A stretch of DNA of 64,000 nt from Halohasta salina (GTDB lineage Archaea; Halobacteriota; Halobacteria; Halobacteriales; Haloferacaceae), in NCBI RefSeq assembly GCF_024178165.1, contig NZ_JAMZIE010000005.1, positions 62,001 through 126,000 of the forward strand. The letters are read 5' to 3'. The notes under the pieces are model-generated. The model had not been told where the DNA came from, did no database searches, and was given only the letters and a program-made list of their open reading frames with translations. Position 1 is the first letter of the stretch, and each line of letters starts with the position of its first letter. Shown here piece after piece: positions 1 through 64,000 of this stretch. Both the position numbers and the translations under genes were made by a program.

Positions 1-629
1 TCGGGCTCGGGCGGATCGTAGGGGTTCGACGCCAGCGTCTCGTAGACGTCGCCGACGGCCGTATCGGGACCGCGGAGGAAGGCGACGTCGCCGGCGGTGA
101 TCTCGGTGTCCCGGCCGGGATTGAGCAGCCAGTCGTCGCCACGCCGCAGGGCAATCACCCGGACACCGGTTTCGGATTCGAGGTCGAGGTCCCACAGCGT
201 CCGGCCGGCGTACGGCGACGACTCGTCGACGACCCCCCGAACCAGCGTCTCGACGGCCTCCGGGAGCGCCGCCCGCATCGCCTCGGGGAGGCCGATGTCC
301 TCGCGGACGATCTTGGCGATGTCGCCGGCGGCGTCGCTGATCTGTTCGGTCGCGGTGACGATCCCCAACACCGGCGCGAGCGTCTCGGCATCTGACGGGC
401 TCCGGGCGGCCATCAGCAGGCTCATCTGGGCCCGGATTTCCAGCACGTCCATCGTGTGTTCGAGCCGGAGCACCTCGGCGGCGAGCTCCTCGTTGCGGTG
501 GAGGACCGCGGAGTAGGCGAGATCGATCAACAGCTCGGCGGTGTCTTTCATCTCGACGAGCAGGTCCTTGACGCTGACCGGCTCGTACTCGACCGGCGTC
601 GACGGAGCCTCACCTGCTGGCTGGTCCAT
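1..629 (-). CDS. PhoU-like / TrkA_C potassium channel partner (3' end cut off)
   Basis: The reading frame starts at the ATG complementary to 627-629 and runs off the left edge of the window, so its C-terminus is missing. The first ~115 residues form a helical PhoU-like region (KDLLVEMKDTAELLIDLAY, then EQISDAAGDIAKI). A TrkA_C/RCK-C module follows (GRTLWDLDLESETGVRVIALRRG, ending TAGDVAFLRGP). Such proteins in haloarchaea are paired with K+ channels and are thought to regulate them by ligand binding. It lies 47 bases downstream of the channel gene on the same strand, so the two are probably one operon. Family assignment is firm; the regulated ion and the ligand are inferred. Confidence 0.85.
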   Translation of the reverse strand, partial: MDQPAGEAPSTPVEYEPVSVKDLLVEMKDTAELLIDLAYSAVLHRNEELAAEVLRLEHTMDVLEIRAQMSLLMAARSPSDAETLAPVLGIVTATEQISDAAGDIAKIVREDIGLPEAMRAALPEAVETLVRGVVDESSPYAGRTLWDLDLESETGVRVIALRRGDDWLLNPGRDTEITAGDVAFLRGPDTAVGDVYETLASNPYDPPEP

Positions 630-676
630 ACCGAGAGGACACCGGCCGACTACAAAAACGTTCACCGGACGGCCGG

Positions 677-2314
677 CTACGCTGTGTATCGGTCCTCGAA
701 TCGCCTGATGGCGTCGTCGTCGCCGGCGATGATCACGTCGTCGCCGCGTTCGAAAGTGAACTGCTGGGGGTCGACGTCGGTGATCGTCTCGCCGTCCCGC
801 AACACCGCGATGACGGTGCTCCCGGTCTCGGTACGGACCGCCTCGGCTGCGAGGGTGGTGCCAGCCAGCCCGCCGGCGGGGAGCCGGACGACGCTGACCT
901 GTTTGCTGTAGGCCAACACCGCCTCATCGTCGAAGACTGTCTCGGCCAGCATCCGGCCGCTGATCGACGCCAGCGACTGGACGTAGTCCGCCCCCGCCCG
1001 GTAGAGCTTGTCGACGCCGGCCCGCTCGTTGGCCCGGACGACGATCTCGAGATCCGGGTTCAGCTCGCGGGCGATCAGCGTCACGAAGATCGCGGTCGTG
1101 TCGTCGGCAACCGTCACCACCAGCGCGTCGGCCGCCTCGATCCCCGCGGCCTCGAGGACGTCCGGGTCGCGGGCATCGCCGACGGTGTCGACGGCCGGTC
1201 CCGACTCGATATCGAGGACCGACAGCTCGCTGCCGGCCTCTCGGAGGGCGGCCGCGGCCGCCTCGCCGGCGTCGCCGTGCCCAGCCAGCAGGACGTGCTG
1301 GGTCGCAAACTCCCGGACCGTGGCGGCGGTCGCGTCCCGGAGCGCCTCGAGTGCAGTGGGTTCGCCCGCGACGAGCAGCCGAGCGCCGGGATCGAGCGTG
1401 TCGGCGGCGTCGACCGGCGTCACGAACGCGCCGTTGAACCACGCCCCGATGACGGTGATGCCGAACCGCTCGCGGAGCCGGGCCGCCTCGAAGCGGCGGC
1501 CGGCGAACTCGCTTTCGGCACCGACCACGAGCTCGACCAGCTCGAAATCGTCGCCGATCGGGATGCCCGACTCGATCTCGGCGGTGACCGTCGTGGGGAT
1601 CCGAGCAGCGAGGCTCTCGCCGAGCAACTGCCGCGGGGACAATACGGCGTCGACGCCCGCGGCCCGGTGGTAGCGTCTGAGTGCCGAATCGGTGACCAGC
1701 GTGATCACCTTGACACCGGGCGCCACGTCGTGGGCCGACAGCGCGATGCTCGCGTTGGTGTCGTCGCCCTCGTCGGCGACGACCGCGACCGCCTCGCCGA
1801 TCCGGGCGTTGGCCAACACCGCGGTCGACTCGGGATCGCCGTGGATAACCTGATAACCCGCCTCGTAGCGGTCGGCGGCGGTCTCCTCGTCGGGCTCGAC
1901 GAGCACGTAGGACTGATCGCGGGCGTCGAGTTCGGTGAGGAACGCCTCGGTCCGTGGCGTGTGGCCACAGACGACGACGTGGTCGGAGACCTCCGGGGCG
2001 ACCTCGGGAACCGTCGGCGAGAGCGCCTCCCGCAGCCACGGGACGGCGAAGACGTCGACGGCCGTCAGGATGAGGCCGATCCCGGCGAACTGCATCAGGA
2101 TCACCAAGGCGTTCATCTGGGGGGTCTGCCACGGCGCATCCTCGCCGTAGCCCGTCGTCGTGAAACTCTGGATGACGACCTCAAGCGAGCGGTACAGCGG
2201 TTGGGTCCGGCCCTCCCAGACGGCCATCCCGGTGTTGTACACGACCGTGAACAGCAGCGTCGTGGCGACGACCAACAGGAGGTAGAACCCGGTCCGGCGC
2301 GTTGGAAGCCGCAT
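677..2314 (-). CDS. Two-TM potassium channel with two RCK (TrkA_N/TrkA_C) units
   Basis: The protein has 545 residues. It has an N-terminal TM helix (about 10-33), a pore loop with the filter-like sequence TTTGYGED (about 51-58) and a second TM helix (about 67-95). Two cytoplasmic RCK units follow: Rossmann folds begin near DHVVVCGHTPRTEAF (~112) and QHVLLAGHGDAGEA (~340), each followed by a TrkA_C-like segment. This is the layout of MthK/Kch-type channels, but with the RCK repeat carried in one chain. Filter GYG supports K+ selectivity; gating by nucleotide or ion is known of the family and not visible here. It is divergent from folCP, with a likely TATA around 2339-2349. Confidence 0.9.
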   Translation of the reverse strand: MRLPTRRTGFYLLLVVATTLLFTVVYNTGMAVWEGRTQPLYRSLEVVIQSFTTTGYGEDAPWQTPQMNALVILMQFAGIGLILTAVDVFAVPWLREALSPTVPEVAPEVSDHVVVCGHTPRTEAFLTELDARDQSYVLVEPDEETAADRYEAGYQVIHGDPESTAVLANARIGEAVAVVADEGDDTNASIALSAHDVAPGVKVITLVTDSALRRYHRAAGVDAVLSPRQLLGESLAARIPTTVTAEIESGIPIGDDFELVELVVGAESEFAGRRFEAARLRERFGITVIGAWFNGAFVTPVDAADTLDPGARLLVAGEPTALEALRDATAATVREFATQHVLLAGHGDAGEAAAAALREAGSELSVLDIESGPAVDTVGDARDPDVLEAAGIEAADALVVTVADDTTAIFVTLIARELNPDLEIVVRANERAGVDKLYRAGADYVQSLASISGRMLAETVFDDEAVLAYSKQVSVVRLPAGGLAGTTLAAEAVRTETGSTVIAVLRDGETITDVDPQQFTFERGDDVIIAGDDDAIRRFEDRYTA

Positions 2315-2417
2315 ACACGGGGCTCTCGTCGCCCGGACGTATCAATACCACTGCCGGTCGGCGGCTGCGGTCACCCTGCACCGAAGCAGATAACCTGTGG
2401 CAGTCGGAACCCGCTGT

Positions 2418-4907
2418 ATGGACTACCACGAGGCGGCGGACTTCCTGTTCGACCTCCGCCGTTTTGCGGTTCGCCCCGGCACCGAGTCGACCGCGGCCCT
2501 CCGCGCCGAACTCGGCGAGCCGGGAGCCGATCTACCGTTCATCCAGATCGCCGGCTCCAACGGCAAAGGCAGTACGGCGAAGATGGTCGCATCGATCCTG
2601 CGGGAAGCCGGCCTGTCGGTCGGCCTCTACAGCTCGCCGCATCTCTCTTCGCTCGACGAGCGCATCCGGGTCGACGGTCGGCCGATCACCGCGAGTGCGA
2701 TCACCGAGTTCGTCGACCGGGTTCGGCCGTGGCTGGTCGACCGTGCGGCCGACGGCAACCCCCTCACGTTCTTCGAGGTGGTGACGACGATGGGGATCTG
2801 GTACTTCGACCGCGAAGAGTGCGACGTCGCGGTCCTCGAAGTCGGCCTCGGCGGCGAGTACGACGCCACCAGCGTGGTCGACCCCGTCGCCGCCTGCGTG
2901 ACGACGGTCACCCTCGAACACACGGACACCCTCGGCGACACCATCGAAGAGATCGCCACGACGAAGGCAAAAGTCGCACCCGGCGGCGAGACGCCGCTGG
3001 TCACGGGGGCGACCGGCGAAGCCCGCAACGCGGTCCGAGCCGAAGCGGGCGACCTGCTGACGGTCGGCCCAGCAGGCGGCGAGGCGTCCGACTGCACGGT
3101 GCGCTACGGGGGCCGGGTCAACCACACCGAGGCCAGCGCCCGGATCGACCTGCCCGACAACTCCCCCGGCGTCGGGGTCGACACACTCGACGTGCGGCTC
3201 CCCCTACTCGGCGAACATCAGGCGCTCAACGCAGGGATCGCGGTGCTGCTGGCCGGACAAGCCGTAGAATCGTCGGGCGACGAATCGGTCGACCTCGACG
3301 CCGACGTCGTCGGTCGTGGGCTCCGCAACGCCCACTGGCCGGGGCGCTTCGAGGTCATGCGCGATGCGCCGCTGACCGTCCTCGACGGGGCACACAACCC
3401 CGAGGCGGCCGCGACGCTGGCCGAGACGCTGTCGACGTTCGCGTACGACGACCTCCATCTCGTCTTCGGCGTCATGGGCGACAAGAACTACATCGAGATG
3501 ATAGAAACGCTGCCGACCGCCGACTCGGTGGTGACCTGTCGGCCCGCCAACCCACGGGCCGAGGATCCAGCCGTACTCGCCCGCGTCTTCGAACAGGCCG
3601 GCGTCGACGACGTGACCGCGGGCGCGTCGGTCGCCGACGCCGTCGAGACGGCCCGCAAGCGGGTCGGTCCGGACGACTGCCTGCTGGTCTGTGGCTCGTT
3701 GTTCGCGGTCGGGGAGGCCCGGACGACGATGACTCGCCGGGCGGTCCCCAAGCGCGTCGACGACACCGCGGCGGCCCACGAGGTGCTGGCGAACGCCCAT
3801 CTGCCCGACGGCGCGGCCGAAACCGAGGCCGAGCGCGCGGCTCACCACGTCGTCACGATGCAGGTCGAAGACCGGCAGGCGACGATCGTCGACCGGGAAC
3901 TCCGCTCGCTCGGCGGGAGCTGTGGGATCTCCGGTGTCACTGCCGCGGGCGAACTCCACGATATCGTGCTGGCGGGGACGACAGCCCAGTTCCGAGCGTT
4001 GACCGAGACCCTCGACGACGGGCCGTTCGGCCTCGGTGGGATCGCCGACGAGATCCGCACGCAGGTCGGTCTCGACGCGGTCGACGGGACCGAGACACAG
4101 CAGTATCCGTGGGACGACGGGACGGCCGTCATGGGGATCCTCAACGTCACCCCGGATAGCTTCCACGACGGCGGGGAGTTTTTCGACCGCGAGGCCGCGA
4201 TCGAGGGGGCGAAGCAACTGATCGCAGAGGGCGCGGATATCATCGATATCGGCGGCGAGAGCACCCGACCGGGGGCCGATCCGGTGCCGATCGACGAGGA
4301 GATCGACCGCGTCGTGCCGGTGATCGAGGCCGTTTCCGACCTCGATACGTGGATCTCGGTCGACACCCGGAAGGCGGCGGTCGCCGAAGCCGCCCTCGAG
4401 GCCGGCGCGGACATCCTCAACGACGTGGCGGGGCTCGAAGACCCGGCAATGCGGTTCTTGGCGGCCGACCACGAGGTGCCGGTGATCGTCATGCACTCCA
4501 TCGACACCCCCGTGGTTCCCGACAGAGACGTCGACTACGAGGACGTCGTCGGTGACGTGATCCAAGCGCTCGACGAGCGGGTCCTACTGGCCGAGAAGGC
4601 CGGGATCCCACGGGAGCGGATCATCGTCGACCCCGGCCTCGGCTTCGGGAAGACGGCGACCGAGAGCTTCGAACTGCTCGGCAGGCTCGGGGAGTTCGAC
4701 GCGCTGGGCTGTCCGGTCCTCGTGGGTCACTCCCACAAGTCGATGTTCGACCACGTCGACCGCACCCCCGACGACCGCCTCGAAGCCACCGTCGCCGCGA
4801 CCGCACTGGCCGCCGACCGGGGGGCCGACATCGTCCGGGTCCACGACGTCGCCGAGAACCGCGCGGCCGTCGACGTCCAACAGGCGACCGACCGACGGGG
4901 CGAGTAA
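2418..4907 (+). CDS. folCP: Bifunctional folylpolyglutamate/dihydrofolate synthase - dihydropteroate synthase
   Basis: The protein has 829 residues and fuses two folate enzymes. Residues ~1-440 are FolC (Mur-ligase fold): P-loop IAGSNGKGSTAK, SSPHLSSLDERI, and DGAHNPEAA before the C-terminal domain. Residues ~545-829 are FolP: MGILNVTPDSFHDGG, IIDIGGESTRPGA, NDVAGL, VMHS, DPGLGFGKT, and GHSHKS. Between them (~445-540) lies a segment with no obvious catalytic motif. Such FolC-FolP fusions are known in halophilic archaea. The start chosen is the ATG at 2418 rather than an upstream frame extension; a TATA-like AGATAACC lies about 27 bases before it. It leads the operon with RNase P and proteasome genes. 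Confidence 0.93.
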   Translation: MDYHEAADFLFDLRRFAVRPGTESTAALRAELGEPGADLPFIQIAGSNGKGSTAKMVASILREAGLSVGLYSSPHLSSLDERIRVDGRPITASAITEFVDRVRPWLVDRAADGNPLTFFEVVTTMGIWYFDREECDVAVLEVGLGGEYDATSVVDPVAACVTTVTLEHTDTLGDTIEEIATTKAKVAPGGETPLVTGATGEARNAVRAEAGDLLTVGPAGGEASDCTVRYGGRVNHTEASARIDLPDNSPGVGVDTLDVRLPLLGEHQALNAGIAVLLAGQAVESSGDESVDLDADVVGRGLRNAHWPGRFEVMRDAPLTVLDGAHNPEAAATLAETLSTFAYDDLHLVFGVMGDKNYIEMIETLPTADSVVTCRPANPRAEDPAVLARVFEQAGVDDVTAGASVADAVETARKRVGPDDCLLVCGSLFAVGEARTTMTRRAVPKRVDDTAAAHEVLANAHLPDGAAETEAERAAHHVVTMQVEDRQATIVDRELRSLGGSCGISGVTAAGELHDIVLAGTTAQFRALTETLDDGPFGLGGIADEIRTQVGLDAVDGTETQQYPWDDGTAVMGILNVTPDSFHDGGEFFDREAAIEGAKQLIAEGADIIDIGGESTRPGADPVPIDEEIDRVVPVIEAVSDLDTWISVDTRKAAVAEAALEAGADILNDVAGLEDPAMRFLAADHEVPVIVMHSIDTPVVPDRDVDYEDVVGDVIQALDERVLLAEKAGIPRERIIVDPGLGFGKTATESFELLGRLGEFDALGCPVLVGHSHKSMFDHVDRTPDDRLEATVAATALAADRGADIVRVHDVAENRAAVDVQQATDRRGE

Positions 4908-4910
4908 CCG

Positions 4911-5615
4911 ATGGCGGGCTTCTACGAGGCGGTCACGGCCTACCCCGAGGGAACGAGTACCGTCAGCCGCTACGCCAAAACCGCCGCGAGTCAGGGCTAC
5001 GACGGGCTGGTCGTCCGGACGCGCGAGGCAGCCTACGACCCCGCCGCCATCGGCGACCACTACGGCATCGACGTCGTCGAGGGGATCGAGGTCGACGCCG
5101 AGAGCCCCGACAGCGTCGCGGGATCGATCGGCAACTTCCGGGAAGCGTGTACCCTTCTGCTGGTCCGTGGGGGGACGAACGCGCTGAACCGGTATGCCGT
5201 CGAACAGGACCGGGTCGATGTCCTCACGCGACCGATGGCCGGAAACGGCGATTTCAACCACGTGTTGGCACGGGCAGCCGACACCCACGGCGTCCGGGTG
5301 GAGTTCGACTTCGGGCCCGTGCTGCGGGAACGCGGCGGCCAGCGCGTCCAAGCCCTCCGGGGGCTCCGCAAACTTCGTGAACTGGTCGAACAGTACGACA
5401 CGCCCTACGTCGTCAGCGCGAACGCGACCGACCACTTCGGTCTTCGCGCGCCGCGAGAACTGATCGCCCTCGGCGAACAGATCGGCTTTTCGGCCGCACA
5501 GATCGAGACCGGCCTCGCCGAATGGGGCCGGCTCGCCGCCCGAAACCGGGAGCGAACCGACGAATCGTTCATTGCGCCGGGGGTCAAACGGGGCAGATAT
5601 GAGAAAGACGGTTGA
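4911..5615 (+). CDS. rnp3: Ribonuclease P protein component 3 (Rpp30 family)
   Basis: The 234-residue protein fits the archaeal Rpp30/RNP3 TIM-barrel family: FYEAVTAYPEGTSTVSRYAK at the N-terminus, GIEVDAESPDSVAGSIG, RPMAGNGDFNHVLARAA and a late SANATDHFGLRAPRELIAL. It is a protein subunit of RNase P, which removes the 5' leader of pre-tRNA. It begins 3 bases after the folCP stop and overlaps the following methyltransferase by 17 bases, showing translational coupling. Length is usual for the family. Confidence 0.93.
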   Translation: MAGFYEAVTAYPEGTSTVSRYAKTAASQGYDGLVVRTREAAYDPAAIGDHYGIDVVEGIEVDAESPDSVAGSIGNFREACTLLLVRGGTNALNRYAVEQDRVDVLTRPMAGNGDFNHVLARAADTHGVRVEFDFGPVLRERGGQRVQALRGLRKLRELVEQYDTPYVVSANATDHFGLRAPRELIALGEQIGFSAAQIETGLAEWGRLAARNRERTDESFIAPGVKRGRYEKDG

Positions 5616-6237
5616 GGAACACGCCGCCCGGTTTACGGAGCAAGCGGCGAGCTACGACGACGACAAACGCCCGGAGTACCACGCCTGCTGTTCGCTCGTC
5701 GTCGACCACGCCGATCCGACGCCGAAAGACCGCCTCGTCGACCTCGGCACCGGAACCGGCGCGATCGCACTCGCGTTGGCACCCGAGGCGGGCAACGTCG
5801 TCGGTCGTGACATCAGCGAGGGAATGCTCGAACAAGCCGTCGCAAAAGCCGACAAACAGGGGTGCGAGAACGTCGAGTTCGGCGAGGGACGGTTCCGCGA
5901 ACCGAACGTCGAGGGCCGTGTCGACATCGTCACCTCGAACTTCGCGCTCCACCACCTCGACGATGACGCCAAACGAGCGGCGATCCACACCATCGCCGAT
6001 CTCGAACCGCGCCGGTTCGTCCTCGGCGACGTGATGTTGTTCGCCGACGCCGATCCCGACGACCCCTTTTATACGCCTGCCGTCGACGATCCGGCTACGG
6101 TCGGTGCGTTGGCCGACATGTTCACCGACGCCGGGTTCGCACTCACGGCAGTCGAACGTGTCCACGAACAGGTCGGCGTCTTGGTCGGCGAGCGGGTGAC
6201 GGTCGACCGCGAAATGACTGAAGACACCTCGTTATGA
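5599..6237 (+). CDS. Class I SAM-dependent methyltransferase between RNase P genes
   Basis: The 212-residue protein has the Rossmann methyltransferase motifs: LVDLGTGTGAIALAL (motif I, ~46-60), GRDISEGMLEQA (motif II), and TSNFALHHLDDD. I chose the ATG at 5599 because the sequence MRKTVEEHAARFTEQA resembles family N-termini; it lies inside the end of rnp3 (17-base overlap). It overlaps rnp2 by 4 bases. The substrate is unknown. Its fixed place between two RNase P subunit genes suggests a tRNA- or RNA-related role, but this is inference; a small-molecule substrate is equally possible. Confidence 0.85.
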   Translation: MRKTVEEHAARFTEQAASYDDDKRPEYHACCSLVVDHADPTPKDRLVDLGTGTGAIALALAPEAGNVVGRDISEGMLEQAVAKADKQGCENVEFGEGRFREPNVEGRVDIVTSNFALHHLDDDAKRAAIHTIADLEPRRFVLGDVMLFADADPDDPFYTPAVDDPATVGALADMFTDAGFALTAVERVHEQVGVLVGERVTVDREMTEDTSL

Positions 6238-6713
6238 AGCACCTACCAAAGTATATCCGGCCGCGGTGGCGGTATCTCGCGGTCGGCATCGAGTCGACGC
6301 CCGCCGCCGAGATCGACCGCGGGACGTTTCAGCGGGAGTTGTGGTACGCCGCGGGGAATCTGCTGGGCGATCCGGGGAGCGCCGCGGCCGACTTGACCGT
6401 CTATAGCTTCTCGTTTGCCGACGGCGCCGGCGAGACGATGCTTCGGGTCCGGCGGGGCGAGACCGACGCCGCACGGGCGGCGCTGGCGTGTGTCGACGCC
6501 ATCGATGGCGAGCCGGTCGGCCTCAGCGTACGGGGGATTTCGGGGACGGTACGCGCCTGTGAGGAAAGGTATTTAGGACGCGGGACCGGACGTTTCGAGC
6601 AGAGACACGTGGCCTTCGCGGACGCCGATCGGCCCGCCTACGCCCGCGACGAGGCGGTCGAGGTATCGATGCCGACGGGGTTCGTGAGTGCGACGGAACT
6701 CGATTTCGAGTGA
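6234..6713 (+). CDS. rnp2: Ribonuclease P protein component 2 (Pop5/Rpp14 family)
   Basis: The 159-residue protein begins MKHLPKYIRPRWRYLAVGIE, the characteristic RPRWRY(L/I) opening of archaeal Pop5, and continues with FQRELWYAAGNLLGDPGSA, YSFSFADGAGETMLRVRRG and VSGTVRACEERYL-like residues. Pop5 pairs with Rpp30 (rnp3, two genes upstream) in the RNase P holoenzyme. The start overlaps the methyltransferase stop by 4 bases (ATGA). It ends 7 bases before psmA. The C-terminal ~35 residues (FADADRPAYARDEAVEV and on) extend beyond the core fold. Confidence 0.92.
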   Translation: MKHLPKYIRPRWRYLAVGIESTPAAEIDRGTFQRELWYAAGNLLGDPGSAAADLTVYSFSFADGAGETMLRVRRGETDAARAALACVDAIDGEPVGLSVRGISGTVRACEERYLGRGTGRFEQRHVAFADADRPAYARDEAVEVSMPTGFVSATELDFE

Positions 6714-6720
6714 GACATAT

Positions 6721-7482
6721 ATGCAGGGACAAGCCCAACAGCAGGCGTACGACCGCGGCATCACCATCTTCTCGCCGGACGGTCGACTGTACCAGGTCGA
6801 ATACGCCCGAGAAGCAGTCAAACGCGGCTCGGCGTCGATCGGCGTTCGGACCGCCGAGGGAGTCGTACTGCTCGCCGACAAACGCAGCCATTCGCCGCTC
6901 ATGGAGCCCGAGAGCGTCGAAAAGCTCCACAAGGCCGACGACCACATCGGGATGGCCTCGGCTGGCCACGTCGCCGACGCCCGCCAGTTGATCGACTTCG
7001 CCCGGCGGCAGGCGCAGGTCAACCGCCTGCGCTACGGCGAGGCGATGGGTGTCGAGACGTTAACCAAGACAGTCACCGACTACATCCAGCAGTACACCCA
7101 GATCGGCGGTGCTCGGCCGTTCGGTGTCGCGCTGGTGGTCGGCGGCATCGAGAACGGCGAGCCACGACTGTTCGAGACGGATCCGTCGGGTACCCCATAC
7201 GAGTGGAAAGCACTCGCTATCGGTGAGAACCGTGCGGACATCCGTGAGTACCTCGAAGAACGATACAACGAGGACCTCACCCTCGATGAGGGGATCGAAC
7301 TCGCCCTCAGCGCGTTGTCGGACGCTACCGACGAGCTGCTTGAACCCGACGGACTCGGACTAGCGACGATTACCGTCGACGACGAGTCCTACCAGCAGTA
7401 CGACGTCGACGAGGTCGAAGCCGTCCTCGAGGAGTACGAACTGTTGGCCGACGACGAAGCCGACGACAAAACCGACGAGTAG
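6721..7482 (+). CDS. psmA: Proteasome subunit alpha
   Basis: The 253-residue protein has the alpha-subunit signature: YDRGITIFSPDGRLYQVEYA then REAVKRGSASIGVRTAEGVVL, and lacks the N-terminal catalytic Thr of beta subunits. Alpha rings gate the 20S core and dock the PAN ATPase. The ATG at 6721 gives the standard MQGQAQQQAYDRG beginning. The tail is strongly acidic (LADDEADDKTDE), typical of haloarchaea. It is the last gene of the folCP-rnp3-MTase-rnp2 operon; no beta-subunit gene is in the window. A T-run follows at 7494-7498. Confidence 0.96.
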   Translation: MQGQAQQQAYDRGITIFSPDGRLYQVEYAREAVKRGSASIGVRTAEGVVLLADKRSHSPLMEPESVEKLHKADDHIGMASAGHVADARQLIDFARRQAQVNRLRYGEAMGVETLTKTVTDYIQQYTQIGGARPFGVALVVGGIENGEPRLFETDPSGTPYEWKALAIGENRADIREYLEERYNEDLTLDEGIELALSALSDATDELLEPDGLGLATITVDDESYQQYDVDEVEAVLEEYELLADDEADDKTDE

Positions 7483-7489
7483 GCAGCGT

Positions 7490-7500
7490 TTACTTTTTGC
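7490..7500 (+). terminator. Putative T-rich terminator after psmA
   Basis: A TTTACTTTTTGC tract lies 8-18 bases after the psmA stop codon. Short U-tracts without a hairpin commonly end transcription in archaea. No competing gene lies on it. Confidence 0.5.
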
Positions 7501-7606
7501 CTGACTGACTAATACTGCAGCGCGTCGACGGTACGGTGTGACTACTGATACTCTGTCGGTCGGTAGGAGCCGATTACTTAGGTAGGAAACCGCGCCATCG
7601 CATTCT

Positions 7607-7768
7607 ATGGGATTCCAGTGGCTCTCCGCGAACGCGTGTCCCGCCTGTAACATCGTCCCGAAAGCGCACCGATACGACGATTTCGGCTACCCGGTCTGTC
7701 CGAACTGCGGAACGGTCGTCCGATCGACCGGCGACGACCCGGCTACCGCACACGCCCAAACCGAGTGA
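7607..7768 (+). CDS. 53-residue zinc-ribbon microprotein
   Basis: A 53-codon frame from the ATG at 7607 to the TGA at 7766-7768 encodes a compact protein with two knuckles: CPAC near residues 11-14 and CPNC near 32-35. The spacing is right for one four-cysteine zinc ribbon. Small zinc-finger proteins of this kind are numerous in haloarchaea and some affect swarming or biofilm growth, but no role can be assigned here. It sits 124 bases after psmA and 29 bases before another small gene. Confidence 0.75.
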   Translation: MGFQWLSANACPACNIVPKAHRYDDFGYPVCPNCGTVVRSTGDDPATAHAQTE

Positions 7769-7797
7769 GGCAAGTGGCCGGTCGGCCTCAGAGGGGT

Positions 7798-8037
7798 ATG
7801 GACTGGGAACGAACGAGGACCGACGACGGGCTCACAGAGTGGACCAGAGCCGACGGCTACGCGACCATCCGCCTTCGCCGCCGTACCGACGGCCGGTTTG
7901 CGGTCCGACTCGACCGGCTCCACCAAGCCGACGAGGGACGAGGCTACGCCTTCGAGATCGTCGACACTCGGTCGGCCGCCGAAGAACTGGTCGAATCGTG
8001 GCAGAACGGCGCCGACCCGAACGAGGAGTCGGCGTAG
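7798..8037 (+). CDS. Conserved haloarchaeal hypothetical protein (79 aa)
   Basis: The 79-residue acidic protein starts MDWERTRTDDGLTEWTRADG at the ATG at 7798. It has no signal peptide, TM helix or cysteine. Alternating strands (YATIRLRRR, GRFAVRLDRL, GYAFEIVDT) followed by a helix (SAAEELVESWQ) suggest a small beta-sheet plus helix domain. I do not recognise a family with a function. Its stop abuts the stop of the convergent hydantoinase B gene. Confidence 0.7.
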   Translation: MDWERTRTDDGLTEWTRADGYATIRLRRRTDGRFAVRLDRLHQADEGRGYAFEIVDTRSAAEELVESWQNGADPNEESA

Positions 8038-9663
8038 CTACGGCGGCTCGTCGTCCCGCCGTTCGGTTCGTTTTCCGTCGGCCAGATCGCCCTCGATCGC
8101 CGCCGGATCGCGGGCTTCGGGCGGGCCGAATCCGCCCCCGCCGGGAGTCCGGACCGTGACCGTCGTTCCGGCGTCGACCTCGATCGTCGTTTTCGCCCCG
8201 ACGGGTTCGCCGTCGACGAGGTTTTCGCCGGTAGCGCCGTCTTCGCCGCCAGCGGTGCCGCGAGGGGCGTGGCGTCGGCGCTCGGTCAACAACGAGACGG
8301 TCGCGGGAACGTCGACCTCGATGCGGCGTTCGATGCCGAGGCCACCGCGGTACTCGCCGCGGCCGCCGCTGTCGGGCCGGAGTCCGTACCGTCTCACCCG
8401 GAGCGGGTACTCGGCTTCGAGAGCCTCGATCGGCGTGTTCAGGGTGTTCGTCATCCCGACCTGCACGCCGTCCATCCCGTCGGCGATCGGCCGCGCGCCG
8501 AAGCCGCCGCCGATCGTCTCGTAGTAGCTGAAGCCGTCGCCGTCCCGGCTGCCGATCGTGAGGTTGTTCATCGTCCCCTGACCCTGCGCCGGCAGTTTCT
8601 CGGGGATCGCCTCGGCGAACGCCGACAGCACCGTCTCGGTCACCCGCTGGCTGGTCTCGACGTTGCCACCGACGACTGCCGCGGGCGGCTTCGGATCGAG
8701 CACACTGCCCGTGGGGATCTCGACCGAGACGGGTCGGTAACAGCCGTGGTTCGGTGGAATCTCCGGGTCGGTCACCGCTCGAACGACGAAGTAGACGGCG
8801 CTTTTCGTGACCGATCGCGGTGCGTTAACGTTGCCGTCGACCTGCGGGGCCGTGCCGTCGAAGTCGACCGTTAGGGAGTCGTTACTGATCGTTAAACAGA
8901 CCTTAATCGAGATATCGGCCGCCGAAATCCCGTCGCCTTCGAGGACGTCGGCGGCGGTGTAGGTACCGTTCGGTAGTTCGCTGATGGCAGCGCTCATACG
9001 CTGGCTGGAGTAGTCGATGACCGCCTCGAACGCCGCCCGAAGCCGGTCGCGGCCGTGGTCGGACTGGAGCGCGGCGAACCGCTCGGCGGCCCGCTCGTTG
9101 GCGGCGATCTGGGCACGGAGATCCGCCCGACGTTCGGCCGAGTTCCGGACGTTCGCCAGCAGCACCGACAGTAGTTCCTCGTTTCGTTCGCCCGCCTCGA
9201 CGATCCGGACCGGCGGAACGCGGAGCCCCTCCTGATAGATCTCTCTGGCGCCAGCGGGCATGCTGCCGGGGGCCATCCCGCCGACGTCGGCGTGGTGAGC
9301 CCGCGAGACGGCGTAGCCGAGCCGCTCGCCGTCGACCGCCATCGGCGAGACCATCGTCAGATCCGGGAGGTGGGTGCCGCCGGCGAAGGGGTCGTTGAGT
9401 AGCCAGACGTCACCCGGCTTGGGATCGCGCTGGCGGACGGCCGAGACCGCCTCGGGCATCGCTCCCAGATGCACCGGGATGTGTTCGGCTTGGGCGACCA
9501 GCCGGCCGTCGGTGTCGAACAGCGCGGTCGAGCAGTCGCGTCGCTCCTTGATGTTGGGGGAGTAGGCACTGGCTACCAGCAGCTGGCCCATCTCCTCGGC
9601 GACGCCTTCGAGCTGATTGCGGACGATCTCCAGTTCCACGGGGTCGAGTGTGGGAGCGGTCAT
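8038..9663 (-). CDS. hyuB: Hydantoinase B / oxoprolinase family protein
   Basis: The 541-residue protein matches the HyuB family: [68 protein letters not shown] and the late [20 protein letters not shown]. With HyuA it forms ATP-dependent enzymes that open five-membered lactam rings (N-methylhydantoin, 5-oxoproline) or carboxylate ketones. The substrate cannot be told from sequence. Its start overlaps the hyuA stop by 4 bases, so the two are coupled. The glycine-rich C-terminal part ([13 protein letters not shown]) is usual. Confidence 0.9.
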
Positions 9664-11663
9664 GCTGTCGCCTCCCGTGTGAGTCGGAGCGTCCCGTCGG
9701 TGGCGACCGTCGCCTCCCAGTCGGGCCGGAGGACCGTCGTCGACTCGTCGGCCTCGATGATCGCCGGCCCGGAGACGGAGCGGCCGACCGGGAGCCCCGA
9801 TCGGCTGTAGACGGCCGTCTCGACGCGGTTGCCGTCGAAGACCGCCGGCCGGTCGCCGGTGTGGGCCGGTCCCGAGGCGTCGTGGGCGACCACAGGCGGC
9901 TCGCGCTCGACGACGGCCGTCGACCGGAGGGTCACGAGGTCGACCGCGTCGTCCATCCGGTAGCCGGCGGCCGATTCGTGAGCCTCGTTGAACGCCGCGC
10001 CGAGGGCTGTGGCGTCGAACGGCCGTTCCAGTGGCACCGTCAGCTCGAAGCTCTGGCCGCTGTAACGGAGATCCGCGGCGTACTCGACGGTCGGCGTCCC
10101 GCTGGCGACGCGGTCGACGACCTCTTCGCGGAGTTCGTCGAGTCGGGGTTCGATGGCCGACAGCGAGCAGTCGGCGAGCGGCGTCCGGACGGTCCGGGCG
10201 GCGTCGTGTTTCTCGTCGGCCGCCAACAGGCCGAACGCCGACCGGACACCGCTGGCGGCGGGAACGACGACGCGGTCGACGCCGAGCCGCTCGGCGATCG
10301 CCGTAACGTGCATCGGTCCAGACCCACCGAACGCACAGAGTCCGAACCGGCGGGGGTCGTGGCCTTCCTCGACGGTCACCGCCCGGATCGCCCGCGTCAT
10401 GGCCGCGTTGGCGACCCGATAGACGCCGCGGGCGGCCGCCGTCGGCCCCGCGAGATCCGCCTCGGCGGCCAGTTCCTTGAGGGCGTTCCGGGCGGCCGAC
10501 GCGTCGATCGAGAGCTCCCCGCCGAATCGGGCTTCCGGGCCGATGTAGCCCAACACGACGCTGGCGTCAGTGACCGTCGGCTCGGTGCCGCCGCGGCCGT
10601 AGGCCGCCGGGCCGGGGGATGCGCCCGCAGAGGCCGGCCCGACGCGGAGCGCGCCGCCGGCGTCGACCCGGGCGATCGAGCCGCCGCCCGCGCCCACGGT
10701 GTGGATGTCGACCATCGGGACGCCGATCGGCCGGCCGTCGATGGCGGCGTCGGTCGTCAACACCGGCTCGTCGCCCCGGACGAGGCTCACGTCGCTGGAG
10801 GTTCCGCCCATATCGAAGGTGATCACGCCCTCGCGGTCGGTTTCAAGAGCGGTCGCACCGATGACGCCGGCGGCCGGCCCCGACAGTACGGTCGTCACTG
10901 CGCGCTGTCTGACGGTCTCAGAGTCGGCGATCCCGCCGTTGGACTGCATGATCCGGGGAGTTGGGACCCCCGCCTCGGTAGCCCGTTCGTCGAGTCGGGC
11001 GAGATACCGCTGGATCGGCGGCCGGACGTAGGCGTCGACGACCGTCGTCGAACTGCGTTCGTACTCGCGGAACTCCGCGAGCACCTCGTGGGAGGCCGAC
11101 ACCGGCACGTCGAGCCGTTCGCGGAGGGCGTCGGCGACCCGCCGTTCGTTGTCGGGGTGGGCGTAGGCGTGGAGCAGGCAGACGGCGACGCTCTCGACAT
11201 CGCTGGCGGCGAGTTCGTCGGCCAGCGCGTCGACCTCGCTTTCGTCGACTGGCCGATCGATCCCCTCGGTGGTCGCCCGCTCGTCGAGTTCGAACCGCCG
11301 TCGACGGGGCACCAGCGGTGTCGGTTTGGTGGCGTCGAGATCGTACAGCGCGGGGCGGTCCTGCCGGCCGATCTCCAAGATATCGCGGAACCCCTCGGTG
11401 GTAACCAGCGCAGTAGTCGCACCGGCCTCCTCCAGCAGCGCGTTGACCGAGACGGTCATCGCGTGGCTAAAGCCCGCGATCTCGACCGGCTCGATCCCGG
11501 CGGTCGAACAGGCTTGCCGGAGGCCCGTCATCACGCCCTCGCTTTGGTCGTCGGTCGTCGGCACCTTGGCCGTCGTCACGTCGCCGTCGGCCAGCAGCAC
11601 CACGTCGGTGAACGTGCCGCCGACGTCGACGCCGACGACCGGCGACGCGTCGTCGGCACTCAC
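9660..11663 (-). CDS. hyuA: Hydantoinase A / oxoprolinase family protein
   Basis: The 667-residue protein opens with VVGVDVGGTFTDVVLLADG, the ASKHA-fold phosphate-binding loop of HyuA, and has FDMGGTSSDVSLV (~290) and GGSGPMHVTAIAERL (~455). It is the ATP-using partner of HyuB. A GTG start at 11663 gives a normal N-terminus. No transporter, racemase or amidohydrolase lies beside it, so the physiological substrate (5-oxoproline, hydantoin or acetone-like) is open. Confidence 0.9.
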   Translation of the reverse strand: MSADDASPVVGVDVGGTFTDVVLLADGDVTTAKVPTTDDQSEGVMTGLRQACSTAGIEPVEIAGFSHAMTVSVNALLEEAGATTALVTTEGFRDILEIGRQDRPALYDLDATKPTPLVPRRRRFELDERATTEGIDRPVDESEVDALADELAASDVESVAVCLLHAYAHPDNERRVADALRERLDVPVSASHEVLAEFREYERSSTTVVDAYVRPPIQRYLARLDERATEAGVPTPRIMQSNGGIADSETVRQRAVTTVLSGPAAGVIGATALETDREGVITFDMGGTSSDVSLVRGDEPVLTTDAAIDGRPIGVPMVDIHTVGAGGGSIARVDAGGALRVGPASAGASPGPAAYGRGGTEPTVTDASVVLGYIGPEARFGGELSIDASAARNALKELAAEADLAGPTAAARGVYRVANAAMTRAIRAVTVEEGHDPRRFGLCAFGGSGPMHVTAIAERLGVDRVVVPAASGVRSAFGLLAADEKHDAARTVRTPLADCSLSAIEPRLDELREEVVDRVASGTPTVEYAADLRYSGQSFELTVPLERPFDATALGAAFNEAHESAAGYRMDDAVDLVTLRSTAVVEREPPVVAHDASGPAHTGDRPAVFDGNRVETAVYSRSGLPVGRSVSGPAIIEADESTTVLRPDWEATVATDGTLRLTREATA

Positions 11664-11742
11664 CGCGAGTCACCTCGTCGGAACCCTGCCGTATGCATAC
11701 TCGGAGGCCGAGACGGACGGACTTAGTGGTTCGGCCCGTCGG

Positions 11743-12540
11743 TTACTGGAGCCGCTCGGTCGTCTCGACCAGCGGGTGGCGCGCGTAGTCGACGATGTCG
11801 ATATCGTCGATCTCGGTCAGCCCCGCTTTGGCGGCCGTTTTGGCCATCCCAAGGTCGACTGCCTCTTCGAGGACGATCACGTAGGCGTCCATCTCGGGGA
11901 TGTCCATGCTGTCGGCGGCCAACACGCGGTGGTGGCCGTCGGCGAGATACAGATCGGGAGTGGCGGCCGCGCCGGTGTTGTCGATGACGATCAGTGGCTC
12001 GGCGAGGCCGCGTTCGAGTTCGTAGCGCCGGCCTTCGAGTTCGTCGGCGTACACCCGCTGTTGGGTCGGCGTGAGCGCCGCCAGCGGGACCTCCCGGCGC
12101 TCCTCGCTGACCGTGACGTCGTGCAGCTGATCGAGGCTCCGCCGGAGTTTGCCCACCTTCTCGGGGGTGACCCGCTCGATCTGGCTCCGCATCACGTCGG
12201 TATTCGAGAGAATACCGAGCAGCCGGCCCTCGTCGTCGACGACCGGCAACTTCTGGATCCCGGACCGTAGGATGACCCGGCCGGCGTCGGTCACCGGCAT
12301 CTCGGGGTCGGCGACGAGGATGTCGGTACTCATCACATCCCGAATCGGGGTCTCACCGTCGACTGCAAGCAGGTCCCGAGCGGTGACAAAGCCCTCGACG
12401 AGCAGGTCGCGGCAGACCGGGAACCCGTTGTGGCTCTGGCTTTCGGCGATCCGGTCGCGGACCGCCGCCACCGAGTCCTCGGGGTCGACCGTCGAGACCT
12501 CGTGGGTCATGTACTCCTCGACGTGGGGGGTACCGTCCAT
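11743..12540 (-). CDS. CBS-pair plus ParB/Srx-fold protein (possible serine kinase relative)
   Basis: The 265-residue protein has two CBS motifs (about 1-125: EEYMTHEVSTVDPEDSVAAV, then IRDVMSTDILVADPEMPV and LPVVDDEGRLLGILSNTDV) and a ParB/sulfiredoxin-fold domain (about 150-245) with the motif DLYLADGHHRVLAA. There is no DNA-binding HTH after the ParB domain, so chromosome partition is unlikely. DGHHR-type ParB domains include the archaeal ADP-dependent free-serine kinase SerK; by analogy this may be a small-molecule kinase or nucleotidase controlled by adenine nucleotides through the CBS pair. This is inference. It follows the DHH gene by 44 bases. Confidence 0.75.
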   Translation of the reverse strand: MDGTPHVEEYMTHEVSTVDPEDSVAAVRDRIAESQSHNGFPVCRDLLVEGFVTARDLLAVDGETPIRDVMSTDILVADPEMPVTDAGRVILRSGIQKLPVVDDEGRLLGILSNTDVMRSQIERVTPEKVGKLRRSLDQLHDVTVSEERREVPLAALTPTQQRVYADELEGRRYELERGLAEPLIVIDNTGAAATPDLYLADGHHRVLAADSMDIPEMDAYVIVLEEAVDLGMAKTAAKAGLTEIDDIDIVDYARHPLVETTERLQ

Positions 12541-12584
12541 ACAGGGGCGTAGGCCGAAGCTGTGGAAAAACGTAGCGCTCGGGG

Positions 12585-14036
12585 CTACTCCTCGCGGCCG
12601 CCCAACGGCGGGTTGACCATGTAGGCCGTCGGCTCGGTGGCGGCTTCGAGGGCGGCGAAGAACCGCTCGGCGACCAGTTCGTGGACGGCGTCGGTCAGCG
12701 ACTCTTCGTCGCCGGTCTCACGGATGATCCCCAGCGGGAGCTGTGCACCCGCCATGTTGGCGTGACCGCCGGCGCTGCCGATCCGATCGAGAGCGTTTCT
12801 GAGCACGGCCCCGAGGTCGACCGAACCGCCGCGGGTCCGGCCGGAGACGTAGATCGTGTCGTCGGTGTAGCCGTAGACGAGGACGGTCGTGATCGACTCC
12901 ATGTTCAGCAGCTCGTCGGCCGCCTGCGCGAGGGCATCCCGGTCGGTGATCGCCCCCACACAGGTCGCCAGCGCAGTGTCACGGACGTCCCGGCGCTCGA
13001 TGGCGGTCGCCAGCGTCTCGACGACCGAAGCGGTCACACTCGGCGACTCGATCCGTTTGAGAGCGTCGGCGTCGGCGGTCGGCGAGAGGGTCGCCGCCGC
13101 ATCGAAGTCCGCCGCCGAGACCTCGCGCGTAAACCCCTTGGTGTCGGTCTGGATCCCGTACAGCAGGGCGGTCGACAGCTCCCGGCCGGGGTCGATCCCA
13201 AGCCGACTGAGGTAGTCGGTGATGATCGTGCTCGTCGAGCCGATCGTCGGCCGGATGTCGACGTAGCGGTCGGTCTCGTCGATCGGCATCCGGGGCGGGT
13301 GGTGGTCGACGACGATCTCCACGGGCGTCCCCTCGGGGAGGCTGTCGTTGACGCCGGGTTGAGCGTGGTCGACCAGCGCGATCGCGCCGTAGGCTTCGGG
13401 ATCGAAGCTCTCGGCGTCGGCCGGATACAACGGGAGGTCAAGCAGGTTGACCAGCGCCCGGTTTTCCTGATGGGTAATGTCGCCGAAGTAGCAGGCTTCG
13501 GCCGGCACGCCGATCGATTCGGCGATAGCGACGAGGCCGACCGCGCTGGCGATAGCGTCGGGATCGGGATTGTCGTGGGCAACGACCGCCAGCGGTCCCG
13601 ACAGCGAGCGGATCGACGACAGCAGCTCGCCCATCTGCGCGTCGTCGCCGACGGCCCCGACCACGCGGTCGGCCATCATCGCTCGCGAGTCGACCACGCG
13701 GTCGGCCACGGCGGCCAGTCGGTCGACGGTGGCGTCACTCGTACCGACGCCGGCAGTCACGACCAGCGTCGCAGTCGGAAAGGCGCTGCGGGCGGCGGCG
13801 GCGATCCGTTCGGCCCGGTCGGAGTCTGGGACGGCAACGACGACCACGTCGGCGGTCGACGGGTAGTGGCTCCGGTCGGCCGGATCCCCCTCGATGGCCG
13901 CAACACCCTCCTCGCGGAGCGTCGTCACCCAGCCGCTGTCGGTGGTCACGACATAGAGGTCGCCAGGGGTGGCACTCGCACGGTCGGTGAGCGTGTGACC
14001 GAGTGCGCCGTCCCCGAGGACGAGCCGACGTAACAT
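12585..14036 (-). CDS. TrkA_N-DHH/DHHA1 family phosphoesterase
   Basis: The 483-residue protein joins an N-terminal Rossmann (TrkA_N-like) domain (~1-115, LRRLVLGDGALGHTLTDRA) to a DHH phosphoesterase (~140-300: HDNPDPDAIASAVG, LVDHAQPG, VVDHHPPRMP) and a DHHA1 domain (~390-445: GRTRGGSVDLG, GSAGGHANMAGAQLP). Metal ligands of both DHH motifs are present. DHH-DHHA1 proteins degrade nanoRNA, cyclic dinucleotides or pAp. The TrkA_N fusion suggests that a nucleotide controls the hydrolase. The substrate is not determinable from sequence. Confidence 0.85.
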   Translation of the reverse strand: MLRRLVLGDGALGHTLTDRASATPGDLYVVTTDSGWVTTLREEGVAAIEGDPADRSHYPSTADVVVVAVPDSDRAERIAAAARSAFPTATLVVTAGVGTSDATVDRLAAVADRVVDSRAMMADRVVGAVGDDAQMGELLSSIRSLSGPLAVVAHDNPDPDAIASAVGLVAIAESIGVPAEACYFGDITHQENRALVNLLDLPLYPADAESFDPEAYGAIALVDHAQPGVNDSLPEGTPVEIVVDHHPPRMPIDETDRYVDIRPTIGSTSTIITDYLSRLGIDPGRELSTALLYGIQTDTKGFTREVSAADFDAAATLSPTADADALKRIESPSVTASVVETLATAIERRDVRDTALATCVGAITDRDALAQAADELLNMESITTVLVYGYTDDTIYVSGRTRGGSVDLGAVLRNALDRIGSAGGHANMAGAQLPLGIIRETGDEESLTDAVHELVAERFFAALEAATEPTAYMVNPPLGGREE

Positions 14037-14207
14037 AGCTGCTGGAACGGGATCGACCGGGAAAACGGTGCCGTCGTCGGCCCGTGATCGGGTCGACTCC
14101 GCACGTTTCGTCGACGTAGCCGGTCAGTACGGTGCCGTAGTAGGCCACTACTAGGTGATAAACAGTCACTACCGACAGCACCGCACAACGAGACCGAGTG
14201 CCGCCGC

Positions 14208-15734
14208 CTACGCGAAGACGGCAGCGGCGGCGGCCTCGGCGGTTTCGATCACGGGCCCGAAGCCGGGCAGCAGGAGCACCGTAATCACACCGGCGACGAT
14301 CACCGCGGCGTAGAGGCCAGTCGGTTTGCTGTCGAGGGCATCAAGGTTACCGGTCGGCTCTTCGAGCCACAGGGCCTTGACGACCCGACTGTAGTAGTAC
14401 AGCGACAGCGCGCTGGTGACCGCACCGACCGCCGCGAGCCACCAGAAGCCGGCGTTGATCGCTCCAAGGAACAGGAAGTACTTCGAGAAGAAGCCGCCGA
14501 ACAGCGGCAGCCCCGCGAGGCTGAACATGAAGACGGCCATCGCCATCGACGCCATCGGGGCCTTCCGACCGATGCCGGCGTAATCCTCGAAGGTACGACC
14601 GACGCCCCAGCGTTCGATCATGGCGATAAACAGGAACGCGCCAGTGTTCATGAAGCCGTAGACCAGCAGGTGGGCCATCGCCGCCCCCATGACCGTCGCG
14701 TTGTTCGCGCCCGCGCCGGCGGTGACCGCCGCCAGCCCGATCAGCGCGTAGCCGGCGTGGCCGATCGAGGAGTAGGCGAGCATGCGTTTGACGTTGGTCT
14801 GGGTCGCGGCGGCGAAGTTCCCCAGCACCATCGTGACGACCGCGAGGATCCCGAACAGCAGTCCCCAGTCGACCGCCACATCGAGGGCGGGCATGAACGC
14901 CTCGGCGAACACGCGGAAGGCGACCGCGAAACCGGCGGCCTTCGAGGCCGACGAGAGGAACGCCGAAACGGGGGCGGGTGCGCCCTCGTAGGCCTCCGGC
15001 GCCCAGAAGTGGAACGGGACGGAGGCGGTCTTGAAGAGGAAGCCGCCGGCGACCATCAGGATCCCCACGCCGAGGATCCCCGCGAGGTCGGTGACGTCGC
15101 CGATCGCCGTGGCGATGTCGGGCAGCAGCAGCGAGCCCGTAGCGGCGTAGACGAGGCTGATGCCGAAGGCGAAGACCGCCGCCGACACCGCGCCGATCAG
15201 GAAGTACTTCAGGCCAGCTTCGACGCTTCCCCGGTTCGTCTTGAGGTAGGCGACCAGCGCATACGAGGGCAGCGAGGCCATCTCAAGGCTGATGAACACT
15301 GTCGCCAGCGAGTTGGCGACCGCCATCAGCGACATGGCCGTCGTCGCGAACAACAGCAGCGAGTAGAACGCCGCCGGGTTGGCGTCGTCTTCGAGGTAGT
15401 CGTAGCTAGCGACGACAACCAAGGCGGCGACGCTGGTGAAGATGGCGGTGAAGAACAGCCCCATCCCGTCGACGACGATCGCGCCGCTGAAGAGGCTGAT
15501 CGCCCCACCAGTCGCAGGCTGGCCGGTGCCGGCGAGGAGGTACCAGACGGTGATGCCGAGGGCGATCAGCGTCCCGGCGGCAGCGGTGGCCGCCAGTCGG
15601 GTGTTCGAGCGGGCGTCCGGCGAGAGGCTGTCGATCGCCAACACGGCCAGCGCCGACAGCACCAAGACGACCGTCGGGCCGAGCGACGACAGCGCGAACA
15701 GCCAGCTGGTCGGTTCGATCTGGAGGAGGCTCAT
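14208..15734 (-). CDS. nuoN: NADH-quinone oxidoreductase-like subunit N
   Basis: The 508-residue, about 14-TM antiporter-like subunit has the Mrp/Nuo signatures KYFLIGAVSAAVFAFGISL, FKTASVPFHFWAPEAYEGAP and TNVKRMLAYSSIGHAGY. It is one of three proton-pumping subunits at the distal end of the membrane arm of complex I. It is the last gene of the nuo operon. Its ATG overlaps the nuoM stop (TAATG). Confidence 0.95.
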   Translation of the reverse strand: MSLLQIEPTSWLFALSSLGPTVVLVLSALAVLAIDSLSPDARSNTRLAATAAAGTLIALGITVWYLLAGTGQPATGGAISLFSGAIVVDGMGLFFTAIFTSVAALVVVASYDYLEDDANPAAFYSLLLFATTAMSLMAVANSLATVFISLEMASLPSYALVAYLKTNRGSVEAGLKYFLIGAVSAAVFAFGISLVYAATGSLLLPDIATAIGDVTDLAGILGVGILMVAGGFLFKTASVPFHFWAPEAYEGAPAPVSAFLSSASKAAGFAVAFRVFAEAFMPALDVAVDWGLLFGILAVVTMVLGNFAAATQTNVKRMLAYSSIGHAGYALIGLAAVTAGAGANNATVMGAAMAHLLVYGFMNTGAFLFIAMIERWGVGRTFEDYAGIGRKAPMASMAMAVFMFSLAGLPLFGGFFSKYFLFLGAINAGFWWLAAVGAVTSALSLYYYSRVVKALWLEEPTGNLDALDSKPTGLYAAVIVAGVITVLLLPGFGPVIETAEAAAAAVFA

Positions 15735-17257
15735 TAGAGCCCACCTCCCAGTTCAAGGATCGGAACGGTTGCATCGAGTATCATGTCGAAGAACAGCGAA
15801 GGCGCGACGCCGAGCAGGACGATCGCCCCAAGCAGCGCCACCAGCGGCGCGATGTCATGCATCGGTGCGCGCGTGAGTTCGTAGTCGGTCTCGAGCCGGA
15901 ACGGACCGAACAGCGTCCGCTGCATCGCCAACAGCAGGTAGCCCGCAACGATGACGATGCCGAACATCGCCAGCGCCGTAAAGACCGGCGCATACGGCAG
16001 CGCCGTCGACCCGAAGGAGCCGACGAAGATGAAGAACTCCCCGGCGAAGCCGGCCATCAGCGGCAGCCCCATGTAGGCGAAGGCTCCGGCGACGAGAATC
16101 CAGACCGCGACCGGCATGCGGTCGGCGAGTCCCGACATGTCGTCGACGATCCGGGTGTGGGTCGCGTTGTAGATGACGCCGACCGCCATGAACATCAGCC
16201 CCGAGATGAGGCCGTGGGCGACCATCTGGAACGTCGCCCCACCCATGCCGAACTCGGTAAAGGCGATGAGTCCGAGGATGACGTAGCCCATCGACGACAC
16301 CGACGAGTAGGCGACGATCCGTTTGAGGTCCGTCTGGGCGAGCGCGAGCATCGCACCGTAGATCACCGAGACGACAGCGATGATTCCGATCGGGATCGCA
16401 AACGCGCTGGCCTGCTCGGGCAACATGGTGAAGTTGAACCGGAGCAGGGCGTAGGTCCCCATCTTCAGCAGCACGCCAGCCAGCATCACCGAAGCGGGCG
16501 TGGGGGCTTCAACGTGGGCGTCGGGCAGCCACGTGTGGACCGGAACGACCGGCACCTTGACCGCGAAACCGACGAACATCGCCGCGAAGACGACCAGCGC
16601 CAGCGTTTCGGCCGGGAGGCCGTAGAACGCGGTGAGTTCGCCTGCGGCGAGCGACTGGGTGATCTCCGGCAGGCCGAACGAATCGACCGGCAGCGAGAAC
16701 ACCAGCGCCATGAAGGCGATGAACATCACCAGCGAGGCGATGTTGGTGTAGACGAAGAACTTGATCGCGGCGTACTTCCGGCGCGGACCGCCCCAGACGC
16801 CGATGAGGAAGTACATCGGGACCAGCACGGCCTCCCAGAAGACGAACCACAGGAAGAAGTCCAGCGCCGTGAAGACGCCGATGAGGTTGGCCTCCATCAA
16901 CAGCATCAGGCCGTAGAACTGGCTCTGACGGTCGTCGATGGGCGTCCACGCGCTCATGATCGCCAGCGCGGTGAGGAACGTCGTCAGCACGACCAGCGGC
17001 AGGCTGATGCCGTCGACGCCGACGTACCACTGCAGCTGGTAGCCCGCGACTTCGAGCCACGGGGCGACCGTCTCGAAGGCGATCTGGCCGCCAGTCAGCG
17101 CGTTGCCGCCGGCCTCGAAGGCCGACCACATGTAGAGGCTCCCGACGATCGGCACCAGACTCAGCCCGAAGGCGAGTTTGTGGGCATAGCGGTTCGGCAC
17201 GGCAAAGACGAGCAGTGCGGCCGCAAACGTGAACGCGAGTAGTGCTTCGATGATCAT
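15734..17257 (-). CDS. nuoM: NADH-quinone oxidoreductase-like subunit M
   Basis: The 507-residue membrane protein has the NuoM features LDFFLWFVFWEAVLVPMYFL, PVHTWLPDAHVEAPTPASVML (the pumping helix region) and QTDLKRIVAYSSVSSMGY. I chose the ATG at 17257, which overlaps the nuoL stop as TAATG and has a strong purine-rich AGGAGGG before it, over a GTG three codons upstream. It is a proton-translocating antiporter-like subunit. Confidence 0.95.
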   Translation of the reverse strand: MIIEALLAFTFAAALLVFAVPNRYAHKLAFGLSLVPIVGSLYMWSAFEAGGNALTGGQIAFETVAPWLEVAGYQLQWYVGVDGISLPLVVLTTFLTALAIMSAWTPIDDRQSQFYGLMLLMEANLIGVFTALDFFLWFVFWEAVLVPMYFLIGVWGGPRRKYAAIKFFVYTNIASLVMFIAFMALVFSLPVDSFGLPEITQSLAAGELTAFYGLPAETLALVVFAAMFVGFAVKVPVVPVHTWLPDAHVEAPTPASVMLAGVLLKMGTYALLRFNFTMLPEQASAFAIPIGIIAVVSVIYGAMLALAQTDLKRIVAYSSVSSMGYVILGLIAFTEFGMGGATFQMVAHGLISGLMFMAVGVIYNATHTRIVDDMSGLADRMPVAVWILVAGAFAYMGLPLMAGFAGEFFIFVGSFGSTALPYAPVFTALAMFGIVIVAGYLLLAMQRTLFGPFRLETDYELTRAPMHDIAPLVALLGAIVLLGVAPSLFFDMILDATVPILELGGGL

Positions 17258-19287
17258 TAGAACCACCCTCCTAACAGCGCGAAGACGACAAGCAGCGCCG
17301 TCAGGCTCACCGTGAGCAACAGCGCGTAGTTACCGACGACACCGGTCTGGATGCGTTTGATCCGGTCGCCCCCGAAGAGGCTGACCGACGAGACGCCGTT
17401 GACGACGCCGTCGACGACGCCCTGATCGAAGGTGTCCGCGCCGCCGGAGACGCCGCGGGTGCGGTCCGCGAGCCAGACCTGGAACTCGTCTTGGTAGTAG
17501 TTGTTGTACAGCAACGTTTTGGCACCGCCGAGCTTGTCGGTGTGTTCGACCGGCTCGGCGACGTTGTAGAGTTTCCATGCCAGCAGCAGGCCGGCGACCG
17601 CGAGAGCCAGCGAGATGGCTGCGCCCGCGAGGACAGTTGCGACCTCAGTACCGAAGGGATAGGTCGAACTGTACGGATCGATTTCGGCGTAATGGTGCGA
17701 CGACAGCCCCTCGATACCGCCCCAGTGGTTGTCGAGCCACAGGTGGAGGTAGTCGATGCCCTCGATGCCCAGTACTTTCTGGACCGGCACCATGTTGATC
17801 CCGCCGGTGACGACCGCCAGCGCGCCGAGGACCGACAGCGGGCCCTTGACGTTCCAGCGAACGGGTTCTGGGTTGCGCGCGATTTCGCTCCGTGCGTTGC
17901 CGTGGAAGGTCAAGAAGACCATCCGGAACGTGTAGAACGCGGTCACGGGCACTGCGAGCAGTCCCATCGCGTAGCCGGCGAACAGCAGCGGCTCGCTGCC
18001 AGCGTGAATCAGTGCCTCATACAGGATCTCGTCTTTCGACCAGAACCCCGCAAAGGGGAAGATGCCCGCCAGCGCGAGCGAGCCCGCGAGGAACGTCCAG
18101 TAGGTCACGGGCATCTTGTTTTTCAGGCCACCCATATCCCACATGTTCTCGTTGTGGTGCATGGCGATGATGACCGAGCCGGCACCGAGGAACAGCAGCG
18201 CCTTGAAGAAGGCGTGGGTGGTCAGGTGGAAGACCGCCGCGACGTAGCCGCCCGAACCGAGGGCGAGCATCATATAGCCGTATTGGGAGATCGTCGAGTA
18301 GGCCAGCACCTGCTTGAGCTCCTCTTTGACGAGTCCCATCGTCGCTGCGAACAGCGCGGTGAAACCACCGACGAGCGCGATGATCCCCAGTGTCGTCGGC
18401 GTCAGCGCGTAGAAGCCGTACATCCGGGCGACCAGATAGACACCGGCGGCGACCATCGTCGCTGCGTGGATCAGCGCCGAGACGGGAGTCGGGCCCTCCA
18501 TCGCGTCGGGCAGCCAGGTATGGAGTGGGAACTGGGCGGATTTACCGATCACACCGCCCAAAACGAGCAGGCCGACGACGGTGAACCACGTCATGGTGTC
18601 GAGGCCACCAGGCGTCCAGACGTCGACGGTGCCATCGAGTGCGCCCTCGGCGAGAGCGGGGAACGATTCCGCGCCCGCGAAGGCCGCCGTGCCGAAGGTC
18701 GCAAAGACGGCGACGACGCCGACGAGCAAGAAGTAGTCACCGAACCGGGTGACGAGGAACGCCTTCTTGGCGGCCGACGGCGGGCCGGGCTCGCGGAAGT
18801 GGAAGCCGATCAGCAGGAACGAACACAGCCCCACCAGCTCGAAGAACATGAACGCCATCAGCAGGTTGTCAGCGATCACGAAGCCGAGCATGCTGGCCGT
18901 AAACAGCCCGAGGCCGGCGTAGTAGCGTGGCAGGTCGCGTTCGCCCTCGTCGTTCATATAGCCGAGACTGAACACGTGGACGAGCGTGGCGATCAGCGTC
19001 ACGATGACGAGCATCAGCGCCGACAGCGGATCGATCAGCGCGCCGAACTCCAGCGTAAACGGCTGGGAGCCGACGCCTTCGGCCCACGTCCAGTAGGTCT
19101 CTTGATGAGCGCCACCGCCGGCGACCGACGCCAGTACCCACAACGACAACAGCAGCGAGCCCGCGGTGGCAGCGATCCCACCGTAGGCACCCTTCTTCGG
19201 GAGCTGTTTCCCGATGAACAGTGCGACGACGAACGAGACGAACGGCAACAGAACGATTGCCGGAACGTAGTCGAATGCGGTTACCAT
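17257..19287 (-). CDS. nuoL: NADH-quinone oxidoreductase-like subunit L
   Basis: The 676-residue protein is the largest membrane-arm subunit. It shows SLGYMNDEGERDLPRYYAGL, FPLHTWLPDAMEGPTPVSAL, EELKQVLAYSTISQYGYMML and a long C-terminal extension that ends in a further TM helix (NYALLLTVSLTALLVVFALL), the region of the lateral helix in NuoL. It starts 4 bases after nuoK ends and overlaps nuoM by one base. Confidence 0.95.
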   Translation of the reverse strand: MVTAFDYVPAIVLLPFVSFVVALFIGKQLPKKGAYGGIAATAGSLLLSLWVLASVAGGGAHQETYWTWAEGVGSQPFTLEFGALIDPLSALMLVIVTLIATLVHVFSLGYMNDEGERDLPRYYAGLGLFTASMLGFVIADNLLMAFMFFELVGLCSFLLIGFHFREPGPPSAAKKAFLVTRFGDYFLLVGVVAVFATFGTAAFAGAESFPALAEGALDGTVDVWTPGGLDTMTWFTVVGLLVLGGVIGKSAQFPLHTWLPDAMEGPTPVSALIHAATMVAAGVYLVARMYGFYALTPTTLGIIALVGGFTALFAATMGLVKEELKQVLAYSTISQYGYMMLALGSGGYVAAVFHLTTHAFFKALLFLGAGSVIIAMHHNENMWDMGGLKNKMPVTYWTFLAGSLALAGIFPFAGFWSKDEILYEALIHAGSEPLLFAGYAMGLLAVPVTAFYTFRMVFLTFHGNARSEIARNPEPVRWNVKGPLSVLGALAVVTGGINMVPVQKVLGIEGIDYLHLWLDNHWGGIEGLSSHHYAEIDPYSSTYPFGTEVATVLAGAAISLALAVAGLLLAWKLYNVAEPVEHTDKLGGAKTLLYNNYYQDEFQVWLADRTRGVSGGADTFDQGVVDGVVNGVSSVSLFGGDRIKRIQTGVVGNYALLLTVSLTALLVVFALLGGWF

Positions 19288-19291
19288 ATCG

Positions 19292-19594
19292 TTACCACCT
19301 CATTGTTGCTGCCTGCATCACGTCGACGTCTCCGAAGTTGCGGTACAGCGCGAGGATGATGCCGATGCCGACCGCGACCTCCGCGGCCGCCAAGGCGATG
19401 GCGAACAGCGCGAACGTCTGGCCGGTGAGGTTGCCCCAGTAGAACGAGAAGGCAACCAGATTGATGTTCGCGGCGTTCAGCATCAGCTCGACCGACATCA
19501 GGAAGTACAGCGCGTTCCGCCGCGTCAGGATGCCGAAGAGGCCGATACAGAACAGCCCCGACGACAGCAGGAGATAGTACTCGACCGGCACCAT
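19292..19594 (-). CDS. nuoK: NADH-quinone oxidoreductase-like subunit K
   Basis: The 100-residue, three-TM protein has YLLLSSGLFCIGLFGILTRR, then NALYFLMSVELMLNAANINL, with the conserved intramembrane glutamate (VEL), and ALAAAEVAVGIGIILALYRN with the second glutamate (AEV). These carboxylates form the E-channel of complex I. Its start overlaps the nuoJ2 stop. Confidence 0.95.
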   Translation of the reverse strand: MVPVEYYLLLSSGLFCIGLFGILTRRNALYFLMSVELMLNAANINLVAFSFYWGNLTGQTFALFAIALAAAEVAVGIGIILALYRNFGDVDVMQAATMRW

Positions 19595-19968
19595 CAGCGG
19601 TCACCTCCCTCGGAATCGTCGCCGCTGACGGGGCCGTCGACGATGTCGCGGCCGCCGTCGGTCAGCGCCGAGACGATCGTCCCCTCGTCCTCGCGTTTGG
19701 CGAGATAGACCGCGCTATCGAGGGCGACATCGAGCGCGATGGCGATGATCAGGAACGCGGCGAGGAAGCCCTCTACGGGGATCTCGCCGAGGCCGATGTC
19801 GAACAGCGCGTAGCCGATCGTGTGGACGATCGACTCGCCGGCGGGGAACCCTACGGGGTCGCCGAAGCCGCCGGCCGAGCCGAGGATCACCGCCGCCAGC
19901 ACGCCGAACAGTGCGACTGCCGCAATGCCGGGGGCTCGTGAGGAGCTGCCCGGTCGGTCGTCGGTCAT
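19594..19968 (-). CDS. nuoJ2: NuoJ-like subunit, C-terminal half (J2)
   Basis: The 124-residue protein carries two or three TM segments (GIAAVALFGVLAAVILGSAGG; GFLAAFLIIAIALDVALDSAV) and a hydrophilic acidic tail. In haloarchaea NuoJ is split into two adjacent genes; this is the second, with the part that follows the pi-bulge helix. It overlaps nuoJ1 by 4 bases and nuoK by one, so the halves should be made at equal amounts. Confidence 0.85.
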   Translation of the reverse strand: MTDDRPGSSSRAPGIAAVALFGVLAAVILGSAGGFGDPVGFPAGESIVHTIGYALFDIGLGEIPVEGFLAAFLIIAIALDVALDSAVYLAKREDEGTIVSALTDGGRDIVDGPVSGDDSEGGDR

Positions 19969-20231
19969 ACGTTGCTCACCTCCGTCTCCGTTTCTCGTCG
20001 CGTCAGCATCACGGCGAACGTAATCAGGATGAGAACCCCGCCGACGTAGACGAGGATCTGCATCGCTGCAATGAATTCGGCTTGCAGCAGTACGTAGTGC
20101 ACCGCGACGCTCAACAGCGCGCCGCCCAGTAGCAACGACGCGTGAAACACGTCGTCGACGAGGACGACACCCATGCTGAAGCCCAACGTGATCAGGGCGA
20201 ACAGCGCGAACGCGATGGTCTCATAAACCAT
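19965..20231 (-). CDS. nuoJ1: NuoJ-like subunit, N-terminal half (J1)
   Basis: The 88-residue, three-TM protein has the NuoJ core: TIAFALFALITLGFSMGVVL, then SLLLGGALLSVAVHYVLL and the signature VYVGGVLILITFAVMLT. It matches the first half of a bacterial NuoJ. A 127-base gap with a hairpin separates it from nuoI, the only real gap inside the operon. Confidence 0.92.
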   Translation of the reverse strand: MVYETIAFALFALITLGFSMGVVLVDDVFHASLLLGGALLSVAVHYVLLQAEFIAAMQILVYVGGVLILITFAVMLTRRETETEVSNV

Positions 20232-20298
20232 TGTGTGTGTATCCTTAAGGTATCCCTTTGAAGATTTCGAGACTGATCCGTGAACTCGGGTCGAATAT

Positions 20299-20323
20299 GG
20301 CGGCCACTCACTCTCGGGCCGCC
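20299..20323 (-). repeat. Hairpin in the nuoI-nuoJ1 gap
   Basis: GGCGGCC (20299-20305) and GGCCGCC (20317-20323) form a perfect 7-bp GC stem with an 11-base loop. It lies in the only sizeable intergenic gap of the nuo operon. It may be an RNA-processing or stability element, or a partial terminator. A CCTTAAGG palindrome lies nearer nuoJ1 (20243-20250). Confidence 0.5.
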
Positions 20324-20358
20324 AAAACTGTCACCGATGCCGACGGATCGTCCGATCG

Positions 20359-20820
20359 TTACTGGTAGTCGACTTCGCCGTCACCCTCGCCGATCCACGC
20401 CCCACGGTCGGGGTTCCGCGAGTTCAGCGGGTCGATCCCCTTGTACCACGGCACGTTTTTGAGTTGCTCTTTGTTGTAGATGAACTCGTCTTTCGTGTCG
20501 GCGGTGAACTCGAAGTTCTGGGTCAGCAGGATGGCGTCGACGGGACAGACCTCCTCGCAGAGTCGGCAGTAGATACACTGGCCGATGTGGAGGTTGTACT
20601 GCTCGCCGTTGCGCTGGTCGTCCATCACGATCTGGATCGTATCGTTCGGACAGACGTTCTCGCACTGTCGACACCAGATACAGCGCTCCTGGCTGAACTT
20701 GTGGACGCCACGGAACCGCGGGCTCACTTCGGGTGCCGTCTCGGGGTATTTGACGGTGAACGTCTTTCCGTCCAGTGCGTGTTTCATCGTCGTCGCCATG
20801 CCTTTGAGAATTCCAATCAT
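20359..20820 (-). CDS. nuoI: NADH-quinone oxidoreductase-like subunit I (2x[4Fe-4S])
   Basis: The 153-residue protein contains two ferredoxin motifs, CIWCRQCENVCPNDTI and CIYCRLCEEVCPVDAI, binding clusters N6a and N6b that pass electrons toward NuoB. The N-terminus MIGILKGMATTMKHALDGKT is an amphipathic helix typical of NuoI. It overlaps nuoH by one base. Its acidic C-terminus follows the domain. Confidence 0.96.
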   Translation of the reverse strand: MIGILKGMATTMKHALDGKTFTVKYPETAPEVSPRFRGVHKFSQERCIWCRQCENVCPNDTIQIVMDDQRNGEQYNLHIGQCIYCRLCEEVCPVDAILLTQNFEFTADTKDEFIYNKEQLKNVPWYKGIDPLNSRNPDRGAWIGEGDGEVDYQ

Positions 20821-21881
20821 TATGCGATCACTCCCACGATGATGGCCGTGAGCACCAGGTTAGCGAAGGACAGCACCAACATTCCTTTCCAACCGATTTC
20901 GATCAACTGGTCGATACGCACCCGTGGGATCGCCGAGCGACACCACTGGGTGAACAGGAAGAACGCCCAGATCTTGATGACGAACCAGACGAAGCCCGGC
21001 AAGACCGGCCCGGCCGGGCCGCCAAGGAAGATCGTCGCCATGATCGCGCCGCCGAGGAAGACGTGGAGGAACTCCCCGAGGTAGAACAGCACGAAGTACA
21101 CCGAGGAGTACTCGGTCTGGTAGCCGGCGACGATCTCGGTCGGCGCTTCCGGAATGTCGAAGGGGTTGCGGCCGATCTCGGCCATGTTCGCCACGAGGAA
21201 CAGCACGAAGGCGAAGGGGTTGACGAAGGCGTACCACGCCGGGATCGAAACCCCCGCGATCGAGATGAGCGTCGACGTCTGTTCGGCGACGATCGTACTC
21301 ATCTGCAGCGAGCCCGCAAAGACGACCACCGACATCGCGGTGACGATCAGCGGGATCTCGTAGGCGATGTTCTGGGCCACTGCGCGCAGCCCGCCCATCA
21401 GCGAGTACTTGTTGTTCGAGGCGTAACCGCCGGTCACGAGCGCGACCGAGGCGATCGAGGCGAACGCGAACACCAGTGCGAGCCCCGCCTCGGGGTCCGC
21501 TAACTGGATGCCGCTGCCCATCGGGATCACCGAGAAGCCGAGCAGTGCGGAGGCCGGGAGAATGATCGGTGCGAGGTCATACGAGGGTCGGTCGGCGCCC
21601 TCAGGGATGATCAGTTCCTTCGAGAGCAGTCGCACCGAGTCGGCGACGATGATCAGCAGGCCGAACGGCCCGATCCGGTCGACGGCGATCCGGTCGGTAA
21701 ACGCCGCGGTGATCTTTCGCTTGGCCCACGGGCCGGCGACGCCGGTCATCGCCAGCATGACGTTGCCGACGATGAGCGCGCCGATCAGCCCACCGACGAC
21801 CTCGCCGGCGATCCCGCCGAGGCCCAGCAGATCGGCGATCCGCTCGGGGAGCATGACCTCCCCCTGGAGTGGGACCGCCAT
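20820..21881 (-). CDS. nuoH: NADH-quinone oxidoreductase-like subunit H
   Basis: The 353-residue, eight-TM protein shows the quinone-channel motifs GPFGLLIIVADSVRLLSKE, GYASNNKYSLMGGLRAVAQN, the loop AEIGRNPFDIPEAPTEIVAG and the YSSVYFVLFYLGEF segment. The start at 21881 overlaps the nuoCD stop as ATGA; an upstream in-frame extension is only antisense to nuoCD. It forms the base of the quinone chamber. Confidence 0.95.
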   Translation of the reverse strand: MAVPLQGEVMLPERIADLLGLGGIAGEVVGGLIGALIVGNVMLAMTGVAGPWAKRKITAAFTDRIAVDRIGPFGLLIIVADSVRLLSKELIIPEGADRPSYDLAPIILPASALLGFSVIPMGSGIQLADPEAGLALVFAFASIASVALVTGGYASNNKYSLMGGLRAVAQNIAYEIPLIVTAMSVVVFAGSLQMSTIVAEQTSTLISIAGVSIPAWYAFVNPFAFVLFLVANMAEIGRNPFDIPEAPTEIVAGYQTEYSSVYFVLFYLGEFLHVFLGGAIMATIFLGGPAGPVLPGFVWFVIKIWAFFLFTQWCRSAIPRVRIDQLIEIGWKGMLVLSFANLVLTAIIVGVIA

Positions 21882-23542
21882 CAGCGATCCACCTCGCCGA
21901 GGACGATATCGAGACTGCCGAGGCTGGCGATGGCGTCGGGGACGTACTCGCCGTTCGACATCTCGGGCAGCGTCTGCAGGTTCGAGAAGCACGGACTCCG
22001 GATCTTGAAGCGGGCCGGCTTGTCGGTGCCGTCGGCGCGCATGTAGATCCCGAGTTCGCCCTTCGCACCCTCGACCGCGCGGTAGATCTCAGTGTCGTCG
22101 TCGGGTTTGATCGTCCGCGGGACGTTCGACTGGATCGTCCGCTCGTCTTCGGGCCAGTCCTCCAAGAGGTCGACACACTGTTCGACGATCCGGGCGGACT
22201 GTTCGACCTCACGCATGCGCACGAGGAGGCGGCTGAAGTTGTCACAGCCGTCCTCGGTGACGACGTCCCAATCGAGGTTCTCATAGTAGCCGTAGGGGTC
22301 GTCACGGCGGAGATCGTAGTCGATCCCCGAGCCGCGGGCGACTGGGCCGGTCGCGCCGTAGCTCTTGGCGACCTCCGGCGGCAGGACGCCGGTGTCGACC
22401 GTCCGCAGCTGGAGGATCTCGTTGGAGGTCATCATGTCGTGGTACTCCTCGAGTGCCGTGGGGAGTTCGTCGAGGAAATCGCGGGTCTTCTCGAAGAACT
22501 CCTCGCGGGGTTCGGGGAGGTCCCAGACGACGCCGCCGAGCCGGAAGTAGTTGAACATGAGCCGCTGGCCGGTCAGGTCCTCCAGAATGTTCTGGACCCG
22601 TTCGCGGTCGCGGATCGAGTACATGAACAGCGCGGTGAAGTCGCCGTAGATGTCCAGCGCGAACGTCCCCAACGCGAGGAAGTGCGCCGCCATCCGGCAG
22701 AGCTCCGCGCCCATGGTGCGGATGACCTGTGCGTATTCGGGCACCTCGATGTCGGCCATGTCCTCCGCGACGCGCGCGTAGGCCCACTCGTTGAGCAGGC
22801 CCGCCGAGATGTAGTCCCAGCGGTCGGGGTAGGGCATGATCTGGTAGCGGTAGGTACCGTTCTGACACATCTGCTCCTCACAGCGGTGGAGGTAGCCGAT
22901 GTCGGGTTCGAGGTCGACGACCTGCTCGCCGTCGAGGACGGTCTTGATGTGGAGCACGCCGTGGGTCGCCGGGTGGTGCGGTCCGATGTTGAGGAACATC
23001 GTCTCGGAGTCACCCTCGGCTTCCTGGTCTTCCAACAGCGGGTTGGCGTGCTCGCGTAGCGGAACGACCTGCGGCTGGTCCTGATCGTAGTCCAGTCCCA
23101 GCGGGTGGCCTTGCCACGTCTCCGGCAGGAGGATCCGGCGGTGGTCGGGATGCTCGTCGTACTCGATGCCGACCAGATCGTAGGCCTCACGTTCGTGCCA
23201 GTCGGCCGTACGGAAGACCTCGTTTGCCGACTGGCTCACGGGCTGTTCCTTGTCGGCGGGGACGACGATCGAGACCTCCTGGGTGCGGTCGGCGTACTTC
23301 GTCAGGTGGTAGATCGACTCGTAGCGGTCCTCGTACTCCTGTGCGGTGACACACGAGAGGTGGTCGAAGCCCGCGTCGTCGCGGAGTCGACGCAGCGTCT
23401 CGACGACCGTGTCGGGTTTGATGACGAAGCCCGGCGCGTTGAGGTGGTCGTCGCGGCCGATGGCGAGGTCGCCCAGCAGGTCGGCGATCTCTTCGGGGGA
23501 CTGTTCGACGACGCCGGTGGTATCGGGGAGTTCCACGCTCAT
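21881..23542 (-). CDS. nuoCD: Fused NuoC-NuoD subunit
   Basis: The 553-residue protein joins NuoC (~25-160, with HLSCVTAQEYEDRYESIYHL and WHEREAYDLVGIEYDEHPDHRRIL) to NuoD (~178-553: NIGPHHPATHGVLHIKTVLDG, GYLHRCEEQM, RGSGIDYDLRRDDPYGYYE, and a C-terminal SPCFSNLQTLPEMSNG). The fused form is also found in enterobacteria. NuoD forms the quinone-binding site with NuoB. Overlaps by 4 bases with nuoB and by one with nuoH show full coupling. Confidence 0.96.
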   Translation of the reverse strand: MSVELPDTTGVVEQSPEEIADLLGDLAIGRDDHLNAPGFVIKPDTVVETLRRLRDDAGFDHLSCVTAQEYEDRYESIYHLTKYADRTQEVSIVVPADKEQPVSQSANEVFRTADWHEREAYDLVGIEYDEHPDHRRILLPETWQGHPLGLDYDQDQPQVVPLREHANPLLEDQEAEGDSETMFLNIGPHHPATHGVLHIKTVLDGEQVVDLEPDIGYLHRCEEQMCQNGTYRYQIMPYPDRWDYISAGLLNEWAYARVAEDMADIEVPEYAQVIRTMGAELCRMAAHFLALGTFALDIYGDFTALFMYSIRDRERVQNILEDLTGQRLMFNYFRLGGVVWDLPEPREEFFEKTRDFLDELPTALEEYHDMMTSNEILQLRTVDTGVLPPEVAKSYGATGPVARGSGIDYDLRRDDPYGYYENLDWDVVTEDGCDNFSRLLVRMREVEQSARIVEQCVDLLEDWPEDERTIQSNVPRTIKPDDDTEIYRAVEGAKGELGIYMRADGTDKPARFKIRSPCFSNLQTLPEMSNGEYVPDAIASLGSLDIVLGEVDR

Positions 23543-24243
23543 GGTGAATCAGCCCAGTTGTACCGCATGACCAGATCCTCGGTGTCGATCTCTTGGGCCA
23601 GTTGGTCGACGATCTCGTCGCGTTCGAGGTCGCCGAACTGTTCGAGTTCGTAGGGTTTGACCACCACGGGAGCCGACTCGCCGTTGGCGATCCGCTCCTG
23701 CAGTTTGGCGACGCCGTAGACCAGCGCCTCCGGTCGCGGCGGGCAGCCGGGGATGTGGATGTCGACCGGAATGACCTCCTCGGCACCTTTGACAACGTTG
23801 TACCCCTCCTGGAAGGGGCCGCCCGAGATCGTACACGAGCCCATGCCGATGACGAACTTGGGTTCGGGCATCTGGTCGTAGACGCGTTTCATCCGCGGGG
23901 CGAACTTCGAGACGATCGTCCCGGGGACGATGATCACGTCGGCCTGTCGCGGGGAGGCTCGCGGGACGCCCGCGCCGAAGCGGTCGAGGTCGTGTTTGAC
24001 CGCGTAGGTGTGCATCATCTCGATGCTGCAGCAGGCGATCCCGAACTGCAGCATGAACATCGACGACCCCCGCACCCAGTTCATGAACTTATCGAACTTG
24101 GTGAGGATGAACGGCGAGGAGCCGAACGCCTCCCGAAGCCGGGAGTTGAAGCGGTCGTCTTGGCCCGCGAGTCGCGCGTCGCGGGTTTCTGTAACTACAG
24201 CCGAACTGTCGGTGACGAATGGTTGTTGATTGTCGCTGCTCAT
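23539..24243 (-). CDS. nuoB: NADH-quinone oxidoreductase-like subunit B
   Basis: The 234-residue protein carries the four N2-cluster cysteines: the adjacent pair in FGIACCSIEMM, one in GMGSCTISGGPF and one in IPGCPPRPEALVYG. N2 is the terminal electron donor to quinone. The start at 24243 (MSSDNQQPF) overlaps the nuoA stop as ATGA. A ~40-residue polar N-terminal extension precedes the core. Confidence 0.96.
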   Translation of the reverse strand: MSSDNQQPFVTDSSAVVTETRDARLAGQDDRFNSRLREAFGSSPFILTKFDKFMNWVRGSSMFMLQFGIACCSIEMMHTYAVKHDLDRFGAGVPRASPRQADVIIVPGTIVSKFAPRMKRVYDQMPEPKFVIGMGSCTISGGPFQEGYNVVKGAEEVIPVDIHIPGCPPRPEALVYGVAKLQERIANGESAPVVVKPYELEQFGDLERDEIVDQLAQEIDTEDLVMRYNWADSP

Positions 24244-24653
24244 GTGTTCTGTCGTTCCGTCTTTTGCGTGGCCGCGCGCAGACTCGTGGTCCACTCGACG
24301 GCGCCGATACGCCACGCCCATACGAGACCGACGACGAGGATCCCGACGAAGATCAACATCGGGAGCAACGCCTGCGATAGCGGGGTGCCCGCCTCCAGCG
24401 CGCTGCGGTACATGACCGCCCACGGGAAGATCATCACCGTCTCGATATCGAAGACGACGAACAGCAGCGCCACCATATAGTACTGGATGTTGAGCTGCAC
24501 GTGGCCCGAGCCGGTCGGGATCTCACCGCTCTCGTAGGTTGTCGATTTACTTTGTTCGGGAACGGCCGGTCGCAGCAGCGCCGAGACCGCCATCATCGCC
24601 AGCGGGATGGCGATCCCGACGAGCGCCAGCGCCCCGATTGCTATCCATGACAT
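24240..24653 (-). CDS. nuoA: NADH-quinone oxidoreductase-like subunit A
   Basis: The 137-residue three-TM protein has the NuoA loop KSTTYESGEIPTGSGHVQLN (C-to-T form of the usual YECG motif) and helix QYYMVALLFVVFDIETVMIF with the FDIE signature. It is the first gene of the operon. I chose the ATG at 24653 (MSWIAIGALAL) because a TATA/BRE pair at 24693-24711 fits a leader of about 15-20 bases; a GTG 11 codons upstream is less likely. Confidence 0.95.
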   Translation of the reverse strand: MSWIAIGALALVGIAIPLAMMAVSALLRPAVPEQSKSTTYESGEIPTGSGHVQLNIQYYMVALLFVVFDIETVMIFPWAVMYRSALEAGTPLSQALLPMLIFVGILVVGLVWAWRIGAVEWTTSLRAATQKTERQNT

Positions 24654-24692
24654 TCGTGGTTCTCCGTAACGTGCTGAGATTTGCACCCGCCC

Positions 24693-24711
24693 CTCATAAG
24701 CGTTGATTTTT
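24693..24711 (-). promoter_or_regulatory. Promoter of the nuo operon
   Basis: On the minus strand, BRE-like AAAAATC (24705-24711) is followed by TATA-like TTATGAG (24693-24699). Transcription would start near 24668-24672, giving a short leader before nuoA at 24653. It is the only good promoter upstream of the 11-gene operon. Confidence 0.55.
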
Positions 24712-24794
24712 GACCGGCTGTCTCAGGCAGAACACCCAGCCATACAGCTTCGTTGAACTATCAGTGGTCACAGTTAATTTCCGTCGTTTGATTC

Positions 24795-24841
24795 GATGGT
24801 GCCATCATCGTAACTGACAACTCCTCGTAGGTTGTCGTTAC
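24795..24841. repeat. Two adjacent hairpins upstream of nuoA
   Basis: A near-palindrome GATGGTGCCATC (24795-24806) is followed at once by an inverted repeat: GTAACTGACAAC (24810-24821) and GTTGTCGTTAC (24831-24841), which pair over 11 bp with a single bulged T and a 9-base loop. They lie 84-130 bases upstream of the nuo promoter, in a 270-base gap with no convincing gene. They could be an operator, a small RNA or a terminator of unseen transcription. Confidence 0.5.
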
Positions 24842-24923
24842 AGTCGACGAAATCGTTTGGATCATGGCTACTGAACCGGAACTAATGGATCAACGCACAG
24901 TTGTTGTCGATAAATCGTAACTC

Positions 24924-25412
24924 ATGGCAGATACCGATAGGCAGCCAGCCCTCGCTGGGGGGATCGGAGCCGGTGTCGGCGTTGGCGTTGCAGCCGTCAT
25001 CGAGCGGTTCTTTACCGTATCGTTTCTCGTGAGCATTCCCACTGCGGCGGCTGCCGGTGGCATCGTCGCGGCGAGCCTGGTGATCGCCATCCGACACAGA
25101 TTGTGCGAACGCGTCCCCGGACCGGGAGGAACAACTAACAATAAAAAGGGGAATGCGTGTCGGAGGGAGTCGGTCAGCTACTCGTCGCTCTCACCGTCGA
25201 CCGTCGTGTCGGCAGAGATGTCAGTGGTCACTTCGAAGACCGTCGTCGAGTCCGCAGCGGCCGAATCGAGCGTGGTTTCGACGTCGAAGCTTTCGGTCTC
25301 ATCGGCCGACAGCACCGTCGGCTCGTCGACCGCGAGGACCGATTCGGCGTCGAGATCGATGTCGGCGATGGCGACTGTCGTTTCGTTCTGTTCGACCCAG
25401 ACCGAGACGTGA
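24924..25412 (+). CDS. Doubtful small membrane protein ORF, 3' half antisense to next gene
   Basis: The frame is open for 162 codons. Only its first ~64 residues look protein-like: MADTDRQPALAGGIGAGVGV and a second hydrophobic stretch (SFLVSIPTAAAAGGIVAASLVIAIRH) give two likely TM helices. From about codon 75 the sequence is serine-rich and antisense to the secreted protein gene at 25178-25690, so the true end is uncertain. It may be a real two-TM protein with a tail-to-tail overlap or an accident of composition. I do not recognise a family. Confidence 0.3.
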   Translation: MADTDRQPALAGGIGAGVGVGVAAVIERFFTVSFLVSIPTAAAAGGIVAASLVIAIRHRLCERVPGPGGTTNNKKGNACRRESVSYSSLSPSTVVSAEMSVVTSKTVVESAAAESSVVSTSKLSVSSADSTVGSSTARTDSASRSMSAMATVVSFCSTQTET

Positions 25413-25690
25413 TCATCCTCGCCGTTCGGGGCCCAGACTTCGAACTGGACGGGTGTGTCGCCGTCGGCGGCCGCCCGGACGGAGTCGTTGGCCCACGCGA
25501 GTTCGCGGGCCGTCTCGACGTCGCCGTCGGTCAGTTCGTCGTCGGGGTCGACCGTGTCGGGCGTATAGTTGGCTGGCTGTGCGACGTCCGCCGACGCTAC
25601 GGTCGACGGGGCGGTCGGTGCCGCACTGACGCCACCGGCCACGAGGGCCACAAGCGCCAGTGCCGCGAGTGTTGCTGTGGTGTATCGCAT
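25178..25690 (-). CDS. Secreted haloarchaeal protein of unknown function
   Basis: The 170-residue protein has a Sec-type signal peptide (MRYTTATLAALALVALVAGG, cleavage likely near VSA-APTAPS) and then an acidic, low-complexity body with beta-like repeats (PVQFEVWAPNGEDDHVSVWV, DIDLDAESVLAVDEPTVLSA). Three N-glycosylation sequons (NYT, NDS, NET) fit surface exposure. No cysteine or lipobox is present. The ATG at 25690 is preferred over a GTG two codons upstream. A GTGAAAAC site and a GGAACGCGTT site upstream resemble sites near the HTH regulator next door, which suggests control by it. Confidence 0.75.
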   Translation of the reverse strand: MRYTTATLAALALVALVAGGVSAAPTAPSTVASADVAQPANYTPDTVDPDDELTDGDVETARELAWANDSVRAAADGDTPVQFEVWAPNGEDDHVSVWVEQNETTVAIADIDLDAESVLAVDEPTVLSADETESFDVETTLDSAAADSTTVFEVTTDISADTTVDGESDE

Positions 25691-25766
25691 AGTCACGGGC
25701 CAGTCGGATCGTCGACGCGACCTCTGAGAGTGCGTCGCCGCCCGCGCTGCCCCGACTGTGGCTTGC

Positions 25767-25818
25767 GTGAAAACCCAGAAGTGTGTTTATTGGTAACTGT
25801 TCGGAACGCGTTAGAAAC
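25767..25818. promoter_or_regulatory. Operator-like sites upstream of the secreted protein gene
   Basis: GTGAAAAC (25767-25774), GTAACTG (25793-25799) and GGAACGCGTTAGAAAC (25803-25818) repeat elements found between the regulator and the surface-protein gene at 26459-26550. A TATA-like AATAAAC on the minus strand lies among them (25784-25793). The third site lies at the border of the regulator's own 3' end. Confidence 0.45.
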
Positions 25819-25842
25819 CGGAGCGAAACCGGCCGAACGAGG

Positions 25843-26430
25843 TCATTCGAGGTGGACGACGTTGCCCATCCCGCGGCGTTTGCGCTCGACCAACTCCTTT
25901 TGTTCGAGTTTGTCGAGCGTTCGGCTGACCGTCGCCTTCGAGAGGTCGGTCGACTCGACGAGGTCCCGCTGTGGGAGTTCGCCGTCGGCTTCGACCAGCA
26001 ACGCGTAGATCGTCTCCTCGTTGTTCCGGAGTCGGTCGACCGCCCGCTCCCAACGGTCCTGCGGGGATGGCTCGGGGTCGTGGGTCGTCCCGTCTGTCGA
26101 CCCGGTGTCGGATGGGTCGGCGTCGTCGGCCGGGTCGTGGTGGGCGGTCGCATCGCGTCGGGCGGAGGCCGTCGTCGTCGACCCGGCCGAGGCCGTGCCG
26201 TCGACCAGCAGCCACGTGCCGCTAGCCCCACAGAGGAGGGCACTGACGACGATCACCGAGACGTCCGCGTAGGTGAAATACTGGCCGACCTGCGTCGCCT
26301 CCGCGCCGTTCTCGCCGACCGACACCATCACGGGCGAGGGGGTGATCAACTGGACGGCGAGGACGACCACCGCAGCCACGAACCCGACCGCTGCGACGAG
26401 TTGTCGACCCCGAAACCCTCGGCGATCCAT
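25843..26430 (-). CDS. Membrane-anchored winged-helix transcriptional regulator
   Basis: The 195-residue protein has two N-terminal TM helices (~9-30 and ~54-76), a polar linker rich in Asp, Thr and Pro (~80-130) and a C-terminal winged HTH (~135-195: NEETIYALLVEADGELPQRD, ESTDLSKATVSRTLDKLEQK, ELVERKRRGMGNVV). The wHTH is of the MarR/IclR-like type common in haloarchaeal regulators. The membrane part could sense an envelope signal. A TATA-like TTAAG at 26453-26458 lies ~26 bases before the ATG, so the mRNA is probably leaderless. It is divergent from a glycoprotein-like gene, with operator repeats between. Confidence 0.85.
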   Translation of the reverse strand: MDRRGFRGRQLVAAVGFVAAVVVLAVQLITPSPVMVSVGENGAEATQVGQYFTYADVSVIVVSALLCGASGTWLLVDGTASAGSTTTASARRDATAHHDPADDADPSDTGSTDGTTHDPEPSPQDRWERAVDRLRNNEETIYALLVEADGELPQRDLVESTDLSKATVSRTLDKLEQKELVERKRRGMGNVVHLE

Positions 26431-26458
26431 ACGGCCGGGTATCTAACACCGCGGCTTA

Positions 26459-26550
26459 ACAGTTACCGTTTTTTCGCGTGAAACGGCCGTGAAACGCGTT
26501 TACAACCGCTTTGGAACGCGTTTCACCACAGCGTTCATTAGGTCTTTCAC
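26459..26550. promoter_or_regulatory. Cluster of GTGAAAC/GTTTCAC operator-like repeats in divergent promoter
   Basis: Between the HTH gene and the surface-protein gene are GTGAAAC (26478-26484), GTGAAACGCGTTTAC (26489-26503), GGAACGCGTTTCAC (26513-26526) and TTTCAC (26545-26550): four half-sites, two in each direction, symmetric about ~26513. They sit between the two TATA-like elements (26453-26458 minus; TCATTAGG near 26535 plus). This is the layout expected of an autoregulated divergent operator. Confidence 0.6.
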
Positions 26551-26566
26551 GCAATATCGGACCACG

Positions 26567-27283
26567 ATGCGCGAAGCGCTCCGGTTCCGGCTCGGCCTAC
26601 TGTTCGTGCTCACTATCGTCGGCCTGATAGTGGCCGGAATCGGAACCGGCTTCGGGACGCCAACACCCGACGCAACCGGCGACGACGCCGCGGAGTTCGT
26701 CGTCTCCGAGCGGAACGTCACGTTCTCCGATCGTAACCGGACCGTGACCGTGGCCGACGACCTCTCGAACGTCACCACCGTCGAGATCGAGGAGACCGAC
26801 GCCGGTCGGTTCCACGTCGACGCCGAGCGACGCCAGCCGCTGACCGCCACCGAACGCGAGCGCGCTGTCGACATTGCCCGGGATAACCAAACGGCCAGCG
26901 AGCGGGTCGGCGAGTTGGACCGCGTCGAGTTCTCGGTCGACCCGATCTACAAACTCGATACGACCGAAGTCGACCGTAGCGGCAATATCACGTCGGTAAA
27001 CACCTCCGGCAACGTCTCGGTGTACCGGTTCCAAACCAACAGAGCGGACAGTAAAGAGGGATCGGTCGTCGTCGACCGCGAGGCCGCCTACGTCGAAGGT
27101 CGGGCCGACGTCAGGATCAGCGATCCGACCGACGGGGCCGAGGAACAACTAAAGTACTCGGTAACGGTCGACCTGACCAACGAGACGGTGGTCGACGCCA
27201 CCGACTGGGTGGCGCTCCGGGAGTCCGCGCCGACGATCGCCGAGACGGAAGTCGAGGGTGTCCGGATCAACAACACCGAGTAG
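26567..27283 (+). CDS. Membrane-anchored, sequon-rich surface protein of unknown function
   Basis: The 238-residue protein has one N-terminal TM helix (FRLGLLFVLTIVGLIVAGIG, ~6-26) and a ~210-residue outer domain with nine N-X-S/T sequons (NVT, NRT, NVT, NQT, NIT, NTS, NVS, NET, NNT), which strongly suggests an N-glycosylated extracellular domain. The ATG at 26567 is chosen; an open extension upstream runs through the operator repeats and is not coding. A TATA-like TCATTAGG ~28 bases upstream fits a leaderless mRNA. I do not recognise the family; its divergent partner is the membrane HTH regulator. Confidence 0.75.
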   Translation: MREALRFRLGLLFVLTIVGLIVAGIGTGFGTPTPDATGDDAAEFVVSERNVTFSDRNRTVTVADDLSNVTTVEIEETDAGRFHVDAERRQPLTATERERAVDIARDNQTASERVGELDRVEFSVDPIYKLDTTEVDRSGNITSVNTSGNVSVYRFQTNRADSKEGSVVVDREAAYVEGRADVRISDPTDGAEEQLKYSVTVDLTNETVVDATDWVALRESAPTIAETEVEGVRINNTE

Positions 27284-27427
27284 GCGGGTGACCGCGTTTG
27301 TGGGAACCGTGGTCGACCCTCACTCGTCTCAGGTCGGTGTCGAGACCGATATCGGGGACCGTCGTTCAGCGCCTCGCAAACGGATCATCGGAAACTTAGT
27401 AGCCGCACGTTAGTCCCAGAGATAGTT

Positions 27428-27772
27428 ATGAACCGCGCTGTACGGTACGGGGCTGCACTCCTCGTGGCCGGAGCCGTGACCGAGATTACGAGTCTCACCG
27501 ATCCGTCGACACAGATCCTGATCGGCATCTATGCCGTCACGACCGAAATCCTGATTCGGTATCCAGAACTGGTGTGGGACCGCGAGATGTCGGGTCTCCC
27601 ATCGGGTGTGTTCGGTGGGGGAGCGACGCTTGGTGGACTCATGCTCTCGCAAGGCTACGGGCCGGAGATCCAGTTCGGGGCCGGGATGCTCGGGGTGGGT
27701 CTCGCCATGTTCGGGGTGTCGACTGGCTACTGGCTGGCCGAGAGCTCCGAACCCGCTCCCAGTTCCGCATAA
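27428..27772 (+). CDS. Small multi-pass membrane protein, unknown
   Basis: The 114-residue protein has three or four hydrophobic segments (YGAALLVAGAVTEI; ILIGIYAVTTEILI; GVFGGGATLGGLML; GAGMLGVGLAMFGVSTGYWL) and a short polar tail. No charged intramembrane motif or cysteine points to a role. It stands alone, 144 bases after the surface-protein gene and 178 bases before the next small ORF. A TATA-like AACTTAGTAGC lies ~33 bases upstream of its ATG. Confidence 0.6.
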   Translation: MNRAVRYGAALLVAGAVTEITSLTDPSTQILIGIYAVTTEILIRYPELVWDREMSGLPSGVFGGGATLGGLMLSQGYGPEIQFGAGMLGVGLAMFGVSTGYWLAESSEPAPSSA

Positions 27773-27901
27773 CCGCTGTAGACAACGATACGAGAGCGAC
27801 TACACCGCGACTCTGCTCCACGATCTATCGAGTCCGTCCCGTCGACACGCCGATTTCGACGCTGCCGCTCCAACCCGACCTTCATTCAGGAAAAACCAAC
27901 A

Positions 27902-27914
27902 CATTAATAATAAA
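27902..27914 (+). promoter_or_regulatory. TATA region for the small ORF / membrane protein unit
   Basis: ATTAATAATAAAA is a strong AT-rich box in a GC-rich genome, preceded by an A-rich BRE-like stretch (27891-27898). Transcription would begin near 27930, just past the palindrome and before the SD sequence GGAG at 27941. Confidence 0.6.
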
Positions 27915-27927
27915 ACGAACGTTCGTT
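27914..27927. promoter_or_regulatory. Perfect 14-bp palindrome, likely TetR operator
   Basis: AACGAACGTTCGTT is self-complementary over all 14 bases. It lies between the TATA region and the expected start of transcription, where a bound repressor would block the polymerase. A TetR-family gene lies downstream in the same neighbourhood (29348-29977), which makes it the natural candidate binder. Confidence 0.6.
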
Positions 27928-27950
27928 CGAGACGCAGATCGGAGAGACAC

Positions 27951-28103
27951 ATGACACGAAACACGGACTGTAGAACGCCAACATCGGCGGGAGTCGACCC
28001 GCAGTGTGGGGCGTTCGATCACGGACCTGACGACAGACGGACAGCTACTGGCAGCGGCCGGTCGACCAACCAAGCGACGACGGTGACCAGCAATGCCTGT
28101 TGA
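27951..28103 (+). CDS. 50-residue cysteine-containing small ORF coupled to the membrane protein
   Basis: The frame from ATG 27951 to TGA 28101-28103 encodes 50 residues starting MTRNTDCRTPTSAGVDPQCG and ending NAC, with cysteines at positions 7, 19 and 50. GGAG at 27941-27944 is well placed as a Shine-Dalgarno site, and the strong promoter and palindrome lie directly upstream. It overlaps the start of the 371-residue membrane protein gene by 11 bases, so it may act as a leader for translational coupling or be a small protein in its own right. It resembles no family I know. Confidence 0.45.
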   Translation: MTRNTDCRTPTSAGVDPQCGAFDHGPDDRRTATGSGRSTNQATTVTSNAC

Positions 28104-29208
28104 GTTCGCACCCGAACTCGCCTTGCAGGCCTTCGGCGGCTCGTTCGGCGACGTGGCGAGCGTCCTCGGCGAGCCCTCGATCTGGGTCGGCGCGTTCGCG
28201 GGCGGCGCCTTCGGCGCGGCCATCGGCGCGCTCCCGGCGTTCGTGCTCACCGGCCTGCTCGTGGTCGCCGGCGCGGCGGCCAACATCGTCGGCGTCGCCC
28301 CCGAGGGGTCGGTCGACCTCGTCGGGATCGGCTTCGGCCACGTCTTCGGCCCCCACATCTCCTTCGCGGGTGGGGCCGCAGCCGCCGCCTACGCGGCGAA
28401 ACAGGGCTACATGGAGTCTGGCTTCGACTACCACAACGCCAAGGACATCGGCTTCGCACTCGGCAACAAACCCGACGTGCTGGCGGTCGGTGGCCTCTTC
28501 GGCCTGCTCGGCATCGCCATCGAACAGCTATCGCGGAACCTGCTGATCACGGTCGACCCGATCCCGGTGAGCATCGTGATCAGCGCGTTCGTCCACCGGG
28601 CGGTCTTCGGCTACGCGCTGATCGGCAAGCCGCAGGGCAGCGGGCTCCTCGATATGGGCCCCTTCGAGCGCGGCGAGACGGTCGGTGCCGGTGCGGGCGG
28701 TGCCAGCGGCGGCGAAAACGGCGGCGAACCGGAAGCCGAGTGGCTCGCGACCGAGCCGTGGCTGCCCCAGCAGTACAAGTGGGCCGAGGTCAGCGCCATC
28801 GGCCTCATCGCGGGGCTGGCCTCGGGCTACCTCGCGTTCCGAACCGGGAGCCCGTTTCTCGGCTTCGGGATCAGTGCCGCCTCGTTGCTATTCTTGAACC
28901 TCGGCGTCGAGAATTTCCCGGTCACCCACCACATCACGCTGGCGGGGTCGACGGTCTTCCTCGCGGTGACCGCCTCCGGTGAGGCGGCCCTCGCCGGACT
29001 CTCGGTGACCGCAGGCCTCCTCATCGCCGGTGGGTTGGGGCTGGTCGCCGCGCTCCTCGGCGAACTGACCCAGCGGATCTTCTACGCCCACGGCCGGACC
29101 CACATCGATCCGCCAGCGATGGCGATCGTCGTCTGGTCGTTCGGGATCGGTCTGCTGTACGTCGCTGGTCTCATCCCGACCGGCGTCTGGATCCCCGGGA
29201 CGGTCTGA
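28093..29208 (+). CDS. Multi-pass membrane protein of unknown function (possible transporter)
   Basis: The 371-residue protein has about nine or ten TM segments in two halves (~28-160 and ~245-371) joined by a glycine-rich linker (GAGAGGASGGENGGEPE, ~200-216). The halves do not clearly repeat each other. Noticeable loop motifs are GFGHVFGPHISFAGG, MESGFDYHNAKDIGFALGNK and GELTQRIFYAHGRTHIDPPA, where several His and Asp residues could bind an ion. A GGTGA lies just before the ATG, inside the upstream small ORF. A TetR gene follows after a terminator-like hairpin. Substrate unknown. Confidence 0.75.
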   Translation: MPVEFAPELALQAFGGSFGDVASVLGEPSIWVGAFAGGAFGAAIGALPAFVLTGLLVVAGAAANIVGVAPEGSVDLVGIGFGHVFGPHISFAGGAAAAAYAAKQGYMESGFDYHNAKDIGFALGNKPDVLAVGGLFGLLGIAIEQLSRNLLITVDPIPVSIVISAFVHRAVFGYALIGKPQGSGLLDMGPFERGETVGAGAGGASGGENGGEPEAEWLATEPWLPQQYKWAEVSAIGLIAGLASGYLAFRTGSPFLGFGISAASLLFLNLGVENFPVTHHITLAGSTVFLAVTASGEAALAGLSVTAGLLIAGGLGLVAALLGELTQRIFYAHGRTHIDPPAMAIVVWSFGIGLLYVAGLIPTGVWIPGTV

Positions 29209-29222
29209 TCGACCGCCCGACG

Positions 29223-29250
29223 CTCGTCCCGGGGTCGACCACGGGACGAG
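29223..29250 (+). terminator. Hairpin after the membrane protein gene
   Basis: CTCGTCCCG (29223-29231) pairs with CGGGACGAG (29242-29250) over 9 bp. It begins 15 bases after the stop codon, a usual place for a terminator or 3' stabiliser, though no U-run follows. Confidence 0.45.
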
Positions 29251-29261
29251 TCCGACCGAAC

Positions 29262-29279
29262 AGCCGCCGATCGGCGGCT
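29262..29279. promoter_or_regulatory. Perfect 18-bp palindrome upstream of the TetR gene
   Basis: AGCCGCCGATCGGCGGCT is fully self-complementary. It lies ~35-50 bases upstream of the TetR gene's TATA-like AAGATATATT (29313-29322). It may be a second operator or part of the terminator of the gene before it. Its sequence differs from the palindrome at 27914-27927. Confidence 0.45.
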
Positions 29280-29312
29280 ACCACCACACTCCTTGCTTCT
29301 GTCGCCCAGTAA

Positions 29313-29322
29313 TAAGATATAT
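29313..29322 (+). promoter_or_regulatory. TATA box of the TetR regulator
   Basis: AAGATATATT lies with its centre about 30 bases before the ATG at 29348, which implies a leaderless or nearly leaderless transcript. Confidence 0.5.
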
Positions 29323-29347
29323 TCCCGCCGGTCGACAACCCTTGTCT

Positions 29348-29977
29348 ATGAGCGAGGAGGCACCGCTCGACGGCGAGCCGGCCGACACCCACGAGGCGAT
29401 CATGATGGCGACGTTCGCCGCCCTCCAGAAACACGGCTACCCCGGGATCTCGATCCAGCGGATCGCCGACGAGTCGGATCTCACCAAGTCGACGTTCTAT
29501 CACCATTTCGACGGCAAGGACGACATCCTGCTGTCGTTCGTCCAGTATATGCGGGACTACTTCGAGCGCGGCTACCGCATCGAGTCGACGGGCGATCCGG
29601 TCGGCGATCTGGAGGCCTATATCACCGTCTCGCTCGGCGACTATCCAGCCGCCGAGGGGACGCCGACCGCCGGCGAACGGGTCGGCACCTATCTCGCACT
29701 CCGCGCGCAGGCGATCCAGAACCCGGCGTTCCGCGAGGAGTTCACCGAGCTATCGGCCGCTCTCGTCGACTATCTCGCGGAGATCGTCCGGGCCGGGATC
29801 GATGAGGACGTGTTCGAACCGGTCGACCCCGACCGTACGGCGGAGTTCATCATCACCACGATCGAAGGGATCAACCTCCAGAAAACCACCCGAACCGACG
29901 ACCCGGGAGCGATGCTCCGGGACGAACTCGAATCCTACCTCCAAAACGAACTGTTGGTCGACAACGTGTCGTTCTGA
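29348..29977 (+). CDS. TetR/AcrR-family transcriptional regulator
   Basis: The 209-residue protein has a TetR N-terminal HTH (~12-60: HEAIMMATFAALQKHGYPGI, then SIQRIADESDLTKSTFYHHF, DGKDDILLSF) and an all-helical ligand-binding domain (~65-209). The ATG at 29348 is preferred over TTG two codons upstream. Its context suggests it represses the small ORF/membrane protein operon through the palindrome at 27914-27927, as TetR proteins often do with transporters. The ligand is unknown. Confidence 0.9.
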   Translation: MSEEAPLDGEPADTHEAIMMATFAALQKHGYPGISIQRIADESDLTKSTFYHHFDGKDDILLSFVQYMRDYFERGYRIESTGDPVGDLEAYITVSLGDYPAAEGTPTAGERVGTYLALRAQAIQNPAFREEFTELSAALVDYLAEIVRAGIDEDVFEPVDPDRTAEFIITTIEGINLQKTTRTDDPGAMLRDELESYLQNELLVDNVSF

Positions 29978-29994
29978 CCCCCGTTAGCCTGTGC

Positions 29995-30618
29995 CTACTC
30001 CTCGCGGTCGCGGAAGCCGTCGATTCCCAGATCGTGGAGATCCTTCGAGACCTCGCCGACGCCGCCCTGCAGCGAGTCGTGGTACTCCACGAGCGCCCCC
30101 TCGATCTCCTCGTGTTCCCGCGAGATGATCTGGGCGGCCGACAGCCCGGCGTTGAACGACTTGCCGGCGTCGACCGCCGTGATCGGTGCGCCGGACGGCA
30201 TGCCGATCACCGAGTCGACGGACTTCTCCTGAACGGGCACCCCGATCACGGGAATCGGGTAGGCGATCGAGGCGGTCATGTTCGGCAGGTCGGCGGACTT
30301 GCCGCCCGCGCCCGCGATGATCACGTCGACACCGCGAGCCGCGGCGGTCTCGCCGTAGACGTACATCAGTTCGGGCGTTCGATGCGCCGAGACGACGTAG
30401 CTCTCGAAGGTGAATCGGCTCTCCGGTGGGTTCTCGAAATCGGTCTGTTCGGCGAACCCCAGTTCTTCGAGGGCCTCGTAGGCCCCGGCCATCACGTCGA
30501 GATCGGAGTCCGAGCCCATGATGATCCCCACGTCGGGCGTCTCGGCTGGGTCGCGGTCCTGTGCGGCTTCGGTTTCGAGTCGGTCGATCAGGTCCTGAAC
30601 TTCGGGTGCGGTAGTCAT
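29995..30618 (-). CDS. purE: N5-carboxyaminoimidazole ribonucleotide mutase
   Basis: The 207-residue protein has the class I PurE signatures DVGIIMGSDSDLDVMAGAYE, SAHRTPELMYVYGE and AGAGGKSADLPNMTASIAY followed by PVIGVPV. It converts N5-CAIR to CAIR in purine synthesis. About 30 N-terminal residues (MTTAPEVQDLIDRLETEAAQ and on) precede the core, a haloarchaeal extension. It follows purK by 34 bases and so forms the usual pair. Confidence 0.95.
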   Translation of the reverse strand: MTTAPEVQDLIDRLETEAAQDRDPAETPDVGIIMGSDSDLDVMAGAYEALEELGFAEQTDFENPPESRFTFESYVVSAHRTPELMYVYGETAAARGVDVIIAGAGGKSADLPNMTASIAYPIPVIGVPVQEKSVDSVIGMPSGAPITAVDAGKSFNAGLSAAQIISREHEEIEGALVEYHDSLQGGVGEVSKDLHDLGIDGFRDREE

Positions 30619-30652
30619 TGGCTACTGGTGTGTTGGTAGTGGTAGGAAGTGG

Positions 30653-31816
30653 TTACTGTGACGGTTCGACGAACGTCAGCCCGTCACGGAGCGATTCGGT
30701 ACGGTCGAGTAGCGCGTCCCGATCACCCTCCGCGGGGTCGGTGACGGTGATGTGGCCCATCTTGCGGAGCGGTCGAGCCTGTGTTTTGCCGTACCAGTGG
30801 AGGTGGGCGTTCGGGTCGTCGAGGATCGTGTCGACGTTGTACAGCGTCGCCTCCTCGGGTTCGTCGACGTCGCCCAGAATATTGGCCGAGACGGTCGGCT
30901 CCCGGAGGTCGGTCGGCCCGAGCGGCCAGCCCAAGACGGCCCGGATGTGGTTTTCGAACTGCGAGGTGCGTGCGCCCTCGATTGTCCAGTGGCCGGAGTT
31001 GTGCGGCCGAGGGGCGATCTCGTTGACCAGAATCTCCCCGGCTTCGGTCTCGAACAGTTCGATCCCGTAGACGCCCCTGCCGTCGAGCAGTTCGAGAACC
31101 TCCGTGGCGACTTCGCGGGCCCGGTTGCGCGTCCCGTCGTCGGTCCGGGCTGGCGAGACGCTAGCTCGCAGGATCTCCTCCTCGTGGATCGTCTCGGTGA
31201 CGGGGTAGGTCGCTACGTCGTCGACTCCTTTGACGCCGATCACCGAGAGTTCGCGGGCGAAAGGCACGAACGATTCGGCCATCGTGTCGACGCCGAGTTC
31301 CGCCAGCGCGTCGGCCGCGTCGTCGGGATCCTGTACGGGCGTGTTGCCGCGGCCATCGTAGCCGCCCTCGCGGGCCTTGAGCATCACGCCGTCGAGTTCC
31401 TCTACTGCGAGTTTGAGGTCCTTCTCGCCGCCGATCCCGATGAAATCCGGTACCGGGATGCCGGCGTCGACCAGTGCCTCCTTCTGGACGAGTTTGTCCT
31501 GAATCGTCCGGAGGGTGTCGGGATCCGGATTGACCGGGATGTCGTACTCCTCGCTGACGTCGGCGAGCACGTCGGGGTCGGCGAGTTCGATCTCGTAGGT
31601 AAGGGCGTCACTAACTTCGGCGAGTTCGCGGATCGCCTCGGGGTCGTCGAAATCGCCGACGATCTGCTCGCGGGCGACCGGCGAGGCGGGGCACTCGGGG
31701 GTCGGATCGAGGACGACCAGATCGACGCCGAGCGGCGCGGCGGCCTCGCCGAGCATCCGCCCGAGCTGGCCGCCGCCGACGACGCCGAGCGTCGGACCGG
31801 GAAGTGTGACTGTCAT
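30653..31816 (-). CDS. purK: N5-carboxyaminoimidazole ribonucleotide synthase
   Basis: The 387-residue ATP-grasp enzyme begins with TLGVVGGGQLGRMLGEAAAP, has MLKAREGGYDGRGN (ATP-binding loop) and ELFETEAGEILVNEIAPRPH (metal-binding strand) followed by NSGHWTIEG. It carboxylates AIR with ATP and bicarbonate, giving N5-CAIR for PurE. The ATG at 31816 fits the conserved start; an upstream frame extension is ignored. Confidence 0.95.
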   Translation of the reverse strand: MTVTLPGPTLGVVGGGQLGRMLGEAAAPLGVDLVVLDPTPECPASPVAREQIVGDFDDPEAIRELAEVSDALTYEIELADPDVLADVSEEYDIPVNPDPDTLRTIQDKLVQKEALVDAGIPVPDFIGIGGEKDLKLAVEELDGVMLKAREGGYDGRGNTPVQDPDDAADALAELGVDTMAESFVPFARELSVIGVKGVDDVATYPVTETIHEEEILRASVSPARTDDGTRNRAREVATEVLELLDGRGVYGIELFETEAGEILVNEIAPRPHNSGHWTIEGARTSQFENHIRAVLGWPLGPTDLREPTVSANILGDVDEPEEATLYNVDTILDDPNAHLHWYGKTQARPLRKMGHITVTDPAEGDRDALLDRTESLRDGLTFVEPSQ

Positions 31817-31864
31817 ACGCGAGGGATTCGGTCGACGGGGCATAAGGATTCTCACCGACGGCGA

Positions 31865-33052
31865 TTAGGTCCGTTTGCTGGCCGTTCCGGCGGCGACCAG
31901 CCCGAAGCCGACGAGCATGACGACGACGGTCAGCAGGATCGCGACGGTGTAGCCGTCGGTGTAGGCGACACTCGCCGTGCCGAGCGGCGGCATGAGTAGC
32001 GAGCCGAGCCCAGCAGCCACGTTGAATACGCCGATGATGGCGGTATCCTTCTCCGGTGGGTACACCTCCATGAGCACGGGAATATAGAGCGTCGCCGAGC
32101 CGCCCAACCCGAGGCCGATCAGGAACACACCACCTACCAGCGCCGACAACTGGGGGACCGTCAGCAGGGCGACCCCCGTCGTGGCACAGCCGAGCGAGCC
32201 GAGAAAGGCCCGACGGGAGCCGATCCGGTCGCCGAGATAGCCGCCGCCGATCCGCGAGATGATGCTGACGCCGCCGATAAAACCGAACCCCGTCGACGCC
32301 GCGGCCTCGGTCAGCCCGCGGGCCGCAAACAGGTCGACCGCGTAGGCCGCCAGCAGTTGGTACCACGCGAAGGCCATCCCCATCCCGACGAACAACAGCT
32401 GAAACGACCGACTCCGGGCCAACCCGGTGACCCAGCCGACGGTCTCACGGGCAGACATCGCCGCGCCGTCGGCCCACGGCGGCCGTCGACAGACGAGCCC
32501 GGCCAGCAGAAAGGCGACCGCGGTCACCGACATGATCGCCAGAAACCCCTGACGGACGCCGAAGGCCGCGAAGGCCCGCTGCCACAGCGGCGGGAGGACG
32601 AAGAGTCCGAGGCCGTTGCCGACGAAGATCAGCCCCGTGGCAGCCCCGCGGTAGGTCTCGAACCACCGTGGGACGATCGACGCGGTGAGGACGAAGGCCG
32701 TCCCCAGCGCGAGGCCGAGGACCGCGAACAGCACCAACAGGCCGGCGTAGGAGCCGACGACGAAGGGGGCGGGCGCGATGAGGCCGGTCGCACCGGCGGC
32801 AGCGAGCAGGACACCGCGGGCGGGCAGTCGGACCGATAGCACGCCGATAACACCCGACCCGATGAAGAACGTAAACAGCATCACCGAAAACACGGTCGAC
32901 AGCGCGACCGGCGAGACATCGAAGGCTTCGCTGAACGGGGCCCGAAAGATCCCGTAGGACAGCGGCGTGCCGAAGGTGAAGACCATCGCTACCGATCCGA
33001 CGACGGCGACGAACCAACTGTAGGGACTATCCGCGGTCGGACCGGCAGTCAC
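31865..33052 (-). CDS. MFS transporter (monocarboxylate/oxalate-formate type)
   Basis: The 395-residue protein has about 12 TM segments in two bundles with a central polar loop (RRPPWADGAAMSARETVGW). Family-like motifs are FGTPLSYGIFRAPFSEAFDV at the first helix, YRGAATGLIFVGNGLG, and GGYLGDRIGSRRAFLGSL in the second half (the MFS loop motif). This resembles the MCT/OFA branch, which carries small carboxylates, but the substrate is a guess. It precedes purK on the same strand with a 48-base gap. Confidence 0.88.
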   Translation of the reverse strand: MTAGPTADSPYSWFVAVVGSVAMVFTFGTPLSYGIFRAPFSEAFDVSPVALSTVFSVMLFTFFIGSGVIGVLSVRLPARGVLLAAAGATGLIAPAPFVVGSYAGLLVLFAVLGLALGTAFVLTASIVPRWFETYRGAATGLIFVGNGLGLFVLPPLWQRAFAAFGVRQGFLAIMSVTAVAFLLAGLVCRRPPWADGAAMSARETVGWVTGLARSRSFQLLFVGMGMAFAWYQLLAAYAVDLFAARGLTEAAASTGFGFIGGVSIISRIGGGYLGDRIGSRRAFLGSLGCATTGVALLTVPQLSALVGGVFLIGLGLGGSATLYIPVLMEVYPPEKDTAIIGVFNVAAGLGSLLMPPLGTASVAYTDGYTVAILLTVVVMLVGFGLVAAGTASKRT

Positions 33053-33112
33053 AGTCGACCGCTGGAGGGCTGTCGGGAAAACGTTCGTGTTCCCGCCTGA
33101 CGCTGGACCGAG

Positions 33113-33119
33113 TATTTAT
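33113..33119 (+). promoter_or_regulatory. TATA box of uspA
   Basis: TATTTAT lies ~26 bases before the ATG at 33142, so the mRNA is probably leaderless. This supports the ATG at 33142 over an in-frame TTG-like extension. Confidence 0.55.
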
Positions 33120-33141
33120 GTGCCGCCACGCAACGAGCGGT

Positions 33142-33573
33142 ATGGAACCGTCACACGTCCTCGTGCCGCTGGACGGCTCGCCGCTGGCCGACGAGGCGTT
33201 ACAGCACGCACTCACCGTCTACGACTGTCGGGTAACGGTGCTCAACATCGTCACGCCGCTGGACGCAGGGATGAGCGAGGGCGGCATTCTGGAGCCGGAC
33301 GAATCGCGGCAGGCCGAGGCCCGCAAGCGCGCCGAGCGACTGATCGAACGCGCCGAATCCGAGGCCGCAGCCGTCGACCGGTCGGTCGATACCGCCGTCG
33401 AGACCGGTGATCCCGCCGAAACCATCGTCGAGTACACCGCGTCCCACGACGTCGACCACATCGTCATGGGTGGCCACGGCGGCGAACGCTCGGCCGTCAC
33501 CAGACGTCTCCTCGGCACTGTGTCGACGGCCGTGCTCGCCGACGCTCCCGTCGCGGTCACTGTCATCCGATAG
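33142..33573 (+). CDS. Universal stress protein (UspA family)
   Basis: The 143-residue single-domain protein begins HVLVPLDGSPLADEALQHAL and ends with the ATP-binding pattern GGHGGERSAVTRRLLGTVST before VLADAPVAVTVIR. The G-2x-G-9x-G(S/T) pattern is complete, so it probably binds ATP. It stands alone between the divergent MFS gene and the convergent PiT gene; haloarchaea have many such paralogues. Confidence 0.92.
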   Translation: MEPSHVLVPLDGSPLADEALQHALTVYDCRVTVLNIVTPLDAGMSEGGILEPDESRQAEARKRAERLIERAESEAAAVDRSVDTAVETGDPAETIVEYTASHDVDHIVMGGHGGERSAVTRRLLGTVSTAVLADAPVAVTVIR

Positions 33574-33611
33574 CCCTCGGCCGTCCGGTCACGACCCGAG
33601 CGAGCCGTCGA

Positions 33612-34814
33612 CTACTGGACACCGAGCAACGTCGACAGCCCGCGGTAGAGCCCGAAGCCGATGGCGATCGAACCGACGAGCGTAATCACCCAGAAGCCGA
33701 GCGTGACACCGATCTTCCGGCGGGAGACACCAGCCGAACCGGCGGCGAGCCCGCCGCCGATCACGCCCGAGATGATGATGTTGTTGAACGAGATCGGGAT
33801 CCCGAGGGTGATCGCCAGTTGGGCGATAATAAAGCCCGGGACAAGCGCCGCGATCGACCGCCGGAGGCCGAGTTGGGCGTACTCCCGCGAGGTGGCCTGC
33901 AGGAGTCGGGGCGCACCCATCCACGCGCCCGCGAGAATACCGGTCGCCCCGATGGCGAGCAGGACGATTCCGGGGAGGCCGAGTTCGACGCCGTAGAGGT
34001 TTTCGAGGGGGCCGGTAGCGAGGCCGACCTGACTCCCACCGCTGGAGAAGGCGACGACGCTCCCGAGGGCGACCAGCAGGGTCCGGACGCCCGCCTCAAC
34101 CGATCTTTGGGTCCGTCGACGGATCGCCCGAAACCCGAGAGCCGCAAAGGCGAGCGTGACGAGGCCGACGGCGATGTCGACGCCGAAGACGGAGGGGTCA
34201 CCAACGAGTCGGGCGAGGGCCTCGGCGACCGACCCCTGCGCGCGGTCGGGATGCGGGATGATACCGAGCCGGACGTTGGCGAGGATACCAGCGACGATCG
34301 CCGCCAGAAGCGGGATCGAGACCGTTTCGGGAACGTCCTCGCGACGGAGCAGTTTCGCGGTGACGTAGGCGAGCCCGCCGGAGGTCGGCGGGACCAAGAG
34401 CCAGAAGGTGCCGATCCGCTGGTAGGTCTCGAACGCCGGGTCACCACCCAGCGAGAGGCCGACGCCGACCATCGCGCCGGTGGTGGCGAACGCCGCCGGA
34501 ACGGGGTAGCCGCTGTAGACGCCGAACGACATGAATCCCGCCGCCACCAGCAGTCCGGCGGCCGCCGCCAGCGGCGTGATCGCCACGCCGTCGATCAGGT
34601 TCGCCCCGACCGTCTCGGAGATCGCCCCACCCTGTGTGAGTGCGCCGGCGGCTGCGAGAATGCCGATCAGGAACGCCGCGCGCATCGTCGAGACGGCGTT
34701 CGCACCGATCGCGGGGGCGAACGGCGGCGAGTTGCTGTTGGCGCCCAGCGACCACGCCATGAAGATCGAGCTACCGGTCGCAAACGCCACGAGGATCCAG
34801 AAGACGACAGTCAT
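33612..34814 (-). CDS. PiT-family inorganic phosphate transporter
   Basis: The 400-residue protein has two repeats of the PiT signature: FATGSSIFMAWSLGANSNSP with AFANAVSTMRA-like residues near the N-terminus and SFNNIIISGVIGGGLAAG in the second half. About ten TM segments are visible. It would take up phosphate with H+ or Na+. The ATG at 34814 (MTVVFWILVAFATG) is chosen; the upstream open frame is non-coding. It is divergent from ribH. Confidence 0.92.
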   Translation of the reverse strand: MTVVFWILVAFATGSSIFMAWSLGANSNSPPFAPAIGANAVSTMRAAFLIGILAAAGALTQGGAISETVGANLIDGVAITPLAAAAGLLVAAGFMSFGVYSGYPVPAAFATTGAMVGVGLSLGGDPAFETYQRIGTFWLLVPPTSGGLAYVTAKLLRREDVPETVSIPLLAAIVAGILANVRLGIIPHPDRAQGSVAEALARLVGDPSVFGVDIAVGLVTLAFAALGFRAIRRRTQRSVEAGVRTLLVALGSVVAFSSGGSQVGLATGPLENLYGVELGLPGIVLLAIGATGILAGAWMGAPRLLQATSREYAQLGLRRSIAALVPGFIIAQLAITLGIPISFNNIIISGVIGGGLAAGSAGVSRRKIGVTLGFWVITLVGSIAIGFGLYRGLSTLLGVQ

Positions 34815-34931
34815 GGAGAGGGTCCTGTGATAGTTGCTTACTGGTAGGAGGAGACATATAGTTGTGTGTGCTCGGAGCGTCGGACGACCCGCGAACGGTA
34901 GTTCTTTTGCCGAACCCGCCAACGTCCGGCT

Positions 34932-35336
34932 ATGACCGCAGTCGGACTAGTGGTGGCCCAATTCAACAGTTCGGTCACCGACGAGATGCAGGCCGCCGCC
35001 GAGGCGGCCGCCGCCGAGCGGGACGTGGAGATCGCCGAGATCCTCGAAGTGCCGGGCGCCTACGACTCGCCGCTGGCCGCCGACCGACTCGCCCGGCGCG
35101 AGGACGTCGACGCCGTCGCCGTCATCGGCGCGATCGTCACCGGCGACACCGACCACGACCGAGTGATCGCCGACGCCGCCGCCCGAGCCCTAACCGACGT
35201 GAGCCTCGATCGGGATACGCCCGTCGCCTTCGGCGTCAGCGGGCCGGGGATGAGCGGGGCGGAGGCCCGCGAGCGGGTCGAGAAAGGAGCGGAAGCGGTA
35301 AACGCCGCGGTGGATATGGTAGGGGTAGGACAATGA
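34932..35336 (+). CDS. ribH: 6,7-dimethyl-8-ribityllumazine synthase
   Basis: The 134-residue protein shows VGLVVAQFNSSVTDEMQAAA, EVPGAYDSPLAA, VIGAIVTGDTDHD and VAFGVSGPGMSGAEARERVE, the active-site segments of lumazine synthase (the His of TDHD is the catalytic one). It condenses the ribityl pyrimidine with dihydroxybutanone phosphate in riboflavin synthesis. Its length is on the short archaeal side. It overlaps the following aminotransferase gene by 4 bases. Confidence 0.93.
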   Translation: MTAVGLVVAQFNSSVTDEMQAAAEAAAAERDVEIAEILEVPGAYDSPLAADRLARREDVDAVAVIGAIVTGDTDHDRVIADAAARALTDVSLDRDTPVAFGVSGPGMSGAEARERVEKGAEAVNAAVDMVGVGQ

Positions 35337-36484
35337 ACATGGAGTTTGCGGACCGGGTCGGCCGGGTCGAACCGAGCGCGACGCTGGCGATCAGCAACCT
35401 ATCGAGCGAACTGGAGGCCGAGGGGATCGACGTCGTCGACCTCTCGGTCGGCGAACCCGACTTCCCAACCCCACAGAACATCATTGAGGCTGGGCAGGAA
35501 GCGATGGAAAACGGCCACACCGGCTACACCTCCTCGAACGGGATTCTGGAGCTTCGGGAGGCACTCGCCGAGAAGCTGACAGGACAGGGACTCGACGCCT
35601 CGGCCGACGAGATCATCGTTACGCCGGGCGGCAAACAGGGTTTGTATGAGGCGATCAACACACTGATCGACGACGGCGACGAGGTCGTGTTGCTGGATCC
35701 GGCGTGGGTCTCCTACGAGGCGATGGTCAAACTGTCGGGCGGCTCGCTCAACCGGGTCGACCTCTCGCCGTACGGCTTCCAACTCGAACCGGGACTGGAC
35801 GACCTCGCCGAGGCCGTCTCCGACGAGACCGAACTGCTGGTCGTCAACTCGCCGTCGAACCCCACGGGCGCGGTCTACTCGGATGCGGCCCTCGAAGGCG
35901 TCCGCGACCTCGCAGTCGAACACGACTTCGCCGTGATCTCCGACGAGATCTACGAGCGTATTACGTACGGCGTCGAGCCGACCTCGCTGGGGTCACTCGA
36001 CGGGATGGAAGACCGCACGATCACGCTGAACGGCTTCTCGAAGGCCTTCTCGATGACCGGCTGGCGGCTCGGCTACATCCACGCCCCGCAGGATCTGATC
36101 GACGAGGCGAGCAAACTCCACTCGCATTCGGTCTCCTGTGCGGTGAACTTCGTCCAGCGCGCCGGCCTCGAAGCGCTCTCGGAACGCACCGACGACGCCG
36201 TCGAAGAGATGCGCGAAGCCTTCCGCGAGCGCCGGGATATGCTGGCGGATCTGTTCGCCGAACACGACGTCGACGTACCCGTCGGTGACGGCGCGTTCTA
36301 CATGATGATCCCGGTCGACGACGACGATCAGGAATGGTGTGAGGGCGCGATTCAGGAAGCCCACGTCGCCACCGTGCCCGGAAGCGCCTTCGGCGCGCCG
36401 GGCTACGCCCGCATCTCGTATGCGGCCAGCGAAGAGCGGCTTCGGGAAGCGGTCGACCGGTTGGTCGAACACGACTACCTGTAA
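35333..36484 (+). CDS. Class I/II aminotransferase (aspartate aminotransferase-like)
   Basis: The 383-residue PLP enzyme has VVDLSVGEPDFPTPQNIIEA, NGHTGYTSSNGILELREALA, LLVVNSPSNPTGAVYSD, VISDEIYERITY and the PLP lysine in NGFSKAFSMTGWRLGY. It belongs to the aspartate/aromatic aminotransferase branch (AspB-like). ATG 35333 overlaps the ribH stop (ATGA); an ATG two codons later is also possible. Coupling to ribH suggests but does not prove a link to flavin or aspartate-derived metabolism. Confidence 0.92.
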   Translation: MNMEFADRVGRVEPSATLAISNLSSELEAEGIDVVDLSVGEPDFPTPQNIIEAGQEAMENGHTGYTSSNGILELREALAEKLTGQGLDASADEIIVTPGGKQGLYEAINTLIDDGDEVVLLDPAWVSYEAMVKLSGGSLNRVDLSPYGFQLEPGLDDLAEAVSDETELLVVNSPSNPTGAVYSDAALEGVRDLAVEHDFAVISDEIYERITYGVEPTSLGSLDGMEDRTITLNGFSKAFSMTGWRLGYIHAPQDLIDEASKLHSHSVSCAVNFVQRAGLEALSERTDDAVEEMREAFRERRDMLADLFAEHDVDVPVGDGAFYMMIPVDDDDQEWCEGAIQEAHVATVPGSAFGAPGYARISYAASEERLREAVDRLVEHDYL

Positions 36485-36553
36485 CCCGGACAGCACCGCT
36501 GGCAGTCGTTTTTACCATAACGGACAACTGCTCTGCGGCCGCTACAGTGACGT

Positions 36554-37057
36554 ATGGACGATCTCGAAGACATCGTGGAGGCCGTCGTCGACATCGAGGA
36601 TATCGTCGAGGAGGTGGCCGAACCCGCGGAGTTGATTGAGGACTTCGTCACATCCCCGGTGCTGATCGCTCTGGCACTCGGGGCGGCCATAGCTGCTGTC
36701 GTCACGGCCCTGCTGGTGTTCGCGACGATCCTGTTTCTGGTGTTCGCCGGGCCGGTGTTGGTCGTTGGGTTTCTCGCAGTCGTCTTCCTGGTTCTGACAC
36801 TCCTCGCCGTGGCCGGCTTCGTCTACGTTCGGACCGACATCCCGGCGGACGTCCAACGGAAGATCGACAGCGCCCTAGAACGATCCGGCGACAGGTCGCA
36901 ATCGGACGCCGAAATGACCGAACAAGAGGCGATCGAGGCGCTCAAAACCCGGTACGCCACCGGTGAACTCGACGAAGACGAACTGAAACGCGGCCTCGAA
37001 GACGTCCTGACGAGCGACCGCCCCGAGCGGGTCGTCGACCGAGCCCGGTCGAAGTAG
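36554..37057 (+). CDS. Membrane protein with C-terminal SHOCT domain
   Basis: The 167-residue protein begins with an acidic amphipathic stretch (MDDLEDIVEAVVDIEDIVEE), then two or three TM helices (~33-92), and ends with a SHOCT-like helical pair (TEQEAIEALKTRYATGELDE, then DELKRGLEDVL). SHOCT modules are short oligomerisation motifs found at termini of many prokaryotic membrane proteins. A TTTTTACCATAACG upstream (about 36509-36522) could be its promoter. Function unknown. Confidence 0.85.
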   Translation: MDDLEDIVEAVVDIEDIVEEVAEPAELIEDFVTSPVLIALALGAAIAAVVTALLVFATILFLVFAGPVLVVGFLAVVFLVLTLLAVAGFVYVRTDIPADVQRKIDSALERSGDRSQSDAEMTEQEAIEALKTRYATGELDEDELKRGLEDVLTSDRPERVVDRARSK

Positions 37058-37098
37058 ACACCGGCGACGGCTCGTCGAGTCACTGCGCCAGAGGTCGA

Positions 37099-38172
37099 CT
37101 ATTCGAGTTCGTCGGGCCGGGTGCCGAGGGTGACCTCGACGGTCCGTTCCTCGCCGTTGCGTATGATCCGCACCGCAATCGTGTCGCCGGGGCGGGTGTG
37201 GAGGGCGAGATAGCTCCCGAGATCCTCGTTGGTGAGGAGTTCGGCGTCGTCGATCGCCAACATGACGTCGCCGCCGACGGGGTACCGCACCTCGTCGACC
37301 ACAGCCGACGCCTCGCTGGGTTGGAGGACACCCTCGGAGGGGCCGCCGTCGACGACGTTGCTGACCAGCAGGCCCCGCGGTTCGGCGAGATCGTTAGCCG
37401 CTGCGACATCGGGAGTGACGTTGGTAAAGGAGACGCCCATGTAGCTGTGTTCGTAGCTCCCAGTCTCGATGAGTTCGGGGACGACCCGCTGGGCGAGGCG
37501 GGCCGAGACGCCGAAGCCGAGATTGTCGCCACCGCCGGAGTTGATGACCGCGACCACCTCGCCGTCCAGCGACATCAACGGCCCGCCGCTGTTGCCGGGG
37601 TTGACCGCGGCGTCGGTCTGGATGGCGTCGGGGATGGTAAACCCGGTCGGCGCGGGGATCGACCGGTCGACGCCGCTGACGATGCCGGCAGTAATAGAGC
37701 CGTCGAAGTTGAAGGGGTTGCCGATAGCGACCACGTCCTGACCGGTGGCGGCCCCCTCCGCGGCGAACGACAGCGGGGTCGCCGAGTCGGGGACCGACTC
37801 GATGGCGATGGCCGCCAGATCGCTGTGGGGGTCGCTGCCGACGACCTCGCCGGTGGTCCACCGCCCCTCGGAAAACCGGATCGCCGTCGACTCGGCCTCA
37901 CCGACGACGTGGGCGTTGGTGACCGCGTGGGTGTCGTCGATCATGAAGCCGGTGCCCTCACCGCTGTCGGTCTGGACCAACAGGACCGACTCGATGGCCT
38001 CGCGGTAGACGCGGGCTTCGGGATCGTCGGTCGCGGCGGCGGTATCGGCGTCCTCGGTATCGTCGACCGGCTCGGCTGTCGGTGGACTACCGGCACAGCC
38101 GGCGAGACCGGCGAGAACCGCACTCCCGCCGAGCGTAAGCACGCGTCGTCGGCTCGGATCCGCATCGCTCAT
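37099..38172 (-). CDS. Tat-exported lipoprotein serine protease (HtrA/DegP family)
   Basis: The 357-residue protein opens with a twin-arginine signal and lipobox (RRRVLTLGGSAVLAGLAGC), so it is folded before export and lipid-anchored outside. The trypsin-like domain (~55-260) shows the catalytic His in VTNAHVV, Asp in HSDLAAIAI and Ser in VNPGNSGGPLMS. One PDZ domain follows (~265-357: YMGVSFTNVTP, GLLVSNVVDGGPSEGVL). It is a quality-control or regulated protease of the cell surface. A TATA-like GATATTC lies upstream near 38203. Confidence 0.93.
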   Translation of the reverse strand: MSDADPSRRRVLTLGGSAVLAGLAGCAGSPPTAEPVDDTEDADTAAATDDPEARVYREAIESVLLVQTDSGEGTGFMIDDTHAVTNAHVVGEAESTAIRFSEGRWTTGEVVGSDPHSDLAAIAIESVPDSATPLSFAAEGAATGQDVVAIGNPFNFDGSITAGIVSGVDRSIPAPTGFTIPDAIQTDAAVNPGNSGGPLMSLDGEVVAVINSGGGDNLGFGVSARLAQRVVPELIETGSYEHSYMGVSFTNVTPDVAAANDLAEPRGLLVSNVVDGGPSEGVLQPSEASAVVDEVRYPVGGDVMLAIDDAELLTNEDLGSYLALHTRPGDTIAVRIIRNGEERTVEVTLGTRPDELE

Positions 38173-38224
38173 ACTACCTAGGTGTCGGCGGACCGGACGG
38201 TGAATATCTTCCGTTGTCGAGGAG

Positions 38225-38836
38225 CTACGCGATCTCGATGCCGACCTCGGCCCGACCGGTCAGCGAGCCCAGCAGGCTGTTGTCGTAGCTGAACAGGAAC
38301 GGCGAGCCGACCGCGGCCAGCCCCGCCCGGTCGACCCCCTCAAGCAGCCGTCGTTTGGCCCGGCCGACCCGATCGGTCGGCGGGTAGCGCGGCACCGACC
38401 GAACGGCCACGGTCCGGGGGGTTTCGACGGTGAGCAGCACCGCCCGGTCGGTCGGCTCGGGGGCGGCCTCGGGACTGTACCCCGGCGGGAGGTAGCTCCC
38501 GACCCGGACCGGCGCGGTCGACGCCTCGGTGCCGGTCGGAGTCGGGGCTTCGAGCGGCCCGATCCGGGTCCGTAGCGGCGTCGTCGCCGGAAGCTCCGCA
38601 CCGACTCGGTTGGCACCGGCGGCGTACTCCCGGAGCCGACGTCGGGCGATGGCCTCGCTCGCGGCGACGGTCTCGGCGACGACGACCGTGGGATACCGCC
38701 TGATCTCGACGCCGTCGACGAGCCGGCGGACCTCGTAGTCGACCGACTCGGTGGCCCGCGAACGGTAGTAACGCCAGCCCGCCAGCGCGGCCAGCCCGCT
38801 CACAACCCCGGTGACGAACGTCGTTGCCCGATCCAT
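38225..38836 (-). CDS. SOUL-family haem-binding-like membrane protein
   Basis: The 203-residue protein has an N-terminal TM helix (TTFVTGVVSGLAALAGWRYY) and a SOUL/HBP domain (~30-203: YEVRRLVDGVEIRRYPTVVV, then AVLLTVETPRTVAVRSVPRY and SPFLFSYDNSLLGSLTGRAE). SOUL proteins bind haem or other tetrapyrroles, but binding residues vary and none is certain here. The ATG at 38836 is ~25 bases after a good TATA box. The stop lies 53 bases from the protease start. Confidence 0.88.
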   Translation of the reverse strand: MDRATTFVTGVVSGLAALAGWRYYRSRATESVDYEVRRLVDGVEIRRYPTVVVAETVAASEAIARRRLREYAAGANRVGAELPATTPLRTRIGPLEAPTPTGTEASTAPVRVGSYLPPGYSPEAAPEPTDRAVLLTVETPRTVAVRSVPRYPPTDRVGRAKRRLLEGVDRAGLAAVGSPFLFSYDNSLLGSLTGRAEVGIEIA

Positions 38837-38856
38837 ACTCACCGAATCGGGCGGGT

Positions 38857-38865
38857 GTATAAAAC
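38857..38865 (-). promoter_or_regulatory. TATA box of the SOUL gene
   Basis: GTTTTATAC on the minus strand (38857-38865) is centred about 25 bases before the ATG at 38836, so a leaderless mRNA is likely. Confidence 0.6.
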
Positions 38866-38877
38866 ACACTCGCCGCG

Positions 38878-40299
38878 TCAGACGCCGTCGTCGACCGATT
38901 CGGCGGTCGACTCGTCGACGGAGTCGATCCGGGGTTCGGCCGACGCCGGGCGGTCGTAGGCTCCGGCCTTGCGGAGTCGACCCGCCTTCGCCAACACGGC
39001 GGGCGTCCGACAGACCCCCGGTTCGCCCGCAGCCTGCGGGACGGTGCAGTTGTTGCAGTTCTCACAGACGACCGCCACCTCGGGATCGGCCTCCAGCAGC
39101 CGCGCCGGAAGCCGCGGCTCGGCGTAGAAGGGCCGGCCCAGCCCGACCAGATCGCAGTCGGAGCCGAGCAACTCGTCGATCTGCCCCCGCGTCCGGATGC
39201 CGCCCTCGGCGAGCACCGGCACGTCGACGCGCTCGCGGACGCGCCGACACAGCCCGCTGTTCCACGCCGGTTCGAACTCGTAGAGCCGGGAATCGAGCCA
39301 CGTGGCCGCCGCCGCGAGCCGCCGTCGCAGCGGCCCGCCGAAGGCCGCGTCGTACCCAGCGGTGAACCGCTCGTCGCGCCACGCCCGGCCGGGGAACGCG
39401 CCTTTGATGATACTCATATCCCAGATCACCGAGCCAGTAACGGGCACGATCGCGTCGAAGCCGGCGGCGTCGAGGCGCTCGCAGAGTGCTACCGTATCGG
39501 CTTCGGTGAGACGGGGGCCGATCCCCCGAGGAGTGGCGGAGTCGGCCGGCACCTTCGTCATCAACGGGACATCGCCACACCGCTGGCGGATCTCGGCGGC
39601 GAGGAGTTCCAGAAACCGACCCCCGTCGCCGAACTCGTCGTCCCGGCGATTGTAAAAGGGCGAGCAGAACTGGTGGACGATCCCCATGTTCGCGCCCGCG
39701 ATGTGAACGATATCGTAGCCCGCGTCGGTGGCCCACTTCGCCGACCGGCCGAAGTCCGCCGCCAGTTCGTACACCTCGTCGGTCGACAGGACGTGGGGGT
39801 CGTAGGAGAGCAGTCCCAGTCGATCGGCCAACCGGAGGGGCCACGGCGGCCGGGAGACCGCGAGCTGCTGGCGGTCGGGGTGGTCGCGCCGGGAGCCGCG
39901 GTGCCACGTCTCCAGACTCCGGAGACCGCCGTGTTCGAGTTGGATCGCGATGGCTGCGCCGTGGGCGTGGATCGCGTCGGTGAGCCGCGAGAGTTCGTCG
40001 ACGAAGGCGGGATCGTCGACGTAAGTCATGTTCGGGGCGGCACAGCCGCCGGGGCCCCGGACGATCGTCGCACCCTGACAGACGAGGCCGGCTCCGGCCG
40101 CGGCGGCCGGTTCGAGGTCGGCGATCAGCGTGTCGACCGCAGCGGGGCCGTTGCCGGCACACTCCAACAGTGGCGCGCGGTAGAGGCGGTTGCGGAGCGC
40201 GCAGCCGCCGATGTCGACGGGGGTTTCCAGCGAGGGGGCCATCCGAGAGGACTGTTGGGCGTCGACGGGCTTGACGGGTTCGGCCGTGTGGGTCGACAC
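38878..40299 (-). CDS. NADH:flavin oxidoreductase / old yellow enzyme homologue
   Basis: The 473-residue protein is an FMN TIM barrel: ALRNRLYRAPLLECAGNGPA, IQLEHGGLRS, YDIVHIAGANMGIVHQFCSP, VPVLAEGGIRTRGQID and CDLVGLGRPFYAEP. After the barrel comes CENCNNCTVPQAAGEPGVCR, a four-cysteine [4Fe-4S] site as in 2,4-dienoyl-CoA reductase-type proteins, but the second FAD/NAD-binding half is missing. The GTG at 40299 fits a TATA-like element near 40340; an ATG at 40242 is an alternative. The substrate is unknown. Confidence 0.88.
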   Translation of the reverse strand: MSTHTAEPVKPVDAQQSSRMAPSLETPVDIGGCALRNRLYRAPLLECAGNGPAAVDTLIADLEPAAAAGAGLVCQGATIVRGPGGCAAPNMTYVDDPAFVDELSRLTDAIHAHGAAIAIQLEHGGLRSLETWHRGSRRDHPDRQQLAVSRPPWPLRLADRLGLLSYDPHVLSTDEVYELAADFGRSAKWATDAGYDIVHIAGANMGIVHQFCSPFYNRRDDEFGDGGRFLELLAAEIRQRCGDVPLMTKVPADSATPRGIGPRLTEADTVALCERLDAAGFDAIVPVTGSVIWDMSIIKGAFPGRAWRDERFTAGYDAAFGGPLRRRLAAAATWLDSRLYEFEPAWNSGLCRRVRERVDVPVLAEGGIRTRGQIDELLGSDCDLVGLGRPFYAEPRLPARLLEADPEVAVVCENCNNCTVPQAAGEPGVCRTPAVLAKAGRLRKAGAYDRPASAEPRIDSVDESTAESVDDGV

Positions 40300-40469
40300 G
40301 GACAGCCGGGCCGGAGGGCCCCCAGTCGGCGATCCGTTGCGATAGGCTCAACAGTCCGCAGCGGTAGGACTCATGTATACGCTATGGCCAGCCATCAGGA
40401 CGGAACAGCCACCGGCTGCCACGATAGAGCGGTCAGCAGACGCCGACCAGTACGGGCCGCGGGGAAGCA

Positions 40470-41237
40470 ATGAACCGGCGGCTCGGCCTCGCGGTGGGGC
40501 TGGTGGCGCTGCTGGCGGTGAGCGCCGGCTGTCTGGGATACATCACCGGCGGCGGCGAGATCTCCGACGAACGGCTCGACCGCGAGCCGGCCGAACCCTA
40601 CGACTGGGAGACCGACCGTGACGGTCGACTGACCCTCCATACCGCCGACGAAGTCCAAGCCGTCTACCGGGTAAACGCGAGCCAAGAGCTCCGACTCTAC
40701 ACGCCCGCGGGCCTCGGCCGGGAGGAACCCCTCGAGATCTCGGCGGTGCGGTTCCGGTATGCCGACAACGGGACGGTGATCACCGGCACCGAGATCCGCG
40801 AGCACGGCGGCGAGATCGACCAGACGACCGACGAGGTCGACCTGACGGTGCCGGACGCCGAGGGGCAACTCGCCGTCTCGGCCCCGGTAACCCCCCGGCG
40901 GCTCACGCTACCGGTCTACGTCGAGGGCTCCTACGAGGTCGTGTTGCCGCCGGACTACCGGATGGACTTCTTCCTGTTTAGCAACGCCGCCCCCCGCGGC
41001 GCGGAAACCGAAGTGGTCGACAACCGGGTCCACGTCCGGTGGGACGAGGTGACCAACGGGCCGATTCTCGTCCAGTACTACCTCGAACGGGATCTCTACG
41101 TCTTCGGCGGCGCGGTCGTGCTGCTGTCGGTGATCGCGGCCGGCGGGCTCTACTACTACCGCCGGCAGATCGACCGCCTCCACGACGTTCGGGTCCGAAT
41201 GGGGCTCGACACCGAGGAGGACGACGAGGAACGATGA
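40470..41237 (+). CDS. Haloarchaeal lipoprotein with C-terminal TM (DUF5803-like)
   Basis: The 255-residue protein has a lipobox signal (LAVGLVALLAVSAGCLGYI), an extracellular beta-rich domain (~45-205) and a C-terminal TM helix (LYVFGGAVVLLSVIAAGGLY) followed by a short charged tail. It is anchored at both ends. It matches my memory of the DUF5803 family, whose function is unknown. Its stop overlaps the next ATG (ATGA), so it is coupled to the CinA-N protein. Confidence 0.8.
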   Translation: MNRRLGLAVGLVALLAVSAGCLGYITGGGEISDERLDREPAEPYDWETDRDGRLTLHTADEVQAVYRVNASQELRLYTPAGLGREEPLEISAVRFRYADNGTVITGTEIREHGGEIDQTTDEVDLTVPDAEGQLAVSAPVTPRRLTLPVYVEGSYEVVLPPDYRMDFFLFSNAAPRGAETEVVDNRVHVRWDEVTNGPILVQYYLERDLYVFGGAVVLLSVIAAGGLYYYRRQIDRLHDVRVRMGLDTEEDDEER

Positions 41238-41923
41238 ACGTCGCTATCGTCACCGTCGGCGACGAACTGCTGGCCGGTCGGACGACCGACACCAACGCGA
41301 CGTGGCTCGCCGAGCGGCTCACCGCCCGCGGCTGTACGGTCGACCGGATCACCACCCTCCCCGACCGGATCGACGCTATCGCCCGCGTCGTCAACGAGTA
41401 CCACGCCGAATACGACGCAGTGATCGTCACCGGCGGGCTAGGGCCGACCCCCGACGACATGACGATGGCCGGCGTCGCCGCCGCGGTCGGCCGGGAGACG
41501 ACCCACCACGAGGCGGCCCACGAGTGGCTCACCGAACAGGGTGGCTACGCAGCCGACGAGCTAGCGGCGGGAACCGCTGACCTCCCGGAAGGGGCGCGCA
41601 TGCTCCCCAACGAGGTCGGCGTGGCTCCCGGAGCCGTCGTCGACTCGATCTACGTGCTGCCCGGCGTGCCAGCCGAGATGAAGGCGATGTTCGAGTCGGT
41701 CGACGAGGAGTTTTCCGGGGCGGAGATCCACACCGAGACAGTCGTCACCGACGAGCCCGAAAGCGCGCTCGTCGACCGGCTCGAAGCCGTCCGCGATGAG
41801 TTCGACGTCAGCGTCGGCTCGTATCCCGGCGAGTCGGTCCGGGTGACGTTTAGCGGCACCGACCGGGCGGCCGTCGACCGGGCCGCCGAGTGGTTCGCCG
41901 ACCGCGTCGACACTGGCGAGTAG
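41234..41923 (+). CDS. CinA N-terminal / molybdopterin-binding (MoCF) domain protein
   Basis: The 229-residue protein consists of one MoCF_biosynth domain: VAIVTVGDELLAGRTTDTNA, AVIVTGGLGPTPDDMTMAGV and a late LPGVPAEMKAMF. It lacks the C-terminal PncC amidohydrolase half of bacterial CinA. Proteins with this domain alone may be pyrophosphatases for ADP-ribose or FAD, or molybdopterin-related; I cannot decide. The stop codon lies within the first copy of a 15-bp tandem repeat. Confidence 0.85.
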   Translation: MNVAIVTVGDELLAGRTTDTNATWLAERLTARGCTVDRITTLPDRIDAIARVVNEYHAEYDAVIVTGGLGPTPDDMTMAGVAAAVGRETTHHEAAHEWLTEQGGYAADELAAGTADLPEGARMLPNEVGVAPGAVVDSIYVLPGVPAEMKAMFESVDEEFSGAEIHTETVVTDEPESALVDRLEAVRDEFDVSVGSYPGESVRVTFSGTDRAAVDRAAEWFADRVDTGE

Positions 41924-41974
41924 CGATCCGGCGAGTAACGGTTCGGCGAGAAACGGTCCGGCGAGTGAGCGGCC
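41915..41974 (+). repeat. Four 15-bp tandem repeats at a gene's stop codon
   Basis: Four copies of GGCGAG(T/A)(A/G)(A/G)CGRTYC-like units lie end to end: 41915-41929, 41930-41944, 41945-41959 and 41960-41974. The first holds the TAG stop of the CinA-N gene, the second an in-frame TAA, the fourth an in-frame TGA; the third has AAA instead. The unit is a multiple of three, so the reading frame is kept. Confidence 0.9.
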
Positions 41975-41976
41975 CT

Positions 41977-42399
41977 CTATCCCCACGTCCACCGGGCGTC
42001 GAGAACGTAGCGGTAGAGCCCGCTGAGCAGGATCGCTACTGCGTTGGCCAGCAGGTACTGAACCCCGAGCCACTGGACGAACACGAACAAGATCCCGAGT
42101 TGGATCGGGATCGCGGTCCCCCGGACCAAGTTCGTCTTCAGTAGCCCGACGGTGTACTCGACGAGCCCGGTGTTCTGCATCCGCTCGAAGGTCCAGGCGT
42201 TGTTGAGCACATACGAGAGGACGATCGTGATCTCGATGGCGATCGTCGCGCCAATGAGATAGTTTATTCCCGCGATGTCGACGAACAGCCACAGCAGTCC
42301 GAGCTGGATGCCCGCGGTGAAGATCCCAACGGCGACGAACCGCCGGAGGCGACGGGCCAGCGGCCCCTCAACGAGCTGGCGGAGGAACGCTCTGAGCAC
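41977..42399 (-). CDS. GtrA-family membrane protein
   Basis: The 140-residue four-TM protein has the GtrA pattern LARRLRRFVAVGIFTAGIQL, NYLIGATIAIEITIVLSYVL then NNAWTFER, and FVQWLGVQYLLANAVAIL with LYRYVLDARWTW at the end. GtrA proteins help move or use polyprenyl-linked sugars for surface polysaccharides. A GTG start overlaps the stop of the sulfatase-fold gene (TAGTG), so the two are coupled. Confidence 0.88.
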   Translation of the reverse strand: MLRAFLRQLVEGPLARRLRRFVAVGIFTAGIQLGLLWLFVDIAGINYLIGATIAIEITIVLSYVLNNAWTFERMQNTGLVEYTVGLLKTNLVRGTAIPIQLGILFVFVQWLGVQYLLANAVAILLSGLYRYVLDARWTWG

Positions 42400-43823
42400 T
42401 ATTTGTAGCCGAGGGCTTCGAGTCTGGCGTCGAGATCGTCGTCGACGCCAGCGGGCTCGGCCGTGCCGTCCTGTCGGGCGAGCAGCCGGGCGTGTTCGCG
42501 GGCGATCGGGGCGAATCGGGCGGCCACACGGTCGGCCTCGGGGGTCGGATTGGCGGCGAGGTCGGTCTGCTCGTTGGGATCCTCGCGGCGGTCATAGAGC
42601 TCGTGGTGCCCGTCGTCGACGTAGTGGACGTAGGTCCAATCGCGGTCCCGAACGCTCACCAGCAGTTCGCCGTCATCGAGCGACCGCGGGATCGGCTGGC
42701 TGGTCACTGTCTCGCCGCGGACGGTCACCGAGACGACCGGCTCGTCGGCCGGCTCGTTGCCGGTCCGGACCGCTGGCGCGACCGACTCGCCGCACCACTC
42801 GTCGGCCGGGTCGACATCCAGCAGGTCGGCGACCGTCGGCGGGATCACGTCAAGGCCGACCTGTCGCTCGACGCGCCGGGAATCCGCACCGGGAACGTCG
42901 ACGAGCAGCGGCACCCGGATCAACTCGTCGTACAGTTTGGGGTAGTGGGCCAGATGGCCGTGGTCCTGGAACTCCTCGCCGTGGTCACCAGCGACGACGA
43001 CGGCAGTGTCGTCGGCGTGGTCGGCCGACTCCAGAGTCCCGAGGAGCCGGCCGATGCTGGCGTCGACCTGCCTGACGGCGGCCTGATACAGCATCCGGAG
43101 GTCCTGTAAGGTCCGGTCGCCGACCTCACGGCCGAGGCCGGTTCGGGTGTGGGCCCGCAGCATCCGGTGGGTACCGAGACGGCCGGCAGACACCTCGCGG
43201 ATGTACCGCGGGGCCGGCACGTACGGTGTGTGGGCGTCCATGTAGTGAACCCACAGGAAGAACGGTTCGTCGGCGGTCTCGATAAAGTCGGTGGCCGCCG
43301 CCTCGACATCGAGCATCCTGGAGGTATCGAGGAACTGCTGGCCGGTGTCGCCGTCCCGCCAGGCGGCCAGCCGGCGGAACGGCGAGCCGAGCAGTTGGAT
43401 CCACGCCTCGACGGTGGGGTGGGTGGCGAGATACCGGCTGTAGAGCCCCGAGCCGACGCTGGCGACGAACGGTTCGAAGCTGTCGAACCCCTCGTCGTAT
43501 CCCCAGTGGGCGGTCAGAAAGCCGTTGGCGGCGTTGAAGCCGCCGGTCGAGATGCCAGCCGCCGAAAGGGTCTCGGCGAGCGTCGGCGCGGCGTCGACGC
43601 CGATCGCCCCCGAATCGGCGAAAACGGGCCGGGAGGCCAGCATCGACGGGAACGAAAACGGCGTCCAGTTGCCCGTGGCGAAGGCCCGCTCGAAGACCGT
43701 CCCGCGGTCGGCCAGCGACGCCAGCTCAGGGGTGTGGCGCTGGGCGTCGTAGGGACTGATCGCGTCGGCCCGCAGGGAGTCGACGGTGAGCAAGACGACG
43801 TTCGAGACCCGAGGTGTCGGCAT
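42399..43823 (-). CDS. Sulfatase-fold (alkaline phosphatase superfamily) enzyme
   Basis: The 474-residue protein has LLTVDSLRADAISPYDAQRH (metal-binding Asp), FLWVHYMDAHTPYVP and VVVAGDHGEEFQDHGHLAHY (metal-binding Asp-His). At the nucleophile position it reads ATGNWTPFSFPSMLASRP, with no CxPxR/SxPxR motif, so a formylglycine sulfatase is unlikely. A phosphoryl-transferring or phosphodiesterase role using Thr or Ser is possible. The ATG at 43823 is chosen. Coupling with GtrA suggests modification of surface glycans or lipids. Confidence 0.85.
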   Translation of the reverse strand: MPTPRVSNVVLLTVDSLRADAISPYDAQRHTPELASLADRGTVFERAFATGNWTPFSFPSMLASRPVFADSGAIGVDAAPTLAETLSAAGISTGGFNAANGFLTAHWGYDEGFDSFEPFVASVGSGLYSRYLATHPTVEAWIQLLGSPFRRLAAWRDGDTGQQFLDTSRMLDVEAAATDFIETADEPFFLWVHYMDAHTPYVPAPRYIREVSAGRLGTHRMLRAHTRTGLGREVGDRTLQDLRMLYQAAVRQVDASIGRLLGTLESADHADDTAVVVAGDHGEEFQDHGHLAHYPKLYDELIRVPLLVDVPGADSRRVERQVGLDVIPPTVADLLDVDPADEWCGESVAPAVRTGNEPADEPVVSVTVRGETVTSQPIPRSLDDGELLVSVRDRDWTYVHYVDDGHHELYDRREDPNEQTDLAANPTPEADRVAARFAPIAREHARLLARQDGTAEPAGVDDDLDARLEALGYK

Positions 43824-43848
43824 CCGATCGACCCCGTTATACCGGGAC

Positions 43849-43863
43849 GGCCGGATTCCGGCC
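43849..43863. repeat. Short GC hairpin upstream of the sulfatase gene
   Basis: GGCCGGA and TCCGGCC flank a single T: a near-palindrome 26-40 bases before the start codon. It may be an operator or an mRNA leader structure. The AT-rich stretch 43924-43980 further upstream holds a TATA-like TATTTATT on the minus strand (about 43928-43935). No gene lies in 43824-44097. Confidence 0.4.
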
Positions 43864-44097
43864 AGCCCGCCCGTTCGTCGCCCGCCCGCAGTCGATCCCG
43901 AATTCGCGCCGGTATCGCCCGGAGACAAATAAATACATCACAAGCTACAAAACAGATAGTAGTGATATGATTTGATGATTTCGGTTGCGCCATCGTGACG
44001 GCATCCGGCAGTAGACGGGCGCTTGCGGCTGTACAGGGACTCAACGGCGAAAATCAGTCGACAGGTGAGCAACCGAAAAGTGAGCGACACGTCGGCG

Positions 44098-44829
44098 TCA
44101 GTCGGCGAGGGCGGGCGAGCCGGCCGTGTCGTCGCCGGCATCCATCGCCAGCGCGTCGTTCTGCAGCGGGGAGAGTGCGTCCCGGCCCATCAGTGCGAGG
44201 ATGGCGAAGCCGACCTTCGTGATGATATCGAGGTAGACGATCACCATCATCTCGGTGTTCGGCAGCAGGAAGCCGAAGCCGACCGGTGCGAGCAGCCAGA
44301 CGATCGGGTAGGCCGTCCAGAGGACGACCGTGACGTTCCGGAGCTTGCTGAAGACGATCTCGACGCGGTCGGTCTCGAAGCTCGCCCGCGCCGGGAGTTC
44401 CGAGACCAGCAGATAGGCCAACACCAGGTAGGCGGCCGAACCGGCCCCGAACAGCGCCAGCGAGAGCCCGCCGGTAGTGAAGATGGCGGCGACGCCGAAG
44501 AGGATCAGCGCCACGTCGACCCCGATCAGCAGCCCGTAGAGCCGCTTGCCGGGCTTGCAGAGCAGCGTCATATAGAGGATCAACAGCGGTGTCGTCAGCA
44601 GCCAGTCGACGTACCGCGGGATATAGAAGTTCACCCCGTTGACCGGGATCGTCCCGATCCCCTGTGACGTCAGGGCGTAGGCGACCGCCGCGATGCCGGT
44701 GATCGCGGCCAGTATCCCGTAGTACTGGCGGTTTTCGGGCTCGGTGACCGCGAAGTAGAGCGACGGGAGGGTGCCGGCAGTCAGCGCGACCACACCGACC
44801 GCCGCCCAGAGTTCCGTCGGCAGTATCAT
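44098..44829 (-). CDS. sopII: Sensory rhodopsin II (blue-light phototaxis receptor)
   Basis: The 243-residue seven-TM retinal protein has Lys205 in [14 protein letters not shown] as the Schiff-base lysine and Arg72, Asp75, Trp76, Thr79, Thr80, Pro81 in helix C ([16 protein letters not shown]). Position 86 is Tyr where proton pumps have Asp (D96), so it is a sensor. Numbering matches Natronomonas pharaonis SRII: Tyr174 and Thr204 (signal relay) and Tyr199 (transducer contact) are all present. Its start overlaps the htrII stop (ATGA). Retinal would come from genes outside the window. Confidence 0.95.
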
Positions 44830-46505
44830 CGTCGGTCACCGAACTCGAAGCCGGTATCGTCGTCGGCGTGCTTGCCGCCGTCGGTCGCCGCCAGCGAGCC
44901 GCCGCTCGGCGAACTGTCGACGGTGATCCGGTTGGCCGTGGTCCCGCCGGCGCTGGCGTCGGTCGAGACGTCGAACTCCTCGAGCAGCCGCCGGAGCTGT
45001 TCGGCCTGCTCGCCGAGTTCGCTGGCCTCGCGTTCGACCGTCCGGAGGCTTTCGAGCTGGCTTTCGGTGGTGTCGGTGACGTTGTCGGCGGCGTTGGAGG
45101 TCTGTTCGCTGATCGAGGCCACCTCGTCGATCATGTCGACGACCGAGCCCGCCGCACGGGCCTGGTCTTCGGTCGTCTGGTTGATCTCGCTCATTGAGCC
45201 GTCGATCTCCTCGACGTACTCGATGACGTCGTTGAGCTGTTCGATCGCCCCCTCGACGGTGTCGACGCCCTGACTGATCCGCTCGGAGGTCTCGTCCATT
45301 CCTTCGACGGCTTCGCCGGTCTTCTCCTGGACGCGCTGGATCTTCCCGTCGATCTCTGCGGCGGCGTCTTTGGTCTCCTCGGCGAGGCTCTTGACCTCCT
45401 CGGCGACGACCGCGAACCCCGCGCCGTCCTCGCCGGCGCGAGCGGCCTCGATCGAAGCGTTGAGCGCCAGCAGGTTGGTCTGTTCGGCGATCTCGCTGAT
45501 CATATCGGCGATCTCGCCGATCTCGGTCATCTCCTCATCGAGGGTCTCGATGTCCTCCATCGTCTGGTCGGTGGTCTCCTCGACGGCGGCCATCTGGTCG
45601 AGGGCGTCGGCGGCGGCGGCCTCGCCCTCGGTGCCGGCGTGGGTGGCGTTCTCGGTCGTCTTGGCGACCGTCTCGACGGTCGCGGCGACCTCCTCGGCGG
45701 CCGACGACAGCCCGTCCATCTCGCTGGCGACCTCACGGAGGTTCTCGGTTTGGGTGTGGGCACCGTCGGAGATCTCCTCGACGGCATCCGAGACCCCGCT
45801 GCTGGTCCGCTGGAGTTCTTCGGCGCGGCTGTCGACGCCTGAGGCGGCCTCGCCCACGGTGTCGGCGAAGGAGGTGACCTCGCCGACCGTCCCTTCGAGC
45901 TCGTCGAGCATCTCGTTGAACGCGATGCCGACCTGCTCCATCGCTTCGCTTTCGGTGTCGGGGTCGACCCGGCGGGTGAGATCGCCGTTGGCGACCTCCC
46001 GCATCACGCGTTCGTACTGTTCGGCCTGGCTCTCGATCCGGGTGGCCCGGCGCTCCATCTCGTCGCGGGCCTCCTGGGCGTTCCCCTTGGCCTCCTCGGC
46101 GTCCCGGCGGGCCGTCTCGGCCGCCGAGATCTCCTCGCGCAGCGAGCGCCGCATCGCGTCGAACGAGCGGTAGAGCTGGCCGATCTCGTCGCTCCGATTG
46201 GTTTCGAGATCGACGTCGAGATCGCCGTCGGCCATCCGGTCGGCCTTCGTTGCGAGGTGCCGCAGCGAGATGACCGTCTGACTGCCGATCGTGACGCCGA
46301 TCAGCGCGAGGCTGATCACCGACACGAGGATCAATCCGAGGATGTTCGAGCCGAGGACCCCGCTTTCGGCCCCGAGGGTGTTTACCGCCTCGATATGCAC
46401 GAACAGCCCCGCAGTGACGATGATGCCGACGACCCCGAGGAACGACAGCGTCAGCTTCGCCGCGTAGCTGTCACGGATCGGGTTCGGTGATGCCTCCGTA
46501 CTCAT
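44826..46505 (-). CDS. htrII: Sensory rhodopsin II transducer HtrII
   Basis: The 559-residue chemotaxis-type transducer has two TM helices (~18-38 and ~52-78) separated by a short outer loop ([13 protein letters not shown]), so it has no large ligand-binding domain, as in N. pharaonis HtrII. HAMP regions follow (~79-130 and ~190-235), then the signalling domain with the hairpin tip [20 protein letters not shown] then [20 protein letters not shown], which contacts CheA and CheW. The ATG at 46505 is chosen. It is the first gene of the phototaxis operon. Confidence 0.95.
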
Positions 46506-46520
46506 AGTATGCTGACCAGT

Positions 46521-46543
46521 TGGAATTCCAGACTGATAAAACC
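46521..46543 (-). promoter_or_regulatory. htrII-sopII promoter with a palindrome
   Basis: On the minus strand GGTTTTATCAG (46533-46543) is a good TATA box. Next to it lies TGGAATTCCA (46521-46530), a perfect 10-bp palindrome, flanked by CAGT and ACTG with one base of asymmetry. The palindrome falls between the TATA box and the expected start of transcription near 46512, a place for a repressor. Confidence 0.5.
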
Positions 46544-46610
46544 ACGACACCCGGTTATCACTCCTAAGAGCCGCTTTCGTGCCGGTTAGCGTCCGGCGAG
46601 GAGACGGAAA

Positions 46611-47375
46611 TTAGAGTCCGGTAGGATGGGGGTGATAGCTCGTCGACAGGCCCCAGTCGTCGGCCAGTGCTTGGAGGCTCTTCACGCCGACCGTTTCGGT
46701 GGCGTAGTGGCCCGCCAACAGGACGTTGATCCCGGCCTCGCGGGCCTGATGGTAGACCTGCTGTTTGCCCTCGCCGGTGATCAGGAGGTCCGCGCCGGCG
46801 TCGACCGCCTCGTCGAGCCAGTCGGTGCCACTGCCGGTGACGATCGCAACCCGGTCGACCGTCTCGGGGCCGAAGGCGAGCCGCTGGACGTCCTCGACCC
46901 CTTCCAGTTCGGCTTCGAGTCGGCTGGCGACCTCGTCGACCCCGGTCGGTTCGGCGAGCCGCCCCTGCTGGCCGATCGTGACCGGGCCCATCGAGCCGAA
47001 GGGGACCCGCCGGTCGAGGGCCAGCAAGTCGGCGATCCCGGCGGCGTTGCCCAGTTCTTGGTGGCCGTCCAGCGGGAGGTGGGAGACGTACAGCGCGATG
47101 TCGTTGTCGATCAGCGGGGCGATCCGGCCGTACTGCCGGCCGGTGACGCGTTCGATGCCGCCCCACGACAGGCCGTGGTGGCAGACCAGCACGTCCGCGT
47201 CCGCCTCGGCAGCACTCTCGATGGTCGCCTCGGCGGCGTCGACCGCGAAGGCGGCGTGGGAGAGGTCAGCCTCCGGCGAGCCGACCTGCAGCCCGTTGGC
47301 ACTGGCGTCGACGTCGGCGTAGGCGTCGGTGTCGAGTTCGTCATCCAGCCGGTCGGTAAACGTCGCAAGCTCCAT
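46611..47375 (-). CDS. Nif3-like dinuclear metal centre protein
   Basis: The 254-residue protein belongs to the NIF3/DUF34 family: DVDASANGLQVGSPEADLSH, AFAVDAAEATIESA, DVLVCHHGLSW, DLLITGEGKQQVYHQAREAG and LLAGHYATETVGVKSLQALA supply the His, Asp and Glu ligands of a dinuclear metal site. The family has been linked to GTP cyclohydrolase-like and metal-binding roles, but its function is unsettled. It is downstream of S8e on the same strand (52-base gap). Confidence 0.9.
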   Translation of the reverse strand: MELATFTDRLDDELDTDAYADVDASANGLQVGSPEADLSHAAFAVDAAEATIESAAEADADVLVCHHGLSWGGIERVTGRQYGRIAPLIDNDIALYVSHLPLDGHQELGNAAGIADLLALDRRVPFGSMGPVTIGQQGRLAEPTGVDEVASRLEAELEGVEDVQRLAFGPETVDRVAIVTGSGTDWLDEAVDAGADLLITGEGKQQVYHQAREAGINVLLAGHYATETVGVKSLQALADDWGLSTSYHPHPTGL

Positions 47376-47427
47376 ACCGACAGCTACGCGGCCGGCGGCT
47401 TGTAAGGTACGGATCCGAAAAGAGCCC

Positions 47428-47799
47428 TCAGTCCAGCGAGACGGCGTTGACCTGGCCGGTCTGGCCCGGTCGGGAGGTCACGCGGGCTCGGCCCGCGCTG
47501 GTCTCGATGATCGCGCCCTTCGTGATGATGTTTCGGCGGGCGTAATTGACGTTCGAGGGGTTTTCGACGACGTTCTCGATCTCGACTTCGCTGGTCTCGC
47601 CGCCGTCGGCGAGCTGGGCGACGTTGGTCGACAGCGCCCGGAGCTTCTCGTCGTTGCCACGGGCGTCGATGGTCTGGAGTCGCGGCTCGCCGACAGTGGT
47701 TTCGGCGGGCTCACGGCCCAGCTGGTAGCGTTTCTTCTTGCTGAAGTGCTTGAGTCGACCGCCGGTCCGCTTCCGCGTCGAGCGTCCCTGATCTTTCAT
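47428..47799 (-). CDS. rps8e: 30S ribosomal protein S8e
   Basis: The 123-residue basic protein begins MKDQGRSTRKRTGGRLKHFS, the S8e signature, and continues with KKRYQLGREPAETTVGEPRL and NPSNVNYARRNIITKGAIIE. It is full length for archaeal S8e. A TTCAAGTAG tract on the minus strand about 25-30 bases before the ATG could be its TATA box. Confidence 0.96.
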   Translation of the reverse strand: MKDQGRSTRKRTGGRLKHFSKKKRYQLGREPAETTVGEPRLQTIDARGNDEKLRALSTNVAQLADGGETSEVEIENVVENPSNVNYARRNIITKGAIIETSAGRARVTSRPGQTGQVNAVSLD

Positions 47800-47924
47800 A
47801 CTCCGATTGCAGCACCAGCAGCTACTTGAATCGCTCGAAACGACGCGCGGTCGATCGGTCGGTCCCGCCGATGTCGAACGGAGTAGCCCGTGACTACTCG
47901 ACGCCGTCTTCCAGTAGTCGACGG

Positions 47925-48470
47925 CTACGCGTCGTGTTCGAGCCGCCAGCCGACGAACGGCGTTTCGGTCTCGACAGCGAGCGCCGCAAGCAGCCGCCCG
48001 ACCAGCAGGTAGCCGCCCGCAAGTGCGGCGACGCCGACGACCGTCTCGGGGTCGTGGCTGGCCGCGAGGGCGTCGTGACAGTCGTCGTCGACCGTCTCCC
48101 GGACGACCGCCTGTGCGTACCGAATCAGCGTTCGATCGCGCCGGTCGAACCCGTCGAGGTCGCCGTCAGCGATGGCCAGAATGTCGCTGTCGGCGATCCC
48201 GACATCGCGGGCGATGGCGACGTGCTGATGGAACTCGTAGGCCGACTCGATCTCCGCGGTAACCGCCAGTATCACCAGCTCCCGCTGCTCGGGAGCGAGC
48301 CCGGAGTCGCGCCACAGTGCGCCGAGGAACGTCCGGAGCCCATACAAGGCCGCCGGGTTGTTGCCGATCGCGCGGTAGATGTTGAGCGGTTTACCCTGAA
48401 GCGCAGAGACCAGCAGGTCTTGGTGTTCGGCGGGGAGTGCACTCTCGTCGACGTACGGAACGCGAGCCAT
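47925..48470 (-). CDS. Carboxymuconolactone decarboxylase-family protein
   Basis: The 181-residue helical protein has a CMD domain with ALWRDSGLAPEQRELVILAV and AYEFHQHVAIARDVGIADSD. It lacks the CxxC of AhpD peroxidases and has the His-x-His arrangement of the other CMD branch, so a peroxidase role is unlikely. The substrate is unknown. It stands near a cyclase and an MBL hydrolase on the same strand. Confidence 0.85.
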   Translation of the reverse strand: MARVPYVDESALPAEHQDLLVSALQGKPLNIYRAIGNNPAALYGLRTFLGALWRDSGLAPEQRELVILAVTAEIESAYEFHQHVAIARDVGIADSDILAIADGDLDGFDRRDRTLIRYAQAVVRETVDDDCHDALAASHDPETVVGVAALAGGYLLVGRLLAALAVETETPFVGWRLEHDA

Positions 48471-48509
48471 ACACCGCCCACGACGAGCAACATGATATGT
48501 CGTCTGGTA

Positions 48510-49184
48510 TCACGCCTCGACTTCGTCGACCACGGCTACCGCCCGAACCGGCGCGGCGTCGCCGTCGCGGACCGCCAGCGGGTGGGCCTGCAGTTCGAAC
48601 CGCGACGGGAGCCGACCCAATCCCCGGAGGTTCTCGACCAGTAGGCGGTTACTACTAAACAGGGCGTGGTGGACCGGGTAGCCGGTGGGTTCATCCGGCC
48701 CAGCAGCGTCGGTCGGTGTCGGGTCGGCGTTGAGCGCGTCGATACCGAGGCTGAGCCCGCGATCGGCCAGCCAGTCGGTGGCCTCGCGGCTGAGGTACGG
48801 ATGGTCGAAATACCGATCGGTCCCCCAGTGGTCGTCCCAGCCGGTCCGGACCACGAGCAGGTCGACCGCCTCGTCGAGGTCGCCGTCGAGCGTTGCAGTG
48901 AGCGTCCCGACGTCGATCTCGGCCCGCGGCTCCAGCGGTCGACAGTCGGCCAGCCGAGCGGTAAACCGGAAGCGCTCGACCGGTAGCTCGTCGATTGTCG
49001 TCCCGTCGGCGAGCATGTGGGCCGGGGCATCGACGTGGGTGCCGGCGTGGGAATCGATCTCGATCGCGGTGGCTCGGAACCCGTCGGCTTCGACAGTGGC
49101 AGTCGACTCGACCCGAACCGGCGGGGTGCCCGGATAGACGCTCATCCCCGACTCGATCGGATGTGAAAGGTCGTAGCTGGCCAT
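48510..49184 (-). CDS. Cyclase family protein (kynurenine formamidase-like)
   Basis: The 224-residue protein has the metal-binding motif IDSHAGTHVDAPAHMLADG (HxGTHxDxPxH) near residue 43 and DLSHPIESGMSVYPGTPPV at the N-terminus. Known members hydrolyse N-formylkynurenine or isatin, or act on polyketides. No tryptophan-degradation gene is adjacent, so the substrate is open. It lies 39 bases upstream of the CMD gene on the same strand. Confidence 0.9.
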   Translation of the reverse strand: MASYDLSHPIESGMSVYPGTPPVRVESTATVEADGFRATAIEIDSHAGTHVDAPAHMLADGTTIDELPVERFRFTARLADCRPLEPRAEIDVGTLTATLDGDLDEAVDLLVVRTGWDDHWGTDRYFDHPYLSREATDWLADRGLSLGIDALNADPTPTDAAGPDEPTGYPVHHALFSSNRLLVENLRGLGRLPSRFELQAHPLAVRDGDAAPVRAVAVVDEVEA

Positions 49185-49247
49185 GGGTCGACTCCCCGGG
49201 CCGGGGGCAAGGAGGTTACCCTGTGGCTACGCGGTGGTAGTCGGCGG

Positions 49248-50138
49248 CTACTCGGCGTGATCCAGAAACGCCAGCGCACCCCGCGTGTTGAGTTTGGCCT
49301 CCTCGCGGCCCTTCTCGTCGCCCCAGATCTCGGTGAACTCGGTGTGGGTGGCGAAATGCTGGATCACGGCCGCGTCCTCGCCCAGTTCGTCGCGGCGCTG
49401 ACGGACCGCCTCGACCCACTCGACCAGCGACCGCTTGTAACCGTCGAGCAGCCGCTCGTCGTACGATCGGGGCCCGAAGTGGGCGAAACAGAGCAGTTCA
49501 GGGTCCAACGACTGGAGCATCGAAACGTCGTCGAGACACTGGTGGACGTCGAACTGCGGCGGCGGCGAGGTGACCCGGATCTCGTCGCGGTCGGGGACGT
49601 AGAGGCCGGCGGCGTCGGCGGTGAAGACCACCCCAGTGTCGGTTTCGAGGACGTGCTGGTGGGGCGCGTGGCCGGGGGCCTCGTGGGCCGTGAGGTGCAG
49701 GCTCCCGAGGTCGACACTGTCGCCGTCGGCCAATCCGCGAATCCGGTCCTCGGGAATCGGTTTCGGCTCGGTGTAGTAGTCCCACATCTCGCCGACGGCT
49801 GCCTTGGTGCCTTCGACCAGTCGCTCGGGATCGACGAGGTGGCGGACCGCCCGCTCGTGAGTCAGCACCTCGGCCTCGGGGAACCGGTCGACGAGGAAGC
49901 CCGCGCCGCCGGCGTGGTCGAGGTGGGCGTGGGTCGGGATGATATACTCTAGGTCGACCCCGAGTTCGTCGAGGGCGTCGGTGATGTGCTGGCGGTTCGT
50001 ACCGAGGCCGGTGTCGACGAGGGCCGGCCGGTCGGCGTCGATGATATACACCGAGCCGTACGCCGCGACGTCGTACATGCCGGTGTCGACGTAGTAGATG
50101 AGTCGGTCGTCGATCTGGATGCAGTCGCCGGGTGCCAT
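49248..50138 (-). CDS. Metallo-beta-lactamase fold hydrolase
   Basis: The 296-residue protein has the MBL motif IPTHAHLDHAGGAGFLVDRF (THxHxDH), a later EAPGHAPHQH and CFAHFGPRSYDE, which complete the two-metal site. It resembles the glyoxalase II/flavoprotein-like branch with a C-terminal helical part (~220-296). Substrate unknown. It reads leftward into the cyclase gene after 63 bases. Confidence 0.9.
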   Translation of the reverse strand: MAPGDCIQIDDRLIYYVDTGMYDVAAYGSVYIIDADRPALVDTGLGTNRQHITDALDELGVDLEYIIPTHAHLDHAGGAGFLVDRFPEAEVLTHERAVRHLVDPERLVEGTKAAVGEMWDYYTEPKPIPEDRIRGLADGDSVDLGSLHLTAHEAPGHAPHQHVLETDTGVVFTADAAGLYVPDRDEIRVTSPPPQFDVHQCLDDVSMLQSLDPELLCFAHFGPRSYDERLLDGYKRSLVEWVEAVRQRRDELGEDAAVIQHFATHTEFTEIWGDEKGREEAKLNTRGALAFLDHAE

Positions 50139-50204
50139 AGCTACGGGGCCGCCCGGCAGGGAGTTAACCGTTCGGTACTCCGTCTGGCGGTCGGTATCGA
50201 GCGC

Positions 50205-50675
50205 CTACTCGACGTACACCGCCCCGCGCATCCCGAGTGTTTCGTGGGGGGTACAGCGATACCGGTAGATCCCCGACTCGTCGAACGTGTGGCTGTAGGT
50301 GTGACCCGCGGTGTGGACGAGATCGCTTTCGAGGGGGCCGTCGCCTGGCGAGACGACGTCGTGGCCGCCGCCGCGGCCGTTCCACTCCCAGACGACGGTC
50401 GTCCCCGGGGAGATGGCGACTGCCGCCGGATCGTAACTGTACTGCTCGTAGCCCACGGTGACGGTCACCGCCTCGCGATCGGTCCAGTCGACGGTCTCGG
50501 TGTAGTTTCTGACGCCGTCGAACCAGTTGCCGTAGTCGGGTTCCGAGTCGAGATACGTCCGGTCGGCCGCCCGGTCGTCGGCGGCGTTCCCGGCCGAACA
50601 GCCCGCAAGCGCCGCGACCGCCACCGTCCCCAGTGTGCCGATGACACGCCGTCGCCCGTGTGTGCCGTTCATCAT
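50205..50675 (-). CDS. Halocyanin-like blue copper lipoprotein
   Basis: The 156-residue protein has a Tat-like signal and lipobox (GRRRVIGTLGTVAVAALAGC) and a plastocyanin fold (~65-156). Copper ligands are visible: His in GGHDVVSP, Cys and His in YRYRCTPHETLGM and the Met that follows. It would carry electrons at the outer face of the membrane, perhaps to the terminal oxidase. The ATG at 50675 or the next codon may be the start. Confidence 0.9.
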   Translation of the reverse strand: MMNGTHGRRRVIGTLGTVAVAALAGCSAGNAADDRAADRTYLDSEPDYGNWFDGVRNYTETVDWTDREAVTVTVGYEQYSYDPAAVAISPGTTVVWEWNGRGGGHDVVSPGDGPLESDLVHTAGHTYSHTFDESGIYRYRCTPHETLGMRGAVYVE

Positions 50676-50735
50676 CACACGGTAGACAGCGGACGAAAAA
50701 ACACCTACAGGGCGTTCTCAAAAATCGGTAACGCC

Positions 50736-51308
50736 CTACGCGAAGGCGATCTCCTCGCGGGTCGTCGACTCCCCGTAGAGGAACTCCGTGTGGTCGACCG
50801 CGTACTCGCGGTGATCTTCCTCGATGTAGCCCAGCGCGTCCTCGACGAGCACCGGCTTGAAATCCCGGAGCCCGGCGCTGCCGGCGGTGTGGAACACACA
50901 GACGTTCGCGAGGGTGCCACAGAACAGCAGGGTCTTGATGCCGTGGGCGTCGAGCCACCCCTCCAGTTCGGTCCGGTGGAAGGCGTCGTAGGTGTGTTTG
51001 ACGACGGTATGGTCGGCGTCGGCCGCGGGGAGTTCCGCGACGATCTCGGCCTCCCAGCTCCCTTCGAGGACGTGTTCGCCCCAGCGGTCGAACTCGTCGT
51101 AGTAGTGGGCATCCTCGAACTGGTCGGGCGGATGGACGTCCCGGGTGTAGACGACCGGCGCGCCGGCGTCGTGGGCCCGGTCGACCAGTTCGGCGACCGG
51201 TTCGATGGCGGCCTCGCTGCCGGGGGCATACAGCGAGCCCTCGGGGTGACAGAAGCCGTTCTGCATGTCGACGACGACGAGTGCGGTCGTGGCCGGATCG
51301 TGGTGCAT
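50736..51308 (-). CDS. Isochorismatase-family hydrolase (nicotinamidase-like)
   Basis: The 190-residue protein has the triad Asp in ALVVVDMQNGFCHPEG, Lys in HTVVKHTYDAF and Cys in LLFCGTLANVCVFHTA. His residues in DVHPPDQFEDAHYYDEF may bind metal as in nicotinamidases. The ATG at 51308 (MHHDPATTALVVVD) is preferred over a longer frame with an AT-rich upstream part that looks like promoter. A pncA role in NAD salvage is plausible, not proven. Confidence 0.88.
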   Translation of the reverse strand: MHHDPATTALVVVDMQNGFCHPEGSLYAPGSEAAIEPVAELVDRAHDAGAPVVYTRDVHPPDQFEDAHYYDEFDRWGEHVLEGSWEAEIVAELPAADADHTVVKHTYDAFHRTELEGWLDAHGIKTLLFCGTLANVCVFHTAGSAGLRDFKPVLVEDALGYIEEDHREYAVDHTEFLYGESTTREEIAFA

Positions 51309-51417
51309 GCCTGGTATTATCGTCTCGATTACATAAACTCTTCCGGTGGGGTGGAGGAGCGTTCGCATACCCGACAAATACCGAATGACATATACTATCC
51401 ACGTCTGTGTTCGGAAC

Positions 51418-51897
51418 ATGGACACACGCACCTACCGGGACCGCGTTGAGCAGACGGTGCTCGACGAGGGGTACGAACCGTTCGATGCCGGGCCGGTCGC
51501 CGACTTCGAACCGGTCTGGCACGACCGCACGGAGGACCCGACGATCGGTGTCACCGACGTCTTCGTCACCGTCGCCGACGCCGACACGGTCGACGCGTCG
51601 GTCGTCGCCGACACCGCCGAATCCTTCCGCGAGTTGCTGACCGACTGCTCGCCGGCCGACCCCGGCTCGATGCAGAACCTCTTCGGCTACGTCGTCTTCC
51701 CCGTCGCCGACCCCGACCCCTCGCTGGTCGAGTTCGCCACCGAGGAGTACACCGTCGCCGACAGGCGGACGAGCGTCTTCCCGCTGGTGTACGATCTCGA
51801 CGCCGAAACGCTTCACCGACACGACGTCCCGCGGCTCAAGGGCCGCGGCTTCTACGAGAAACAGCGACGCGACGCCGATACCCTGTTCGACGTCTGA
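51418..51897 (+). CDS. Haloarchaeal protein of unknown function (159 aa)
   Basis: The 159-residue acidic, soluble protein starts MDTRTYRDRVEQTVLDEGYE. It has no signal peptide or TM segment, one cysteine, and alternating strand/helix content (VTDVFVTVADADTVDASVVA; NLFGYVVFPVADPDPSLVEF). The end RGFYEKQRRDADTLF is basic. I recognise no domain. It is divergent from the isochorismatase gene with a 109-base AT-rich spacer between, and precedes an alpha/beta hydrolase by 36 bases. Confidence 0.7.
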   Translation: MDTRTYRDRVEQTVLDEGYEPFDAGPVADFEPVWHDRTEDPTIGVTDVFVTVADADTVDASVVADTAESFRELLTDCSPADPGSMQNLFGYVVFPVADPDPSLVEFATEEYTVADRRTSVFPLVYDLDAETLHRHDVPRLKGRGFYEKQRRDADTLFDV

Positions 51898-51933
51898 TAC
51901 AGCTATTTGTCTCTCCCCGCCGTCGGTCCCCGT

Positions 51934-52851
51934 ATGTCCGAACAGCTCGATGCGTCCGTTCTCCCCGACTCCGTCGACGCCGAGTCCGTCGTCGTCGACA
52001 CCAACGGCGTCCAACTGCACACGGTCCAAGCCGGCCCCGAGTCGGGGCCGCTGGTCGTCCTCCTGCATGGGTTTCCCGAATGCTGGTACGGCTGGCACCG
52101 CCAGCTCGGCCCGCTGGCGAACGCCGGCTATCGGGTGGTCGCCGTCGACCAGCGCGGCTACAATCTGAGCGAGAAACCCAGCGGCGTGGCGAGCTACCAC
52201 CTCCGGGAGTTGGCCGCCGACATCGTCGGCCTGATCGACGCGATGGACCGGGAGACCGCGGCGGTTGCGGGTCACGACTGGGGGGCGGCGGTGGCGTGGT
52301 GGCTCGGCCTCGAATACCCCGACCGGCTCTCGCGGCTCGCGGTCGTCAACGTTCCCCATCCGACCGTCTTCGAGGACACCCTCCGGACCGACTGGAGCCA
52401 GCGGCTCAAAAGCGCCTATTTCCTCTGGTTCCAGCTTCCCGTCGTCCCGGAGCTGGCGACCGAACTGGGCGACTGGTGGCTCGGGCGGCGCGCCCTGGAG
52501 TCGACCAGCCGGCCCGGCGCGTTCTCCGCGACCGATCTGGACCGCTACCGGCGGGCATGGAGCGAACCGGGGGCGATGACCGGCATGCTCAACTGGTACC
52601 GGGCGGCCGCGCGCTACCGACCCCAGCCGGTCCGAAGGCGGGTGTCGACGCCGACACTCGTGCTGTGGGGCGCACAGGACCAGTTTTTGAACGCGGCGAT
52701 GGCCCGCGAAAGCCTCCAGTACTGCGATGACGGCGAACTGGAGTTGGTCGACGAGGCCACCCATTGGCTCCTCCATGAGGAGCCGGGGCTGGTCGTCGAG
52801 GCGCTCTTGGAGTTCCTCCCCGAGCCGCCACGGCCGCAGACGGAGGCCTGA
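51934..52851 (+). CDS. Alpha/beta hydrolase (epoxide hydrolase-like)
   Basis: The 305-residue protein has LVVLLHGFPECWYGWHRQLG (oxyanion region), the nucleophile Asp in VAGHDWGAAVAWWLG, the acid in LWGAQDQFLN and His in DEATHWLLHEEP. The GxDWG nucleophile points to the epoxide hydrolase/haloalkane dehalogenase branch rather than a serine esterase. A cap region lies at ~140-215. The start ATG 51934 fits the family. Confidence 0.9.
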   Translation: MSEQLDASVLPDSVDAESVVVDTNGVQLHTVQAGPESGPLVVLLHGFPECWYGWHRQLGPLANAGYRVVAVDQRGYNLSEKPSGVASYHLRELAADIVGLIDAMDRETAAVAGHDWGAAVAWWLGLEYPDRLSRLAVVNVPHPTVFEDTLRTDWSQRLKSAYFLWFQLPVVPELATELGDWWLGRRALESTSRPGAFSATDLDRYRRAWSEPGAMTGMLNWYRAAARYRPQPVRRRVSTPTLVLWGAQDQFLNAAMARESLQYCDDGELELVDEATHWLLHEEPGLVVEALLEFLPEPPRPQTEA

Positions 52852-52889
52852 TCGGGCCTGCTTTAGTGTCTCGGCCACCTACTGCGGGT

Positions 52890-53231
52890 ATGTTGCTCGT
52901 TCGCGGTCACGGCGGCGGGACGGCGCTGACGGGGTCGGTCTTCGAGCCGGGCGAAGAGCCGCCGACGTACAAGGGTGCGCCCGACGAGGACGCGCCGTAC
53001 GTCTGGGTCTGTGACGCCTTCTACGAGGTCGAAAGCGGCGGCTCGGCGGTCGAGATCGACGGCGAAGAGATCCGGATCGCCTTCGAGTCGCCGATGCCCC
53101 GTGGGTTCGAGACCCGCGAGCAGGCCATCGAGGCGGCCGAAGACCACGTCCGCACCCAGTTCGCCAGAGTCGGCGTCGACCCCGCGAGCGTCGAGATCGA
53201 GGTGGTACCGGCCAAGCCGGCGAACTCCTGA
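52890..53231 (+). CDS. Conserved haloarchaeal protein of unknown function (113 aa)
   Basis: The 113-residue protein starts MLLVRGHGGGTALTGSVFEP. It is soluble and acidic, with APYVWVCDAFYEVESGGSAV and FETREQAIEAAEDHVRTQFA. The mixed strand/helix content suggests a small two-layer domain. I recall such proteins as a conserved haloarchaeal family without a known role. It lies between the alpha/beta hydrolase (38 bases) and the DICT gene (36 bases). Confidence 0.75.
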   Translation: MLLVRGHGGGTALTGSVFEPGEEPPTYKGAPDEDAPYVWVCDAFYEVESGGSAVEIDGEEIRIAFESPMPRGFETREQAIEAAEDHVRTQFARVGVDPASVEIEVVPAKPANS

Positions 53232-53233
53232 GA

Positions 53234-53242
53234 AGTATTTAT
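53234..53242 (+). promoter_or_regulatory. TATA box of the DICT gene
   Basis: AGTATTTAT is centred about 30 bases before the ATG at 53268 and lies just past the preceding stop codon. A GGAGG at 53246-53250 lies between, too far from the ATG for ordinary SD use. Confidence 0.5.
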
Positions 53243-53267
53243 CCCGGAGGAAACCGTGTTTATATAC

Positions 53268-54002
53268 ATGTCCCTGGCAGACGTTATCGAACGTGTCGAA
53301 GGAAACGAGAAGACGCTCGTGGTGTTCAACCCGCCGGCCGGGAGCACGCTCGTTTCCGACCTCGGGGACTATTTCGCAACACAGAACGTCACGGTGACTG
53401 GTCGGCAGACCGCCTCCGGGGAGCCCGAGGGCGTGGTCGTCCTCCGGCTCGATGACGAGGTGCTGGCGGCGGTGCCGACCGAACAGCTCGAAGAGCTGAT
53501 CGACGGGGGTGCGCTCCGCCACCCCGGCGTGGGGATCGACGATACGCCCTATCACGAGATCCTCACCCACCTCAAGGAGACGACGTTTACCTCCTATAGC
53601 AAGGCCCGAATGATCGAGATCTCCCACGAGATCGAAGACCGGGCCCTCCGGGTCGACGCCGGCCGGCTCTACACCGGCTTCCAGTACGCCTCGAAGCTCG
53701 ACGATCAACACGATCGCTACCGCCGACTGGGGACGACCGGCGTCGACATCCACACCTTCACCGCCCCCGACGGGACGCCGATCGAGATCGACGGCATCAC
53801 CCACCACTCGGTCGACAACACCGAGATCGAGCGGTCGTGGTTCGTCGTCTTCGACGGCGGCGGCGACAACGTCTACAAGACCGCGCTGTTGGCGACCGAA
53901 CGGGCCCCCAACCAGTTTTACGGCTTCTGGAGCGACGATCCGGGGATCGTCGACCGGATCGGCACGTATCTCGAAGACGCCTATCTCAAGGCCCGGCCCT
54001 GA
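53268..54002 (+). CDS. DICT sensory domain protein
   Basis: The 244-residue protein begins SLADVIERVEGNEKTLVVFN and continues to a TFTSYSKARMIEISHEIEDR region and SWFVVFDGGGDNVYKTALLA, the layout of the DICT domain, which is found joined to diguanylate cyclases and two-component proteins and is thought to sense light or small ligands. Here no output domain is joined; the protein is DICT throughout. Its stop abuts the stop of the convergent nurA gene. A partner for output is not in the window. Confidence 0.75.
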   Translation: MSLADVIERVEGNEKTLVVFNPPAGSTLVSDLGDYFATQNVTVTGRQTASGEPEGVVVLRLDDEVLAAVPTEQLEELIDGGALRHPGVGIDDTPYHEILTHLKETTFTSYSKARMIEISHEIEDRALRVDAGRLYTGFQYASKLDDQHDRYRRLGTTGVDIHTFTAPDGTPIEIDGITHHSVDNTEIERSWFVVFDGGGDNVYKTALLATERAPNQFYGFWSDDPGIVDRIGTYLEDAYLKARP

Positions 54003-55286
54003 TCACGGAGCCTCGCCGGGCCACCGGACGTCGTCGTAGGTCTCAAGGAACTCGCTGTCGAGCAGGCGCTCGAACTTCCGGCGGAGCGAGGTCTTCTCGC
54101 CGGCGCTGATCCGGGCGAGGTCGTCAGCCTTGGCGATCGCCCGCGGCGGCCCGCGTTCGGCGGCGACCTCCGAGAGCACCTGTCTGGTGAGCTGTCGGCG
54201 CGTCTCGGCGTCCTCGGTCACCGCGTGGGGCGCTTCGAGCTTGTAACAGATGTCGTAGCGCGGATCGTAGACGATACAGAAGGTGACCTCGTAGGCGTCG
54301 GGGTCGAGCCGACGGTCGACGCCCAGCGCGTCGCCGGCGGCGGCCATCGTCCCGTCGGGGCCGCCACGGGAGACGAACCACGAGGTGAAGGTGAGTTCGT
54401 CGGTCCGGCGGTCGGTGCCCGGTCCCTCGGTGGGGCCGTCCTCGTCCGTCGGGAGGTGGTGGGCTTCGAGCAGCCGGGTGAAGAAGGCGGTGTCGTCGGG
54501 CCACGGGGCCTCGAAGCCGGTGTCCTTGCCCGCGATGGCATCGGTAATCACCCGCGCGGAGGGGTTTTTGACGAAGCCGGCGATCGGCACCCCACGGTCG
54601 ACGAAGGTCTCGACGAGCCGGACGTAGTTTTCGAGGACGCGCTTGGGGCGGGCCTCGTAGGTCAGCGCTTCGAGTTCGGGGGTCCGGTCGCGCCACGTCA
54701 GGATCTCCTTGGGATACAGCGGCCCGTCGAGCAACAGGAGGTCCTCGACCCGGTCGGCGTGATCCAGGGCGTGGTGGCTCTCGGCGAAGTACAGCGACAG
54801 CGCGTGGACGACCGCCTCGGCATAGCGGTTGACCCGCGGGGCCCTGATCAGCCGGTAGCGGCTGTGGCCCGCGTCGTAGGCGACCCATCCGTGTTCGGTA
54901 ACCTGTTTCGGGTCGTTGGTGTGGGCGGTGGCGACGATGGTGCGGGCCCGGTGGGTCTCGACGTCGGAGGGGTCGACGCCCATCGCGGCGTGGGCGAGGT
55001 CGAGCACGAGTCCGTTTTTGAACGCGGTGGGGTTGATCGTCCCCGAGTCGACGCCGTGGACGGTGGGAAACGGGCGGTCGGCCAACGCGACGGTGTCGAT
55101 GTCGACACACTGCAGGCGACGTTCGCCAAGCGGCTCGATCACCCGCCGGCCGTCGTCGAGCAAGGGGTCGAGCCACTCGGCCCACACCGTCTCGGCGAAC
55201 CGCTCGTGGTCGCTGTCGTCGGCCGTCTCGGCGACCGACCCCGCGAGGCGGGCGATGGCGTCGACGTGGATCGGATCGAGCGTCAC
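54003..55286 (-). CDS. nurA: NurA-domain nuclease
   Basis: The 427-residue protein has the NurA motif TVHGVDSGTINPTAFKNGLV (active-site Asp), DLLLLDGPLYPKEIL (second acidic strand) and VFCIVYDPRY-like residues later. NurA works with the HerA ATPase to resect DNA ends before Mre11/Rad50-linked recombination. herA is usually a neighbour but is not in this window. A GTG start at 55286 gives VTLDPIHVDAIARLAG, a sensible N-terminus; the open frame upstream is not coding. Confidence 0.85.
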   Translation of the reverse strand: MTLDPIHVDAIARLAGSVAETADDSDHERFAETVWAEWLDPLLDDGRRVIEPLGERRLQCVDIDTVALADRPFPTVHGVDSGTINPTAFKNGLVLDLAHAAMGVDPSDVETHRARTIVATAHTNDPKQVTEHGWVAYDAGHSRYRLIRAPRVNRYAEAVVHALSLYFAESHHALDHADRVEDLLLLDGPLYPKEILTWRDRTPELEALTYEARPKRVLENYVRLVETFVDRGVPIAGFVKNPSARVITDAIAGKDTGFEAPWPDDTAFFTRLLEAHHLPTDEDGPTEGPGTDRRTDELTFTSWFVSRGGPDGTMAAAGDALGVDRRLDPDAYEVTFCIVYDPRYDICYKLEAPHAVTEDAETRRQLTRQVLSEVAAERGPPRAIAKADDLARISAGEKTSLRRKFERLLDSEFLETYDDVRWPGEAP

Positions 55287-55416
55287 ACGTAGGGGCGGGT
55301 GGGCCACTGGCAAAAAGTGAGTGGTCGACTCACACGGCTCTCCGGCGGTCGGTGGCCGCCGTGGCCCCGGCGGCGATGTCGCTACCCTCAAACCACTGGA
55401 ATCCAAACGGTCGGGT

Positions 55417-56079
55417 ATGTCGATACGGGGGGTCGCCTTCGACCTCGATTACACACTCGCGGTGACGACGAGGGATCGGGACACGATCCTCCAAGCGGCC
55501 GTCGACGCGGTCGACGGCCCGCAGATATCCCGTGAGGAGTACCTCCGCGCCCACCGCCAACACCTCACCAGAGAGAGCCGCGAGCCCGTGTTCGCCGACA
55601 TTCTCGACGGGACCGCCAGCGACGTCGACCCCAAGTCGATGGCGACCGCGTACCGCGAGGGGATCACCGACTCGCTGGAACCGCTGGACGGCATCGAGGC
55701 GTTGGTCACCGACCTCCGGTCGCGCTACCGGGTCGGCCTCCTGACAAACGGGTCGGTCCTCGCCCAGCGCTCGAAGATCGAGCACCTCGGTTGGGAGGAG
55801 TTGTTCGACACCACGCTGGTCACCGGCGAACTCCCGGCGGGGAAACCCGACGCCGCCGCCTTCGAGGCGCTGCTCGACGGGCTCGGCACGACCGCCGAGG
55901 AGACCGTCTACATCGGCGACACCCCGCTGGACGACATCGAGGGTGCGACCGCCTCGGGACTGTACGCGATTCAGGTGCTGTTCGACGGGAGCCCCGACCG
56001 GGATCCGCGGGCCGACGCCTACATCGAGCGGGACCGACTCACCCAAGACCTCCCCGGTCTGCTCGATTCGCTGGCGTGA
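55417..56079 (+). CDS. HAD-family hydrolase
   Basis: The 220-residue protein has the four HAD motifs: FDLDYTLAVT (nucleophile Asp), VGLLTNGSVLAQ, the Lys of AGKPDAAAFEALLD and YIGDTPLDDIEGA. A helical cap lies at ~20-90. It is a phosphatase of the phosphoglycolate/pyrophosphatase-like class with unknown substrate. It is divergent from nurA with a 130-base spacer. Confidence 0.9.
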   Translation: MSIRGVAFDLDYTLAVTTRDRDTILQAAVDAVDGPQISREEYLRAHRQHLTRESREPVFADILDGTASDVDPKSMATAYREGITDSLEPLDGIEALVTDLRSRYRVGLLTNGSVLAQRSKIEHLGWEELFDTTLVTGELPAGKPDAAAFEALLDGLGTTAEETVYIGDTPLDDIEGATASGLYAIQVLFDGSPDRDPRADAYIERDRLTQDLPGLLDSLA

Positions 56080-56085
56080 GACGAG

Positions 56086-56538
56086 TCAGTCGGCCGCCGG
56101 CTCGGTGGCTGCGACGACCGCCTCGAAGATCGGAATAACACGTTTTGCCGCCGCGCCGTCCTCGACGAACACCAGCGTTCGCGGCGGGTCGACCGCCTTC
56201 GGGCGGACCCGAAGCTCGGCGTCGGCTGCCGTCTTGGCGGCCGCGTCGGGGCCGGCGACGAACTCGACGCGGGCGCGCTCGGGCTGGACGAACACCTCGG
56301 CGAGGGTCGTCCGGTCGGCCCCCTCGTCGACTGACGTGCCGCCGCGGTCGCCGACCGTGATGGCCGCGGGGTCGGCGACGTGGACGATCCGGTAGGCGAG
56401 TACGCCGTCGGCTGTCGGTTCGACGTCGGGGTCGGCGTCGACGACGGCGACCTGCGCGAGTCGACGGCGATCGCCGGTGAGCTCGGAGGCGACCAGTTGG
56501 GCGATGCGCGTCCCGTCGCGGAGTCGGTCCTGAACCAT
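56086..56538 (-). CDS. Haloarchaeal protein of unknown function (150 aa)
   Basis: The 150-residue protein starts MVQDRLRDGTRIAQLVASEL. It has no cysteines, signal or TM helix, and is rich in Asp and Ala. An alpha/beta pattern is visible (RLAQVAVVDADPDVEPTADG; PPRTLVFVEDGAAAKRVIPI). I do not recognise it. It ends next to the HAD gene's stop (convergent) and lies 24 bases after the DUF2240-like gene on its strand. Confidence 0.7.
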   Translation of the reverse strand: MVQDRLRDGTRIAQLVASELTGDRRRLAQVAVVDADPDVEPTADGVLAYRIVHVADPAAITVGDRGGTSVDEGADRTTLAEVFVQPERARVEFVAGPDAAAKTAADAELRVRPKAVDPPRTLVFVEDGAAAKRVIPIFEAVVAATEPAAD

Positions 56539-56562
56539 GGCGGGGACAACTCCCCGACCGAC

Positions 56563-57012
56563 CTAATCCCCTTCGAGTTCCGCCCGGACCGTGTCGGCGA
56601 CGCCCGCACAGTCGAGGCCGTGGCGTCTGGCGACCACCACTGCCGCGGCCTCCAGCCGGATGCCGAGGCGGCGCTGGGTCTCGTTGGTCGCGGCGACGGC
56701 CTCCTGTTTGTCGAGGCCGCCCTCGACCATCAACTCGAGCAACTGCTCGAAGGCCGACTGCTCGCGGAGAATGTCGGTATCCGGCGTGAACCCCTCCGGG
56801 ACCGTGACGTCGTCGACGTCGAAGGTAGGCCGGAGGTCGCCGTCGTCGGTGTCGAGCAGGCCGCGGCCGACCGCGACGTCGACCAGTCGTTTGGCCTGAT
56901 CCGGCGAGAACCACTCCCGATCCAGCGAGAGGGCGACGACGAACTCGCCTTCGCCCAGCGAGTCGGTGCCCTGCTGGCGGAACGGGACGGCAACGGCGAC
57001 CTGCAGGCTCAT
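56563..57012 (-). CDS. DUF2240-like archaeal protein
   Basis: The 149-residue protein begins MSLQVAVAVPFRQQGTDSLG and contains LDREWFSPDQAKRLVDVAVG, which matches my memory of DUF2240. The first ~60 residues look like a winged-helix pair, and the rest is helical (FEQLLELMVEGGLDKQEAVA). The function is unknown. It may be co-transcribed with the gene at 56086-56538. Confidence 0.75.
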   Translation of the reverse strand: MSLQVAVAVPFRQQGTDSLGEGEFVVALSLDREWFSPDQAKRLVDVAVGRGLLDTDDGDLRPTFDVDDVTVPEGFTPDTDILREQSAFEQLLELMVEGGLDKQEAVAATNETQRRLGIRLEAAAVVVARRHGLDCAGVADTVRAELEGD

Positions 57013-57059
57013 ACGGACAGGCGGGTCGACAGGGAACTAAAACTTCCGACGCGAGCCGA

Positions 57060-58565
57060 TCAGCGTTCCTCGCTGAGCTGTTTGAGATCCGAGGTGACTT
57101 TGAACACCTTAGCGGTCTGCTGTTCGTTGGCGGTCGCCACCTCGTCGATCTCCTCGTTGATCTCGTTGATACGCTCGGTCGCGTCGTCGATCATCGTCGC
57201 GATCTCCTCGGCGGTGCGGGCCTGATCGTCGGTCGCCTCGGCGACTTCGGTGATACCGGTGGCGGCCTCCTCGACGACGTCGACGATCTCGTCGAGCTCC
57301 GTCATGGCGTCGTCGACCCGGTCGATCCCCGTCTCGATGTGGTCGGTCGTCCGCTCGACGGTCTCGACGGTCCGCTCGATCTCCGTCTGGATCTCGGCGA
57401 TCATCGACTCGATCCGGTCGGCCTGCCCCTGTGACTCCTCGGCGAGATCCTTGACTTCGTCGGCGACGACCGCGAACCCGGCGCCCTCCTCGCCGGCCCT
57501 CGCCGCCTCGATCGAAGCGTTCAACGCGAGGATGTTCGTCTGGTCGGCGATGTCGTTGATGACGTCGACGACCGCGTCGATCTCCTCGGTCCGGTCTTGG
57601 AGCCCGGCGACCGTCGAGCCGATATCCTCGGCGGCGGCGTCGATCTCCTCCATCACGTCGATCACCGCCGCGGCCGACTGTTGGCCGTCTTCGGCGGTGT
57701 CGACGGCGCGCTCGCTGGTCCGTTCGACGTGGTCGGCCGTCGAGGCGATCTCCTCGATGGTCGCCGAGAGGTTCGACATCTCCGCCCGTATTTCGTCGAT
57801 GTTGCCCGCCTCGGTGTCGGTGAGATCGCTGATACGCTGGGAACTCCGCGAGACCTCGGTGGCGAACTGCTGGAGGTCCTGGGCGGCCTCGTTGGTCTCT
57901 TCGGCGATCTCCCGCCGGCGGTCGATCTCGGCTTCGAGATCCGCTTCGCGGCTCTCGATGTAGGTGTCCATCGCCACCTGCATGTCGAGGGTCATCAGTT
58001 TGAGCACCGACAGCGTCTCGTCGAGGCCCGTCTCGAACTCCTCGGTGACCGTCTCGACCGTCTCCTCGTCGACGCCGGCGTCGGCGAGCGTCTCGGCGAT
58101 CCGGTCGCCCGTGCGGTCGGCCATCGTCTCGAACAGCAGCTCGAAGTAGACCCCGTACTGACCGATGTACTGGGCCGACGGCATCTCCAAGAGGTCGTGG
58201 AGCTTACCGATGCGGGCGCGGTTGGTGAAGTACGCCTCGCCGTACTCGCCGTCGGTGAGCGTTCGCCAGTAGGCCCGCTGGGTCTCCTTGAGCTGGTCGA
58301 GGCCTTTCGGCGACCGGCCGATGACCTCGCTTGTCCGGTCGTACTGGGTGAGGTTCGCGTAGAACGCCTCGGCGATCTCGTCGTCCCGCGCGGCGAACGT
58401 CTCTTCGAGCCGCACTAACCGCTCGACGTCGGCCTCGTCGAAGCCGACGAACTCCTTTCGCCACCGGATCTCCTCGTCGTCGAGGCCGACCGCCTCGACG
58501 AGCGCCGACTCGTCTACCTCGTCGTTCAGTCCCCCCTGCCCAAACACGTTCGCGTTCGAATTCAT
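57060..58565 (-). CDS. hemAT: HemAT-type globin-coupled chemotaxis transducer
   Basis: The 501-residue soluble transducer has an N-terminal sensor globin (~20-180) with the proximal His in [20 protein letters not shown] and [16 protein letters not shown] after it, then a methyl-accepting domain whose tip reads [20 protein letters not shown] followed by [20 protein letters not shown]. No TM helix is present. HemAT proteins bind O2 and steer aerotaxis. It lies next to a bacteriohemerythrin, another O2-binding protein (105-base gap, same strand). Confidence 0.94.
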
Positions 58566-58670
58566 ACCATCGTCTTTTCGCTCCTGCGCTATCGTCCAGC
58601 GATCCGACGGCCGCCCCCACTCCCTGTCGGTCGACGCGCGTCGAGCGCCGTTTGGGCGCTTACTGGAACG

Positions 58671-59099
58671 CTAGTCGTCGGCCTGCTGCTGGTAGTACTC
58701 GCCGTACCCCTGGTCTTGATCGTCGCCGGCGATGTGGGCGTCGAGCCAGTCGCGGGCGAACTGCAACACGTCCATGGTGATGTACTCGCCGTTCTCGTGT
58801 TGCTCCCGGAGTTCGCTTACCTTCGTCGCGAAGTTCTCGTGCATCTCCTGGTGGTCGCGGAAACACTCCGAGCAGTCCTGGGCGTAGCCACAGCCCTGCA
58901 TGAACTCCTCCTCGTCGCCGAAGTGGTACTCGGTGTACCGTTCGAGTTCTCGGAGCGTGTCCCCCACCTCCTCTTGGGCACGGCCCTCCTCCATCGCCTG
59001 ATGGAGGTCGTTGAGCAGTTCGAACAGCCGCTGGTGCTGTTCGTCGAAGCGATCGATATTCGTGCTGTACCGGTCGTCGTCCCACTGAATGAGTGTCAC
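58671..59099 (-). CDS. Bacteriohemerythrin
   Basis: The 142-residue four-helix protein has the di-iron ligands: His in RFDEQHQRLFELLNDLHQAM, HxxxE in YTEYHFGDEEEFM, HxxxH in FRDHQEMHENF and HxxxxD in WLDAHIAGDD. It would bind O2 reversibly for transport, storage or sensing. A GTG start at 59099 (VTLIQWDDDRYSTNID) gives the standard N-terminus. A Cys pair in GCGYAQDCSEC is unusual and could form another site. Confidence 0.92.
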   Translation of the reverse strand: MTLIQWDDDRYSTNIDRFDEQHQRLFELLNDLHQAMEEGRAQEEVGDTLRELERYTEYHFGDEEEFMQGCGYAQDCSECFRDHQEMHENFATKVSELREQHENGEYITMDVLQFARDWLDAHIAGDDQDQGYGEYYQQQADD

Positions 59100-59207
59100 G
59101 GTACTACACCCTAGTCGGACGGTCACGACAGTTGATGTAAGTTCTTGCTCGGATTCCCAGTTTCTTGGAACCCGTCGCCGGCTGGCAGATCGTTGCGGGT
59201 GCGTCGA

Positions 59208-59840
59208 TCACCGATCCCGGAGCGCCGCGAGGTCGGCGTGGGTGTCGACGTCGCGAAACGCCGTCGGCTCAACGTGGGCCTCGACGACCCGCTCGGGGAC
59301 GACATCCGGGTCGACGTGGTCGAGAAACGCCCCGAGACCCGATCGGCCGCCCGCCTCGACTTCCCGGCAGGCCGCCGTCGCCGCCCGGACGTGGACGACC
59401 ATCGGAAACGGCCGGCGTTCGCCCTCCAAACGGGCGACAGCACCGGTCCGGTGGCGGGCCCGCGCGAAGAGGAAGTCGACGAACGCCGCGGGAACCGCAG
59501 GCATATCGCAGGGGACGACCGCCGCGTAGGTTGCGGTCGTCTCCGACAGCGCGGTCCGCAGGCCGACGACCGGTCCGCGGTCGGAGACCGGGTCGACCGC
59601 AAAGCGGACCGCGAGATCACCCAGCGCCTCGGTGAGCTCCGCTCGCTGGTCGCGCCGGCAGTTGACGATCACCTCGTCGACGGCGGGGGTGACCGACTGC
59701 ACCGCGTGCCACACCAACGGCTGGCCGTTCAGTGGCGCGAGCGCCTTTTCGACCGTCGGAAACCGCTCGGAGCGCCCTCCAGCGAGGACAACCCCCGCCC
59801 GCCCGGTGTCGGCACGCGGACGAGCCGACTCCTCACCCAT
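59208..59840 (-). CDS. mobA: Molybdenum cofactor guanylyltransferase
   Basis: The 210-residue protein has the nucleotide-binding start GVVLAGGRSERFPTVEKALA, the metal site VVPCDMPAVPAAFVDFL and ERRPFPMVVHVRAA. MobA attaches GMP to molybdopterin to form the bis-MGD cofactor. The LAGG-x-S-x-R-F signature is intact. The ~13 polar residues before the core are typical of haloarchaeal copies. Another member of the family (for example a sugar or lactate GTP-transferase) is possible. Confidence 0.85.
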   Translation of the reverse strand: MGEESARPRADTGRAGVVLAGGRSERFPTVEKALAPLNGQPLVWHAVQSVTPAVDEVIVNCRRDQRAELTEALGDLAVRFAVDPVSDRGPVVGLRTALSETTATYAAVVPCDMPAVPAAFVDFLFARARHRTGAVARLEGERRPFPMVVHVRAATAACREVEAGGRSGLGAFLDHVDPDVVPERVVEAHVEPTAFRDVDTHADLAALRDR

Positions 59841-60168
59841 GTTCGGAGGTCTGTGTCGACCGAATATACACTGATTTTGGTACCAGTACGATATACGTCA
59901 CGTGTTTCGTTTTATACTGTGTGTTCTCACCACTAAAACGCTGTTCGTTGACAAGCGCGTCGTCTTCTCGACGCAAGTGGACGAACGTACGAAATACGGT
60001 CGACTACAAGGACCTAATACGCGTTGATCGGCAGATTCTACCGACAATATCCCGACGAACGGTCGAGTAATGTACGTCGTTCGGAACCGAGTAGTCGTCG
60101 GTCGGGACCGCGGCGCGGTGTCCCGGGCTTCGACGGTCTTAAGCGACCATAGTACCAAGCTATGTGGG
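59841..60168. other. Gene-free region (328 bases)
   Basis: I see no gene here. It holds two divergent promoters by position, for mobA and the AAA ATPase. It is relatively AT-rich at 59861-59935. A GCGTCG...CGACGC stem with a 6-base loop lies near 59957-59974. CTTAAGCG near 60138-60145 may be the TATA box of the AAA gene. Confidence 0.5.
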
Positions 60169-61620
60169 ATGAGTGACCCGGCCCTCGATGTGGTCGAATT
60201 CGTTCTGACGGCCCAGCTGTATACCGACGACCGGTCGTTGGACGAGAACGATCTGCCGCCCCGGTTTAGACAGGTCTTTTGGACCGAGCGCTCGGCCGAC
60301 GAGACCGACCACACGACAGGAGAGCCACAACCCCCCGGTAGTATCGAACGCCCGTTGCGGGCGACCGACTCCACGGCCCGGACGGCGACGGGCGTCGACC
60401 GGCCGTGGGAGGCGGTCTCGGAGCTGCTGTTTACACAGCGCGAGGAGTTCTCCGGCGAGATTTCGCTAACACAGCCGGAGATGGCCATCGAGTGGTATCT
60501 CGACCGCGCCGACGACGAGCGACTCCGCACCAATCCGACGATCGCCGCCGCGGTCGAAAACGAGCCCGAAGTCTCGGTGACCCACGAGGAGGCCCGACAG
60601 AACAACCGGCCGATTCAGGCCGACCGCGTCTGGATCGACGCGCTGCTCTCCCAATATTTCGACGAGGACGACGACGCCGAGATGCTGGATCTCGTGCAGG
60701 TCAGAGCGCCAGAAGAGATCGAGATGCAGCTCGACGATCTGGTGTTGACGGCCGATCAAGAGGGTGAGATCCAGAAGATCGTCAAAGCGATCGAACACAG
60801 GGATTATTTGGCCTCCATCGGCCTCCGCGAGATCGGCAAACTACTCTTTGTCGGTCCGCCCGGAACCGGCAAGACGACGATCTCGCGGGCACTGGCCCAC
60901 GAACTCGGGTTGCCGTTCGTCGAGGTCAAGCTCTCAATGATCACCAGCCAGTATCTCGGTGAGACCGCCAAAAACGTCGAGAAGACCTTCGAAGTCGCCA
61001 AGCGCCTCTCGCCGTGTATCCTCTTTATCGACGAGTTCGACTCGGTCGCCAAAACCCGGCGCTCGGACGAACACGCCGCGCTCAAGCGGGCAGTCAACAC
61101 CCTGCTGAAGTCGATCGACGACATCTCGCTGATCCGCGACGAGGTGCTGTTGATCGGCGCGACCAACCACCCCGACCAGCTGGATGCCGCCGCATGGAGA
61201 CGGTTCGACGAGATCGTCAACTTCCCCAAACCCGACCGGGGGATGCGGGCGGACATCCTCGAAGTCATCACCCAGCAGATGGAGATCGACGACTTCGATC
61301 CCGAGGCGGTCGCCAACGAGACCGAGGGCCTGACCGGCAGCGACCTCCGGATGGTGCTTCGAGAGGCAGTCCTCGAAGCCTTGACCGAAGAGCGGATGGA
61401 GCTCACACAGGCCGACCTCCTCGATGCAGTCGCCGACTTCGAAGAGCGTGACAACCTCAAGAATATGGATATGATCGACGGCGACGGCGCGGCCCTCACC
61501 GGGAGCGGCAGCGGTCACGATCACGATCATGATCACGACCACGATCACGACGAACCAGCCGCAGGCACCAACGGCGACGAGCAGGCCGTCGACGCCAAGC
61601 CGCAGGATCAGGCCCACTGA
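60169..61620 (+). CDS. AAA ATPase with a (His-Asp)6 C-terminal tail
   Basis: The 483-residue protein has an N-terminal region (~1-200) without a known domain, then one AAA module: Walker A GPPGTGKTT (~228-236), Walker B CILFIDEFDSV (~284-294), sensor 1 IGATNHPDQLDAAAWRRFDE with an arginine finger, and sensor 2 GLTGSDLRMVLREA. Residues 450-461 are six His-Asp pairs, a probable divalent-metal binding tail. It is closest to the classic FtsH/proteasomal AAA group. Only 17 bases separate it from a PhnP-like metallo-hydrolase, so the two likely work together. Confidence 0.85.
   Translation: MSDPALDVVEFVLTAQLYTDDRSLDENDLPPRFRQVFWTERSADETDHTTGEPQPPGSIERPLRATDSTARTATGVDRPWEAVSELLFTQREEFSGEISLTQPEMAIEWYLDRADDERLRTNPTIAAAVENEPEVSVTHEEARQNNRPIQADRVWIDALLSQYFDEDDDAEMLDLVQVRAPEEIEMQLDDLVLTADQEGEIQKIVKAIEHRDYLASIGLREIGKLLFVGPPGTGKTTISRALAHELGLPFVEVKLSMITSQYLGETAKNVEKTFEVAKRLSPCILFIDEFDSVAKTRRSDEHAALKRAVNTLLKSIDDISLIRDEVLLIGATNHPDQLDAAAWRRFDEIVNFPKPDRGMRADILEVITQQMEIDDFDPEAVANETEGLTGSDLRMVLREAVLEALTEERMELTQADLLDAVADFEERDNLKNMDMIDGDGAALTGSGSGHDHDHDHDHDHDEPAAGTNGDEQAVDAKPQDQAH
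61516..61551 (+). repeat. Hexanucleotide repeat encoding (HD)6
   Basis: Six tandem CA(C/T)GA(T/C) units encode the alternating His-Asp tail. The codons vary at the third base, so the repeat is maintained by selection on the protein rather than by recent slippage. Confidence 0.85.
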
Positions 61621-61637
61621 GATGAGGCGGCGTTGAG

Positions 61638-62516
61638 ATGCTGGTCACGCTGCTCGGAACAGGGGATACGACGGGGACACCGACGGTCGGCTGTGACTGC
61701 GACACCTGTCAGGCGGCCCGCGAGCAGGGGATCGATCGCTCCCGGTTTTCGGTCCACGTCGAGAACGAACACACCGGCGAGTCGATCCTCGTCGATCTCA
61801 GCCCGGACTTTCGCCACCAGTTTCTCGACCACGACGTCGACCTCCCGGATGCGGCGGTCATCACTCATATCCACTTCGATCACATCGACGGATTAGGCAA
61901 CGCCTACCGGGTGTTCGACGACCTCCCTGTCTACGCGGCAGACGAGGTCGACCCCCAGACCGGCGAGTCGGTCGCCGACACGGTCCGGGAGAAGTACGAC
62001 TACCTCGACACCGTGACCGTCCACGACGTCGCTCCCTTCGAGCCGGTCTGCGTCTGTGGACTGGAACTGACGCTCGTCCCGGTCGACCACCCGCCGTTGG
62101 TCTGTTACGGGCTGGTGATCGAGGACCCCGAGACGGGCGCAAAACTCTCGCTGTCGGGCGATACGAGCTACGACGTACCTGACGCCTCCCGCGAGCGGCT
62201 TTCCGATCCCGACCTGTTTCTCGCCGACGGGATCGTCCCCGCCTCGCTGTGTGCCTCCCACCCGATCGGCGGGGCCAACCACGACGCCGACGGCGTCCCG
62301 CGGACCTTCGGCTCCAAGCACATGACCCGCGAGGGCGCGCTGGCGCTGGCGGCCGATCTCGATGCCGACACCACGCGGCTCGTCCATACGGCCCACTACT
62401 ACCCGGTCGAGGAGGCCTTCGAGGAGCCGCTGGCAGTCGACGGCGAGCAGTATCGCCTCGACGGCAACGGCGTCAGCCGGGTCGACACACGGCGCGATAC
62501 GGTCGGTAGTCGGTGA
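61638..62516 (+). CDS. PhnP-like metallo-beta-lactamase fold hydrolase
   Basis: The 292-residue protein has VTLLGTGDTTGTPTVGCDCD with TCQAAREQG, the Cys-x-Cys-xx-Cys structural zinc site of PhnP-type phosphodiesterases, then ITHIHFDHIDGLGNAYR (active-site metals), PVDHPPLVCYGL, LSLSGDTSYDVP and a late LVHTAHYYPVEEAF. E. coli PhnP cleaves cyclic ribose phosphate; no phosphonate lyase genes are in the window, so here another phosphodiester is likely. It begins 17 bases after the AAA gene. Confidence 0.9.
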   Translation: MLVTLLGTGDTTGTPTVGCDCDTCQAAREQGIDRSRFSVHVENEHTGESILVDLSPDFRHQFLDHDVDLPDAAVITHIHFDHIDGLGNAYRVFDDLPVYAADEVDPQTGESVADTVREKYDYLDTVTVHDVAPFEPVCVCGLELTLVPVDHPPLVCYGLVIEDPETGAKLSLSGDTSYDVPDASRERLSDPDLFLADGIVPASLCASHPIGGANHDADGVPRTFGSKHMTREGALALAADLDADTTRLVHTAHYYPVEEAFEEPLAVDGEQYRLDGNGVSRVDTRRDTVGSR

Positions 62517-62520
62517 CTAC

Positions 62521-62943
62521 TTACGAGGGTTCGAGCAGTTCGATGAGGTTTCCTTCCGGATCACGGACGAACAGGATCCGGGTGCCGGTCGCGGTCGTCT
62601 GCGGCGGACTCACCGTCTCGACGTCCGCCGGCAACGACTCGTAGACGGCGTCGATGTCGTCGGTTTCGAGACCGATGTGTGTCGCGCCCGCGTCGTTGAG
62701 CTGCGGGGTCGACTGGCCCTCGCCAGCCGGCTCGTAGGCGACGAGTTCGATCCGGACGCCACCGCCGTCGAGGTGGACGAACCGCGCGCTCGCGCCGTCG
62801 ATACCGACCCCGGTTGCGAAGGCCGCGCCGTCGACGTCGAACTCGGCGACGACCGGGAGACCGAGAACGTCGCGGTAGAAATCGACTGTACGGTCGAGAT
62901 CGTCGACGGTCACGCCGACGTGGTGACCCTGTAGTTCGGGCAT
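62521..62943 (-). CDS. VOC-family (glyoxalase I-like) protein
   Basis: The 140-residue protein has the two babab repeats of the VOC fold: GHHVGVTVDDLDRTVDFYRD, then LGLPVVAEFDV at the N-terminus and ATHIGLETDDIDAVYESL, with a C-terminal GTRILFVRDPEGNLIELLEP. Metal ligands His (GHHVGV) and Glu (LIELLE) are present. It could be a lactoylglutathione-type lyase or methylmalonyl-CoA epimerase-like or dioxygenase; the reaction is not certain. It is convergent with the MBL gene (4-base gap). Confidence 0.9.
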   Translation of the reverse strand: MPELQGHHVGVTVDDLDRTVDFYRDVLGLPVVAEFDVDGAAFATGVGIDGASARFVHLDGGGVRIELVAYEPAGEGQSTPQLNDAGATHIGLETDDIDAVYESLPADVETVSPPQTTATGTRILFVRDPEGNLIELLEPS

Positions 62944-63205
62944 GCCAGCCGGTTTCGGGCGGCCGACCCAAAGCGCTTCGACTCGCCCGACGGACCGATG
63001 GTATAACTACCGGCCGCCTAACAAACCGGATCCGAATCCGACGACGGCGTATGTTTCGACGACTGGGCCTGTGGGATGCCAAGAGCGGTTCGACGACGGT
63101 TCGATCCGAATCGACGGGTGACTGCGCCGCCGACATGGTGGGAGTCTAACAGTGCGGCAGTCGACCAACCAGAATCGCTTTGGGGCTCGTTCGATACCAT
63201 CCGGT
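62944..63205. other. Intergenic region (262 bases)
   Basis: I see no convincing gene. A 32-codon ATG-led frame (MFRRLGLWDAKSGSTTVRSE, from 63050) exists but has no SD and no clear promoter. Both flanking genes start here or near here (VOC leftward, nucleotidyltransferase rightward), so it must hold both promoters. Confidence 0.4.
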
Positions 63206-64000
63206 ATGCAAACTGTCGTCCTCGCAGCCGGCGAAGGGACGCGGATGCGTCCGTTGACCGCTGCCCAGCCGAAACCGATGCTCCCGGTGGCGGGCAAGCC
63301 GCTGCTCGAACACACCCTCGACCGCGCGGTCGACGCGGGAGCCGACCGACTCGTCGTCGTCGTCGGCTACGAGTCGGACCGCGTTCGGGACCACTTCGGG
63401 ACCCGGCACGCCGGCGTCGACGTCGAGTACGCCGTTCAGACCGAGCAGCGCGGCACCGCCGACGCCGTCAACGCGGCCGCCCCGCTGCTCGACAACGAGC
63501 CGTTCGTCGTGCTCAACGGCGACGCGCTGTACGATCAGGGCTCGCTGGACACCCTCTACAGCAACGGCCCGGCGGTCGGCTCCTATCGGGTCGACAACCC
63601 AAGCGCCTACGGCGTCCTCCAGCTTGCGGCCGACGACGACACCCGAGTGACGGGCGTCGTCGAGAAACCGGCCAACCCCGAGTCGAACCTGATCAACACC
63701 GGGGCCTACGTGTTCCCCGCCGCGGCCCACGACCTCCTCACCGTCGAGACCTCCGATCGGGGCGAACTGGAGCTAACCGACGTGCTCGAAGCCGTCTGTG
63801 ACCAGTGTTCGGTCACCGCTGTTCCCTTCAAGCGCTGGCTCGATGTGGGTCGACCGTGGGAGCTACTGGCAGCCAACGAGTGGCTCCTCGAATCACCCTC
63901 GACCCGTCTCGACGGCGAGGTCCACGAGGGAGCGACCCTCGATGGCCCGGTCGTCGTCGAAGCGGGGGCGACGATCAAGGCCGGCGTCACCATCGAGGGA
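63206..64000 (+). CDS. Sugar-1-phosphate nucleotidyltransferase (3' end cut off)
   Basis: The gene runs off the right edge. The 265 visible residues start MQTVVLAAGEGTRMRPLTAA, with QPKPMLPVAGKPLLEHTLDR, the metal/nucleotide site VVLNGDALYD and GVVEKPANPES. From ~220 a left-handed beta-helix begins (TRLDGEVHEGATLDGPVVVE, AGATIKAGVTIEG). This fits a GlmU-like or glucose-1-phosphate thymidylyl/uridylyltransferase with acyltransferase-like C-terminus, for cell-surface sugars. Which sugar and which NTP cannot be told from this part. Confidence 0.9.
   Translation, partial: MQTVVLAAGEGTRMRPLTAAQPKPMLPVAGKPLLEHTLDRAVDAGADRLVVVVGYESDRVRDHFGTRHAGVDVEYAVQTEQRGTADAVNAAAPLLDNEPFVVLNGDALYDQGSLDTLYSNGPAVGSYRVDNPSAYGVLQLAADDDTRVTGVVEKPANPESNLINTGAYVFPAAAHDLLTVETSDRGELELTDVLEAVCDQCSVTAVPFKRWLDVGRPWELLAANEWLLESPSTRLDGEVHEGATLDGPVVVEAGATIKAGVTIEG

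Follow-up and report, generated by a model that had tools for sequence, protein, structure and literature searches.

Closest described systems

Among the described AAA ATPases, CDC48/p97 and the archaeal PAN share with the ATPase analysed here a classical AAA domain, an aromatic pore loop, Walker motifs and an arginine finger. However, CDC48/p97 carries two tandem AAA domains, whereas the present protein has one and a different N-domain. IetA of the anti-phage system IetAS (IteA in NCBIfam) is likewise an AAA protein encoded beside a hydrolase; its partner is a protease, unlike the metallo-beta-lactamase (MBL) fold partner described below. The hydrolase has its closest relatives in the PhnP family (E. 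coli PhnP, 3g1p; diphosphatase, 6b9v), with which it shares the fold, the Cys3 motif and the dinuclear metal ligands. It differs from PhnP in its gene neighbours and in an insertion near residues 203-226, present in most Halobacteria versions. His-rich stretches are known from HypB and CobW-type metallochaperones, and LarC carries one in the very genome analysed here. LarC, HypB and the CobW-type proteins have other catalytic domains, while the stretch of the ATPase is a class-specific add-on to an AAA protein.

The closest named protein is Cdc48d of Haloferax volcanii (HVO_1907; PMC8406309), which, like the ATPase analysed here, has a His-rich C-terminus. PitA and Cdc48d are reported as His-rich contaminants of metal-affinity columns in H. 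volcanii, both genes are listed as essential in a review, and an engineered truncation of cdc48d lacking the His-rich C-terminus is described (all PMC6985049). In PMC11169840, PitA and Cdc48d are instead said to have been swapped for orthologous genes with fewer His residues, so that the two accounts of the cdc48d change (truncation versus orthologue replacement) disagree; a strain genotype Cdc48d-Ct appears in PMC11353702. Cdc48d is further reported to carry SAMP1 at K350 (PMC5587910). Other passages name Cdc48a instead (PMC9051519, PMC10470531), deal with HVO_1041 (PMC6267482), treat Cdc48/p97 in general (PMC7776575) or concern a different MBL protein, HVO_2763 (PMC3296008), and "cdc48d" is also used for a pNRC200 gene of Halobacterium (PMC1971269). 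The literature search found no description of the ATPase-hydrolase pair, which does not prove absence; it also returned no account of the hydrolase neighbour or the phylum-wide history of Cdc48d, and nothing for HVO_1905, HVO_1906, HVO_1908 or HVO_1909.

The gene pair of Halohasta salina

The window (the whole stretch of DNA that was analysed, 64,000 nucleotides from Halohasta salina) harbours an AAA ATPase gene followed by a gene for a PhnP-family hydrolase (Table 1). The ATPase start is backed by orthologue alignment, and a longer frame from 60070 is unsupported. Upstream, on the opposite strand, lies a MobA-like gene (59208-59840), and a convergent VOC-family gene (62521-62943) follows immediately after the hydrolase gene. 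Given the orientation of these flanking genes, the ATPase and hydrolase genes of the window are probably transcribed together as a two-gene unit.

Table 1. Coordinates of the gene pair and its features within the window
Feature	Position	Strand	Remarks
Cdc48d-type AAA ATPase gene	60169..61620	+	483 aa
N-terminal domain of the ATPase, residues 1-188	60169..60732	+	predicted helical, winged-helix-like arrangement
AAA domain, residues 225-353	60841..61227	+	Pfam PF00004, 140.1 bits (cut-off 21.2)
(His-Asp)6 tract, residues 450-461	61516..61551	+	22 more ATPase residues behind
Intergenic gap, ATPase stop to hydrolase start	61621..61637		17 bases
PhnP-family MBL-fold hydrolase gene	61638..62516	+	292 aa
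C19-x-C21-x2-C24	61692..61709	+	presumed structural zinc site; Cys motif aligns with 3g1p
HxHxDH dinuclear metal motif	61866..61883	+	H77, H79, D81, H82

The ATPase contains a single AAA domain overall, with a lid at residues 375-418. Its catalytic motifs were surveyed in 127 distinct Halobacteria proteins (obtained from 141 loci by removal of duplicates) and in 38 orthologues outside the class. Walker A, pore loop, Walker B, sensor 1 and arginine finger are found in 127/127 of the former; among the latter, Walker A is present in 37/38 and the other four motifs in 38/38. Against the curated profiles of its relatives, the protein stays below the cut-offs for CDC48 (TIGR01243; 145.4 of 802.65 bits), for PAN (TIGR01242/PRK03992; 158.9 and 167.6 of 500 bits) and for IetA (NF042959; 192.2 of 510 bits), the last being its highest NCBIfam score. 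IetA is also the top match of the ATPase in PADLOC (216.4 bits), which gives no match for the hydrolase. An anti-phage role in the manner of IetA was rejected, as the ATPase gene occurs in every sampled Halobacteria genome and is not patchily distributed.

The N-terminal domain was modelled with a mean pLDDT of 80.1 (model m417fdca53132). The sequence-only reading had called it an unknown domain, and none of the searches gave a significant match. Residues before 213 have no Pfam match at E<=0.01; Foldseek found no solved structure at E<=0.001 (best E 1.1); VIA returned only winged-helix structures within noise (best Z 5.7, 4.8 A, 91 residues); and a profile of the domain had a single match among solved structures, at E 0.32.

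There is strong reason to equate the ATPase with Cdc48d, an identity that rests on orthologues from the genus Haloferax and not on HVO_1907 itself. These orthologues are 78-81% identical to the ATPase of the window (best segment), and a single-AAA protein with a His-rich C-terminus is conserved in the genus. Lys350 occurs in 6/11 of them, and in the remaining five the same lysine of an FPKPD motif sits at 347 or 349, which fits the reported SAMP1 site of Cdc48d.

The sequence-only reading had also placed a metallo-hydrolase with a Cys3 site and a dinuclear active site 17 bases behind the ATPase stop, and both the spacing and the assignment were borne out. Besides the HxHxDH motif, the dinuclear ligands include H151, D175 and H250. 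In the 76 complete hydrolases among 149 loci scanned, H77, H79, D81, H82, H151, D175, H250, C19, C21, C24, H253 and H228 are all invariant (76/76). By analogy with PhnP, the Cys3 site presumably holds zinc, with H253 probably serving as its fourth ligand. The model of the hydrolase (mean pLDDT 78.8; mc4abeaead70f) is nearest to 6b9v (VIA Z 24.6, 2.4 A, 236 aligned), entitled "a new diphosphatase from the PhnP family", with which the Brucella homologue 3md7 ties (Z 24.4); PqqB, PhnP (3g1p, Z 23.0), YhfI and RNase Z follow. The protein thus has the PhnP-like fold, the Cys3 site and the two-metal ligands of the family, and scores 59.4 of 272.25 bits, below the cut-off, against the PhnP profile of C-P lyase systems (TIGR03307). 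The Brucella structure is AMP/GMP-bound, and its description reports Mn in the active site and a bound nucleotide monophosphate; the residue types of its two-metal ligands match those of the present hydrolase (PMC3169410). Given these fold relatives and the Brucella data, the substrate is likely to be a phosphodiester or a diphosphate.

Distribution and linkage of the pair

Both genes are nearly universal in Halobacteria. The ATPase N-domain query matched 292/292 sampled genomes from 77/77 genera (E<=1e-8), and the hydrolase query matched 291/292 (E<=1e-30), G002 being the only genome without a match. Across the phylum, the N-domain profile was found in 226/294 genomes (53/53 within Halobacteria and 173/241 outside the class).

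Linkage outside Halobacteria was assessed at 38 hand-chosen ATPase loci from 16 families of the phylum. In 32 of the 38, the hydrolase follows the ATPase directly on its strand, and the adjoining genes mostly overlap or nearly touch; the offset is at most 16 nt in 31 of these pairs and 119 nt in one. Fourteen of the 16 families possess the pair, which is absent in two (f12 and f18). Within Halobacteria, the hydrolase comes after the ATPase on the same strand in 26/30 genus-diverse loci, at a distance of up to 20 nt in 18 of them and of 39-1290 nt in 8; the other four lack it within about 1.3 kb. The coupling of the two genes proposed in the sequence-only reading is thereby strongly supported as regards co-occurrence. 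The related expectation that the genes are neighbours is correct overall and fails in one clade: of the 80 loci closest to that of the window, most of them from Halorubrum, 41 lack the hydrolase in the flank. Linkage is not universal, and it has been lost in Halorubrum. Of the four genus-diverse genomes without a close hydrolase, G058 has the gene about 2.4 kb downstream, G136 and G160 have it elsewhere in the genome and none within about 19 kb of the ATPase, and G002 has no match. In sampled genomes such as G006, the two genes are more than one megabase apart.

Presence of the two genes is correlated as well. Hydrolase orthologues were called from a clear split of scores in 32 genomes (E<=2.3e-88 versus >=5.4e-13). 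Outside the class, an orthologue occurs in 33/38 genomes with the ATPase versus 2/20 listed of the 68 genomes without it; the Fisher p of about 1e-8 ignores relatedness and draws on those 20 listed of 68. No hydrolase orthologue was found in seven genomes with the ATPase (G002, G292, G327, G308, G316, G307 and G325), so that the ATPase seems to work without the hydrolase in places. Three of the seven are only 77-90% complete, and incompleteness (76-90%) affects some of the listed ATPase-less genomes and of the hydrolase-less ATPase genomes.

Clustering of open reading frames from 40 loci recovered the ATPase in 40 and the hydrolase in 36, and the next cluster, beyond these two and the shadow frames, reaches 13. 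The 20 Halobacteria loci in this set were mostly preselected for the hydrolase, and the adjacency rates above come from other sets. A further cluster, in 38/40 loci, consists of antisense shadow frames of the ATPase.

Composition and origin of the His-rich tail

The ATPase had been described as ending in six His-Asp pairs. The (His-Asp)6 tract is real, although it is followed by further residues and is not C-terminal (Table 1). Its occurrence is not due to chance: a DNA pattern coding for HDHDHDH is found in no more than two genes of the 3.04 Mb genome (three overlapping hits in the ATPase gene and one in a LarC-type gene), and the reversed control pattern gives 0 hits. The second gene was identified as the nickel-insertion protein LarC by Pfam and NCBIfam, above cut-off, and bears the stretch DHDHDHNHD.

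Conservation of the tail, which the sequence-only reading had named as a check, extends throughout Halobacteria. At least three His and at least one HxH are present in the tails of 127/127 distinct proteins, which have a median length of 42 residues, a His content of 16% overall (median 1.7% in the body) and Cys in none (0/127). Across the class, the tail differs freely in both sequence and length while retaining its His/Asp character. His or Asp is encoded by more than one codon in the tails of 85/127 proteins, so the tail is more than a recently arisen DNA repeat. The assertion that His-rich tails were not known from AAA unfoldases is contradicted by what is already in print for Cdc48d (PMC6985049).

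Outside Halobacteria, an HxH in the last 30 residues was found in 0/38 orthologues, eight of which have 1-3 His there. On a tree of 74 ATPases built with the tails removed, the tail state changes once, with a support of 100/100 and in 100% of 200 bootstrap trees. The tail is a single later gain in the ancestor of Halobacteria, and the pair predates it, since 32 of the 38 loci outside the class are paired, none of the 38 proteins has an HxH end and the tree holds one change. The tail had been proposed as part of the coupling between ATPase and hydrolase, a role that these untailed and still paired loci do not bear out. The reported retention on metal columns, together with the parallel in LarC, makes it probable that the tail binds divalent metal.

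A remodeller and a phosphodiesterase as a proposed module

The phylum-wide linkage, the intact catalytic motifs of both proteins and the single origin of the tail are observed, and they are best accommodated by an old housekeeping module of an AAA remodeller and a PhnP-type phosphodiesterase, to which haloarchaea have added a metal-binding extension; confidence in this reading is evenly balanced. The ATPase would be an AAA protein of the single-ring type, whose pore loop threads proteins and whose N-domain resembles a winged helix; most likely it assembles into a ring that uses ATP to remodel its partner hydrolase or, alternatively, a substrate passed on to the hydrolase. Ring formation, direct action on the hydrolase, disorder of the tail and the class of substrate are inferences. 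The hydrolase may be a phosphodiesterase or diphosphatase with two active-site metals, and its substrate a small phosphate ester or a compound similar to a nucleotide. Later, in the ancestor of Halobacteria, a disordered tail rich in His and Asp would have been added to the ATPase. This tail would bind divalent metal and may serve as an accessory metal store or sensor that the pair can do without in its basic function.

The pairing gives Cdc48d, which is reported to be essential, a concrete candidate partner in the PhnP-type hydrolase. Its tail has so far been treated as a purification nuisance in the literature available in excerpt (PMC6985049). As a strain lacking the His-rich end exists, the roles of tail and partner are directly testable.

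A bolder version of the module would make the pair an undescribed phylum-wide machine, in which the essential AAA ring is a dedicated activator or repair factor of the PhnP-type phosphodiesterase. The machine would sit in an old cluster of translation and cofactor genes, and in Halobacteria, with one metal-binding tail per subunit, several tails round the ring might couple it to the cellular metal supply. Rubisco activases and NorQ-type AAA proteins act in the manner proposed here. This version is tentative and rather unlikely to hold in full.

Gene order beyond the pair bears on the opposite possibility, that the two proteins act separately, as co-expressed neighbours in an old translation-linked cluster, with the ATPase remodelling proteins in general, for instance within the ubiquitin-like SAMP pathway. 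A methionine aminopeptidase gene lies upstream in 6/120 loci (L169, L171, L184 and L207-L209), including each of the three deepest Halobacteria (L207-L209), and that of L169 and L208 is type II by NCBIfam. The gene for aIF2-gamma follows downstream on the same strand in 27/120 loci, whose flanks span a few kb; a PIN-domain gene and rpoE1 come next in several of the 27. In ten longer downstream stretches (L241-L250), aIF2-gamma appears in one (L247), and none is present within 19.6 kb in the Halohasta salina genome. Taken together, the gene order hints at translation or cofactor-synthesis housekeeping and not at defence or metal transport. The SAMP1 linkage of Cdc48d and the seven genomes with the ATPase and no hydrolase match would suit separate action too. 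Nevertheless, the hydrolase is directly adjacent in 14/16 families outside Halobacteria, other neighbours vary between loci, and the presence of one gene is correlated with that of the other, so that separate action is considered somewhat unlikely.

The reading of the ATPase as a metallochaperone, which would load metal from the His tail into the hydrolase, is distinctly unlikely. The tail does resemble the His-Asp stretch of LarC, the AAA partner is conserved in linkage with a hydrolase whose two-metal ligands are invariant, and Mn and Ni are reported as the preferred metals of PhnP (PMC3169410). Such loading is difficult to reconcile with the 38 orthologues outside Halobacteria, all without an HxH tail and 32 of them adjacent to the hydrolase, with a His-rich end that is reported to be removable in H. 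volcanii (PMC6985049), and with the tail retained in G002 (L140), the sole Halobacteria genome without a hydrolase match.

A narrower proposal assigns the hydrolase to archaeal pterin or one-carbon cofactor synthesis. MptB has a cyclic phosphodiesterase role in archaeal pterin cofactor synthesis, and the hydrolase, with its PhnP-family fold, would be a cyclic phosphodiesterase that takes the place of MptB and is maintained by the ATPase. An mptE-like gene (PF01973, above cut-off for L209 and L231) does occur near the pair: it precedes the two genes on their strand in L207-L209 and stands divergently beside the hydrolase in L231/L232. In L172 and L177, the pair is followed by genes that match MfnF and MfnE, and in L184 by one that matches MfnF. 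These neighbours are nevertheless confined to few lineages, none of the mfn genes reaches the cut-off for MfnE or MfnF, although the MfnF-like ones pass TIGR03123, and the essentiality of Cdc48d would be left unexplained; the proposal is accordingly very doubtful.

A role as a proteasome-associated unfoldase like PAN or CDC48 is highly improbable, despite an AAA domain near those of p97/CDC48 and PAN and the reported binding of CdrS upstream of HVO_1907, panA and psmB (PMC8406309), given that the PAN and CDC48 scores are below their curated cut-offs and that an HbYX-type C-terminus was found in 0/165 ATPases (0/127 from Halobacteria and 0/38 other orthologues).

Hydrolase insertion and ATPase tail

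Within the insertion of the PhnP-family hydrolase, the motif CxxHP(I/L)GG is found in five of the eight Halobacteria rows of alignment A3, the three deepest rows having a hydrolase without this motif-bearing insertion; H208-P209 is conserved throughout alignment A5 (27/27 rows). The insertion could be an additional metal site, younger than the His/Asp-rich tail of the ATPase. The tail itself has undergone an extreme expansion of its His-Asp run in the L118 orthologue, where the tail comprises 53 residues (18 His) and the run is nearly pure His-Asp. Apart from the ATPase gene, the only HDHDHDH-coding gene of the genome is that of LarC.

Gene neighbourhood

An mptE-like pterin gene adjoins the Map (methionine aminopeptidase)-ATPase-hydrolase block, or the hydrolase alone, at five loci (L231, L232 and the three deepest of Halobacteria, L207, L208 and L209). 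Upstream of the window ATPase, the MobA-like nucleotidyltransferase does not reach the MobA equivalog cut-off. Further upstream, the HemAT-like transducer and the bacteriohemerythrin-like ORF possibly form an oxygen-sensing pair.

Features of the window and of the own-genome LarC locus (L237)
Feature	Position	Strand	Basis
Putative globin-coupled (HemAT-like) chemotaxis transducer	57060-58565	-	by eye
Putative bacteriohemerythrin-like ORF, adjoining the transducer gene	58671-59126	-	by eye
MobA-like nucleotidyltransferase, divergent to ATPase gene	59208-59840	-	family match
Hydrolase insertion, residues 203-226	62244-62315		alignment A3
LarC nickel-insertion protein with DHDHDHNHD stretch	L237 481-1776	-	genome pattern search; Pfam and NCBIfam match
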